In this document: positions 1 through 23,107 of the stretch, piece by piece | How the letters are laid out: each line of letters opens with the position of its first letter | Numbering within the stretch: position 1 is the stretch's first letter | IMG/VR virus record: IMGVR_UViG_3300032241_002751 | Location: 1 to 23,107 of that record | DNA: 23,107 nucleotides | Source of the DNA: a virus | Strand: one strand, 5' to 3' | Program-made: the position numbers and the translations under genes | Notes under the pieces: model-generated | What the model saw: only the letters and a program-made list of their open reading frames with translations | Told to the model about the DNA's origin: nothing | Database searches by the model: none

Positions 1-210
1 AAACAACATAAGTGTTATGGCGAACTTAGCTATATGCTTTCTTCGCCTCCCAAAAATCTCCAAAATTATGATTGGACAGAGATGCCATCTTGTATGGCTG
101 ACGAATATAAAATTTCAACCGATCCTATTGAAAATTATAGGAATTATTACATTAGAGGAAAGTCACATATTCATAAATGGACTAACCGAGAACAACCAGA
201 TTGGATTTAA
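1..210 (+). CDS. C-terminal part of a conserved phage protein of unknown function (5' end outside window)
   Basis: Reading frame 1 is open from the first base to a TAA at 208-210 and gives 69 residues. The sequence looks like real protein, with a Tyr/Trp/Asn-rich end that includes MADEYKISTDP, ENYRNYYIRGK and a closing WTNREQPDWI. I recall similar tails (a YRNYY motif followed by a K/W-rich close) on conserved hypothetical proteins of T4-like phages, but I cannot name a function. The start lies upstream of the window. The next gene begins 3 bases after this stop, so the two are probably co-transcribed. An overlapping frame starting at 17 gives a less protein-like product and was not used. Confidence 0.7.
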   Translation, partial: KQHKCYGELSYMLSSPPKNLQNYDWTEMPSCMADEYKISTDPIENYRNYYIRGKSHIHKWTNREQPDWI

Positions 211-212
211 AT

Positions 213-593
213 ATGTCAAATATGTATAAGAGTGTAAAAGATTTTCATATCGCATTTAATCAAAGAGTTGGCGAAAAACCAGAATTGCCAGATATGAAAG
301 AGCGCGAGCTTAGAGGTAAGCTTTTAACAGAAGAATTTAAAGAATATATTAACGCGGAACACAACAATGATATTGTTAACATTGCTCAAGAACTTGCAGA
401 TATTATCTATATTGCATGCGGTACAGCCGTATCATATGGAATACCTTTGGATAAAGTCTTTGCTGCTATTCATAAAGCCAATATGAATAAGTTAGTTGAT
501 GGAAAGCCATTAAAGAGAGAAGATGGTAAGGTCATCAAGCCAGAAGGTTGGAAGCCAGCCGACATTAAAAAGATCATCAAAATTAAACCATAA
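213..593 (+). CDS. MazG / PRA-PH-like nucleoside triphosphate pyrophosphohydrolase
   Basis: This 126-residue all-alpha protein fits the phosphoribosyl-ATP pyrophosphohydrolase/MazG fold. That fold hydrolyses (d)NTPs to monophosphate and pyrophosphate using Mg2+ held by acidic residues on two helices. The metal-binding pattern is visible as LLTEEFKEY (EExxE) followed by ELADIIYIACGTA (ExxD). The tail, with HKANMNKLVDGKPLKREDGKV, is typical of the phage and bacterial MazG-like clade in which the product loop follows an NMxK motif. I chose ATG 213, just after the upstream stop; ATG 225 is possible, and no strong ribosome binding site decides between them. It could adjust the dNTP pool, for example by removing a canonical or damaged nucleotide before the base-modification module that follows. 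That role is inference from position. Confidence 0.85.
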   Translation: MSNMYKSVKDFHIAFNQRVGEKPELPDMKERELRGKLLTEEFKEYINAEHNNDIVNIAQELADIIYIACGTAVSYGIPLDKVFAAIHKANMNKLVDGKPLKREDGKVIKPEGWKPADIKKIIKIKP

Positions 594-633
594 TCATTGC
601 ATATATACCAGTATGTAACTTAAGGAGATTTTT

Positions 634-1992
634 ATGGTAAAGGTTATTGTTGCTAAAAATAAAATTGATTGTGAACATTTGCTTGGCACGTTTGTTGATG
701 CTTCGAGTTATGATATTCTAATTGAAGAAGATACTGATTGTTATATGCCAGCAACTTGCGACGTTGCGCAAAAGGCTAATTGTGGCGGCGATTGTGAAAA
801 CTGTTCTAAGGGAACAGATGAACGTCGTATTGCTTTCAAGTTCAGGAAGAATTATTTTTCTAAAAAAGAACAGGATATGGCATATGCTGGCTTGCGCGAA
901 GCTGCAACCGAAAGTCAAAATCGTGGTATTGCTGCTGGTCCTCGTGGCGAAATGCTTGGCGCAGAAGGTCGTGGTGGTAGGGATTGGGTAACTTCATATC
1001 AATTAGAAGTGCTTGATTATCTTCTAAACAAGAGCGCACGAATTATTGACGACGTTTCAGTTGAAAGTATTCGTGAAAAATATAAAAACGGCGATCCTAA
1101 GAATAATGATGAAACTCGTGGCCAAGTTTGGCTACGATCAGAAGTTTGTAAAATTTATCCAGAATATCATGGATGGTTTGATAAGTGGGTCGATGGTTTA
1201 AGTAATAAGCCAAACGATGTTGTTGTACAAGAAGCAACTAAGGTTGCAGAAAAATGGATTTCAACAACCAACTATGCTAAAACAGTTTGGTCTGGAGTTG
1301 CCGGATGGTATGATCGTTACCCGAGAATCCCATATGGCCGAGCAACATCATATACTGAAAAGAATCCAGAAAAGTTTGCTATGGCTTATCCCTTCCTTCA
1401 AACCCTTAACAAGGGATTCAAGGAATTACTTCCATGGAGATGGGGCAATCAAAAGGAAGCAGCAGATAAGCTTGATCCTCGGTTCTTAGTTCCTGATACT
1501 GTATTTACAACAATTACAGTTAATAAGTCATTTAGAACTGCATGTCATCGTGATGCCGGTGACTTAAATGATGGTCTTTCAAATCTGCTAGTTCTTGGCG
1601 ATGGCGAATATACTGGCGGTTATCTTGTATTTCCAGAATACAGGGTTGCTGTTAATGTTCGGCCTGGAGATTTGTTACTTGTTAATAATCACGAGATTAT
1701 TCATGGTAACACAGAAATTAAGTTGAATCATGAAAAGGCTGAACGTATTTCACTTGTTTGTTATTTCCGAGAAAAGATGCTAGAACTTAAGAATTGGGAA
1801 TATGAAAATCTACGTAGGCAGTATGTAGATGAACGGCGACGTAATAAAGACCATAAATTATGGCGACCTTTGTGGAATGGTATTAGTCCGGGTATGTGGG
1901 ACGAACAAGAATGGTTTGACTATATGGCAAAGCATAATATGCCAGATCCATATGCAAAGGCTCCTGTTGCAAGTCTAGATGCATTTTTCTAA
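634..1992 (+). CDS. TET/JBP-family 2-oxoglutarate/Fe(II) dioxygenase (DNA pyrimidine hydroxylase)
   Basis: This 452-residue protein resembles phage TET/JBP dioxygenases, which hydroxylate the 5-methyl group of thymine or 5-methylcytosine in DNA. The double-stranded beta-helix core lies at about residues 285-385. It has the iron ligands H305-x-D307 in FRTACHRDAGD, a distal His in NNHEIIHGNTE (H353 or H358), GGYLVFPEYRVAVNVRPGD between them, and R371 in ERISLVCYF as the likely 2-oxoglutarate anchor. The N-terminal part has a Cys cluster (C36, C42, C50, C54, C57) that could bind zinc, followed by the clade-typical NRGIAAGPRGE segment. The start has a strong ribosome binding site (TTAAGGAG). Its stop overlaps the next start (TAATG). 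No C5-cytosine methyltransferase is in this window, so the substrate could be thymine or 5-methylcytosine. Family assignment is firm; substrate is not. Confidence 0.88.
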   Translation: MVKVIVAKNKIDCEHLLGTFVDASSYDILIEEDTDCYMPATCDVAQKANCGGDCENCSKGTDERRIAFKFRKNYFSKKEQDMAYAGLREAATESQNRGIAAGPRGEMLGAEGRGGRDWVTSYQLEVLDYLLNKSARIIDDVSVESIREKYKNGDPKNNDETRGQVWLRSEVCKIYPEYHGWFDKWVDGLSNKPNDVVVQEATKVAEKWISTTNYAKTVWSGVAGWYDRYPRIPYGRATSYTEKNPEKFAMAYPFLQTLNKGFKELLPWRWGNQKEAADKLDPRFLVPDTVFTTITVNKSFRTACHRDAGDLNDGLSNLLVLGDGEYTGGYLVFPEYRVAVNVRPGDLLLVNNHEIIHGNTEIKLNHEKAERISLVCYFREKMLELKNWEYENLRRQYVDERRRNKDHKLWRPLWNGISPGMWDEQEWFDYMAKHNMPDPYAKAPVASLDAFF

Positions 1993-2672
1993 TGTGTGGT
2001 GTTCTTGGTATTATTATCAAGGATTTTAACGAAAAAGATCATGATTTAATTCGTGGTCTTTTTATTCAATCCATGATTCGAGGGAAACATGCTACTGGCG
2101 TTTCCTATATAAAAAATAATAAAGTAAACACAATAAAGGAGTCAATACCATCTGATAAATTTATTGACAAACAAAATTTAAATACATGGAAAAACGAAGA
2201 TGGAAATCTTTATTGTATTGGTCATATTCGTTACAGTACTTCAGACCTACGTTATAATCAGCCTTTTGCAACCGATAAGATAGGTATTGTCCATAACGGT
2301 GTCATATCTCAAGAACCTTCTAATACATGGTTTGAAACTTTCGGTTATAAAACAGAAACAGAAAACGATTCTGAATTAATTCTTCATATGATAGAAGATA
2401 ATAAGAACCCCTTACAATACCATAACACAAGTATGGCTGTATGCGCCTTGTTTAAAGATAAACGTTTATTGGCATTTCGAAATCATGAAAGACCTCTTTA
2501 CTATTATCAGGATACAAAAACAGTAATTTTTGCATCAACAAAAGATATTTTAAAGCGCACAGGATTTAAAACAGCAACTAAAACAGAAATGTATAAAATT
2601 TATAATGTAAATAATTTTGAACTGACTATCACACGTTCAGAACCAAAAGTTAATATTGAGGACTTGCAATGA
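1992..2672 (+). CDS. Stand-alone class II glutamine amidotransferase (Ntn glutaminase domain)
   Basis: This 226-residue protein consists only of a GlmS/PurF-type glutaminase domain, which releases ammonia from glutamine using an N-terminal cysteine. Met1 is followed directly by Cys2 (MCGVLGI). Further family motifs are RGKHATGVS (30-38), GHIRYSTS (77-84, with R80), HNGVI (101-105) and ENDSELI (124-130, with D126). There is no synthase or isomerase domain attached, so the ammonia acceptor must be handled by a separate protein. The amidoligase encoded next, overlapping by 4 bases, is the obvious partner. The start overlaps the dioxygenase stop (TAATG), which indicates translational coupling. 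In this neighbourhood it plausibly supplies nitrogen for an amino- or amide-containing DNA base modification, but modification of a protein or cell-wall peptide is also possible. Confidence 0.85.
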   Translation: MCGVLGIIIKDFNEKDHDLIRGLFIQSMIRGKHATGVSYIKNNKVNTIKESIPSDKFIDKQNLNTWKNEDGNLYCIGHIRYSTSDLRYNQPFATDKIGIVHNGVISQEPSNTWFETFGYKTETENDSELILHMIEDNKNPLQYHNTSMAVCALFKDKRLLAFRNHERPLYYYQDTKTVIFASTKDILKRTGFKTATKTEMYKIYNVNNFELTITRSEPKVNIEDLQ

Positions 2673-3544
2673 AATACAATATTAAAGATTTCACATGGGG
2701 TTATGAAATTGAATGGGGAGATATTCCTAGGAATGAAAATATCCCAGAACATCTTGGTAAATGGGAATATGCAGAAACGGATATTGTAAATCTTATTAAA
2801 CCATACCGTGGTCTTGCTTGCGATCCTCTTGGTATTGATCCTCCAGTTGGAGGAGAAATTAATACTAAACCAACTAAAACTTGGGAAGAGCAAGTAGATC
2901 GTATAATGGAAATTAAAAAGTTATTTAAACATCCTACTGCTTCATGCGTTAATCATGGCCATCTTCATGTATATGTTCCTGGGTTAAAGGACGATATCGA
3001 ATCTTTAAAAAAGATTATCAAATACATTAAAGAAAATCAACATCAAACTATTGATGCTTGTTATCAATACCGAGTCCACCCAGATATGTCTCTTTCGAAA
3101 ACGGCTAAGACTTATTTGAAATGGGATGGCGGACGACCTATGCCTGATTATATGTGTGATAATATTGTCAATAAAGCTAATAACTTTGACGATTTTATTC
3201 GATTACATGCAGCAGGTAAAGATGGCGTGTCTATGGGCCGACCTTTTCGACATGCAATAAACACATATTGTATGAAGCATACTGGAACTATTGAATTTCG
3301 TTGTTTTAGATCCTCAACAGATTCTAGAGAAATATTTGATTCTTTTAGATTCGTCGCTGAATTTATGAAAGCTGCACTAAACGATGGTCCTCCAGTTAAT
3401 GAAATTTTAAGAAAGGGACAGTTTGTGTTTCCTACATTTACATATGACAGTGAAATGTATATTGCATGGGAAAAAACAAAGTATGATAAATCAAGGGGAA
3501 ATAAAAAAAGAGAATACCATGATGTTAAAGAAAACATCACGTGA
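2669..3544 (+). CDS. GCS-like amidoligase (Amidoligase_2 family, COOH-NH2 ligase)
   Basis: This 291-residue protein matches the pattern of amidoligases related to gamma-glutamylcysteine synthetase, which join a carboxylate to an amine using ATP. Visible motifs are GYEIEWGD near residue 11 (paired Glu at 13 and 15), GGEINTKPT (61-69), HGHLHVYVPG (96-105) and GTIEFRCFRSS (206-216). These are the expected metal and nucleotide-binding strands in the expected order. The gene starts in an ATGA overlap with the glutamine amidotransferase stop, so the two are likely made together and may act as an ammonia-using pair. The 3' end overlaps the acetyltransferase start by 26 bases. Its substrate cannot be read from sequence. 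A contribution to an amino-acid-like DNA base adduct is inferred from the flanking dioxygenase, kinase and pyrophosphorylase-like genes. Confidence 0.8.
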   Translation: MKYNIKDFTWGYEIEWGDIPRNENIPEHLGKWEYAETDIVNLIKPYRGLACDPLGIDPPVGGEINTKPTKTWEEQVDRIMEIKKLFKHPTASCVNHGHLHVYVPGLKDDIESLKKIIKYIKENQHQTIDACYQYRVHPDMSLSKTAKTYLKWDGGRPMPDYMCDNIVNKANNFDDFIRLHAAGKDGVSMGRPFRHAINTYCMKHTGTIEFRCFRSSTDSREIFDSFRFVAEFMKAALNDGPPVNEILRKGQFVFPTFTYDSEMYIAWEKTKYDKSRGNKKREYHDVKENIT

Positions 3545-4055
3545 AGAATTTAAAAAATTTCTTACTACATTAAAATCGGATAATTTTTCGAAAACATTTA
3601 TCGCTAAATGTGATATGATGGATGCTTGGGATAAATGTATAGGTTATTGGATCGGCGACGAGTTAGCAGGTGCTATTGTTGTAACAATTTCAAAAAAATC
3701 ACCTACAGTTGCCAATCTTCAATTATTGCATACATTTTCTAAATTTAGAGGCAAGGGCGTAGGTAAGTTACTTTGTAACTGGGCGTTGTCATATGCTCTT
3801 GAACAAGGTGCAAAATATTTTCGTGTATCTGCCGAATTTGATGCAGTTGAATTTTATGAAAAATGCGGTTTTAAATTTGTTGGTAGACAAAAAACTGCTA
3901 AACTTTCAATGTTTTGTTTGACAGATAAAATCGTTTCTAACAATAGTTTTGAACCTGATGAATTTATCTGGAAAGCAATAAATAAAAAAGGTAAAGGATC
4001 GTGTGTTGAATGTTATGTTGAATATCAAGGCGTCTACAAATATACAACAAACTAG
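3519..4055 (+). CDS. GNAT-family N-acetyltransferase
   Basis: This 178-residue protein carries the acetyl-CoA binding motif of GNAT enzymes, RGKGVGK (77-83, the R-x-x-G-x-G/A loop), preceded by a beta strand (NLQLLHTFSKF). It also has the family's late FYEKCGFKFVG signature (112-122). GNAT enzymes move an acyl group from CoA to an amine. I placed the start at ATG 3519 (or 3522), inside the end of the amidoligase gene; the frame is open further upstream, but that part reads as out-of-frame amidoligase sequence. The stop is TAG at 4053-4055, so TAG works as an ordinary terminator in this genome. The next gene starts 52 bases before this stop. In context it could acetylate the amine added to a modified base; a protein substrate is equally possible. 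Confidence 0.8.
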   Translation: MMLKKTSREEFKKFLTTLKSDNFSKTFIAKCDMMDAWDKCIGYWIGDELAGAIVVTISKKSPTVANLQLLHTFSKFRGKGVGKLLCNWALSYALEQGAKYFRVSAEFDAVEFYEKCGFKFVGRQKTAKLSMFCLTDKIVSNNSFEPDEFIWKAINKKGKGSCVECYVEYQGVYKYTTN

Positions 4056-5022
4056 AAAAAAAGATTTTATAAATTGGTATAAATGGTCGTTGTCTATTAA
4101 AGATTGCGATCCTTCTATTTTTATGACTAACTATTTGTTTGATAGATTTGAACATAATAAGGAACAAAAATTATGGATTTCTTGGATTTATGGAACAACA
4201 TATTATTTTCCAACAACATGGATTATTTGGAACGAATTTCCAGATATGGAACTTGTTGGCCTTGAACGATTAAGAGAATGGAACAACAATAATTACAAAA
4301 GGCTCCGCTATCAAACTGATACTAAATGGAATAAAGGTCATCTTCCGGCCCAGTTTGAATCATATAAAAATTGGGTAGGAAATAAAACTCAACGAGAAGC
4401 ATTTAGTCCTTTCCTTGTCAATACGCCAAGAGAAAATTTTGAAAATCTCTGGTCGGAAATAAAAACAAAATTCCACAAATTTGGTCGCTATTCGACTTGG
4501 TTTTATATGCAAACGTTGAAACAGTGTTGCGATATGCCAATTGACCCATCACATTTAATGTTGAGTGATTACGAAGGTAGTCGTTCTCATCGCAATGGTC
4601 TTTGCATGGCGCTTGGCCTAGATGATTGGTATGATAAAAAACTTAATAAACAAGAGATAAATTATCTAGATGGTCAAGCTTATTATATATTGCAAGAAGT
4701 AAAACAAGATTTTCCTAATACAGATTATTTTGATATGGAAACGTGTCTATGTAGTTTCAAAAAACTTTTTCGTATTAAAAAAGGAAGATACTTAGGATAC
4801 TATCTTGATAGACAAGCAGAAGAAATTAAACAATGTGAAAATGATGGATGGTATGGTATAGATTGGCAACCACTTTGGGATGCAAGGGCGGAAATTTTGG
4901 ATAAAAAGTTGTTGACTAATAATATAAATAATAGTAAAATGGAGTTATATACCAAGTATAACATTTTAGATTGCACTGGCCTTTTTGAACAAAAAAATAA
5001 TTTAGAATATTTTATGGAGTAA
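4003..5022 (+). CDS. Alpha-glutamyl/putrescinyl-thymine pyrophosphorylase-like protein (DNA-glycosylase-related fold)
   Basis: I recognise this 339-residue protein as resembling the phage aGPT-pyrophosphorylase clade. These glycosylase-derived enzymes are thought to replace the pyrophosphate on 5-hydroxymethyl-dU in DNA with an amine such as glutamate or putrescine. Characteristic stretches are GRYSTWFYMQTL (161-172), SRSHRNGLCMALG (193-205), ETCLCSFKKLF (246-256) and RYLGYYLDR (262-270). The start is uncertain. GTG 4003 is 4 bases after an AAAGGA ribosome binding site, TTG 4006 is 7 bases after it, and ATG 4015 is 16 bases away; residue numbers here use 4003. The gene overlaps the GNAT gene and is followed 2 bases later by the kinase, its expected pathway partner. 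The family call rests on remembered motif layout, not on a search. Confidence 0.78.
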   Translation: MLNVMLNIKASTNIQQTRKKDFINWYKWSLSIKDCDPSIFMTNYLFDRFEHNKEQKLWISWIYGTTYYFPTTWIIWNEFPDMELVGLERLREWNNNNYKRLRYQTDTKWNKGHLPAQFESYKNWVGNKTQREAFSPFLVNTPRENFENLWSEIKTKFHKFGRYSTWFYMQTLKQCCDMPIDPSHLMLSDYEGSRSHRNGLCMALGLDDWYDKKLNKQEINYLDGQAYYILQEVKQDFPNTDYFDMETCLCSFKKLFRIKKGRYLGYYLDRQAEEIKQCENDGWYGIDWQPLWDARAEILDKKLLTNNINNSKMELYTKYNILDCTGLFEQKNNLEYFME

Positions 5023-5024
5023 TT

Positions 5025-5558
5025 ATGAAAATTATTGCAATCGGTGGTGAGCCAGGCGCAGGTAAAACTTCGCTGATGAAAAAAATTATAGAAAAATATA
5101 AAATGCTTCCTGCATACGAAGCTTTTAAATTAGTACCATATCTCAATAAAAACAATTATTACGTTCTTGGTAAATATGAGCAAAATGAAGTTTTTGCTGG
5201 CACTGATCGTATGAGCATGGCAGTGCAGCCAGAAGCCAAAAAGTTTCTTTCTAGTTTACCAGAAAATTCTATTGTTCTATTTGAAGGCGATAGATTATTC
5301 AATTCTTCTTTTTTAGAAATGTGTGTCGAATTATATGATACTAAAATTATCTATCTGAAAACATCAAAGAACGTAAGACAAGAAAGGTATGAAGAAAGAA
5401 AAAGCAATCAAAACGAAACTTGGTTGCAAGGTAGAGAAACTAAAATATCAAATATATTGTCTAATATTCAATTGATGTTTAATATTGAGAGTTATGAAAA
5501 TAATAATTTAGAACAACAATCTAAATTAGTGGATATTATATCCGGTTATATGGAGTAA
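5025..5558 (+). CDS. P-loop kinase, probable hydroxymethyl-pyrimidine DNA kinase type
   Basis: This 177-residue P-loop NTPase begins MKIIAIGGEPGAGKTS, with a Walker A motif at about residues 7-16. Downstream are GTDRMSMAVQPEAKKFL (about 63-79) and IVLFEGDRLFNSSFL (about 87-101). The EGDR in the second Walker-B-like strand and the conserved GTDR loop resemble the phage base-modification kinases that phosphorylate 5-hydroxymethyluracil in DNA before pyrophosphorylase-type transfer. A ribosome binding site (GGAG) lies 6 bases before ATG 5025. The neighbouring aGPT-pyrophosphorylase-like and TET/JBP genes support this reading. A small-molecule or nucleoside kinase is the main alternative, because the P-loop alone does not set the substrate. 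Confidence 0.75.
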   Translation: MKIIAIGGEPGAGKTSLMKKIIEKYKMLPAYEAFKLVPYLNKNNYYVLGKYEQNEVFAGTDRMSMAVQPEAKKFLSSLPENSIVLFEGDRLFNSSFLEMCVELYDTKIIYLKTSKNVRQERYEERKSNQNETWLQGRETKISNILSNIQLMFNIESYENNNLEQQSKLVDIISGYME

Positions 5559-5561
5559 AAA

Positions 5562-5918
5562 ATGAAAACTTGCACTTGTGGTAAAAAAAATTGTGGGTGT
5601 TCTAGTGTAGATTTAATGCCGCTAGAGTTAGAAACAACATCAATTGTTAATTATAAATATGAAGAAGGAAAAATTATTTCCGACTTCAAAAAATATGTTG
5701 ACAAAACTTATTCCGAACATTATAATAGTTCAGATAATGTCCAAGCTTTTGATGCTTGGATTGCATTAGGAGATGCCACTCCTACTTTTCGTAATACGGC
5801 ATTAAAATATTTGTGGCGTTATGGAAAAAAGAATGGCAATAATAAAGATGATTTAATGAAAACTCTACACTATATTCTACTATGTTTATATAACGATCAT
5901 TATAAGAAAGGTGATTAA
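5562..5918 (+). CDS. Small DUF3310-like phage protein
   Basis: This 118-residue protein has a Cys-rich start, CTCGKKNCGCS, which could bind a metal. It ends with a helical region containing FRNTALKYLWRYGKKNG and DDLMKTLHYILLCL. The closing pattern (alkYxxRxGkK, then DLxKxxxYl) resembles DUF3310/SaV-like proteins, small helical phage proteins often found near nucleotide-metabolism genes and sometimes annotated as nucleotide kinase-like. That function is not established. It starts 3 bases after the kinase stop with GGAG upstream and is followed 3 bases later by the glycosyltransferase, so it belongs to the same transcription unit. Its role in the module is unknown. Confidence 0.65.
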   Translation: MKTCTCGKKNCGCSSVDLMPLELETTSIVNYKYEEGKIISDFKKYVDKTYSEHYNSSDNVQAFDAWIALGDATPTFRNTALKYLWRYGKKNGNNKDDLMKTLHYILLCLYNDHYKKGD

Positions 5919-5921
5919 AAT

Positions 5922-6779
5922 ATGGAAATTAATATCCCAATTGAAGAACTCCGAAAGAGGAAATTATTTATTGCAACACCAATGTATGGTGGGCAATGCG
6001 CAGGAATGTTTGCACGTTCAATTGCAGACTTGAGTGCACTTTGCACACAATACGGAATTCCCTTACAGTTTTATTTTCTGTTTAACGAATCTCTAATTAC
6101 ACGTGCAAGAAATTATTGTTGCGATGAATTCATGCGTTCAGATGCGGAACATCTAATGTTTATTGACTCTGATATTGGTTTCAATCCACAGGATGTAATT
6201 GCTCTTATGGCATTACAGGCACAAGACCCAGAAAAGTATGATATTATCGGCGGTCCATATCCAAAGAAGTGTATTTCTTGGGAAAAGATTAAGCATGCTG
6301 TTGATAAGGGTGTTGCTGACGAAGATCCGAATGTTCTAGATAAGTTCGTTGGAGATTATGTATTTAATCCAAAGGGCGGTCAAGGTTCTATTGCAATTGG
6401 TGAACCATGTGAAGTTCTTGAAATTGGAACTGGTTTCATGATGGTTTCTAAGCAAGCTATGAAGAAGTTTGCTGATTCTTATCAGCAATATCTATATCGT
6501 CCAGATCATATTCGTACAGAACACTTTGATGGTTCAAGAAAGATTATGATGTATTTTCAGGCAGAAGTTGATCCTAAGTCTGAACGTTATCTTTCAGAAG
6601 ATTATTGGTTCTGTCAGAAGGCGCAGGAAATTGGTCTACGTACATGGTTCTGTCCATGGATGAAGATGCAACATGTAGGCACTTATATCTTTGGTGGGTC
6701 GTTGGCAGACTTAGCTTCTATTGGAGTTAGTGCTACTGCTGATCCATCTAAGCTTGGTGGTAAACCTAAGAAGAAGTAA
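5922..6779 (+). CDS. GT-A fold glycosyltransferase, probable DNA base modification
   Basis: This 285-residue protein looks like a soluble GT-A glycosyltransferase, which moves a sugar from a nucleotide-sugar donor. The N-terminal strand KLFIATPMYGGQC (14-26) leads to NESLITRARNYCCDEF (55-70) and then HLMFIDSDIGF (77-87), with DSD at 82-84 as the metal-binding DxD motif. A later LSEDYWFCQKAQEIG supplies a likely catalytic acid, and MQHVGTYIFGG a probable metal-ligand His. There is no signal peptide or membrane segment, which fits a DNA target in the cytoplasm better than cell-envelope work. The gene prefers AAG for Lys, like the dioxygenase and gp45, whereas the genes between use mostly AAA. 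Glycosyltransferases of this kind recur beside TET/JBP genes in phages, supporting a sugar on hydroxymethylated DNA. Confidence 0.8.
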   Translation: MEINIPIEELRKRKLFIATPMYGGQCAGMFARSIADLSALCTQYGIPLQFYFLFNESLITRARNYCCDEFMRSDAEHLMFIDSDIGFNPQDVIALMALQAQDPEKYDIIGGPYPKKCISWEKIKHAVDKGVADEDPNVLDKFVGDYVFNPKGGQGSIAIGEPCEVLEIGTGFMMVSKQAMKKFADSYQQYLYRPDHIRTEHFDGSRKIMMYFQAEVDPKSERYLSEDYWFCQKAQEIGLRTWFCPWMKMQHVGTYIFGGSLADLASIGVSATADPSKLGGKPKKK

Positions 6780-6796
6780 CTTAAGGAGCATATATT

Positions 6797-7450
6797 ATGA
6801 AGATTGATGTTAATACAGTTAATGTTTTGAAGAACTTCGCTAAAATTAATGGTTCTATCCTTGTTCAAGAAGGCAATGTCTTAAAGACGGTGTCGCCTTC
6901 TAAGACTATTTTAGCCAAGGCGGTTGTGAACGATAAGTTTAAGACTAAGTTTGCAATTTATAATTTGGATCGTTTTATCTCAACTCTGAGTTTATTCAAC
7001 GATCCATCTCTAGAGTTTGGCGAAAAGTCTGTAAATATTTCTGATTCAAATAAGAACATAAACTATGTTTATGCTGATGAATCAACTATTACTAAGCCAC
7101 CAGAAAAGCAAATTACTCTACCTACGTCAGACGTTACATTTAATCTTACAAATGAAAGTTTGAAGGATGTAGAAAAGGCTTCTGGTGTTCTTAGTTTGCC
7201 TGAAATTGTAGTTTCAGGTGATGGTACCAATATTTACTTACAAGCAATGGATACTAAGAACCCATCAGGTGATGTGTATTCTATTACTATTGGTAAAACA
7301 AAGAAGACATTCAAGGCAGTATTTAAGTCTGAGAATATTAAGATTATCCCAGGAGAATATGAAGTAACAATTTCTTCAAAGGGCATTTCCCACTTCAAGG
7401 GAAACAATATTGAATATTGGATTGCAATCGAACAATCTTCTTCTTTTTGA
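6797..7450 (+). CDS. 45: DNA polymerase sliding clamp gp45
   Basis: This 217-residue protein is close in size to T4 gp45 (228). It has the look of the phage PCNA-like clamp: MKIDVNTVNVLKNFAKING at the start, NLDRFISTLSLF in the first domain, a second-domain strand with GTNIYLQAMDTKNP, and a C-terminal end YWIAIEQSSSF. The trimer encircles DNA, holds the polymerase in place and in T4 also activates late transcription. The start has a strong TTAAGGAG site. It heads the clamp / clamp loader / RegA order that is conserved in T4-like genomes. A terminator follows directly, so it can be expressed as a separate transcript from gene 44. Its AAG-rich Lys codons are consistent with high expression. Confidence 0.93.
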   Translation: MKIDVNTVNVLKNFAKINGSILVQEGNVLKTVSPSKTILAKAVVNDKFKTKFAIYNLDRFISTLSLFNDPSLEFGEKSVNISDSNKNINYVYADESTITKPPEKQITLPTSDVTFNLTNESLKDVEKASGVLSLPEIVVSGDGTNIYLQAMDTKNPSGDVYSITIGKTKKTFKAVFKSENIKIIPGEYEVTISSKGISHFKGNNIEYWIAIEQSSSF

Positions 7451-7477
7451 TGGGGCGTTAAGCCCCACCTTTTTTTA
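7451..7477 (+). terminator. Rho-independent terminator after gp45
   Basis: A GC-rich hairpin has arms TGGGGC (7451-7456) and GCCCCA (7462-7467) around a 5-base loop. It is followed by CC and a run of seven T. It starts immediately after the gp45 stop and precedes gene 44, allowing clamp mRNA to be made in excess over clamp loader mRNA. Confidence 0.9.
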
Positions 7478-7492
7478 TTATGGAGTTATATT

Positions 7493-8431
7493 ATGAATGA
7501 ACAGTTCCTATGGTGTGAAAAATATCGTCCGAAAACTATTAGTGAAACGATTTTACCAAATGAACTAAAAAATACTTTTCAACAATTTGTTAATCAGAAA
7601 AACATTCCTAACATGATTCTATCAGGTTCTGCAGGAGTTGGTAAAACTACTGTTGCAAAAGCTATGCTTGAAGAACTTGGTTGCGATTATATTACTATCA
7701 ATGGATCAATGAATGGAAACATTGATACTCTGAGAAATCAAATTTTAAACTTTGCTTCATCTGTTTCTTTAACAGGCGGTAGGAAATATGTAATTCTTGA
7801 TGAGGCGGATTATCTAAATGCCAATTCTACTCAGCCAGCATTACGCAACTTTATGGAAGAGTATTCTAAAAATTGTGGCTTTATTCTAACTTGTAATTAC
7901 AAAAACAAAATTATTGAGCCACTACATTCAAGGTGTTCTGTTATTGATTTTAAAATTGATAAAAAGGAACTTACCAAACTAGCATCTCAATTTTTTAAGA
8001 GAATTCAGTCTATCTTAGAAAAAGAAAATATCAGCTATGATAAATCTGTTGTTGCAGAATTAATCAAGAAGCATTTCCCCGATTGGCGACGAGTTCTTAA
8101 TGAACTGCAGAGATATTCTGCAACAGGTTCTATTGATTCTGGCATTCTTACGAATGTTTTGGAAATTTCCATCAAAGAATTAATTAATCTGTTAAAGAAC
8201 AAACAGTTTACAGATATTCGTAAATGGGTTGCTGAGAATATTGATAACGATCAAAACTTAGTATTCAGAAAGCTCTATGATACTTGTTCTGAATATTTGA
8301 CCAAACAAAGTGTACCGCAACTGGTTTTACTTTTGGCCAAGTATCAATATCAAGCAGCATTTGCTGTTGATTCTGAAATTAATCTCATGGCATGTTTAAC
8401 AGAAATGATGATTGATTGTGAGTTTGTTTGA
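7493..8431 (+). CDS. 44: Clamp loader ATPase large subunit gp44
   Basis: This 312-residue AAA+ ATPase matches T4 gp44 (319). It opens the sliding clamp and loads it at primer-template junctions together with gp62. Motifs are WCEKYRPKTISE at the N-terminus (typical of clamp loader subunits), Walker A GSAGVGKTT (45-53), Walker B ILDEAD (101-106), and the SRC motif (146-148) with the arginine finger that acts across subunits. The helical collar domain follows. The start has a GGAG site 10 bases upstream. The stop overlaps the start of gene 62 (TGATG), keeping subunit synthesis coupled as in T4. Confidence 0.95.
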   Translation: MNEQFLWCEKYRPKTISETILPNELKNTFQQFVNQKNIPNMILSGSAGVGKTTVAKAMLEELGCDYITINGSMNGNIDTLRNQILNFASSVSLTGGRKYVILDEADYLNANSTQPALRNFMEEYSKNCGFILTCNYKNKIIEPLHSRCSVIDFKIDKKELTKLASQFFKRIQSILEKENISYDKSVVAELIKKHFPDWRRVLNELQRYSATGSIDSGILTNVLEISIKELINLLKNKQFTDIRKWVAENIDNDQNLVFRKLYDTCSEYLTKQSVPQLVLLLAKYQYQAAFAVDSEINLMACLTEMMIDCEFV

Positions 8432-8817
8432 TGACTAATCCATTTGATTATGTAAATTCTATCTTATATAATAAGAAAAATATCATTGATAATGAATCTT
8501 CAGAAAGGGAATACGTTCCCTTTCTTACAAACAAGGCTCTATCCTATTATCCAGATACGCTATTTTACGCACAAGAAATGAACGTTAATAATCATATAGA
8601 TAAGAAACTTCAATTTGATTATTTAATAAATAACGTTAGGCTCGTTAAAAGACCAAAATCTAAATGGGCCAAAAAGAAAGAAAACAATGACATTGATGCG
8701 TTGCAGGAATTTTTTGGGTATAGTTATCAAAAAGCAAAAGTTGCGCTATCTGTTCTTTCAAAAGAACAACTAAAAGAAATAAAAAGAAGAATCGAAAAAG
8801 GTGGAGCAAATGAATGA
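8431..8817 (+). CDS. 62: Clamp loader small subunit gp62
   Basis: This 128-residue protein is shorter than T4 gp62 (187) but resembles the small clamp loader subunit of T4-like marine phages. It opens TNPFDYVNSILYNKKNI, continues with YVPFLTNKALSYYPDTLFYAQEMN and has DALQEFFGYSYQKAKVALSVLS in the C-terminal part. It partners gp44 in the loader complex and has no ATPase motif itself. The ATG at 8431 lies in a TGATG overlap with gene 44, so translation is coupled. The last 8 bases overlap the regA start. Synteny (45-44-62-regA) makes the assignment secure. Confidence 0.92.
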   Translation: MTNPFDYVNSILYNKKNIIDNESSEREYVPFLTNKALSYYPDTLFYAQEMNVNNHIDKKLQFDYLINNVRLVKRPKSKWAKKKENNDIDALQEFFGYSYQKAKVALSVLSKEQLKEIKRRIEKGGANE

Positions 8818-9208
8818 AATTTTAGAATCTCTTGTCGAAATAAAAATCGCAGAGGAAGAAGATTTTTTAAAGATCAAAGAAACATTGACCAGAATTGGAA
8901 TAGCTTCAAGGAAAGAAAAGAAGCTATATCAGTCATGCCATATTTTTCACAAACAAGGAAAATATTACATAGTACATTTTAAAGAAATGTTTTTGATTGA
9001 TGGTAAACAATCTAATTTTTCAGAAGAAGATAAGGGTCGTAGAAATAAAATTATTGCTCTTTTGCAAGATTGGAATTTGCTAAAAGTTGTTGAATCGGAA
9101 AAAATCCAATCGCCTGTTGCGCCGATGAATCAAATTAAAATTATAAATCATAAAGAAAAAAATGAATGGGCATTAGAATCAAAGTATAACATAGGAAAGA
9201 AAAAGTAA
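8810..9208 (+). CDS. regA: RegA translational repressor
   Basis: This 132-residue protein (T4 RegA is 122) binds the start region of early phage mRNAs and blocks ribosomes. Conserved stretches are EEDFLKIKETLTRIGIAS, LYQSCHIFHKQGKYYIVHFKEMF, FSEEDKGRRNKIIALLQDW and a closing EWALESKYNIG. I chose ATG 8810 because GGAG lies 3 bases upstream and the homology-like sequence begins there; an in-frame GTG at 8801 is less likely. It sits in its usual T4 place directly after gene 62. Confidence 0.95.
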   Translation: MNEILESLVEIKIAEEEDFLKIKETLTRIGIASRKEKKLYQSCHIFHKQGKYYIVHFKEMFLIDGKQSNFSEEDKGRRNKIIALLQDWNLLKVVESEKIQSPVAPMNQIKIINHKEKNEWALESKYNIGKKK

Positions 9209-9218
9209 GGATATTAAA

Positions 9219-9569
9219 ATGTTACCATGGAAAATTGTGAAAAAAACTTATACGCCTGCAGATAAGAAAATTGAAGAAATAAAAAATATTCTTTTTCCTC
9301 CAATGAAACTTAAAGAAGAACTAATCGAAGGAACCCCATTTAAGTACCATATTGATTATTCTGTTGACTCTAATTTAGATGCTGCGCTTATCGATTTGCA
9401 AGAAGGTCACAATGACCAAGTTACGCAAAATACGATAAACGCAGCAATTAAAAAATTACATCAAATTAGGAAAATACTTGAAGCATACTCGGAATTTGAT
9501 AAAGACGCCAAGTATATAATTGTTGATAACGAAGACCAAGAAGCTGATATTATTGCTTCTGATAATTAA
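9219..9569 (+). CDS. Conserved T4-like hypothetical protein
   Basis: This 116-residue soluble acidic protein has no catalytic motif that I recognise. Its features are an N-terminal WKIVKKTYTPADKKIEEI segment, ILFPPMKLKEELIEG, a central DSNLDAALIDLQEG and a helical IKKLHQIRKILEAYSEFD segment, ending AKYIIVDNEDQEADI. I recall a similar protein encoded near regA in T4-like cyanophages, without known function. A ribosome binding site (AAGG) is present. Its stop overlaps by 4 bases the 3' end of the convergent o-spanin gene, so its transcript must end in, or run antisense through, the spanin cassette. Confidence 0.75.
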   Translation: MLPWKIVKKTYTPADKKIEEIKNILFPPMKLKEELIEGTPFKYHIDYSVDSNLDAALIDLQEGHNDQVTQNTINAAIKKLHQIRKILEAYSEFDKDAKYIIVDNEDQEADIIASDN

Positions 9570-9844
9570 TGCTTGTTTATAGTTTGTTGAGCGTCGTTTA
9601 GGTAATTTTTAATAGCGGTAATTGAATTTTTACAAACTTTATTATCTTGATATAAAGTTATAATCAATTTAGCTACTGCTATATCATCCAAATTTTTTGG
9701 ATTTGGAAACGTTTTAATTGTCGGACAACGAAAAAAACTGTCATTAGGCATAACTGAAATATATTTTGTTTCTACTAAATTTGGTTGAGCAGAATTACAT
9801 CCTGCTAGAATTAGTAACGTTGGTATAACTAATAATTTTCTCAT
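9566..9844 (-). CDS. o-spanin, outer-membrane lipoprotein (Rz1-like)
   Basis: This 92-residue protein starts MRKLLVIPTLLILAGCNS, a lipoprotein signal peptide with lipobox LAGC, so Cys16 would be lipidated and the mature protein (about 77 residues) anchored to the outer membrane. o-Spanins pair with an inner-membrane i-spanin to fuse the membranes at the last step of lysis. The start overlaps the i-spanin stop by 4 bases (ATGA). The pair is therefore a separate overlapping spanin operon on the minus strand. The mature part has two further Cys (in FRCPT and KVCKN) that could form a disulfide. A spanin implies a Gram-negative host. Confidence 0.85.
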   Translation of the reverse strand: MRKLLVIPTLLILAGCNSAQPNLVETKYISVMPNDSFFRCPTIKTFPNPKNLDDIAVAKLIITLYQDNKVCKNSITAIKNYLNDAQQTINKH

Positions 9845-10209
9845 TGATCTTTCCCTAATTCTTCTATTGTTCTTTTTAAGATATCAGAAGATGTTTTGTC
9901 ATCTTTTTTTGCTTCATCTGAATTTAAATATTTATTTAAATTGTCAAGAGAGTTAATTAGTTGTTGATTTTTTGTAGTTAGATCGTCTATAATTTTTTTC
10001 TGATCGTCGTTCAATTTATTTAAGTTATCATTAATTATTTTTTGGTCTTTTAATGTTTGTTCTAATTGTTTGTTATTAAATTCGAGTAATGCCTGTTTTT
10101 CAATGGAATGTTTCCATGTAAAATAAGCTATTGTTATTGCGGTTATTATGACTGTGATAAATAGAAAATATCTAACTATTTTACTTCCCAATAATGCAAA
10201 AACAAACAT
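9841..10209 (-). CDS. i-spanin, inner-membrane lysis protein (Rz-like)
   Basis: This 122-residue protein has one N-terminal membrane segment (about residues 13-31, VRYFLFITVIITAITIAYF) followed by a long Gln/Asn/Lys-rich coiled coil, exactly the layout of Rz-type i-spanins. The frame is open further upstream to 10266, but ATG at 10209 has a perfect AGGAGG ribosome binding site 4 bases before it, so it is the start. A TATAAATA late promoter box lies 24 bases upstream on the same strand. It is coupled to the o-spanin gene and stands opposite to all neighbouring genes. Confidence 0.85.
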   Translation of the reverse strand: MFVFALLGSKIVRYFLFITVIITAITIAYFTWKHSIEKQALLEFNNKQLEQTLKDQKIINDNLNKLNDDQKKIIDDLTTKNQQLINSLDNLNKYLNSDEAKKDDKTSSDILKRTIEELGKDQ

Positions 10210-10232
10210 TTTATCCTCCTCTTTTATAGGAT

Positions 10233-10240
10233 TATTTATA
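10233..10240 (-). promoter_or_regulatory. T4-type late promoter box for the spanin genes
   Basis: On the minus strand the sequence reads TATAAATA, the exact T4 late consensus. It is 24 bases before the i-spanin start with an AGGAGG site in between. Position and strand fit late expression of a lysis cassette. The box also abuts the ATG of the divergent gene at 10240. Confidence 0.7.
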
Positions 10241-10449
10241 TGGCATATGTAGTAGTTCCTGAACATATTATTATTGATGCAGATTCTGCGATGATGGAAG
10301 AGAATGACGAAACTAGTTCTTTTAATAAAGTTTTAAATGCGGGAACTGAAATCAAAAATGCTGGGTTAACTCCAATCTATATGTTAGATACAGAGAAGAT
10401 GGATTTACTCGTCGTAGTTAAAGAATATATTGGAAAAAAGTTGCACTGA
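10240..10449 (+). CDS. Small hypothetical protein
   Basis: This 69-residue protein opens with a hydrophobic beta-like stretch (AYVVVPEHIIIDADSA), followed by an acidic segment (MEENDETSS) and a closing TEKMDLLVVVKEYIGKK. No membrane segment or known motif is seen, and I do not recognise the family. The ATG overlaps the minus-strand late promoter of the spanin cassette, with a weak AGGA 9 bases upstream. A terminator-like hairpin follows 36 bases after the stop. Protein-like composition and coding direction support a real gene. Confidence 0.55.
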   Translation: MAYVVVPEHIIIDADSAMMEENDETSSFNKVLNAGTEIKNAGLTPIYMLDTEKMDLLVVVKEYIGKKLH

Positions 10450-10452
10450 CCC

Positions 10453-10484
10453 CTTTAAATTCATTTCCGAAGACCCTATATAAT
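10453..10484 (+). promoter_or_regulatory. Candidate heat-shock (RpoH-like) promoter of hsp20
   Basis: CTTTAA (10453-10458) and CCTATAT (10475-10481) are separated by 16 bases. This resembles alphaproteobacterial sigma-32 promoters, whose -35 is CTTGAA-like and whose -10 is CCTATAT-like; one -35 base differs. TATAAT (10479-10484) overlaps, so a sigma-70 factor could also use it, although no good sigma-70 -35 lies at 16-18 bases. The start of transcription would fall about 55 bases before hsp20. Confidence 0.45.
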
Positions 10485-10485
10485 A

Positions 10486-10517
10486 TGTACGCTGCCTAAT
10501 GGAGCGTACAATTTTTT
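10486..10517 (+). terminator. Hairpin with T run between the small gene and hsp20
   Basis: Arms TGTACGCT (10486-10493) and AGCGTACA (10503-10510) are perfectly complementary around a 9-base loop and are followed by A and six T. It reads as a Rho-independent terminator for transcripts coming from the gene at 10240. Because the proposed hsp20 promoter lies just before it, most of the hairpin could instead sit at the 5' end of the hsp20 message. Confidence 0.6.
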
Positions 10518-10543
10518 ATAACTCGCTTAATAAGGAGAAAAAT

Positions 10544-11035
10544 ATGAACGATATTTTTTCATTCAACACAACCAATTTCGATAAGTTTTTCGTTGGTTCT
10601 GATCGTTTAATTAACGCACTTGCTAAAGCACATAGCGAATTTACTAAAGCTATTCCTGCATATCCCCCATATAATATTGTTAAGGTCGACGAAAACAAGT
10701 ACGCCATTGAAATGGCAGTTGCTGGTTTTGGTAAGAACAATATTGAATTGGAACTTTCCAATAACGTTCTTACAATTAAGGGCGGTATGACTGTTGAAAA
10801 TATGGCAGAAGAAAGCACAAACCCAGTAGCCTATATTTACAAGGGTATTGCCGATCGTTCTTTCACACGTAAGTTCACTCTTGCTGATGCTGTTGAAGTT
10901 AAGGATGCACAATTGATTAATGGTATGCTTAAGATTTGGCTAGAACATATTATTCCTGATGACAAAAAGTCAAAGAAGATTGATATTAATGATGGGCACT
11001 CCGAAACTACAACTGTATCAAAGAGGATTAAGTAA
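10544..11035 (+). CDS. Small heat shock protein Hsp20 (alpha-crystallin domain)
   Basis: This 163-residue protein belongs to the IbpA-like class of ATP-independent chaperones that hold unfolding proteins. The N-terminal arm is followed by the alpha-crystallin domain: YPPYNIVKVDENKYAIEMAVAGFGKNNIELELSNNVLTIKGG, then the central IADRSFTRKFTLADAVEV (the R-x-F-x-R-x-F-x-L-x core strand) and NGMLKIWLEHIIP. The start at ATG 10544 is set by AAGGAG 8 bases upstream; an in-frame TTG at 10499 lies inside the hairpin and is rejected. Hsp20 genes are common in T4-like marine phages and may protect virion assembly. It leads a three-gene unit ending at the 11249 terminator. Confidence 0.93.
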   Translation: MNDIFSFNTTNFDKFFVGSDRLINALAKAHSEFTKAIPAYPPYNIVKVDENKYAIEMAVAGFGKNNIELELSNNVLTIKGGMTVENMAEESTNPVAYIYKGIADRSFTRKFTLADAVEVKDAQLINGMLKIWLEHIIPDDKKSKKIDINDGHSETTTVSKRIK

Positions 11036-11191
11036 ATGTCAATTATTAATAAAATTGCAAATTGGCTAGACCGCCAATCCCAAATCAAAAAAGCAGTACG
11101 AGAACTTTCTCGAATGACTGACAGAGAACTAGCCGATATTGGAATTTCTCGTACAGACATTATTAGAGTTGCACGAGAGGCGAATACATAA
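11036..11191 (+). CDS. DUF1127 (YjiS-like) small protein
   Basis: This 51-residue protein begins at the base right after the hsp20 stop. Its C-terminal half, AVRELSRMTDRELADIGISR followed by DIIRVAREA, is the DUF1127 signature, a short Arg-rich helical motif abundant in Alphaproteobacteria. Some cellular DUF1127 proteins are stress-induced and have been linked to RNA binding and turnover; the phage protein might steer host RNA, which is inference. The stop overlaps the start of a 16-codon ORF (TAATG). Confidence 0.85.
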   Translation: MSIINKIANWLDRQSQIKKAVRELSRMTDRELADIGISRTDIIRVAREANT

Positions 11192-11241
11192 TGTGGCCTT
11201 ATAACGAAGAAGAACTAGATTTCATAAATAATGGATGTTGA
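11191..11241 (+). CDS. 16-residue micro-ORF (MWPYNEEELDFINNGC)
   Basis: A 16-codon ORF starts in a TAATG overlap with the DUF1127 stop and ends 7 bases before a terminator. Translational coupling and its place as last gene of the operon are the support. It has an acidic centre and a single terminal Cys. No family is recognised, and there is no independent ribosome binding site. Chance occurrence cannot be excluded for an ORF this short. Confidence 0.4.
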   Translation: MWPYNEEELDFINNGC

Positions 11242-11248
11242 ATAATAA

Positions 11249-11277
11249 ATAGAGGGGATATCCCCTCTATTTTTTTT
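11249..11277 (+). terminator. Rho-independent terminator of the hsp20 operon
   Basis: Arms ATAGAGGGG and CCCCTCTAT flank a 4-base ATAT loop (11249-11270) and are followed by seven T. The strong GC arms and T run leave little doubt. It separates the hsp20 unit from the endolysin gene, whose ribosome binding site (AAGGAG) lies directly downstream. Confidence 0.93.
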
Positions 11278-11291
11278 AAGGAGAATAATCA

Positions 11292-11888
11292 ATGATAACT
11301 TTACAACAACTAAAAGATTTATTCCCTTACACTAATGAAAATACACTTTCGCAATATATTGAAGGCATCAATAAAACTATTGATGATTATCTAATTAATA
11401 ACCCTGCTATGTTTTTAGCACAAATTGGTGTAGAATCTAATGGGTTGAGGGTAATGGAAGAAAATTTAAATTATTCTGCTTCAAGATTAAGAGTTGTTTT
11501 TCCTAGATATTTTCATAACAGAGATGCTAATGATTATGATAGAAACCCAGAAAAGATTGCTAATTTAATTTACAGTAATCGTATGGGTAATGGTTCTGAA
11601 GAATCGGGCGATGGATATAAATTTCGTGGCCGAGGAGCATTACAAATTACCGGTAAATATAATTATGAAAAATTCGCTCAATCGGTCAATATGAGCGTCG
11701 ATGATGTAATTGATTATATTACTACACCCGAAGGGGCTGTTATGTCTGCTGGTTGGTTTTGGAAAGCTAACAATATTAATAGAATTTCAAACGATATTGT
11801 TCTGACTAGCCGTAGAATTAATGGTGGCGATAATGGATTGCGTGCCAGAATTGGTATGTATGAAAGGGCTAGAAAAATAATCTATTGA
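11292..11888 (+). CDS. Endolysin, GH19 chitinase/lysozyme-like
   Basis: This 198-residue protein has the single-domain layout of phage GH19-type endolysins, which cut the glycan strands of peptidoglycan. Motifs are FLAQIGVESNGLRVMEENLNYSA (41-63, with E48 as likely general acid and a second acid at E56/E57), GYKFRGRGALQITGKYNY (108-125) and AGWFWKANNIN, ending with SRRINGG. No signal peptide or transmembrane anchor is seen, so release to the periplasm would need a holin, which is not identified here. AAGGAG lies 7 bases before the ATG. The spanin genes about 1.3 kb upstream on the other strand supply the outer-membrane step. Confidence 0.88.
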   Translation: MITLQQLKDLFPYTNENTLSQYIEGINKTIDDYLINNPAMFLAQIGVESNGLRVMEENLNYSASRLRVVFPRYFHNRDANDYDRNPEKIANLIYSNRMGNGSEESGDGYKFRGRGALQITGKYNYEKFAQSVNMSVDDVIDYITTPEGAVMSAGWFWKANNINRISNDIVLTSRRINGGDNGLRARIGMYERARKIIY

Positions 11889-11913
11889 CTTTTCAAGTAA
11901 AATATAGTATACT
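11885..11913 (+). promoter_or_regulatory. Sigma-70 type promoter of DNA polymerase gene
   Basis: TTGACT (11885-11890) and TATACT (11908-11913) are separated by exactly 17 bases, each one base from consensus. The -35 overlaps the endolysin stop codon. The 5' leader is about 48 bases and contains a GGCC-GAAAA-GGCC mini-hairpin (11932-11944) before the GAAAGGA ribosome binding site. Confidence 0.85.
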
Positions 11914-11919
11914 TGAAAA
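11890..11919 (+). repeat. Perfect inverted repeat across the gp43 promoter (possible operator)
   Basis: TTTTCAAGTA (11890-11899) and TACTTGAAAA (11910-11919) are perfect 10-base arms separated by 10 bases. The arms cover the spacer and the -10 element, the position expected for a repressor site. Arm centres are 20 bases apart, about two helical turns. No T run follows, so it is not a terminator. Confidence 0.6.
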
Positions 11920-11967
11920 TAGCGGTTTGTGGGCCGAAAAGGCCGAACGCGCAGAAAGGATTTCATC

Positions 11968-13422
11968 ATGTTCTATACAAACGTATTCATCCGCGGAGAT
12001 TTCATTTATCTCCGCGGATTCGATAAGGGTCTTCGAATCAAGGAAAAGATAAATTATAAACCATATGTTTTTATTCCAAGTAATAAAGGAAATTATAAAA
12101 CATTACAAAACAAGTCTGTTGATAAACTTGTATTTGATAGCATTAAAGATGCAAAGGGGTTTATTGAAAAGTACAGCGAAGTTTCCAATTTTGAATTTTA
12201 TGGATTAACAGGGCCAAACTTCAAGTATCTTTATATTTTCGATAATTTTAAAGGTGATATTGATTATGATCCTCAACTAGTCAAGGTAGGCACATTAGAT
12301 ATTGAGTGTGCTGCTGACGAAGGGTTTCCTAGTATTGAAAGAGCAGATAAGCCTCTGACTGCTATTACTATTCGTAGCAGAGGTAGAAATTATGTATTCG
12401 GTTGTGGAGATTTTAAGTCCAATGATCCCAATACATATTATCTAAAGTGTAAAGATGAACATGATCTAGTTCAGAAGTTTATTGATGCATGGGAAAAGCT
12501 AGACCTTGATATTGTCACAGGTTGGAACATTGAGTTTTTCGATATTCCTTATCTTGTCAATCGCATCAAGCTTCTGTTCGGCGAAGCTCATGCCAAGCGA
12601 CTATCACCATATAAAATACTCGATTCTAAAATGATAGAGTTTCGTGGTAAGGAAAATCAAAGCTATTCTCTGGCAGGGATAGCAGTGATGGATTATTATC
12701 AACTTTATCGTAAGTTTACTTTCGGTAATCAGGAAAGTTATAAGCTAGATTATATTGCTCAGGTTGAACTGGGCGAGAACAAGATTGACTATTCTGAGTA
12801 TGGTAATCTATTAGAACTGTATAAGAAAAACTTTCAGAAGTTTATTGAGTATAACATTCATGACTGTGTTCTGGTTGATAGACTTGATGATAAGATGAAG
12901 TTTATTGAACAGGTCATGGCCATTGCATATGATGCCAAGGTTAATTATGAAGATACTATGACCACAGTTAAACCTTGGGATATTATCATTCATAATTATT
13001 TGCTTGAAAGGAATATTGTTATTCCGCAGTTTGAACCTTCTCATGAAGATTTCGAACTGGTTGGCGGTCATGTTAAGGAAGTTAATCCAGGGTTATATAA
13101 GTGGGTTGTAAGTTTCGATCTTAACAGTCTATATCCTCATCTTATTATGCAATATAATATTAGCCCAGAAACGTTTGTTAATAGGATTGAATTTCCATCA
13201 ATTGACTATTTGCTTAATGGTACATGGGAATATCGTGATGGTTCAGTAGCATATGCTGCCAATGGATGCACATATAGAAAAGACAAGCAGGGCTTTCTTC
13301 CTGCTCTGATGGAAAAGATGTATAATGATCGTGTTGTCTATAAGCAGAAAATGATTGAAGCTAAGAAAGAACTTGAAGAAATTGAAAAAGAAATGAAAAT
13401 TCGTGGATTATTGGCTAATTAA
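11968..13422 (+). CDS. 43: DNA polymerase gp43, N-terminal part (exonuclease domain and motif A)
   Basis: This 484-residue piece holds the N-terminal, 3'-5' exonuclease and first palm portions of a T4-like family B polymerase. The start at ATG 11968 (MFYTNVF) has GAAAGGA upstream; an in-frame ATG at 11929 lies in the leader. Exo I is LDIECAADE (D111, E113; T4 has D112, E114). Exo II is VTGWNIEFFD, Exo III YNIHDCVLVD, and motif A SFDLNSLYPHL with D384. The frame ends at TAA 13420-13422, a few codons after the lysine/glutamate-rich helix KELEEIEKEMKIRG. Motifs B and C are encoded downstream, beyond an insertion. As in some Aeromonas T4-like phages, the polymerase might function as two chains, but the second part has its own defect. 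Confidence 0.93.
   Translation: MFYTNVFIRGDFIYLRGFDKGLRIKEKINYKPYVFIPSNKGNYKTLQNKSVDKLVFDSIKDAKGFIEKYSEVSNFEFYGLTGPNFKYLYIFDNFKGDIDYDPQLVKVGTLDIECAADEGFPSIERADKPLTAITIRSRGRNYVFGCGDFKSNDPNTYYLKCKDEHDLVQKFIDAWEKLDLDIVTGWNIEFFDIPYLVNRIKLLFGEAHAKRLSPYKILDSKMIEFRGKENQSYSLAGIAVMDYYQLYRKFTFGNQESYKLDYIAQVELGENKIDYSEYGNLLELYKKNFQKFIEYNIHDCVLVDRLDDKMKFIEQVMAIAYDAKVNYEDTMTTVKPWDIIIHNYLLERNIVIPQFEPSHEDFELVGGHVKEVNPGLYKWVVSFDLNSLYPHLIMQYNISPETFVNRIEFPSIDYLLNGTWEYRDGSVAYAANGCTYRKDKQGFLPALMEKMYNDRVVYKQKMIEAKKELEEIEKEMKIRGLLAN
11989..12019 (+). repeat. Perfect 12-base stem within the first codons of gp43
   Basis: ATCCGCGGAGAT (11989-12000) and ATCTCCGCGGAT (12008-12019) are perfect complements around a 7-base loop (TTCATTT). 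The stem starts 21 bases after the A of the ATG and is very GC-rich for this genome. In mRNA it would be a strong hairpin just inside the ribosome footprint, suited to translational control. No T run follows. Confidence 0.8.
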
Positions 13423-13439
13423 AATAACAATTACCAATA
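13409..13439 (+). repeat. Hairpin at the gp43/insertion junction
   Basis: TATTGG-C-TAATT (13409-13420) pairs with AATTA-CCAATA (13429-13439): 11 base pairs with a single bulged C and an 8-base loop. The gp43 stop codon TAA (13420-13422) lies at the loop edge. It marks the boundary where polymerase-like sequence gives way to endonuclease-like sequence. Confidence 0.55.
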
Positions 13440-13745
13440 GCTCAACAAAATATTCAAATAGCTATCACTAAAAATAGAGGAAGAAAACGACCAAAACATT
13501 CTGAATTTATGTCAAAATATTTTTCCGAATTTTGGAAAAATAATAAAGAAAAAATGCGAGATGCATTATCAACAACTTTTCAAGCAATTTCACCAACAGG
13601 AGAAATTTATCTAACAAATAGATTACAAGAATTTTGCGAAAATAAAAATTTAAGTTATAGTACTTTATGGACTACAAGTAAAACTGGTATTACACCCAAA
13701 AAAGGGAGAAGTAAAGGATGGTTATGTCGAAACTTAGCGCCTTGA
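13428..13745 (+). pseudogene. Homing endonuclease remnant (C-terminal DNA-binding part only)
   Basis: The frame is open from 13428 (after TAA at 13425) to 13745. It encodes NRGRKRPKHSEFMSKYF, a NUMOD3-like motif of GIY-YIG/HNH homing endonucleases. A stretch SPTGEIYLTNRLQEFCENKN followed by LSYSTLWTT and ending SKGWLCR matches their NUMOD1-like helix-turn-helix tail. No nuclease domain (GIY-YIG or HNH) precedes it, only about 15 codons without a start, so the element is truncated; the internal ATG 13509 would give a 78-residue fragment. It sits inside gp43 between motif A and motif B and overlaps the resumed polymerase frame by 22 bases. Intron-less insertion of a free-standing endonuclease, now decayed, is the simplest reading. 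Confidence 0.72.
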
Positions 13746-14821
13746 GAAAGGAGGAGCTTATTGCGCGCCGTGAGCAGTTGATTAAGGATGTTGCTCGCTA
13801 TCAAAATCTTCAGATGGCGAAAAAAATCCAACTCAATTCTGCTTATGGCGCTCTTTAGCTTGGTAATAGATACTTCCGTTGGTTCTCATTCAATAATGCG
13901 GAGGCTATTACAACTTCAGGTCAGCTTTCTATTCGTTGGATCGAAAGAAAGATGAACAAGTTTATGAATAAAATTTGTAAAACTAAAGATGTAGATTATG
14001 TAATTGCATCAGATACAGATTCTATCTATGTTACTTTTGCTAATCTGATACCTGATAACTCAGATGAACTAGAAGCTGTTAAGTTAATTGATAACTTCTG
14101 TGAAAAATATATTCAATCATATATTGATAAATGTTATGATGAACTTGCGGGTATGATGAATGCATATCAGCAGAAGATGAAGATGAAGCGCGAAACTATC
14201 GCAAATAAGGGCATCTGGAAAGCTAAGAAGATGTATATTCTAAATGCCTGGAATATCGAAGGTGTACAGTTTGATAAACCTAAGTTAAAGATTCAAGGGA
14301 TTGAAGCAGTTAGAAGTTCAACTCCACATGCTTGCAGAGAAAACATCAAGAACTCTCTGTCTATCATGATGAACGAAAACCAAGAAACTCTGATTCAGTT
14401 CATTGAAAAATTCAAGAACGAATTTATTAATCTCTCGTTTGAAAATATTGCATTTCCAAGAGGAGTAAAGGGTATTGGGAAATATAAAGATTCTGCATTA
14501 ATTTATAAAAAGGGAACTCCTATTCATGTTAAAGGAGCGTTATTGTTTAATAACATGATTAAAAAGTTAAACATAAAAAGTATCCCACCAATTTCTGATG
14601 GCGATAAAATTAAATTCGCATATTTAAAGATACCAAATCCCATACAGGATACTGTTATTTCAACGCCAGATGAATTGCCAAATGAACTAGGACTAGATAA
14701 ATATATTGACAGAGACAAGCAATTTGATAAATCATTTCTTGAACCAATTAAATCTATTGCTAATATTATTGGTTGGGAAGTTGAACACAAATCAACTTTG
14801 GAAAGTTTTTTCGATGGTTAA
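13724..14821 (+). CDS. 43: DNA polymerase gp43, C-terminal part (motifs B and C), with in-frame TAG at 13856
   Basis: Frame 2 resumes polymerase sequence from ATG 13724, which has AAAGGA 5 bases upstream. MSKLSALRKEELIARREQL leads to the motif B region MAKKIQLNSAYGAL. A TAG (13856-13858) follows, then CTT and GNRYFRWFSFNNAEAITTSG, normally contiguous with SAYGAL. Motif C is IASDTDSIYV (DTD at 14012-14020). The thumb follows, ending KSTLESFFDG, which resembles the clamp-binding tail of gp43. Without the TAG the two parts total about 850 residues (T4 gp43: 898). The next start after the TAG, ATG 13952, would lose part of the palm. Either the stop is read through or bypassed, or this is a broken gene or sequence artefact. 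Confidence 0.8.
13853..13861 (+). other. CTT-TAG-CTT site inside polymerase motif B (possible ribosome hop)
   Basis: A stop codon is bracketed by two identical Leu codons, exactly between the Leu of SAYGAL and the Gly of GNRYF. Removing six bases (TAGCTT or CTTTAG) restores the family's unbroken motif. Matched take-off and landing codons around a stop are the arrangement needed for a peptidyl-tRNA hop. Whether it happens is unknown. Confidence 0.45.
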
Positions 14822-14834
14822 GGATAAGGTAAAA

Positions 14835-15113
14835 ATGAATTTACAGGAAGATGATTTTGGGTTTTCTTTAGTAACTGAAGAAGAACTAAAAGCTAATGAA
14901 GAAGCACTAAAGAAAAAAGTAGAAGAACAATCTTTAATAGTTCAGCAAACATCGGCTGAACTAAATGATAAACTTCATGGATTACGTAATATGATTATGC
15001 CACTACTTAAAAACTTATCAAAAGATTCAGAAAAAGAATATATTTGGTGGCCAAACAGAGTTGAGAAAATCACTCAATTCATTAATAAAATAAACGATTA
15101 CGTGGACAATTAA
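14835..15113 (+). CDS. Conserved small T4-like hypothetical protein
   Basis: This 92-residue charged protein begins MNLQEDDFGFSLVTEEELKA. It has a central helix rich in Glu/Lys/Gln (likely coiled coil, about residues 15-45) and ends with KEYIWWPNRVEKITQFINKI. I recall an equivalent small protein beside gp43 or uvsX in T4-like cyanophages, without assigned function. ATG 14835 has AAGG 5 bases upstream and is preferred over ATG 14814, which overlaps the polymerase end. Its stop overlaps the next start (TAATG). Confidence 0.75.
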   Translation: MNLQEDDFGFSLVTEEELKANEEALKKKVEEQSLIVQQTSAELNDKLHGLRNMIMPLLKNLSKDSEKEYIWWPNRVEKITQFINKINDYVDN

Positions 15114-15922
15114 TGATAAATTACATAGCACTAATTGTTGCGTTATGTATTTCATGTGTATCAGGATTTTATAGTATATATGGTCTAACAGCGATTTTCT
15201 CGTCTGCTTTCTATCCAATCATATTGATGGGCGCAGTATTAGAGGCGGGAAAGTTAACAACGGCATCTTGGTTATATAATAACTGGGATATCGCTTCAAG
15301 ACCATTAAAATATTATTTAACGATAATGGTTATTTTATTGATGTTAATCACATCTATGGGAACTTTTGGTTTTTTATCCAGAGCGCACATAGAACAAACA
15401 GTTTCTATTAATACCGGTAATGCAGACCAAGTAGAAATTATAAATCAAAAAATTAACGAAGAAACTCAAACTATAGATGATATAAACAAACAAATAAAAC
15501 AAATAGATGATGCTATATCAAAAATGACCGATAAGGGCCAAGCATTATCTTCATTAAAAGCAGCAGACCAACAAAGAAAAACAAGAGACCAGTTAATTCA
15601 GAAAAAAACAGAACATAATAATTCAATTTCTTCGTTGAATGAAGAAAAAATAAAACTACAATCTAATATTAAAAAATTAGAAGCAGAAGTTGGTCCAATA
15701 AAATATATTGCACAATTATTGTATGGTAGTGATGGTTACGATGTAACTGAAAAGGCAGTAAGATATGTAATAATGCTATTAGTTATAGTATTTGATCCAT
15801 TGGCCGTCGTTCTTTTGATTGCAGCAAATTTTGGATTGAGTCGCCAAAAAAAGAGCTTGCCTTTAACTGAAAAACGAGGTATACTTAAAATACCTAGCAA
15901 TGTGCTAGACAAACATCCATAA
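15113..15922 (+). CDS. Membrane protein with periplasmic or cytoplasmic coiled coil, conserved in T4-like phages
   Basis: This 269-residue protein has three N-terminal membrane segments (about residues 4-25, 29-48 and 67-92), a long charged coiled coil (about 105-195, with NDINKQIKQI-like heptads and many Gln/Lys) and a fourth membrane segment (about 216-240, VIMLLVIVFDPLAVVLLIAA). The motif SAFYPIILMGAVLEAGKLTTASWLY around the second segment is one I recognise from a conserved T4-like cyanophage membrane protein. Its function is unknown; host membrane remodelling or superinfection control are only guesses. It is translationally coupled to the upstream small gene (TAATG). A 57-base gap with a hairpin separates it from uvsX. 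Confidence 0.8.
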   Translation: MINYIALIVALCISCVSGFYSIYGLTAIFSSAFYPIILMGAVLEAGKLTTASWLYNNWDIASRPLKYYLTIMVILLMLITSMGTFGFLSRAHIEQTVSINTGNADQVEIINQKINEETQTIDDINKQIKQIDDAISKMTDKGQALSSLKAADQQRKTRDQLIQKKTEHNNSISSLNEEKIKLQSNIKKLEAEVGPIKYIAQLLYGSDGYDVTEKAVRYVIMLLVIVFDPLAVVLLIAANFGLSRQKKSLPLTEKRGILKIPSNVLDKHP

Positions 15923-15930
15923 ATAATTCG

Positions 15931-15949
15931 ACAGAGGTAGCACCTTTGT
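15931..15949 (+). repeat. Hairpin in the uvsX leader
   Basis: ACAGAGGT (15931-15938) pairs with ACCTTTGT (15942-15949) with one G-U wobble around a 3-base AGC loop. It lies 31 bases before the uvsX ATG. No T run follows, so it is more likely a protein-binding or mRNA stability element than a terminator. Confidence 0.4.
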
Positions 15950-15979
15950 ATAAATCAAACAGCATTGAAAGGAAAACAA

Positions 15980-17032
15980 ATGAGCAATCTAATTGATAAA
16001 CTTATAAACTCAGGTTCAATCAAAGAATCATATATTCTATCGCAATCACCATATTTCTTAGATAAAGATACAATTACAACAGACCTCCCGATTTTGAATG
16101 TAGCTTTTTCTGGAAAGCTAGAGGGCGGATTAATTCCCGGCCTAACAGTATTTGCAGGAGCATCAAAGTCGTTTAAAACTATGTTAGGTCTTTATTGTAT
16201 GAAGGCATACTTCAATAAGTATGAAGATGCGGTTTGTCTTTTTTACGATACTGAATTTGGCACGCCTCCTGCATATCTTAATTCTTTAGGAATTGATACA
16301 AAGCGTGTTATTCATATCCCAGTTGAGCATGTAGAACAATTAAAGTTTGATATTGTTAAGAGGCTTAATGAAATTAAGCGTGGCGACAAAGTTTTTATTA
16401 TGATTGATTCTCTTGGTAATCTTGCTTCTAAGAAAGAAGTTGAAGATGCAGAAGAAGAAAAGACAGCAGTTGATATGACTCGTGCAAAGGCGATTAGAAG
16501 TTTACTTCGAATCATCACTCCGCACTTGACTACAAAAGATTTACCTTGTATCATTATTAATCATGTATATCAAACAATGGAATTATATTCTAAGGTTGTA
16601 ATTCCAGGCGGTACAGCAGTAACCTATGCTGCTAATCAAATCTTTGTCATTACAAAGGCTCAAGAAAAGGATAGTTCTGGCGAAATTGAAGGATACAAGT
16701 TTACTATCAATATTGAGAAGTCTAGGTTCGTTAAGGAAAAATCAAAGCTGCCCTTTGTAGTAACATACGAAAAGGGTATCAACAAATGGTCTGGACTTGT
16801 TGATTTGGCAATGGAATCAAAACATGTTCAACAGCCAAAGAAGGGATGGTATTGTTTATCTGACCCAGAAACAGGCGAATTGTTTGAACCGAATATGCGA
16901 TATGATGCGTTAGCTTCAAATAGTGAAATCTGGAATAAGCTACTAAAAGATAATTCATTTAAAACTTATATTGAAAACAAGTATTCTATGAATACAAATT
17001 TAGTGGGCGAAGAATCTGATCTCGAACAATGA
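15980..17032 (+). CDS. uvsX: UvsX RecA-like recombinase
   Basis: This 350-residue protein (T4 UvsX is 391) forms filaments on single-stranded DNA and drives strand exchange in recombination-dependent replication. Walker A is GASKSFKT (60-67), with the Ser-Phe variant common in UvsX. Walker B is FIMIDSLGN (139-147). The segment NHVYQTMELYSKVVIPGG carries the DNA-binding loop region, and KSRFVKEKSKLPF is typical of UvsX. The start at ATG 15980 has AAAGGA 6 bases upstream; an in-frame codon at 15965 is less likely. Gene 41 follows 8 bases later, giving the T4 order uvsX-40/41. Confidence 0.95.
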   Translation: MSNLIDKLINSGSIKESYILSQSPYFLDKDTITTDLPILNVAFSGKLEGGLIPGLTVFAGASKSFKTMLGLYCMKAYFNKYEDAVCLFYDTEFGTPPAYLNSLGIDTKRVIHIPVEHVEQLKFDIVKRLNEIKRGDKVFIMIDSLGNLASKKEVEDAEEEKTAVDMTRAKAIRSLLRIITPHLTTKDLPCIIINHVYQTMELYSKVVIPGGTAVTYAANQIFVITKAQEKDSSGEIEGYKFTINIEKSRFVKEKSKLPFVVTYEKGINKWSGLVDLAMESKHVQQPKKGWYCLSDPETGELFEPNMRYDALASNSEIWNKLLKDNSFKTYIENKYSMNTNLVGEESDLEQ

Positions 17033-17040
17033 GGTGTTGA

Positions 17041-18441
17041 ATGAGTTTGGAATTGGTTATATTAGAAAATCTATTATACAACGAAGAGTATACTAGAAAG
17101 GTTATACCATTTTTAAAGTCAGAATATTTTTCAGATTATAACGAAAGAGTTATCTATGAAACCATAGATACTTTTTTCAAGAAGTTTAACGTTTGTCCAT
17201 CAATAGAATCTTTGTCAATTGATCTTTCTAATGTTCAATTGAATGAAAATTCTTTTAAGACGTGTAAAGAAATTGTTTCTGGTCTTAGCAAACCAGAAAC
17301 AAATACTGACTGGCTTATGGGTCAAACAGAAAAGTGGTGTCAAGAAAAAGCGATTTATAATGCACTAATGCATTCTATTTCTATTCTTGATGATAAATCA
17401 GGTAAACAATCAAAGGGAGCAATCCCTCAGATATTGTCTGATGCGATTGCTGTATCTTTTGATACGCATATCGGCCATGATTTCATTGATGATTTCGAAG
17501 CCCGCTATGAGTTCTATCACAAGAAAGAAGTCAGAATACCTTTTGATCTTGATTACATGAATAAGATCACAGGTGGCGGTCTACCAAGAAAAACTCTCAA
17601 TATTATTATTGCGGGAACTAATGTTGGTAAGTCGCTGTTCATGTGTCATTGTGCAGCTGCAAATTTGATCGCTGGTTCTAACGTTTTGTATATCACTCTT
17701 GAAATGAGTGAAGAAAGAATCGCAGAACGCATTGATGCAAATTTGCTTGATATTACAATGGATGAATTGAAAATCATTCCAAAAGATTTATATGATAAAA
17801 AGATAAATAGAGTTAAGCAGAAAACGGTAGGTAAGTTAATCGTTAAAGAGTATCCAACTGCTGCTGCAGGAAGTGCAAACTTTAGGCATCTAATTAATGA
17901 GTTAAAGATTAAGCGTAACTTTGTTCCTGATATTATCTATATTGATTATTTGAATATCTGTTCTTCCTCAAGACTAAAGCTTAGTTCATCTGTAAATTCT
18001 TATACTTTGGTTAAGGCTATCGCAGAAGAACTAAGAGGGCTTGCAGTTGAAAACAACGTGCCTATTGTTTCTGCAACTCAGGTAAACAGAAGTGGTTTCA
18101 CTGATTCTGATTTTGGTATTGAAAATACTTCTGAGAGTTTTGGTTTGCCAGCAACAGCTGATTTTATGGTTGGATTAATTTCAACTGAAGAATTAGCAGG
18201 GCTCAATCAAATTATGGTTAAGCAGTTAAAGAATAGGTATGGTGATCCAAATATTAATAAACGGTTCGTCATTGGGATTGATCGCAGCAAGATGAGATTG
18301 TATGATGTAGAACAGGAAGCTCAAACATTAACAAATGATGATATGTCGGTTTTCGATAATTCTAAGTTTGGTCATGAAGATAATGAAAGGAGCAGCCCAA
18401 AAAAGAAATTTAACAAAAAAATGTTTGATGGGTTTAAGTAA
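17041..18441 (+). CDS. 41: Replicative DNA helicase gp41 (DnaB-like)
   Basis: This 466-residue helicase (T4 gp41 is 475) forms a hexamer that unwinds the fork in the 5'-3' direction and partners primase. An N-terminal helical domain is followed by a RecA-like motor. Walker A is AGTNVGKS (191-198), the catalytic-Glu region ITLEMSEERIAERID lies around 218-232, and Walker B is IIYIDYLN (298-305). ATQVNRSGF and KNRYGDPN (arginine finger area) follow. The C-terminal tail is charged (SSPKKKFNKK), as is usual. It starts 8 bases after uvsX with GAGG upstream. Confidence 0.95.
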   Translation: MSLELVILENLLYNEEYTRKVIPFLKSEYFSDYNERVIYETIDTFFKKFNVCPSIESLSIDLSNVQLNENSFKTCKEIVSGLSKPETNTDWLMGQTEKWCQEKAIYNALMHSISILDDKSGKQSKGAIPQILSDAIAVSFDTHIGHDFIDDFEARYEFYHKKEVRIPFDLDYMNKITGGGLPRKTLNIIIAGTNVGKSLFMCHCAAANLIAGSNVLYITLEMSEERIAERIDANLLDITMDELKIIPKDLYDKKINRVKQKTVGKLIVKEYPTAAAGSANFRHLINELKIKRNFVPDIIYIDYLNICSSSRLKLSSSVNSYTLVKAIAEELRGLAVENNVPIVSATQVNRSGFTDSDFGIENTSESFGLPATADFMVGLISTEELAGLNQIMVKQLKNRYGDPNINKRFVIGIDRSKMRLYDVEQEAQTLTNDDMSVFDNSKFGHEDNERSSPKKKFNKKMFDGFK

Positions 18442-18621
18442 ATGAAAAAATTAGAACTTTGGTTATTTAAAAAATTGATTAGAAGAAAAATACATCAAGG
18501 TTCTGTACCTGAAATATACAAAATTGTATATGAAGTTTCTTTAAAAGAATATAATAAAGAAAAATCATATACAATACAAAACTATCTAACCGAATGCTTT
18601 CACAAATCTTTCTGGAAATAA
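18442..18621 (+). CDS. Small conserved protein downstream of gp41
   Basis: A 59-residue basic protein starts right after the gp41 stop: MKKLELWLFKKLIRRKIHQG, then EIYKIVYEVSLKEYNKE and NYLTECFHKSFWK. I recall similar small proteins with an N-terminal KLE(I/L)WLF motif after gene 41 in T4-like cyanophages; the function is unknown. The helical, Lys/Arg-rich start could bind nucleic acid or a membrane. No separate ribosome binding site is seen, so it is probably coupled to gp41. The stop overlaps an ATG (TAATG) in the next frame. Confidence 0.7.
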   Translation: MKKLELWLFKKLIRRKIHQGSVPEIYKIVYEVSLKEYNKEKSYTIQNYLTECFHKSFWK

Positions 18622-18635
18622 TGTGGAGAAACATG

Positions 18636-18812
18636 ATGAACTATAGTATTGTTAATGTTGACGATATGTTTGCTGTCAAGGAAACTGCAACGGAACAGAT
18701 TATTAAGACTTTCAAGACAAAAGAAAAGGCTCGTAAGTTAATGAAGCATTTAAATCTTGGTGGTGGATTTGATGCATGGACTCCAACTTTTATTGTTCGT
18801 AAAATCAAGTAA
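18636..18812 (+). CDS. Small hypothetical protein
   Basis: A 58-residue protein begins MNYSIVNVDDMFAVKETATE and has a basic helix KTKEKARKLMKHLN, then GGGFDAWTPTFIVRKIK. The layout (strand, helix, strand) resembles small phage proteins with a single alpha/beta unit; I do not recognise a family. GGAG at 18625-18628 fits ATG 18636 (7 bases) best; ATG 18633 and ATG 18621 are in the same frame. It is the last gene before the noncoding region and late promoter. Confidence 0.65.
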   Translation: MNYSIVNVDDMFAVKETATEQIIKTFKTKEKARKLMKHLNLGGGFDAWTPTFIVRKIK

Positions 18813-18814
18813 AA

Positions 18815-18822
18815 TATAAATA
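18815..18822 (+). promoter_or_regulatory. T4-type late promoter box before the noncoding RNA region
   Basis: TATAAATA matches the T4 late consensus exactly and lies 2 bases after a stop codon, with no protein gene starting for 190 bases. It is positioned to transcribe the structured region 18827-18968. Confidence 0.6.
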
Positions 18823-18826
18823 AGCA

Positions 18827-18968
18827 AAGAGTTTAAATGTTTGAGTAGTAATACTCAAGAGGCAATGCGCATTTTGGATAATTTGCACGGAATAGCTGGG
18901 ACCAACAGTGGGGTTCTGCCCAGCACATTTAAGCTGTTTTAAAGGTGGAGCATGCTCCACCTTTTTTT
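18827..18968 (+). ncRNA. Candidate noncoding RNA, about 140 nt, family not recognised
   Basis: No convincing ORF fills 18813-19005. The region instead has its own promoter box and terminator. It contains a perfect 7-bp hairpin with a GTAA (GNRA) tetraloop (18841-18858), a GCTGGG/CCCAGC stem (18895-18900 with 18919-18924), and a possible closing AAATG/CATTT pairing (18835-18839 with 18870-18874). A competing CAGC/GCTG pairing (18921-18924 with 18933-18936) would disrupt the second stem. GC content is higher than in nearby intergenic DNA. It does not look like a tRNA, and I do not recognise a known riboswitch or sRNA family. It may be a free small RNA or, if termination is conditional, a leader of the late operon. 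Confidence 0.6.
18941..18968 (+). terminator. Rho-independent terminator ending the noncoding RNA
   Basis: AAAGGTGGAGC (18941-18951) pairs perfectly with GCTCCACCTTT (18954-18964), and the T run continues to 18968. This is an 11-bp stem with a very short apparent loop, probably 4 bases in practice. It closes the structured region just before the next late promoter. Confidence 0.93.
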
Positions 18969-18972
18969 ATTT

Positions 18973-18980
18973 TATAAATA
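18973..18980 (+). promoter_or_regulatory. T4-type late promoter box of the head-protein operon
   Basis: TATAAATA, exact T4 late consensus, lies directly after the terminator and 25 bases before the ATG at 19006. It would drive the four coupled genes and the virion gene that follow. Confidence 0.7.
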
Positions 18981-19005
18981 GTTAAAAACAAACGGAACTT
19001 TTTAT

Positions 19006-19638
19006 ATGATAAAATTCAAAGAACTAATTCTTGAAAACGTAAAAGAGCCAAATCCAAGAGCAATACATTATTTTGATTTGGACGATACTTTATTTTCACA
19101 TGATAATCATAAATTGCGTGTTCATGTTTTAGATCAACATGGCAGAAGAGTTCGTTCTCTGACAAATCAAGAATATAATACGCACCAATTGCCTGATAAT
19201 CATTCATATGATTATAGAGAATTTCGTAATTCTGATTTGTTTGGAGAAACAGCCAAACCAATTAAAAAAACATTATCAAAGCTTAAAGCTTTACAAAAAA
19301 ACGGACATAAAGTTGAGATATTAACTGCTAGACAAGACTTAGATGACAAAGATCGTTTTGCCCATCATATGAAAAAATTCGGCGTTGATATAGATCAAGT
19401 TCATGTAAGAAGAGCAGGTAATTTACCAGGCAAAACTCCTGATGCAAAAGCCTCTGTTGTTCGTGATGCAATTAATAGAAACGGTCATAACGAAGTTCAT
19501 TTATATGACGACTCTCATGAAAATTTAAATAAATTTTTAAGTTTGAAACGTGAACATCCAGAAGTAGAGTTTAACGCTCATCATGTTCAACATGATCCAG
19601 AAACTGGAAAAGTTGCAATTACTACAAGGAAAGTATAA
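19006..19638 (+). CDS. HAD-superfamily phosphatase with capsid-targeting-like N-terminus
   Basis: This 210-residue HAD phosphohydrolase has motif I FDLDDTLF (nucleophile D24, acid D26), motif II ILTARQ (105-110), a basic loop around K143/K148 and the closing acidic motif LYDDSHENL (166-174). Phage HAD proteins of this size include 3'-phosphatase domains of polynucleotide kinases and nucleotidases; the substrate cannot be fixed. The N-terminus MIKFKELILE fits the pattern (M, F at 4, [I/L]-x-E at 8-10) shared by the next three genes, which resembles T4 internal-protein targeting peptides cut by the prohead protease. It is translated late from the 18973 promoter, and its stop overlaps the next start (TAATG). 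Confidence 0.82.
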   Translation: MIKFKELILENVKEPNPRAIHYFDLDDTLFSHDNHKLRVHVLDQHGRRVRSLTNQEYNTHQLPDNHSYDYREFRNSDLFGETAKPIKKTLSKLKALQKNGHKVEILTARQDLDDKDRFAHHMKKFGVDIDQVHVRRAGNLPGKTPDAKASVVRDAINRNGHNEVHLYDDSHENLNKFLSLKREHPEVEFNAHHVQHDPETGKVAITTRKV

Positions 19639-20978
19639 TGTTAAAATTTATAGAATATATAATTGAAAGCAAAGGCGCTTCAACTGCATTTTCCGGCCAT
19701 GCTAACGAACATTTCACACATGCTTTATTAAAAGAATATATCAATCATGTATCTAGGTCTTTAAAAAAAGGTTTAGATTATGATGCAGCGCATGAAGCTG
19801 CGCTTAAACACATGAATAATATTAAATATGAAAAGCATGCAGATATTCCAGAAGTACAAAACTCTCGTCAGTCTTTAGGCGATGATGAGATGTCTGCCAT
19901 ACATAACGACTCTAAAAAAACAGCAACTGCTCTTTTAAACCATATCAAAGACAATTATGGTCATGCTGTTGAAGATTCTTATCATACTGGAAAAATTGGT
20001 CCAAAAGGAGTTAAAGACTTAACTGGCGGTCAAGGTTCTGAGGCTGATATTTTATTGAAAACTAGATCGCCACAGGGTCAACAAGATACAGCTAAAGCTA
20101 TATTAGAACATATTGGTTCTTCTCTAAAATATTCAAAGGCTAAAACGAATCAAATTAAAATTCATTCTCCAACTATAAACAAAATGGCAGAAATAATAGA
20201 TGCGCATCATAAAGCTATGCATGGTAATAGTTCGGGAATACATGAAATATTGAATAATATAGGAAAAGAAGGTATTGCCGCACAAAGAGCAGCTCTTGCA
20301 AAACATCATAATGTACTTTCTGAATATTTTAACAACGCAAAAATACCAAAAATGACATATGCGCCTGTTACAGATGAACATGGTAATATAACTGGCGGCG
20401 CTTTATCACAGGATGCAGTAAGTCATATTAGAGATAGTAAAGATCCTAGATTACAAGCAGCCTATGCAGATATGTCTGCAGAAAATCTTAAAATGAAAAC
20501 TAAAATAGCAGCTACGCTTCATAATGCTATGGCAAATGTTTTAGATCATCGATCTAACGATCCAAATCATGCTGCAATAAAAGAATCATTGTTAAGATCA
20601 ATGGGCAATCTTAAAACGGATAAGCTTCCAACCTTTTTAGTTTCAACAGAAAGAAATAAACCACGAGCATCAATTTATGATACAGGCAATTTTTTTACAC
20701 AACATTTAGCACATAATGGTACAGATCAACATAATTACACAGGAAAATCTACGTTCACAGCAGGTCCCCTTTCATTTGCATTAGATGCAAGACCAACGAC
20801 AAGTAAACCCCCTATTACAAGTTTTCCGATAAACACAACGATTAATGTGTCAGACATTAAAAAAGGATTTGATACGCCTAAAGAAAAATTACCAAAACAA
20901 CAAAACCCAACAACACCGCCACTAAGTAATGATGGTACTCATGGAGGACCAATGTTTAAAGGACCATTAGATGCATAA
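19638..20978 (+). CDS. Virion-associated protein of unknown function, possible PD-(D/E)XK nuclease-like fold
   Basis: This 446-residue protein carries the shared N-terminal motif MLKFIEYIIES. A region GQGSEADILLKT (132-142) followed by SSLKYSK (161-167) resembles the D-x(n)-[E/S]-x-K core of PD-(D/E)XK nucleases, with N-terminal helices containing E24 and H25. This is a weak pattern match and could be wrong. The middle is helical, rich in Ala and His. The C-terminal third is Pro/Thr-rich and low in structure (KLPKQQNPTTPPLSNDGTHGG). It overlaps the next gene by 8 bases. Packaging in the head is inferred from the N-terminus. Confidence 0.65.
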   Translation: MLKFIEYIIESKGASTAFSGHANEHFTHALLKEYINHVSRSLKKGLDYDAAHEAALKHMNNIKYEKHADIPEVQNSRQSLGDDEMSAIHNDSKKTATALLNHIKDNYGHAVEDSYHTGKIGPKGVKDLTGGQGSEADILLKTRSPQGQQDTAKAILEHIGSSLKYSKAKTNQIKIHSPTINKMAEIIDAHHKAMHGNSSGIHEILNNIGKEGIAAQRAALAKHHNVLSEYFNNAKIPKMTYAPVTDEHGNITGGALSQDAVSHIRDSKDPRLQAAYADMSAENLKMKTKIAATLHNAMANVLDHRSNDPNHAAIKESLLRSMGNLKTDKLPTFLVSTERNKPRASIYDTGNFFTQHLAHNGTDQHNYTGKSTFTAGPLSFALDARPTTSKPPITSFPINTTINVSDIKKGFDTPKEKLPKQQNPTTPPLSNDGTHGGPMFKGPLDA

Positions 20979-22185
20979 TTTTTTACAATATTTGACAGAA
21001 GCTGAAGAACAAGAAAAAGGCAAAGCATTAAAACATTTAACACATGTTGAGGATTATGTAATACATGGAGGTCATGAAGGTGTTGCAACTGCAGATCATC
21101 ACCTCCAATCATTACACAATATGTTGCTTGGTAAAAATGCACCAGTTCATGTATCAACTAAATGGGACGGTGCACCGTCAGTAGTTTTTGGACAACACCC
21201 ACAAACAGGTCAATTTTTTGTTGCATCTAAATCTGCTTTTAATAAGACGCCGAAAATAAATTATACCGATGAAGATATTGAAGCCAATCATGGTCATGCT
21301 CCAGGGTTAGTTGAAAAACTAAAAGCGGCGCTACGTTATTTACCTTCAATTATGCCACGTAACGGCGGTGTATATCAAGGCGATTTACTTCATACAGAAG
21401 GCGATGCCAAAACAAAAGGCGGAATGACAAGTATAACGCCTAATACCATTACATATTCAGCCCCAGAAGAATCTGCTGAGGGTCAAAATATGCATAAAAA
21501 ATTAGGAATTGTTGTACATACCAAATATTCAGGTCGCGGCGGTTTAGAAAATTTATCTGCTGGGCCTCTTGATGATAAAACAAGAGCTAAATTTGGCGAA
21601 CATCCGGATGTTAATAATGTTGATCCAAGCGTCCAAGTTAATCCTTCTAACTATACTCCAGAAGAACAAAGACAATTTTTAGAGCATATGGAAAATGCTC
21701 GTAGATCTTATGGGAGAATGGCGCCCGAAGCTATGGATGCTATAGCAGGCCATGGAACTTCTTTAGAAGCTCATATCAATGATATGGTAAGAAAAAGTGG
21801 TGCTCCATCTGTCCAAGGTTATATAGATCATCTCACAGATAAACATAATAAAGAAATATCAAAATTAAAAACTCAAAAATCAATTGATCTAAGAAATCAG
21901 CAACATGAAGCTGTTATTAGGCATATTATTGAAAATCAAAAACATTTTAAAGATGCATTAGATTTACATGGTCATTTACAAAAAGCTAAAAACGTTTTGG
22001 TTGGCGTAATGGCTAAAAATAACCCTTATCATCATAGCGTTGCAGGGCGACCAACTGATCCAGAAGGCGCAGTTGTTGTTGATAAAAATGGTAATATGAG
22101 CAAGTTTGTAAATAGAGATGAATTTTCAAAATTAAATTTTCTAAAAGGCCAATTCCAAAAACAAAAAGCAGAAGAAAATGCTTAG
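20971..22185 (+). CDS. Ligase-like nucleotidyltransferase protein (KxDG motif; DUF6267-like)
   Basis: This 404-residue protein contains the active-site motif of ATP-dependent DNA/RNA ligases and capping enzymes, KWDGAPSVVFG (K64 as likely AMP-accepting lysine). Other expected elements are SKSAFNK (about 86-92), VYQGDLL (134-140, motif III-like), GIVVHTKYSG (179-188), and near the C-terminus EGAVVVDKNGN (365-375, motif IV-like) with SKFVN (377-381, motif V-like). A helical insertion occupies about 215-340. The N-terminus MHNFLQYLTEA has the shared capsid-targeting-like pattern with LTE at 8-10. It overlaps genes on both sides by 8 bases. Whether it joins nucleic acid is unproven; related phage proteins are mostly unannotated. 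Confidence 0.72.
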   Translation: MHNFLQYLTEAEEQEKGKALKHLTHVEDYVIHGGHEGVATADHHLQSLHNMLLGKNAPVHVSTKWDGAPSVVFGQHPQTGQFFVASKSAFNKTPKINYTDEDIEANHGHAPGLVEKLKAALRYLPSIMPRNGGVYQGDLLHTEGDAKTKGGMTSITPNTITYSAPEESAEGQNMHKKLGIVVHTKYSGRGGLENLSAGPLDDKTRAKFGEHPDVNNVDPSVQVNPSNYTPEEQRQFLEHMENARRSYGRMAPEAMDAIAGHGTSLEAHINDMVRKSGAPSVQGYIDHLTDKHNKEISKLKTQKSIDLRNQQHEAVIRHIIENQKHFKDALDLHGHLQKAKNVLVGVMAKNNPYHHSVAGRPTDPEGAVVVDKNGNMSKFVNRDEFSKLNFLKGQFQKQKAEENA

Positions 22186-22837
22186 ATTTAAATATTTTTT
22201 CTTAAAAGAAGAACAGGAAGTACATCATGATATAACCTTTATGAGAGGCAATCCTATTCATATAGGACATCAAACAGTTGTAGATCAAGTTGTTAATTCC
22301 GCCGCCAATCATGGCGGCGGACATACTGTTTATTTAACTCGCTCTCATGACCATAAGAAAAACCCCTTGACGCCTGAACAAAAACTTCAATATGCTAAAA
22401 TGGCATTTCCTAATGCTAATATTGAATTGACTTCTCCTGATGCTCCAACGATATTGCATCAAGCTTCGAAATTACATGGTCAAGGCGTTAACAATTTACA
22501 TGTTCATGTTGGTTCTGATAGAGTTGAACAATTCAGACAATTACTTTCACATTATAATGGCCAAAGAGGAAATCATGGTTTTTATAAATTTGATAGTATC
22601 AATGTTTATCCAGTAGGATCAGAAAGAAGCGATGAAGATGAAGGAGTTGCAGGTGCATCAGCAACAGCAATGAGAGATGCTGCGCAAAGAGGAGACAGAG
22701 AATCTTTCTATGCTATGGCGCCAACAAATTTAACAGCAGATCAAAAAGAACAAATGTTACAAGACACAGCTGCAGGTATGGTTCCGCCGCCAAAGCCTGT
22801 AAAACAAGTTAAAGAAACCCCTATTAGGAAAAAATAA
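22178..22837 (+). CDS. HIGH-motif nucleotidyltransferase (NMN adenylyltransferase/cytidylyltransferase-like)
   Basis: This 219-residue protein has the nucleotidyltransferase signature FMRGNPIHIGH (21-31). It also has LTRSHDHKKNPLTPEQKLQYAKMAFP after the second strand, HVHVGSDRVEQF (108-119) and the late SATAMRDAA (161-169, equivalent to the family ISGTxMR). Such enzymes join NMN, pantetheine phosphate or similar to a nucleotide; an NMN-adenylyltransferase-like role in NAD metabolism is one option. The N-terminus MLRFKYFFLKEE carries the shared motif with LKE at 9-11. The C-terminal tail (PPPKPVKQVKETP) is Pro/Lys-rich and disordered. The stop is one base before the next ATG. Confidence 0.78.
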   Translation: MLRFKYFFLKEEQEVHHDITFMRGNPIHIGHQTVVDQVVNSAANHGGGHTVYLTRSHDHKKNPLTPEQKLQYAKMAFPNANIELTSPDAPTILHQASKLHGQGVNNLHVHVGSDRVEQFRQLLSHYNGQRGNHGFYKFDSINVYPVGSERSDEDEGVAGASATAMRDAAQRGDRESFYAMAPTNLTADQKEQMLQDTAAGMVPPPKPVKQVKETPIRKK

Positions 22838-22838
22838 C

Positions 22839-23107
22839 ATGGCCACATTTAATTCTGCAAATGGTAGTTATCTATCAGGTAATAAGTCTTTATTTGAAAC
22901 AATGACTTTGGCGATGCCAAATGGGTCAATTATAAGCAATACCAATCCTTTGCCTGTATCTCTTGGAGGTGCAAATATTGCAATTTCTGGAAATAGTATA
23001 AATGTTAGTTTCCCAACAACACAAAATGTTTCATTTAGTAATCAATCTGTATACATAACAACAAATGTTGTTGCTCAAGTTAATAACTTACCATTAACAC
23101 AAAATGT
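22839..23107 (+). CDS. N-terminal part of a virion structural protein (3' end outside window)
   Basis: The frame runs open from ATG 22839 to the window end (89 codons). It begins MATFNSANGSYLSGNKSLFE, then PNGSIISNTNPLPVSLGG, followed by Asn/Val/Ser/Thr-rich beta-like sequence containing repeated TQNV. This composition is typical of fibre or decoration proteins of T4-like phages; I recall similar starts on virion genes. A 12-base direct repeat (23018-23029 and 23096-23107) is 78 bases apart, matching a 26-residue repeat unit. It lies at the end of the late operon. Which structural role it has cannot be determined from this part. Confidence 0.7.
   Translation, partial: MATFNSANGSYLSGNKSLFETMTLAMPNGSIISNTNPLPVSLGGANIAISGNSINVSFPTTQNVSFSNQSVYITTNVVAQVNNLPLTQN

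Follow-up and report, generated by a model that had tools for sequence, protein, structure and literature searches.

Exchangeable gene cassettes behind a TET/JBP dioxygenase: a candidate thymine-hypermodification module with amide-forming genes in a T4-like phage

Results and discussion

A slot whose gene content is swapped among relatives lies behind a TET/JBP dioxygenase gene in the stretch of DNA analysed here (the window: 23,107 nucleotides, positions 1-23,107 of IMG/VR record IMGVR_UViG_3300032241_002751), and cassettes in this slot have been exchanged repeatedly. In the window, which belongs to a T4-like phage, the slot is part of a module at 634-6779 on the plus strand, and we moderately favour the view that the module is a post-replicative thymine-hypermodification cassette. 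Most likely it is a known kind of phage disguise, the unusual part being the extra amide-making genes, which relatives exchange for other decorations. The module recurs far beyond chance; in IMG/VR, 213 relatives were confirmed by a scan with the dioxygenase (TET) and 389 by a scan with the amino acid:DNA transferase (ADDT), with gene order conserved.

Gene families of the module

All eight plus-strand open reading frames that the earlier note had grouped into one module are present in this region, with neighbours overlapping or sitting a few bases apart. The families it had assigned to them are largely borne out: six of the eight proteins score above the Pfam cut-offs (TET/JBP, class II glutaminase, GNAT, ADDT, Ploopntkinase3 and DUF3310), the amidoligase falls 1.1 bits short and the eighth protein models as a glycosyltransferase.

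The first gene (634-1992) encodes a TET/JBP 2OG-Fe(II) dioxygenase that matches Pfam Tet_JBP (PF12851) at 2.3e-26, with 92 bits against a cut-off of 34.9, and has a conserved N-terminal extension of about 210 residues. Residues H305, D307, H357 and R371 are invariant in 26 aligned sequences, and the HxD motif, the second histidine and the arginine are retained in 35/35 aligned TETs; judged from the alignments, they represent the HxD...H iron ligands and the 2OG-binding arginine of the double-stranded beta-helix family. The enzyme's predicted substrate is a pyrimidine in DNA, which it would hydroxylate at the 5-methyl group; a sequence search of the PDB with its profile matched human TET2 (2e-4). 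In a tree built from 35 selected sequences, window-type and Melnitz-type TETs form separate clades and actinophage TETs are distant. The residue following the iron-binding HxD, which we take to correspond to the base-binding N1387 of TET2, is D in 15/15 window-type and 9/9 Melnitz-type sequences and N in 5/5 actinophage rows; being D in both of the former, it does not discriminate as a marker of thymine versus cytosine TETs. A gene for a MazG/PRA-PH-like pyrophosphohydrolase (201-593, plus strand; PRA-PH at 1.3e-19) adjoins the TET gene here, as such a gene does in many relatives, and its membership in the module is uncertain.

Three genes follow that could together make an amide. The class II (Ntn) glutamine amidotransferase, or glutaminase (1992-2672; GATase_6 at 3.1e-11), has Cys2 in 35/35 dereplicated sequences, the window counted. 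The product of 2669-3544, a carboxylate-amine ligase, scores 20.9 bits (3.7e-4) against the Amidoligase_2 cut-off of 22, and 7 of 26 members, the window counted, match the Amidoligase family at E<=0.01. Its structure model (pLDDT 92) has glutamine synthetase, YbdK, PafA and Dop among its best PDB matches, all weak (best E 1.5e-3, none <=0.001), which is consistent with a glutamine-synthetase-like fold. The GNAT acetyltransferase (Acetyltransf_10 at 3e-13) was listed as an open reading frame from 3423, within the amidoligase gene; the in-frame ATG at 3519 is the likelier start, giving 3519-4055.

The ADDT, or aGPT-PPlase (4003-5022), matches PF18724 with 84.5 bits against a cut-off of 26.2 (1.2e-23) and phrog_3271 at 4.9e-60, and is predicted to swap a base-linked phosphate for a nucleophile. 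Its start at 4003 is uncertain: alignments to relatives begin at residue 1 in some cases and not before about residue 12-20 in others. It is about 30% identical to the ADDTs of Ackermannviridae, the nearest among well-sampled cultured phages. The P-loop protein (Ploopntkinase3, 5025-5558) matches PF18751 with 40.8 bits against a cut-off of 27 (2.3e-10); Walker-A residues G8, G13 and K14 are invariant in 18 sequences, and the protein is a predicted 5-hydroxymethylpyrimidine-DNA kinase. These PF18724 and PF18751 matches rule out that the two proteins belong to unrelated families, the outcome against which the proposal had been staked. In PDB sequence searches the kinase profile gave general P-loop matches only, and the ADDT, amidoligase and glycosyltransferase profiles returned nothing useful.

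The last two genes encode a DUF3310 protein (5562-5918; PF11753 at 1.5e-5) and a glycosyltransferase-like protein (5922-6779; phrog_1574 at 1.6e-58). The latter has no Pfam match above cut-off. Its DxD motif (D82, D84) is invariant in 18 sequences, and its model, of medium quality (pLDDT 74), has 74 PDB matches at E<=0.001, the best 50 of which are mostly glycosyltransferases; we read these matches as pointing to a GT-A type.

Cassette exchange behind the dioxygenase

A TET match was found in 125 of 162 loci. Taking a near-full TET followed by the glycosyltransferase as a span yielded 93 spans (92 loci and the window), dereplicated to 53; the 33 excluded TET loci were mostly cut by contig ends and also comprised Cr30, C48C1, S-CBWM1, L073, L079 and L085, in which order or content differs. 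The slot after TET holds the glutaminase, its own ADDT type and the kinase, mostly with amidoligase and GNAT, in 29/53 spans; a TET-associated glycosyltransferase (TAGT, PF20691) and no kinase in 10; inositol-phosphate synthase, ADDT and kinase in four; and other contents in the remaining 10. No PF20691 match occurs in the window cassette. Genes in spans were detected with tblastn at 1e-6, so divergent GNAT and amidoligase copies are undercounted; in locus L110, for example, a GNAT visible in another analysis was missed. Mapped on the TET tree, the cassette label requires 15 changes.

The contents of the slot do not vary independently. Window-type ADDT occurs with the glutaminase in 29/29 spans and other ADDT types in 0/10, so the transferase changes along with its supply genes. 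The kinase accompanies an ADDT-like gene in 39 of 40 spans (one type, that of locus L028, has no Pfam match and was called solely by similarity to the window's ADDT) and TAGT in 0/10. The ADDT scan contributed 19 of the 53 spans, in which ADDT is therefore obligatory; among loci from the TET scan alone the figures are 19/20 and 0/10 (p 1e-6). Such a distribution is expected if the ADDT and TAGT routes share one hydroxymethyl intermediate.

The flanking genes behave differently. DUF3310 is present in 46/53 spans and is not tied to one cassette. The glycosyltransferase follows TET with every cassette type, and in 69 of 71 loci having at least 7 kb downstream of TET; its presence in spans is no evidence, since spans end at this gene by definition. 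Sinorhizobium and Synechococcus ACG-2014f phages, which are absent from the TET search listing, have it as well, and its proposed place in the module is thereby weakened.

Origin of the hydroxymethyl group and proposed pathway

The earlier note had suggested that the hydroxymethyl group may arise on bases already in DNA and not at the nucleotide level, and had asked after two enzymes elsewhere in the genome. Neither a hydroxymethylase of the thymidylate-synthase fold (PF00303) nor a C5-cytosine methyltransferase (PF00145) was found in the window, a fragment, or in any of 26 IMG/VR relatives, contigs of 33-162 kb that include near-duplicates and may be incomplete; the PF00145 search does recover the Melnitz methyltransferase. 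ThyX is present in 7 of 13 relatives tested, including all four largest (>130 kb), and in none of the other six. Oxidation in situ thus gains support as the probable source.

The pathway that we infer draws on the families, catalytic motifs, gene order, co-occurrence and cassette swapping, and on the finding of no rival hydroxymethyl source in the searched contigs. The phage would make ordinary dTMP, with ThyX as in relatives, and replicate unmodified DNA, after which TET would oxidise chosen thymines within DNA to 5-hydroxymethyluracil. The kinase would phosphorylate the hydroxyl of that base, and with ADDT an amino-acid-type nucleophile would displace the phosphate. The glutaminase may supply ammonia to the amidoligase, which would form an amide on a carboxylate of the side chain, either on the base or in the precursor before attachment; GNAT may acylate an amine, before or after this step. 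The resulting thymine would be bulky, carry an amide and be expected to block restriction.

Alternative explanations

The modified base and its hydroxymethyl source could be accounted for in two other ways. A nucleotide-level enzyme might supply the group, as in phage ViI, leaving TET a later oxidation; PF00303 is present in 3/3 ADDT phages that lack TET, and Cr30 combines TET with a strong PF00303 match (373 bits), but the lack of PF00303 in the window and 26 relatives and the ThyX genes make this very improbable. Eight phages match TET at E<=0.001, five of these short of the Pfam cut-off and not every one with ADDT; PF00303 is missing from all eight. In Cr30, a Caulobacter phage that also carries inositol-phosphate synthase, a weak TAGT match accompanies ADDT and kinase, so that neither the TET-PF00303 exclusion nor the TAGT-kinase exclusion is strict. 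Cytosine would instead be the substrate if a host or undetected phage methyltransferase made 5mC, TET converted it to 5hmC, and the kinase, ADDT and amide genes built on that base. We regard this as unlikely, if clearly less so than nucleotide-level supply. Melnitz-type TETs adjoin a C5-methyltransferase in 57/57 loci whose upstream sequence exceeds 1500 nt, whereas none was found beside window-type TETs in 87 such IMG/VR loci (a single tblastn query with the Melnitz methyltransferase, at 1e-5). The Melnitz cluster also has a related kinase, so thymine is not the sole base for this kinase family; the 427-aa protein between its TET and kinase has no detectable ADDT similarity. Further against cytosine are the PF00145 result, the separate clade of window-type TETs and the proximity of the window's ADDT to those of Ackermannviridae, which we take to be the family of thymidine-modifying ViI. 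On the side of cytosine, the excerpted text of PMC12730594 (citing Burke 2021) reports phages whose C5-methyltransferase, TET and glycosyltransferases yield glycosylated cytosine, and that of PMC13390438 presents a TAGT of T6-like phages as the presumed enzyme for attaching a second glucose to hydroxymethylcytosine that is already glucosylated.

Within the favoured thymine pathway, the glutaminase, amidoligase and GNAT might act before ADDT and assemble a free amine, in the form of a small peptide-like or amidated metabolite, for ADDT to attach whole; we hold this to be a serious possibility, though somewhat less likely than not. ADDT type tracks the cassette, and the inositol-phosphate synthase of an alternative cassette acts, by family, on a free sugar phosphate. 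In phage PaP3, moreover, amidoligases occur together with a glutaminase, GATase_6 and Amidoligase_2 being neighbours (the amidoligase is weakly like the window's, hhalign 42%), and the annotation of the stretch considered contains no TET, ADDT or Ploopntkinase3; the pair is therefore able to take part in other chemistry. Against a free amine stands a precedent for forming an amide on a DNA base, the S-B43 pathway as excerpted from PMC12783734. The PaP3 pair would equally suit amide genes that are passengers acting on protein or a metabolite, unrelated to DNA. This seems decidedly improbable, however, as 29/53 spans have the glutaminase between TET and ADDT and no span lacking ADDT has it, and a homologous pair lies within the 7-deazaguanine cluster of Vibrio phage 2.275.O (amidoligase homologue, hhalign 99.5%, with a weak GATase_6-like protein).

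Implications

Tentatively, we suggest that in this lineage the first step always falls to a JBP-like thymine dioxygenase and that the slot after it is interchangeable, so that one and the same 5-hydroxymethyluracil, made in situ, receives a glycosyl, inositol-, methylase- or amide-linked decoration; the window version would be an as yet undescribed amino-acid thymine, amidated and acylated. With the slot interchangeable and the oxidase fixed, phages would change their DNA surface by swapping decorator cassettes. If true, there would be a phage route that begins, like base J synthesis, by oxidising thymine within completed DNA and goes on to rebuild it with amide chemistry; a natural series of cassettes fed by nearly identical TETs would allow the reactions to be dissected by exchange, and new DNA-labelling enzymes could follow. 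Whether phage TETs lacking a methyltransferase are thymine enzymes also becomes testable; in the open-access literature we found no report of a phage TET as a thymine dioxygenase with hydroxymethyluracil or ThyX.

Comparison with known systems

Hypermodification starting from TET/JBP products was reportedly predicted by Iyer et al. in 2013. The combination of TET, kinase and pyrophosphorylase, which the earlier note had thought undescribed, is already in print: the available text of two papers gives such clusters for Gordonia phage CaiB (PMC9302106) and for Rhodococcus phage Tonitrus, the latter named a possible thymidine hypermodification system (PMC11955845), and novelty of the core triad is accordingly refuted. 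These five-gene actinophage clusters share with the window TET/JBP, ADDT (aGPT-Pplase2) and Ploopntkinase3 in one run, as well as the lack of a detected thymidylate-synthase fold; in CaiB, ADDT and Ploopntkinase3 score above the Pfam cut-off and Tet_JBP below it. They differ in that three other genes stand between the window's TET and ADDT, whereas no glutaminase, amidoligase or GNAT is annotated in the actinophage stretches considered, whose hypothetical genes were scanned in part. The actinophage cluster opens with a ParB-like gene, which 15/53 spans also contain; the window has no match to the ParB-like protein of its relatives. The TETs themselves fall in distant clades.

Phage C5-methyltransferase/TET/glycosyltransferase systems for cytosine hypermodification, reportedly described by Burke in 2021, likewise use TET to make a hydroxymethyl base in DNA, and sister cassettes of the window carry PF20691; the window lineage differs in having no detected C5-methyltransferase. 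The kinase-plus-transferase logic is shared with ViI, M6 and phiW-14 (excerpted text of PMC6449724), where 5hmdU is formed before incorporation; three related phages, the ADDT phages without TET, carry a thymidylate-synthase-fold gene, whereas the window has TET and no such fold was found in it. PaP3 shares the adjacent GATase_6 and Amidoligase_2 and differs in its annotated neighbours. The carboxymethylcytosine pathway of Synechococcus phage S-B43 (CmoX, CmoY) places an amide bond on the base side chain, and its type of ligase includes a reported subfamily with a glutaminase domain (excerpted text of PMC12783734); it employs carboxymethyl-SAM chemistry and AMP-forming ligases, whereas the window has TET, a kinase and a ligase with a predicted glutamine-synthetase-like fold.

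Gene families and their surroundings

Eight plus-strand genes had been proposed at 634-6779 of the window, and they were confirmed at those coordinates. Their family names were also borne out, with Pfam placing seven of the eight as named and six above the cut-off, namely Tet_JBP, GATase_6, GNAT, ADDT (PF18724, the aGPT-PPlase family), Ploopntkinase3 (PF18751) and DUF3310. The amidoligase lies 1.1 bits below the Pfam cut-off. AlphaFold gave a confident model for it (pLDDT 92), whose best PDB matches, all weak (none at E<=0.001), are glutathione synthetases, glutamine synthetases, YbdK, PafA and Dop, consistent with the fold expected for carboxylate-amine ligases. For the eighth gene the model is of medium quality (pLDDT 74); it has 74 PDB matches at E<=0.001, and glycosyltransferases form the majority among the 50 of these that were listed. 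Catalytic features are retained in the TET protein (HxD...H...R), kinase (Walker A) and glycosyltransferase (DxD), and Cys2 of the glutaminase is present in 35 of 35 cases.

The 23.1-kb window is a virus record with a T4-like replication block, comprising the gp45 clamp, gp44/gp62 clamp loader, RegA, family B polymerase, UvsX and a DnaB-type helicase; the clamp gene lies directly downstream of the module. No phage record is near at the DNA level, the one match covering 278 bp at 72%. Genes for an HSP20 small heat-shock protein (10499-11035) and a GH19 endolysin-like protein (11292-11888) are found between the RegA and polymerase genes. The polymerase gene itself (11929-14821) is interrupted: its N-terminal part ends at 13422, the C-terminal part resumes at about 13750 in a different frame, and an in-frame TAG falls within the NSAYGAL..GN motif at about 13835-13870. 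This motif carries no insertion at 48 sites of other loci, only two of which (L157 and L159) are window-type, and Rfam detected no RNA family above cut-off in the window. The interruption may reflect a split gene, a mobile element or an assembly error.

Exchange of cassettes after the TET gene

Scans of IMG/VR confirmed 213 relatives for TET and 389 for ADDT, with the top 80 of each retained. The fetched loci contained 93 TET-to-GT spans, reduced to 53 on merging those with TETs at least 95% identical and identical gene order. The glycosyltransferase ends each span by definition; it was found in 69 of the 71 loci with at least 7 kb after TET. DUF3310 occurs in 46 of the 53 spans. Glutaminase, window-type ADDT and kinase occur together in 29 spans (amidoligase detected in 27 of these, GNAT in 23), whereas ten spans carry TAGT (PF20691) and no kinase. 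The others hold ADDT with inositol-phosphate synthase and kinase (4/53), an N6/N4-methylase-like gene with ADDT and kinase (3/53), other ADDT-like cassettes with kinase (3/53), kinase alone (1/53) or a 448-aa unknown protein (2/53); in the DLP6 span (1/53), none of the queried cassette genes was detected.

The kinase is paired with an ADDT-like gene in 39 of 40 spans and with TAGT in 0 of 10 (Fisher 1.5e-8, or p 1e-6 when restricted to TET-scan loci, kinship being ignored in both). An exception is Cr30, outside the 53 and differing in gene order: it combines ADDT and kinase with a TAGT match that falls short of the Pfam cut-off. Mapping the cassette label onto the best TET tree takes 15 changes, against a possible minimum of 5 and a mean of 22.6 after shuffling. 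Many forks of this tree are open; its well-supported branches by themselves require at least seven changes of the glutaminase label. Different cassettes also stand beside sister TETs, as in the locus pairs L029/L032 and L012/L016. The oxidase is therefore fixed and the decorator exchanged, a pattern that would be expected if the cassettes share one TET product, which they either glycosylate or phosphorylate and then substitute.

Some cassettes carry further genes. Inositol-1-phosphate synthase genes lie near ADDT in sister cassettes and phage Cr30 (L029:3401-4531, L004:13293-14474), and a base decoration derived from inositol is possible. Between GNAT and ADDT lies a protein of 431 aa that is weakly ParB-like over one stretch (L034:13485-14780), with relatives in 15 of the 53 spans; it echoes the ParB-like gene of actinophage clusters. 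In a relative of 152 kb, TET and a divergent ADDT are separated by an N6/N4 DNA methylase-like gene (L043:11371-12033).

Thymine or cytosine as the modified base

Besides oxidation of thymine, a hydroxymethyl base could come from a TS-fold hydroxymethylase (PF00303) or by way of a C5-methyltransferase (PF00145); neither was found in the window or in the 26 IMG/VR relatives searched (contigs of 33-162 kb, near-duplicates among them). The same searches detected PF00145 in Melnitz, and PF00303 in Cr30 and three TET-less ADDT phages (Cygsa01, SFP10 and Bue1). ThyX was found in 7 of 13 relatives tested, including all four above 130 kb, and ordinary dTMP is therefore made in those relatives. The earlier proposal of in-situ oxidation is thus probably right. 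Where more than 1500 nt precede a Melnitz-type TET, a C5-methyltransferase adjoins it in 57 of 57 loci, whereas the Melnitz methyltransferase has no match in the 162 loci fetched for window-type TET or ADDT, which include 87 IMG/VR loci with an upstream stretch of that length. A tree of 35 chosen rows places the two TET types in distinct, supported clades separated by long branches. Taken together, this genomic evidence favours thymine as the base, and a post-replicative thymine hypermodification cassette is the reading we consider somewhat probable.

The cytosine alternative, in which the hydroxymethyl base arises from 5mC, seems rather unlikely to us. Several points count against the thymine reading: a related kinase occurs in the Melnitz cluster linked to a C5-methyltransferase, the host may supply 5mC, Cr30 holds a TET alongside a strong PF00303 match, and the TET pocket residue does not tell the groups apart. 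Because the tree covers chosen rows only and ThyX was not seen in 6 of the 13 relatives, our confidence in the thymine cassette was lowered slightly and that in the cytosine route slightly raised. The Melnitz-type loci are a likely cytosine counterpart; phage Melnitz-3 has a row of C5-methyltransferase, TET, an unknown 427-aa protein and a related kinase (L181:1451-5531), and 71 IMG/VR loci (L183-L253) carry TETs of this type.

Possible role of the glutaminase, amidoligase and GNAT

The ViI-type pathway, as outlined in PMC6449724, proceeds from 5hmdU through a DNA kinase to transferases. The glutaminase and GS-fold ligase beside ADDT suggest that the carboxylate of an amino acid, attached or to be attached, would be amidated, and the GNAT would acylate an amine. 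Glutaminase accompanies window-type ADDT in 29 of 29 spans and other ADDT types in 0 of 10; the ADDT type changes with the cassette, which tends to favour a nucleophile set by the cassette. Any side-chain product of the window's cassette is putative.

Comparison with known systems

A precedent for ligating an amide on a DNA base exists in phage S-B43 (PMC12783734). The 7-deazaguanine gene cluster of Vibrio phage 2.275.O (L275, 3890-8150) includes a homologue of the window's amidoligase (hhalign 99.5%) and a weak GATase_6-like protein, and so links such a pair to base modification a second time. A comparable glutaminase-amidoligase pair occurs in PaP3, where neither TET nor ADDT is annotated in the vicinity, and other uses of the pair are therefore possible.

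Among the matches listed from the open literature, mostly titles and abstract openings, we did not find an extension by glutaminase, amidoligase and GNAT, an exchangeable slot in this T4-like lineage, or the pattern of ThyX and TET with no hydroxymethylase. A jumbo-phage survey makes the same separation of nucleotide-level from in-situ modification, based on the absence of TET/JBP (PMC7824862). The interpretation in the earlier note stands in part: the families and, probably, in-situ oxidation hold, membership of the glycosyltransferase is weak, and the claim of an undescribed core does not survive. The triad of TET, pyrophosphorylase and kinase is already in print for CaiB (PMC9302106) and Tonitrus (PMC11955845), and the Pfam matches of CaiB agree, with ADDT and Ploopntkinase3 above the cut-off and Tet_JBP below it.

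Follow-up and report, generated by a model that had tools for sequence, protein, structure and literature searches.

How might a T4-like phage obtain a functional DNA polymerase from a gene in which motif B is interrupted by a stop codon? The window analysed here, a 23,107-base stretch that is the record of a T4-like phage, raises this question because a TAG separates NSAYGAL from GNRYF in motif B of its DNA polymerase gp43. The first-pass annotation had placed CTT-TAG-CTT at 13853-13861 between SAYGAL and GNRYF, and both the coordinates and the frame proved to be exact, the two CTT codons, the TAG and the GGT at 13862 sharing one frame with no stop between 13862 and 14821. The same gene is split further upstream (Table 1). 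The N-part comprises the exonuclease domain, the beginning of the polymerase domain and the first fingers helix, and it terminates at the tip of the fingers with ...EKEMKIRGLLAN, its stop at 13422 lying in a frame that differs from that of the C-part. Between the two parts lies what is left of a GIY-YIG homing endonuclease, which has lost its catalytic domain, resembles the C-terminal half of the intact endonucleases of loci L082, L085 and L088 (KKGRSKGW..) and is overlapped by the start of the C-part. Past the TAG, the C-part aligns with polymerase chains of the RB69/T4 type from residue 571 onward (E about 1e-53 to 1e-56), the junction immediately preceding residue 571 of the RB69 polymerase.

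Table 1. Features of the split gene 43 in the window.
Feature	Coordinates	Strand	Basis
gp43 N-part	11968..13422	+	ORF; Pfam DNA_pol_B_exo1 7e-24, DNA_pol_B 2e-13
GIY-YIG homing endonuclease remnant, C-terminal portion	about 13428..13745	+	likeness to intact homing endonuclease genes
gp43 C-part upstream of stop, 46 codons (MVMSKLSALRKEEL...KKIQLNSAYGAL)	13718..13855	+	ATG start at 13718
Putative take-off codon CTT (Leu)	13853..13855	+	sequence, allele table
TAG stop, predicted 3-nt coding gap	13856..13858	+	sequence
Putative landing codon CTT (Leu)	13859..13861	+	sequence, allele table
gp43 C-part past the predicted hop, GNRYF... to stop	13862..14821	+	aligns to RB69/T4-type polymerase chains

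We determined how this site looks in relatives of the phage. That it is otherwise invariant, as the first-pass annotation had stated, was borne out by 83 distinct relatives in which it is uninterrupted. Among the 80 closest polymerase loci on viral contigs, GAL-GN or variants of it nearly always run without a break, and the junction peptide is covered in one place in 2,214 of 2,239 isolated-phage records. When viral contigs were scanned for GAL, any codon, Leu and GN, TAG was the sole inserted codon in polymerases and no version with a sense codon was found in them; the remaining matches were unrelated proteins, mostly with GALGLGN repeats. A search of bacterial genomes for the insert returned one chance match only, in Aliterella.

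Searches of viral contigs yielded 17 distinct inserts at the identical spot in motif B, where the polymerase gene is most conserved, all in uncultured relatives of T4 (Table 2); the phage collection that was searched gave no isolate with any of these alleles. They were gathered by gapped pattern scans, which selected for stops, and by a protein-profile search, which did not; stop-bearing inserts were the only ones found, also by the latter. TAG followed by a Leu codon recurs at the window's spot in L082, L085 and L086-L088 (pattern scan) and in L166 (later search), which disfavours the sequencing error considered in the first-pass annotation. Assembly error is likewise unlikely because several alleles recur across separate metagenome assemblies. 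Every Leu-class insert has TAG at this position, and the TAG is retained despite far synonymous divergence between cassettes (dS 1.3 and 1.9).

Table 2. Insert alleles in motif B, with predicted take-off codon, gap and landing codon.
Locus	Take-off	Gap	Landing	Remark
Window	CTT	TAG	CTT	
L088, L082	CTT	TAG	CTC	
L085	CTT	TAG	CTA	
L166	CTC	TAG	CTC	
L152	CTT	TAGC	CTT	
L153	CTT	TAGTGA	CTC	two stops
L148-L150	CTG	TAGCGAAT	CTG	
L165	GGT	TGA	GGA	
L162	GGC	TAGCTA	GGC	
L202, L203, L260, L262	GGT	TA	GGT	
L239	GGT	TAATT	GGA	
L251	GGT	TAACT	GGT	
L258	GGT	TAGTTA	GGA	
L254	GCG	TGACCCGG	GCT	
L161, L167, L261	GGT	T	AGC	match at bases 2 and 3 only
L210, L212, L214, L235	TCC	TAGTT	ACT or ACC	match at bases 2 and 3 only

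Three properties recur across the series. A stop lies directly 3' of the Leu codon, or of the next codon, in 17 of 17 alleles. The landing codon follows 1-8 nt past the take-off codon, at distances that do not respect the reading frame: nine of the 17 inserts change it (their length is not a multiple of three), and the frame downstream is nevertheless intact, running for 315-330 codons after the insert in all alleles. Take-off and landing codons match in their first two bases in 14 alleles and are identical in seven, a match with P about 8e-15 at 1/16 each when inserts are taken as arbitrary DNA and with an assumed independence that shared descent reduces. The other three alleles match at bases 2 and 3 only, U and C being counted as readable by one tRNA. 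Duplication at insertion could likewise leave matched codons, but it accounts neither for the stop in each allele nor for codon pairs that agree at their first two positions and differ at the third. These comparative sequences, with their codon matches and frame changes, lend support to the hop between matched Leu codons that the first-pass annotation had proposed.

Inserts are confined to split polymerase genes. All 17 lie in split genes and none in a continuous one, versus five split and 78 continuous genes with an intact site (Fisher P 4e-15, under an assumed independence that shared descent reduces). The polymerases of L082, L085-L088 and L166 are split wherever the flank is present, and in several of them an intact GIY-YIG endonuclease lies directly upstream. 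An intact endonuclease gene of this type separates 43A from 43B within the fingers in L082, L085, L088, L152, L202, L235 and others; those of L088 and L085 match the Pfam family SegE_GIY-YIG. A separate interruption was seen at L085 (4287-6030) and L152 (7142-8816), where the N-part is broken again by an endonuclease-like ORF on the opposite strand, and L085 also carries intein-like inserts in uvsX and the gp41 helicase. In L090 (Synechococcus phage S-N03), a small unrelated ORF separates the two parts of the split polymerase, and motif B carries no insert.

The insert marks one edge of the region that moves. Over the 900 bases that lead up to the insert, the DNA of L082 and L088 is 92-100% identical, and identity falls to about 75% right after it, which indicates that a cassette has recently moved and that the insert forms its right end. 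Cassette transfer between phages is seen in four independent sets (L202/L203, L161/L261, L212/L214/L235 and L082/L088), in each of which the cassette ends at the insert, with a synonymous divergence of 0.00-0.07 upstream of it and of 0.9-3.4, or saturated, downstream. This pattern is consistent with homing through a break at motif B, against which the insert would shield the donor. The sharp drop in identity could also be used for mapping the cut site of the endonuclease in the first three of these sets. Both the window and L166 retain the insert although their endonuclease is degraded or gone. In L166 (on the 152.6-kb record G007) and L148-L150, the polymerase parts are separated by about 20-30 nt, the endonuclease being gone and the split and the stop insert being kept.

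A different insert occupies the same site in other phages. Aeromonas phage 25 has the order 43A, GIY-YIG endonuclease, 43B, and a group I intron breaks its 43B within the Leu codon of GAL, immediately ahead of GN; the arrangement is the same in Aes002, Aes120, phiAS4, Aes508, Aes512 and Aes517. The layout is shared by Escherichia coli phage G2285, whose intron begins at the GAL site. These phages thus share with the insert alleles both the endonuclease between 43A and 43B and an insert in GAL before GN, but theirs is a self-splicing intron (Rfam RF00028), whereas the alleles in Table 2 have a few bases that would be handled by the ribosome. In the G2285 record itself (Escherichia phage vB_EcoM_G2285, L145, 3492-4665), which has a GIY-YIG endonuclease of the same kind and a group I intron starting at the GAL codon, the intron/exon boundaries are declared undeterminable.

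The split gene, the endonuclease or its remnant, the insert at the right edge of the cassette, the matched codons and the frame-independent gap lengths point to a common explanation. We propose, with a probability of about 0.85, that TAGCTT and its sister inserts are handled by a short variant of translational bypassing. Peptidyl-tRNA-Leu on CUU would stall with UAG in the A site, release the mRNA and re-pair at the second CUU; GGU would be read next, and the product would be SAYGALGNRYF with nothing added. The same rule gives an uninterrupted motif (GAL-GN or variants) in all 17 alleles, the hop requiring re-pairing on two of three bases in the exceptional groups. TAGCTT probably serves as a minimal insert that protects the presumed target site of the gp43-splitting GIY-YIG endonuclease and is removed at translation. 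Its presence would keep the endonuclease from cleaving the genome that encodes it, a role played by the group I intron at this site in the Aeromonas phages.

Other explanations were weighed against the same alleles. Ordinary readthrough, by a near-cognate or suppressor tRNA or through reassignment of TAG, would produce SAYGAL-X-L-GNRYF with two extra residues. It is favoured by the in-frame insert of the window and by the context of the stop, UAG followed by C being a weak terminator, but it cannot make a polymerase in the nine frame-changing alleles, would have to pass two consecutive stops in L153, and is at odds with a TAG that is never replaced by a sense codon in the polymerase inserts found. 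TAG also ends ordinary genes (2 of 20 in the window, 6 of 50 in record G002 and 17 of 120 in G007), no tRNA gene is present in the window, and none of roughly 70 tRNA genes in the insert-bearing records, which are fragments, reads a stop. Code 15 and the suppressor tRNA that had been listed as an alternative were rejected on this TAG usage and on the tRNA lists of these fragment records, and readthrough as a whole appears improbable. We give less credence still to programmed +1 or -1 frameshifting at a shifty stop in the frame-changing alleles with readthrough elsewhere. CUU UAG C is similar to the shift site of RF2 (prfB), CUU UGA C (PMC13245932), and GGT TAGC AAC (L161, L167 and L261) could be a +1 shift adding one Ser. 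However, the mechanism would have to differ per allele, one to four residues, varying by allele, would be added within the invariant motif B, and the matched landing codon would be left unexplained.

A dead polymerase gene, which had also been listed, or a C-part made as a separate 46-residue piece and a C-terminal fragment by restart after the stop, would explain a reading frame truncated by a stop codon. Both fit poorly with the long intact frames that follow the stop in all lineages and with the strong purifying selection upstream of it, where dN/dS of the C-part against other cassettes is 0.12-0.14. We excluded downstream dN/dS of pairs of the L082/L088 type as proof of selection because that divergence may predate the arrival of the cassette. 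Furthermore, the single family-B polymerase of G007 is the split one with TAG, the alleles share no start codon close to the resume site, and sequence is conserved across the first 30 codons past it, making this explanation very unlikely. Removal of the insert from RNA, by self-splicing or processing, has a precedent in the group I introns at this site in the Aeromonas phages and G2285, but an intron cannot fit in 4-11 nt; we regard it as the least credible possibility, close to negligible. A hidden intron in the window was rejected, no Rfam intron match being found there even at a permissive threshold and the catalytic group I core not being encountered.

Bypassing, the explanation we prefer, has its best-known example in T4 gene 60, and the first-pass annotation had drawn that parallel. 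The comparison holds for the cassette, the insert being the right edge of the GIY-YIG cassette that splits gene 43, much as mobA stands in 39/60: the T4 record has gene 39, mobA and gene 60, with a stop after codon 46. Gene 60 resembles the window in being the C-part of a split replication gene with a homing endonuclease upstream and a conserved motif interrupted after codon 46, and likewise has a UAG adjoining the take-off codon and matched take-off and landing codons (PMC5009743). It differs in its gap (50 nt versus 1-8 nt here), its endonuclease (HNH versus GIY-YIG), its host gene (topoisomerase versus polymerase, the latter with at least 17 alleles) and its 5' and take-off stem-loops, unlike the gp43 inserts, in which neither was seen. 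Since no such stem-loop was seen, we class the inserts as working like gene 60 and not as an element of the gene 60 type. For the gene 60 insert itself, a possible origin is a degenerate intron with a protective effect against the endonuclease (Atkins et al., PMC5009743).

Shorter hops also have precedents. Stop-hops between matched codons function in E. coli constructs (Atkins et al., PMC5009743), and these resemble the window in spanning nine nucleotides, with matched codons around a stop and one amino acid encoded (PMC5009743), but they are constructs only, unlike the gp43 inserts. In mitochondria of Magnusiomyces capitatus, short non-coding blocks are likewise skipped at translation (PMC5009743), in many genes and in several cases without perfectly matched codons, which sets them apart. 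A 2016 review knew of no natural in-frame stop-hop (PMC5009743). The gp43 inserts probably form a natural family of tiny bypass elements, with at least 17 alleles and gaps of 1-8 nt, acting as translation-level stand-ins for group I introns; the window would hold the first natural in-frame stop-hop. Placed in an essential gene, such elements would disrupt a homing endonuclease's target there and be skipped by peptidyl-tRNA hopping. We found no earlier report of such inserts in the open-licence literature.

Efficient bypassing in phages has so far rested on essentially one worked-out case, T4 gene 60, with its stem-loops and nascent peptide. Natural alleles at one site, with 1-8 nt gaps, varied stops and matched codons, offer a ready-made test of the requirements for hopping, and they pair with the introns as two solutions, intron or hop, to one mobile-element problem. 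They also provide a search rule for further cases, namely a stop within a conserved motif adjoining a homing endonuclease. Synthetic stop-hops are inefficient in E. coli, and extra stimulation would be expected. No stable or covarying RNA structure was found around the site. The likely start lies 44-48 codons before the stop in nearly all alleles, and this part includes a charged stretch (e.g. RKEEL..RREQ), a possible nascent-peptide stimulator that is also polymerase sequence. Separately, a Shine-Dalgarno-like AAGGAG(G), conserved at the DNA level, is present at 13748-13753 of the window and at equivalent positions in most insert alleles, about 108 nt upstream of the stop and about 30 nt past the start of the C-part.

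Follow-up and report, generated by a model that had tools for sequence, protein, structure and literature searches.

What role would a protein-free late RNA gene have in a T4-like phage, where the late programme is thought to be well understood? The question is raised by a short stretch of DNA from an uncultured T4-like phage. To our knowledge, lytic phages have few dedicated structured RNAs, and the majority of the known ones came to light by accident. The DNA analysed, referred to here as the window, comprises 23,107 nt (positions 1 to 23,107 of IMG/VR record IMGVR_UViG_3300032241_002751). Judged by its sequence, the window is a fragment of a T4-like phage. The DnaB-like replicative helicase gp41 (17041-18441) and a UvsX-like recombinase are both confirmed by profile, and clamp-like and clamp-loader-like ORFs upstream of gp41 (6797-8431) were recognized from sequence reading only. 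The features of the locus 3' of gp41 are the following.

18594..18812, plus strand: small ORF directly 3' of gp41, 72 aa, or 58 aa from an internal Met, with the motif NLGGGFDGWTPxF
18815..18822, plus strand: first late promoter box TATAAATA, T4-type, predicted to drive the RNA
18828..18969, plus strand: predicted stand-alone RNA of about 140 nt, with ends placed from the box and the terminator
18941..18969, plus strand: intrinsic terminator AAAGGUGGAGCAUGCUCCACCUUU with a U tract, composed of a 10-bp stem, a tetraloop and the U tract
18973..18980, plus strand: second late box TATAAATA, which serves the next late gene (19006-19638)
19006-19638, plus strand: downstream late gene, a HAD-family phosphatase, served by the second TATAAATA box

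The first box begins two bases 3' of the stop codon of the small ORF. The 5' end of the RNA is set at 18828, since T4 late transcripts usually begin some 6 nt beyond the box, and the 3' end at 18969 is the U tract of the terminator. Within these limits, the RNA is modelled as a closing helix (P1) and three arms.

18830..18840, plus strand: 5' strand of P1, the closing helix, pairing with 18925-18935
18841..18858, plus strand: P2 hairpin UUGAGUA-GUAA-UACUCAA, with a stem kept by covariation and a loop that is not
18859..18864, plus strand: junction strand GAGGCA (GxGGCa in the family), with G, GG and C invariant in the ORF-selected set described below
18866..18887, plus strand: P3 hairpin, weak and variable, which some members have in very weak form or not at all
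18889..18894, plus strand: junction strand GGAAUA, with GGAA invariant
18895..18924, plus strand: P4/P5 arm, 99-100% paired with many two-sided changes
18895-18900 with 18919-18924, plus strand: P4 stem GCUGGG/CCCAGC, GC-rich, abutting P1 without a linker
18901-18905, plus strand: P4 5' bulge ACCAA, single-stranded
18906-18908 with 18916-18918, plus strand: P5, a 3-bp stem CAG/CUG
18909-18915, plus strand: apical loop UGGGGUU, invariant in the ORF-selected set
18925..18935, plus strand: 3' strand of P1, pairing with 18830-18840

Folding of 18823-18972 gives a z of -4.05, and 0 of 200 shuffles are as good. The terminator alone has a z of -4.2, and the RNA core alone has a z of -2.3, with 6 of 200 shuffles as good. 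Since the terminator supplies much of the fold signal, single-sequence folding is insufficient, and it is the comparative data that settle the fold. Taken alone, the window gives suggestive evidence for a structured RNA. The terminator hairpin and P1 do not overlap.

An earlier note on this DNA had described a GNRA-capped hairpin, a GC-rich second stem and a competing alternative pairing. The hairpin is present at 18841-18858, but its GNRA loop is peculiar to the window's member and is not conserved in the family. The GC-rich stem is the P4 stem. The competing pairing exists as the MFE pairing ACC/GGU, but covariation favours CAG/CUG capped by UGGGGUU. Both hairpins are real; the long P1 was overlooked, and with it the two become parts of one multibranched RNA, not separate hairpins.

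To find relatives, the search was started from gp41 relatives in IMG/VR, which yielded syntenic copies of the RNA. A gapped pattern of the RNA core was used in an IMG/VR scan, and the matches listed are a lower bound: the family occupies at least 272 places with at least 163 distinct sequences. These are the covarying homologues upstream of late genes of relatives that the earlier note had suggested looking for. The covariance model R1, built from 15 hand-picked members with the window's RNA left out of training, scores the window's RNA at 63.9 bits (E 3.6e-14). A non-circular set was obtained by choosing loci by the neighbouring small ORF alone, without any RNA pattern. The RNA is present at 78 of these 80 loci. 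The large contigs carry it as a single copy (14 contigs of 36-173 kb), and the gp41 of RNA-bearing members diverges to 55% identity with that of the window. With their covarying helices, invariant unpaired motifs and fixed locus, the members form a coherent homologous group.

The two ORF-selected loci without the RNA are L248, where the sequence ends ~110 nt after the ORF, and L217. In L217 the small ORF is followed by a terminator, by the second late box and by a gene homologous to the one downstream in the window, and neither the first box nor the RNA is there. Of the two boxes, the homologous gene thus keeps the second only. L217 is an empty site, with both flanking genes shared with the window. 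The RNA is also absent at the locus in L016, L021 and L022, whose records are fragments in which the small ORF and terminators are present. At about 4115-4220 of L021, two late boxes are kept with a terminator hairpin alone between them. These natural RNA-less relatives indicate that the RNA is not indispensable at the locus, and a copy elsewhere is possible where the records are fragments.

The alignments show the RNA, as modelled, to be a cloverleaf-like four-way junction in which P1 closes P2, P3 and P4/P5. In an alignment of 66 distinct rows (A3), 94.4% of pair cells are paired against 70.2% when shuffled, the covariation score is 0.676 against 0.208, and two-sided changes occur in 22 of the 24 pairs. 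When the registers are slid, pairing falls to 33-52% and the score to 0.05-0.11. The ORF-selected alignment (A5, 49 distinct rows) has 94.3% of cells paired and a covariation score of 0.645, and the divergent type II set (A7) has 89.6% and 0.561. Overall, 94% of pair cells are paired, compared to 70-73% in shuffles. In an all-against-all analysis of mutual information (A6), each of the 17 column pairs with the strongest covariation is a helix pair. All nine modelled pairs of P1 have two-sided changes, with 91-93% of cells paired. The alignments were fitted to the model, which favours the modelled structure. Despite this, the drop on a one-column slide and the repetition in three sets leave little doubt about the fold.

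The helices vary freely, and the invariant nucleotides are all unpaired, located in two junction strands and one apical loop. GxGGC[A/T] and GGAA are each found in 49/49 distinct A5 RNAs, and the loop UGGGGUU in every distinct A5 row. Two types are distinguished by the P4 arm. Type I members have about five unpaired nucleotides bulging from the 5' side of P4. In type II, a small hairpin takes the place of this bulge and P4 is GAG/CUC instead of GGG/CCC, while UGGGGUU is unchanged. G-U cells occur in many helix pairs of the multibranched structure, and most members have a two-nucleotide U-A linker.

P3 is weakly supported. The stability of its hairpin has a combined P of 3e-8 over 58 members, with long clear stems in many type II members; several members show none, and no stable hairpin is predicted in the CACAGAGUA... 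group. Palindromes of at least 6 nt are found in 39 of 64 P2 arms, compared to 21.8 +/- 2.6 with loops shuffled. A kissing-loop dimer through palindromic P2 loops was considered and rejected, as the signal is largely that of one CUGCAG lineage and many members are without a palindrome. In members L004-L011, a further hairpin (e.g. UUCCGCUU/AAGCGGAA) lies 5' of P1, after the late box, and its variation seems to be compensatory.

The surroundings of the RNA differ on its two sides. The NLGGGFDGWTPxF small-ORF family lies constantly 5' of the RNA and is a nearly constant upstream neighbour among members. It has no PHROG match and no Pfam match. Small proteins of this kind are found directly after gp41 in hundreds of phage contigs, with 428 confirmed relatives. 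The gene 3' of the RNA varies widely among members and includes HAD phosphatases, PD-(D/E)XK-like proteins (by eye), DUF6267-type proteins and others. The RNA marks the border of a variable cargo region, where the late cargo genes turn over quickly. In the window, the late proteins after the RNA (starts at 19006, 19638, 20971 and 22178) have an N-terminal motif like M-x-x-F-x-x-[FY]-[IL]-x-E. The one at 20971-22185 (404 aa) belongs to DUF6267 / phrog_455, and its KWDG motif recalls nucleotidyltransferases and ligases. Downstream late-cluster proteins of many relatives often start with motifs like MxxFxxFLxEE, which we take to resemble the head-targeting sequences of T4 internal proteins.

Outside these contigs, the RNA was not found in T4, HTVC008M, Cr30, P-SSM2 or S-8S53 by a search with model R2; P-SSM2 and S-8S53 gave weak model hits, which fall within coding genes and were discarded. 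Searches of named phages by DNA similarity, with three different members as queries, gave chance matches only. The core pattern has 3 hits in about 85,000 bacterial and archaeal species genomes, approximately the chance number and unsupported by the covariance model, and a bacterial origin was rejected. psbA is absent from ten large RNA-bearing contigs, so the RNA-bearing phages are not typical marine cyanophages. In the Pelagibacter phage HTVC008M, the interval from gp41 to the next late gene holds a CTAAATA box and a small ORF that is not annotated, but not the RNA. This ORF seems to be the counterpart of the NLGGGFDGWTPxF small ORF, and the arrangement makes the RNA look like an addition to an older one.

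The earlier note did not recognize the family and called for an Rfam search with covariance models. Rfam 15 gives 0 matches at the gathering threshold for the window and 8 relatives, and among sub-threshold hits over the RNA in 8 other members, none of the families comes up repeatedly. A tRNA or tmRNA identity was rejected: the window and 6 loci were screened with ARAGORN, which detected neither. No paper describing the RNA family was found in the open literature searched; the class is new to Rfam and to that literature. A 2023 study of IMG/VR reportedly listed more than ten thousand candidate structured RNAs, and this RNA may already be present, unnamed, in catalogues of viral RNAs predicted by computer.

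Several known RNAs invite comparison. During infection, phi29 produces its own pRNA, a stand-alone multibranched RNA of about 120-175 nt. The new RNA is likewise phage-encoded, multibranched, stand-alone and of similar size, but it belongs to another phage group, its four-way junction is closed by a long P1, and no Rfam sequence or covariance-model match places it in the phi29-type pRNA family. RNAs C and D of T4 are small stable RNAs encoded in the T4 tRNA cluster, and their function is unknown. They too are small RNAs of a T4-like phage, whereas the RNA studied here lies after gp41 behind a late box, and T4 has no R2 match. The fold is reminiscent of tRNA: it is cloverleaf-like, with a closing helix, mostly a two-nucleotide U-A linker, three arms and an abutting last arm with a 7-nt loop. 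It departs from tRNA in a loop, UGGGGUU, that does not qualify as a T loop, in the missing CCA end, in a P1 of more than 7 bp and in junction strands of 6-8 nt. A subset of members (L004 type) has GGAAUUGACGGG, whose likeness to 16S rRNA/tmRNA is most likely a coincidence of a P4 variant; most members read GGAAUAGUCGGG or similar. T4-like cyanophages carry CfrI, PhotoRC-II, wcaG, manA, glnA riboswitch and abiF RNAs (PMC9964418). These are also structured RNAs in T4-like phages of water, but they are mostly cis-regulatory, whereas the new RNA has its own late promoter and terminator, occurs in contigs without psbA and has no Rfam match in the members tested. VIPR vrRNAs are phage-encoded, intergenic, GG-rich RNAs of about 100 nt with 9-16 YNNGG repeats in which NN is hypervariable (PMC13142463). 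Both kinds are phage-encoded and intergenic with GG-rich motifs, but the window sequence and the alignments contain no tract of 9-16 tandem YNNGG repeats, and the new RNA has a covarying four-way junction throughout.

Whether the RNA is a gene of its own depends on its boundaries. The box TATAAATA alone is not significant in the AT-rich window, with 5 found and 4.4 expected by chance. In the family, a late box lies at most 45 nt upstream of P1 in 82/82 dereplicated members, versus 9% of random stretches, placing a late-type box a few nt 5' of the RNA start as in a T4-type late unit. A terminator lies within 75 nt after the RNA in 80/81 members, and a second late box follows the terminator in 73/79. 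The predicted RNA has a median length of 140 nt (range 126-168), and no ORF is conserved across the members. As in bacterial sRNAs, there is an own promoter, a Rho-independent terminator and no ORF. All 256 members with gp41 on the locus lie downstream of gp41, 229 on the same strand and 27 on the opposite one. In these 27, the RNA is convergent with gp41 and has its own box and terminator. An opposite-strand RNA converges on the small ORF and so cannot be the 3' UTR of the small ORF or the leader of a late gene. We consider it almost certain that this is a real structured RNA gene of its own. Its transcription as a stand-alone RNA is probable, with the late timing read from the boxes. The earlier note had proposed a stand-alone late RNA rather than a leader, with flanking boxes, a strong terminator, a length of roughly 140 nt and no ORF. 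These features are confirmed, and the stand-alone reading is supported. The roles it listed as possible, host mRNA control, a protein sponge and a packaging-related RNA, may each still apply.

A cis-acting element, either a leader or riboswitch-like terminator of the downstream late gene or a structure in the 3' UTR of the gp41 mRNA, would fit the position of the RNA between gp41 with the small ORF and the next late gene. It would also fit the lack of a terminator between the small ORF and the RNA, so that upstream transcripts would read in. This reading is nearly excluded by the 27 convergent copies with their own boxes and terminators, by the late box that the downstream gene itself has in most members, by the wide differences in that gene between members and by the separation of the terminator hairpin from P1. 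A riboswitch or cis-leader lies always upstream of, and co-oriented with, the gene it controls; the opposite-strand members (27/256) are not so arranged, and a riboswitch was rejected. The location at the variable cargo border could also suggest a DNA-level element, a recombination or replication site with palindromes that are merely RNA-like. This we find scarcely credible, as the late promoter and terminator are tied to the RNA in both orientations, many pairs of the multibranched structure contain G-U cells, and the invariant strands are unpaired.

For the function of the RNA, we propose the following. Transcription of the RNA would start at a T4-type late promoter and stop at a terminator, both belonging to the RNA gene itself. 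The RNA would form a compact four-way junction whose covarying helices hold the unpaired GxGGCa, GGAA and UGGGGUU in place. In the late phase, it would act in trans as a structure-specific ligand of a protein, from phage or host, for which it would be a decoy or a scaffold. The combination of invariant unpaired elements with covarying helices is what RNAs recognized by shape display, and for this reason a protein-binding trans RNA is favoured. Given a real RNA gene, protein binding, a guess from the conservation pattern, has a little under an even chance. The whole chain, from stand-alone late structured RNA to a structure-specific protein ligand in trans, likewise stays just short of the balance point. 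A site of base pairing or of tertiary contact is an equally good reading of the invariant loop.

The main rival to protein binding is a base-pairing regulatory RNA, in which UGGGGUU, perhaps with GGAA, would serve late in infection as the seed for pairing with an mRNA of host or phage, or with a structural RNA of the host. All distinct ORF-selected sequences have this loop unchanged and exposed, and the presumed late expression and the U-tract terminator are typical of trans-acting sRNAs. However, there are three invariant unpaired motifs rather than one seed, and the loop is just 7 nt on a rigid 3-bp stem. In the family contigs, the loop complement AACCCCA is not enriched (388 occurrences on both strands, ~247 of which are the RNA genes themselves, versus a permutation mean of 251), and UGGGGUU as an antisense seed for phage targets was rejected on this count. 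Overall, we regard base pairing as unlikely. A structural RNA of particle assembly or DNA packaging, or one carried in the virion, might by analogy resemble phi29 pRNA. The late promoter, the single copy and the compact multibranched fold would suit such a role, as would a place at the head of a late gene cluster whose MxxFxxFLxEE-like starts recall head targeting. It is quite unlikely, because T4, HTVC008M, P-SSM2 and Cr30 are without the RNA, so that T4-type packaging needs none, because L217 lacks it at the locus despite both flanking genes, and because its sequence is not that of a pRNA. An anti-defence RNA that acts as a decoy for an RNA-binding defence protein of the host could account for a gene that adjoins a fast-turnover cargo region and can be missing from close relatives such as L217. 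This has a slim chance only, as the same core is kept at a fixed locus across deep divergence (gp41 to 55% identity), which is atypical of fast-evolving anti-defence genes, and the RNA was not found to resemble either CRISPR repeats or the repeats of VIPR vrRNAs.

Within the favoured protein-binding reading, a further step is doubtful: that this phage-specific RNA and a conserved phage protein form a ribonucleoprotein needed for a late step, such as assembly, genome delivery or the take-over of RNA metabolism. If true, a large uncultured T4-like branch would have a new functional class of phage RNA on a par with pRNA, and the shape of this RNA would tolerate two architectures of the P4 bulge, a single strand or an extra hairpin. 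The novelty lies in the RNA class, defined by covariation in at least 163 distinct sequences at a fixed locus in a widespread T4-like clade. The RNA is also tractable, given an available covariance model, invariant core motifs and natural relatives without the RNA that serve as a control.

Two other observations concern the rest of the window. A DNA polymerase-like gene at 11929-14821 is in pieces. There is no intron-family match and no real Pfam match. A 497-aa N-terminal part is followed by an insert of about 320 bp. The insert has a 78-aa ORF (13509-13745) that by eye looks like the tail of a homing endonuclease. The polymerase sequence resumes after the insert, with an in-frame TAG at 13857-13859 within CTT TAG CTT. 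An intron, decay, stop hopping or an assembly error may explain the broken gene. Among the opposite-strand genes, two overlapping ORFs at 9566-10266 (minus strand), one with a lipoprotein-like start, resemble an Rz/Rz1 spanin pair.

Follow-up and report, generated by a model that had tools for sequence, protein, structure and literature searches.

Four consecutive plus-strand genes (positions 19006 to 22837) of the window, a 23,107-nucleotide fragment from an environmental T4-like phage, appear to form a late-transcribed operon in which every product carries a capsid-targeting sequence (CTS) of the T4 internal-protein type. We infer that this phage packages, cuts and injects all four proteins, and put at roughly 80% the probability that the genes are a late cargo-enzyme operon whose leaders direct packaging, cleavage and injection. 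Packaging with cleavage is the best explanation because of the leader statistics, the modularity of the leader, the boundary at which its conservation ends, the promoter, the protease and cut site of relatives, and the nucleotidyltransferases of cyanophage virions.

The leader-tagged products are a HAD-family phosphatase (19006..19638, 210 aa), a putative PD-(D/E)XK-like nuclease, here gene B (19638..20978, 446 aa), a DUF6267 (PF19782) protein with a predicted RNA-ligase-like fold (20971..22185, 404 aa) and an NMNAT/cytidylyltransferase-like nucleotidyltransferase (NTase; 22178..22837, 219 aa). Stop/start overlaps couple all four ORFs (TAATG, ATGCATAA, ATGCTTAG). Three leaders fit a strict CTS motif: MIKFKELILE of the HAD protein (19006..19035, predicted cut after E10), MLKFIEYIIE of gene B (19638..19667, with F4 invariant in family alignments) and MHNFLQYLTE of DUF6267 (20971..21000). 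The fourth, MLRFKYFFLKE of the NTase (22178..22210, predicted cut after E11), fits a relaxed motif; it is longer by one residue, a form also seen in relative L007 (MLKFKQFILKE). A preliminary description, made from the sequence alone, had reported four shared capsid-targeting-like N-termini found nowhere else in the window, and both observations held: Phe is at position 4 in 4/4 leaders, [I/L]-x-E is present in all four (residues 8-10 in three, 9-11 in the fourth), and 4 of the 35 ORFs match, with no others. The leaders agree at each position with MKTYQEFIAE of T4 IPII/IPIII, that of the NTase with a shift of one residue. Residues 4 and 7 of the T4 sequence control targeting, and residues 8 and 10 control cleavage (PMC9026906).

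Modelled on the IPII/IPIII sequence in the T4 record, the strict motif is M..[FYW]..[hydrophobic][LIVF].E; it was counted in the window plus 62 related viral loci (576 non-redundant plus-strand ORFs). It occurs at 55 of the 576 real N-termini, against a mean of 0.39 and a maximum of 4 per 576 ORFs when residues 2-20 are shuffled. Internal Met positions match in 2 of 2786 cases, and minus-strand ORFs in 0 of 48. The logo of the tagged leaders reads M-[LK]-[STKN]-F-[KS]-[EQND]-[FY]-[LI]-x-E, and information content falls from 3.9 to 0.8 bits past residue 10, where the cut is predicted. The leader is shared by more than 12 families that are unrelated once it is removed. In the related locus L006, gene B is replaced by an almost unrelated protein between flanks that are 98% identical, and the incoming protein has its own leader, different in sequence but still fitting the motif. 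DUF6267-NTase fusions carry a single leader at the N-terminus, and the junction lacks one in the three fusions that are tagged and have a locatable junction. For a tagged 577-aa protein of L007, the idea of an ADP-ribosyltransferase found no support, as Pfam gives HEAT repeats only.

The operon is preceded by an intrinsic-terminator-like hairpin on the plus strand (18941..18964; AAAGGTGGAGCATGCTCCACCTTT then a T run, 10 pairs), which ends the upstream unit, and by an exact match to the T4-type late promoter, TATAAATA (18973..18980, plus strand), 33 nt upstream of the first leader. Genes 2-4 are without promoters of their own. Most relatives have an exact copy 31-43 nt 5' of their first tagged gene, and the same element precedes the relatives' capsid, scaffold-like and sheath genes. 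Where the intergenic space is at least 40 nt, a late promoter lies upstream of 19 of 23 tagged genes vs 13 of 158 untagged ones. The promoter element thus predicts that the enzyme genes are transcribed late, alongside the head genes.

A gp21-type (PF03420) prohead protease is encoded in 8 of 10 records of relatives, whose capsid proteins carry an LTE cut site; both are known from relatives only, the 23-kb window being a fragment outside that region, with no head genes within it. The DUF6267 cut site, YLTE|AE, resembles FLTE|AE of T4 gp23. Cleavage is predicted to leave mature N-termini NVKEPN, SKGAST, AEEQEK and EQEVHH on proteins of 24-49 kDa with pI values of 9.0, 9.1, 7.3 and 7.0. T4 internal proteins are basic, whereas two of the four window proteins would be near neutral after the predicted cut.

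Homologues of the NTase have been reported by mass spectrometry in the virions of four cyanophages: T4-GC190 of S-SM1 (leader MKKFSAFLNE), ORF91 of S-SCSM1 (MKSFLQFLKE), S-SZBM1_140 of S-SZBM1 (MRFRQFIIE) and ORF154 of S-CREM2 (MKNFSSFLTE). They are homologous to the fourth window protein and bear the same leader. In the accessible parts of these papers the leader goes unmentioned, and the authors allow for contamination and regard cargo status as uncertain. Strict-motif genes were detected in the virion proteome in 3/3 cases for S-CREM2, 1/1 for S-SCSM1 and 0/2 for S-SZBM1 (joint P = 0.014); these phages were picked via their NTase, and with NTases removed 2/4 are detected (P = 0.16). The two that are absent from the S-SZBM1 proteome, SSZBM1_14 and SSZBM1_191, are small. 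Among the four families the NTase alone was detected, with no virion report in the accessible sources for HAD, gene B or DUF6267 homologues; cyanophage DUF6267, which lacks the leader, is not on the virion protein lists in those sources. The earlier reading of the N-termini as capsid-targeting is thus supported by the T4 match, the unrelated carriers, the conservation boundary and the late promoter, together with the relatives' protease and LTE site and the NTase homologues in virions.

The preliminary description named a HAD phosphatase, a possible nuclease, a ligase-like protein and a nucleotidyltransferase. The HAD protein (pI 8.9) has DLDDT at 24-28 (DxDxT motif) and profile matches to Pfam Acid_phosphat_B (E 7e-7, above the Pfam cut-off) and to PHROG 415 polynucleotide kinase (E 2e-8), consistent with the phosphatase proposed. 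The NTase has both superfamily motifs, HIGH at 28 (HxGH) and SATAMR at 161 ([ST]x[ST]xxR), and matches PHROG 3041 (E 6.5e-45). Gene 3, guessed to be ligase-like, is PF19782 by Pfam (E 4.5e-90), with KWDG at 64 (KxDG, motif I) and EGAV at 365 (EGxV, motif IV) in invariant or near-invariant alignment columns. Its AlphaFold model has a pLDDT of 87 (residues 1-21, <50), and RNA ligases lead the VIA-align list from Z 8.5 downwards, with 9% identity for the top one; a Foldseek search against the PDB gave nothing below E 0.001, the weak match being at E 0.13. The VIA-align ranking and the motifs support an RNA-ligase-like protein, as a prediction from fold and motif. For the "possible nuclease", gene B, support is moderate: D137 and S162-x-K164 are invariant and E28 near-invariant in an alignment of a distant family (hhalign probability 85%, E 6e-6). 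These residues are candidates for the acidic-plus-xxK catalytic triad that PD-(D/E)XK nucleases hold in an alpha-beta-beta-beta-alpha core. Structure search was ruled out for gene B because its AlphaFold model is too poor (pLDDT 43). PDB sequence searches with the HAD protein, the DUF6267 protein and the NTase found nothing useful; HAD and gene B had no match by sequence search of the phage collection; in IMG/VR scans the HAD protein, gene B and the NTase matched nothing, or L006 only; and PADLOC gave no convincing defence family.

So, are these enzymes injected? Under the proposed mechanism, the leader would dock on the prohead core during head assembly via the aromatic residue at 4 and the aromatic/hydrophobic residue at 7. 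A gp21-type prohead protease would cleave behind [LI]-x-E, freeing mature enzymes that would remain with the DNA in the head and would reach the next host upon infection, ahead of all phage gene expression. The sequence evidence speaks to targeting and cutting alone, and there is perhaps one chance in ten that the proteins are targeted and cut but then kept as core or structural parts, or lost. However, T4 packages and injects the proteins that bear this leader (PMC9391042; PMC12373910), and the window cargo retains DLDDT, KWDG and HIGH, enzyme motifs that structural filler would not need. With a T4-type address label on four enzymes, the phage therefore probably delivers them with its DNA to the next cell.

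The leader could instead be a by-product of recombination, in which a mobile cassette of promoter and start region brings the first codons with no role in packaging. The late promoter does adjoin the first gene, and the L006 breakpoint lies 12 nt inside gene B. We consider this improbable: genes 2-4 have no promoter to travel with, their leaders are unlike one another as DNA and as protein yet keep positions 4, 7, 8 and 10, conservation stops at the cleavage position and not at a DNA boundary, and leader-bearing NTases are reported in virions in the sources accessible. Slightly less probable still is a docking signal for a partner other than the prohead, such as a sliding clamp, a polymerase or a membrane. 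The peptide is aromatic and amphipathic-helix-like, and replication genes precede the enzyme island; however, those neighbouring ORFs lack the leader, which associates with late promoters and matches a characterised capsid leader down to the cleavage residues. Chance or compositional bias, for all that F, I, K and L are frequent in this AT-rich genome, is rejected because of the shuffles and the internal Met counts.

The likeness to T4 IPI/IPII/IPIII extends to a ten-residue leader with an aromatic at 4, an aromatic/hydrophobic residue at 7 and [IL]8-x-E10, to unrelated proteins sharing it and to hypervariable gene slots. In T4 the leader-bearing internal proteins are small and basic and inhibit type IV restriction enzymes, whereas the window cargo consists of larger enzyme-like proteins, and the present operon is late and sited after gp41 in a phage kin to Kyanoviridae, not T-even phages. 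T4 Alt, an ADP-ribosyltransferase, is likewise an enzyme that is packaged, gp21-processed and injected, as the window proteins are predicted to be, although the enzyme families are unrelated. T4 RNA repair (PseT phosphatase, Rnl1/Rnl2 ligases) shows the same pairing of a HAD phosphatase with an RNA-ligase-like fold; sequence identity to the window proteins, whose activities are putative, is negligible. To our knowledge, PseT and Rnl1/Rnl2 are not leader-tagged. In the ejection proteins of phiKZ-like phages and SPN3US, a gp21-related protease trims N-terminal propeptides after x-x-E (PMC5694885), but most of these exceed 100 residues and have an S/A-x-E cut, unlike the window leaders. The tag itself is of a known kind; an enzyme island bearing it appears not to have been described in these phages.

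More speculatively, the cargo may repair or protect nucleic acid or cofactors early in infection. We tentatively suggest, with the balance of probability somewhat against it, that fresh and marine T4-like phages use one exchangeable leader to load a variable enzyme kit of phosphatase, nuclease, RNA-ligase-like protein and NAD-type nucleotidyltransferase, the NMNAT-like proteins of cyanophage virions included, that acts before phage expression, for example by repairing tRNA or restoring NAD after host defence. The ten-residue pattern permits a direct genome search for injected proteins in T4-like phages distant from T4. As a head-packaging leader, it would explain why related enzymes recur in purified cyanophage particles, and is thus a candidate mechanism for a recurring puzzle of cyanophage proteomics, whether virion NMNAT-like enzymes are cargo or contaminant. 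The findings suggest that delivery before gene expression covers enzymes as well as small inhibitors.

The window, 23,107 bases long, is an entire IMG/VR record from a T4-like phage. In it, genes for a clamp, a clamp loader, a polymerase, and UvsX-like and gp41-like proteins are followed by four overlapping ORFs (19006-22837). Gene starts are predictions from simple ORF calling, and those of genes 1 to 4 read MIKFKELILE, MLKFIEYIIE, MHNFLQYLTE and MLRFKYFFLKE, exactly the N-termini singled out in the preliminary description. The T4 record gives MKTYQEFIAE as the start of both IPII and IPIII, and MKTFKEF as that of IPI. Residues 1-10 of IPIII are enough for packaging, and the T4 leader depends on positions 4 and 7 for targeting and on 8 and 10 for processing, according to a review of T4 work (PMC9026906). 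The window leaders match T4 at precisely these four positions, gene 4 with one additional residue ahead of the E, which bears out the proposed T4-like leader. A strict pattern modelled on IPII and IPIII, M..[FYW]..[hydrophobic][LIVF].E, would miss IPI, which has a longer leader. Apart from genes 1 to 4, no ORF in the window fits the leader pattern, as had been claimed. Positions that the pattern leaves free are also T4-like in the tagged ORFs (those starting with the leader) of the window and its relatives: position 2 is K or L, 3 is S, T, K or N, and 6 is E, Q, N or D.

The window and 62 related loci retrieved via DUF6267 yielded 576 non-redundant plus-strand ORFs (60 aa or longer). The strict pattern occurs at the N-terminus of 55 of them, and a relaxed form in another 22; these counts are effect sizes, because the relatives are non-independent samples. 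Shuffling residues 2-20 gave 0.39 strict matches (maximum 4 over 1000 rounds), and internal Met positions gave 2 in 2786. Information content is 3.9 bits at E10 and at most 0.8 bits from residue 11 onward.

Upstream of gene 1, a terminator-like hairpin (18941-18964) precedes a putative T4-type late promoter element, TATAAATA (18973-18980), which is separated by 33 nt from the start codon of gene 1. Octamers of this kind are not enriched in the window alone (5 versus 4.4 by chance); their position, rather than their frequency, is telling. Of the tagged genes that have 40 nt or more of intergenic DNA ahead of them, 19/23 have an exact copy 20-60 nt upstream, versus 13/158 untagged genes, and in full-length relatives the element also stands before the genes for the capsid protein, a scaffold-like protein and the sheath. 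Eight of 10 records examined, relatives or references, contain the gp21-type protease family PF03420, and the two without it are incomplete. Where T4 has its FLTE|AE site, the capsid proteins of the relatives have LTE.

One leader serves many proteins. With the first 14 residues cut off, strict and relaxed tagged proteins form 28 single-linkage groups; since several small relaxed-match groups may be chance, it is safer to speak of over a dozen unrelated families. One related locus (L007) has five consecutive tagged genes. A phage ~98% identical to the window on either side of gene 2 (L006) has that gene exchanged for one encoding a different protein; the replaced stretch opens 12 nt inside the start codon and closes ~90 nt short of the stop, and the leader is MLKFSDYLIE versus MLKFIEYIIE: the motif is kept while the protein is replaced. 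The C-terminal ~30 residues of gene 2 (20890-20978; IPKQQNPTTPPL.NDGTHGGP) are almost identical in the L006 protein, and the swap therefore left a common tail. DUF6267-NTase (nucleotidyltransferase) fusions have one leader, at the N-terminus, and the three tagged fusions with a locatable junction have no motif there.

Gene 1 (19006-19638) is a putative HAD phosphatase with a DLDDT motif. Gene 2 (19638-20978), earlier called a possible nuclease, belongs, as a remote member, to a family in which E, D and S-x-K are conserved; these residues are compatible with PD-(D/E)XK, but the structure model did not confirm the fold. The DUF6267 protein (gene 3, 20971-22185) has a confident model, disordered at residues 1-21, with RNA ligases at the top of its structure ranking (Z 8.5, 180 residues, 9% identity). 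Though a Z of about 8 is not strong in itself, ligases uniformly lead the ranking and the invariant KWDG and EGAV motifs agree, which upholds the ligase-like assignment. Gene 4 (22178-22837) is predicted to be NMNAT/cytidylyltransferase-like and has HIGH and SATAMR motifs. The phosphatase and ligase pairing resembles RNA end repair, and the NMNAT resembles NAD restoration, functions that we infer.

NTase homologues have been reported from purified virions of four cyanophages: S-SM1 (MKKFSAFLNE; PMC3037559), S-SCSM1 (MKSFLQFLKE; PMC9602691), S-SZBM1 (MRFRQFIIE; PMC9146016) and S-CREM2 (MKNFSSFLTE; PMC10665884). Two of the four author teams, that of PMC9602691 among them, leave undecided whether such proteins are carried by the virion or co-purified. 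The only three strict-motif genes of S-CREM2 (SAM hydrolase, ORF136 and NTase) are all in its virion list; two small strict-motif ORFs of S-SZBM1 are absent from its virion proteome. Across three phages, picked via their NTase, 4/6 strict-motif genes are virion-detected (P = 0.014), and 2/4 with NTases excluded (P = 0.16). The S-SZBM1 DUF6267 protein has no leader, and DUF6267 is absent from the virion lists of S-SZBM1, S-SCSM1 and S-CREM2. By homology, the clade’s tagged proteins match five S-SCSM1 or S-CREM2 proteins, four of them virion-detected and the fifth a DUF6267 protein. A tagged protein of a related record (MLNFGNYLSE; L088, 9197-9922) shares 48% identity with S-CREM2 ORF156, another protein reported from virions. 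In open-licence literature, to which any claim of novelty is limited, “capsid targeting” with “cyanophage” returned nothing beyond a T4 review, and DUF6267 had no match.

Elsewhere in the window, the DNA polymerase frame (11929-14821) is in pieces from ~13422 to ~13952, a sequencing error or a real interruption; related loci L009 and L012 have a single frame of ~825 aa. A DUF1127 protein (11036-11191, E 1.4e-12) belongs to a family that many alphaproteobacteria have, which may hint at the host. Downstream of the island, several relatives encode short untagged proteins that look like Dps/ferritin by eye (L009 15660-16106, L021 13166-13603, L028 8794-9228).

The window also has a cluster like a DNA hypermodification pathway (634-5558), comprising a Tet_JBP (TET/JBP) oxygenase, a glutamine amidotransferase, an amidoligase-like protein, a GNAT, an ADDT amino acid:DNA transferase and a P-loop kinase. 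T4 has modified DNA and also injects proteins, which block type IV restriction enzymes (PMC12373910), and the pairing of hypermodification-like genes with a tagged island is a suggestive likeness only. The virion-reported SAM hydrolase of S-CREM2 (gp6; locus L102, 3837-5081, minus strand) begins with the same kind of leader, MKDFDSFLEE, and would on that reading be an anti-restriction enzyme delivered by injection.
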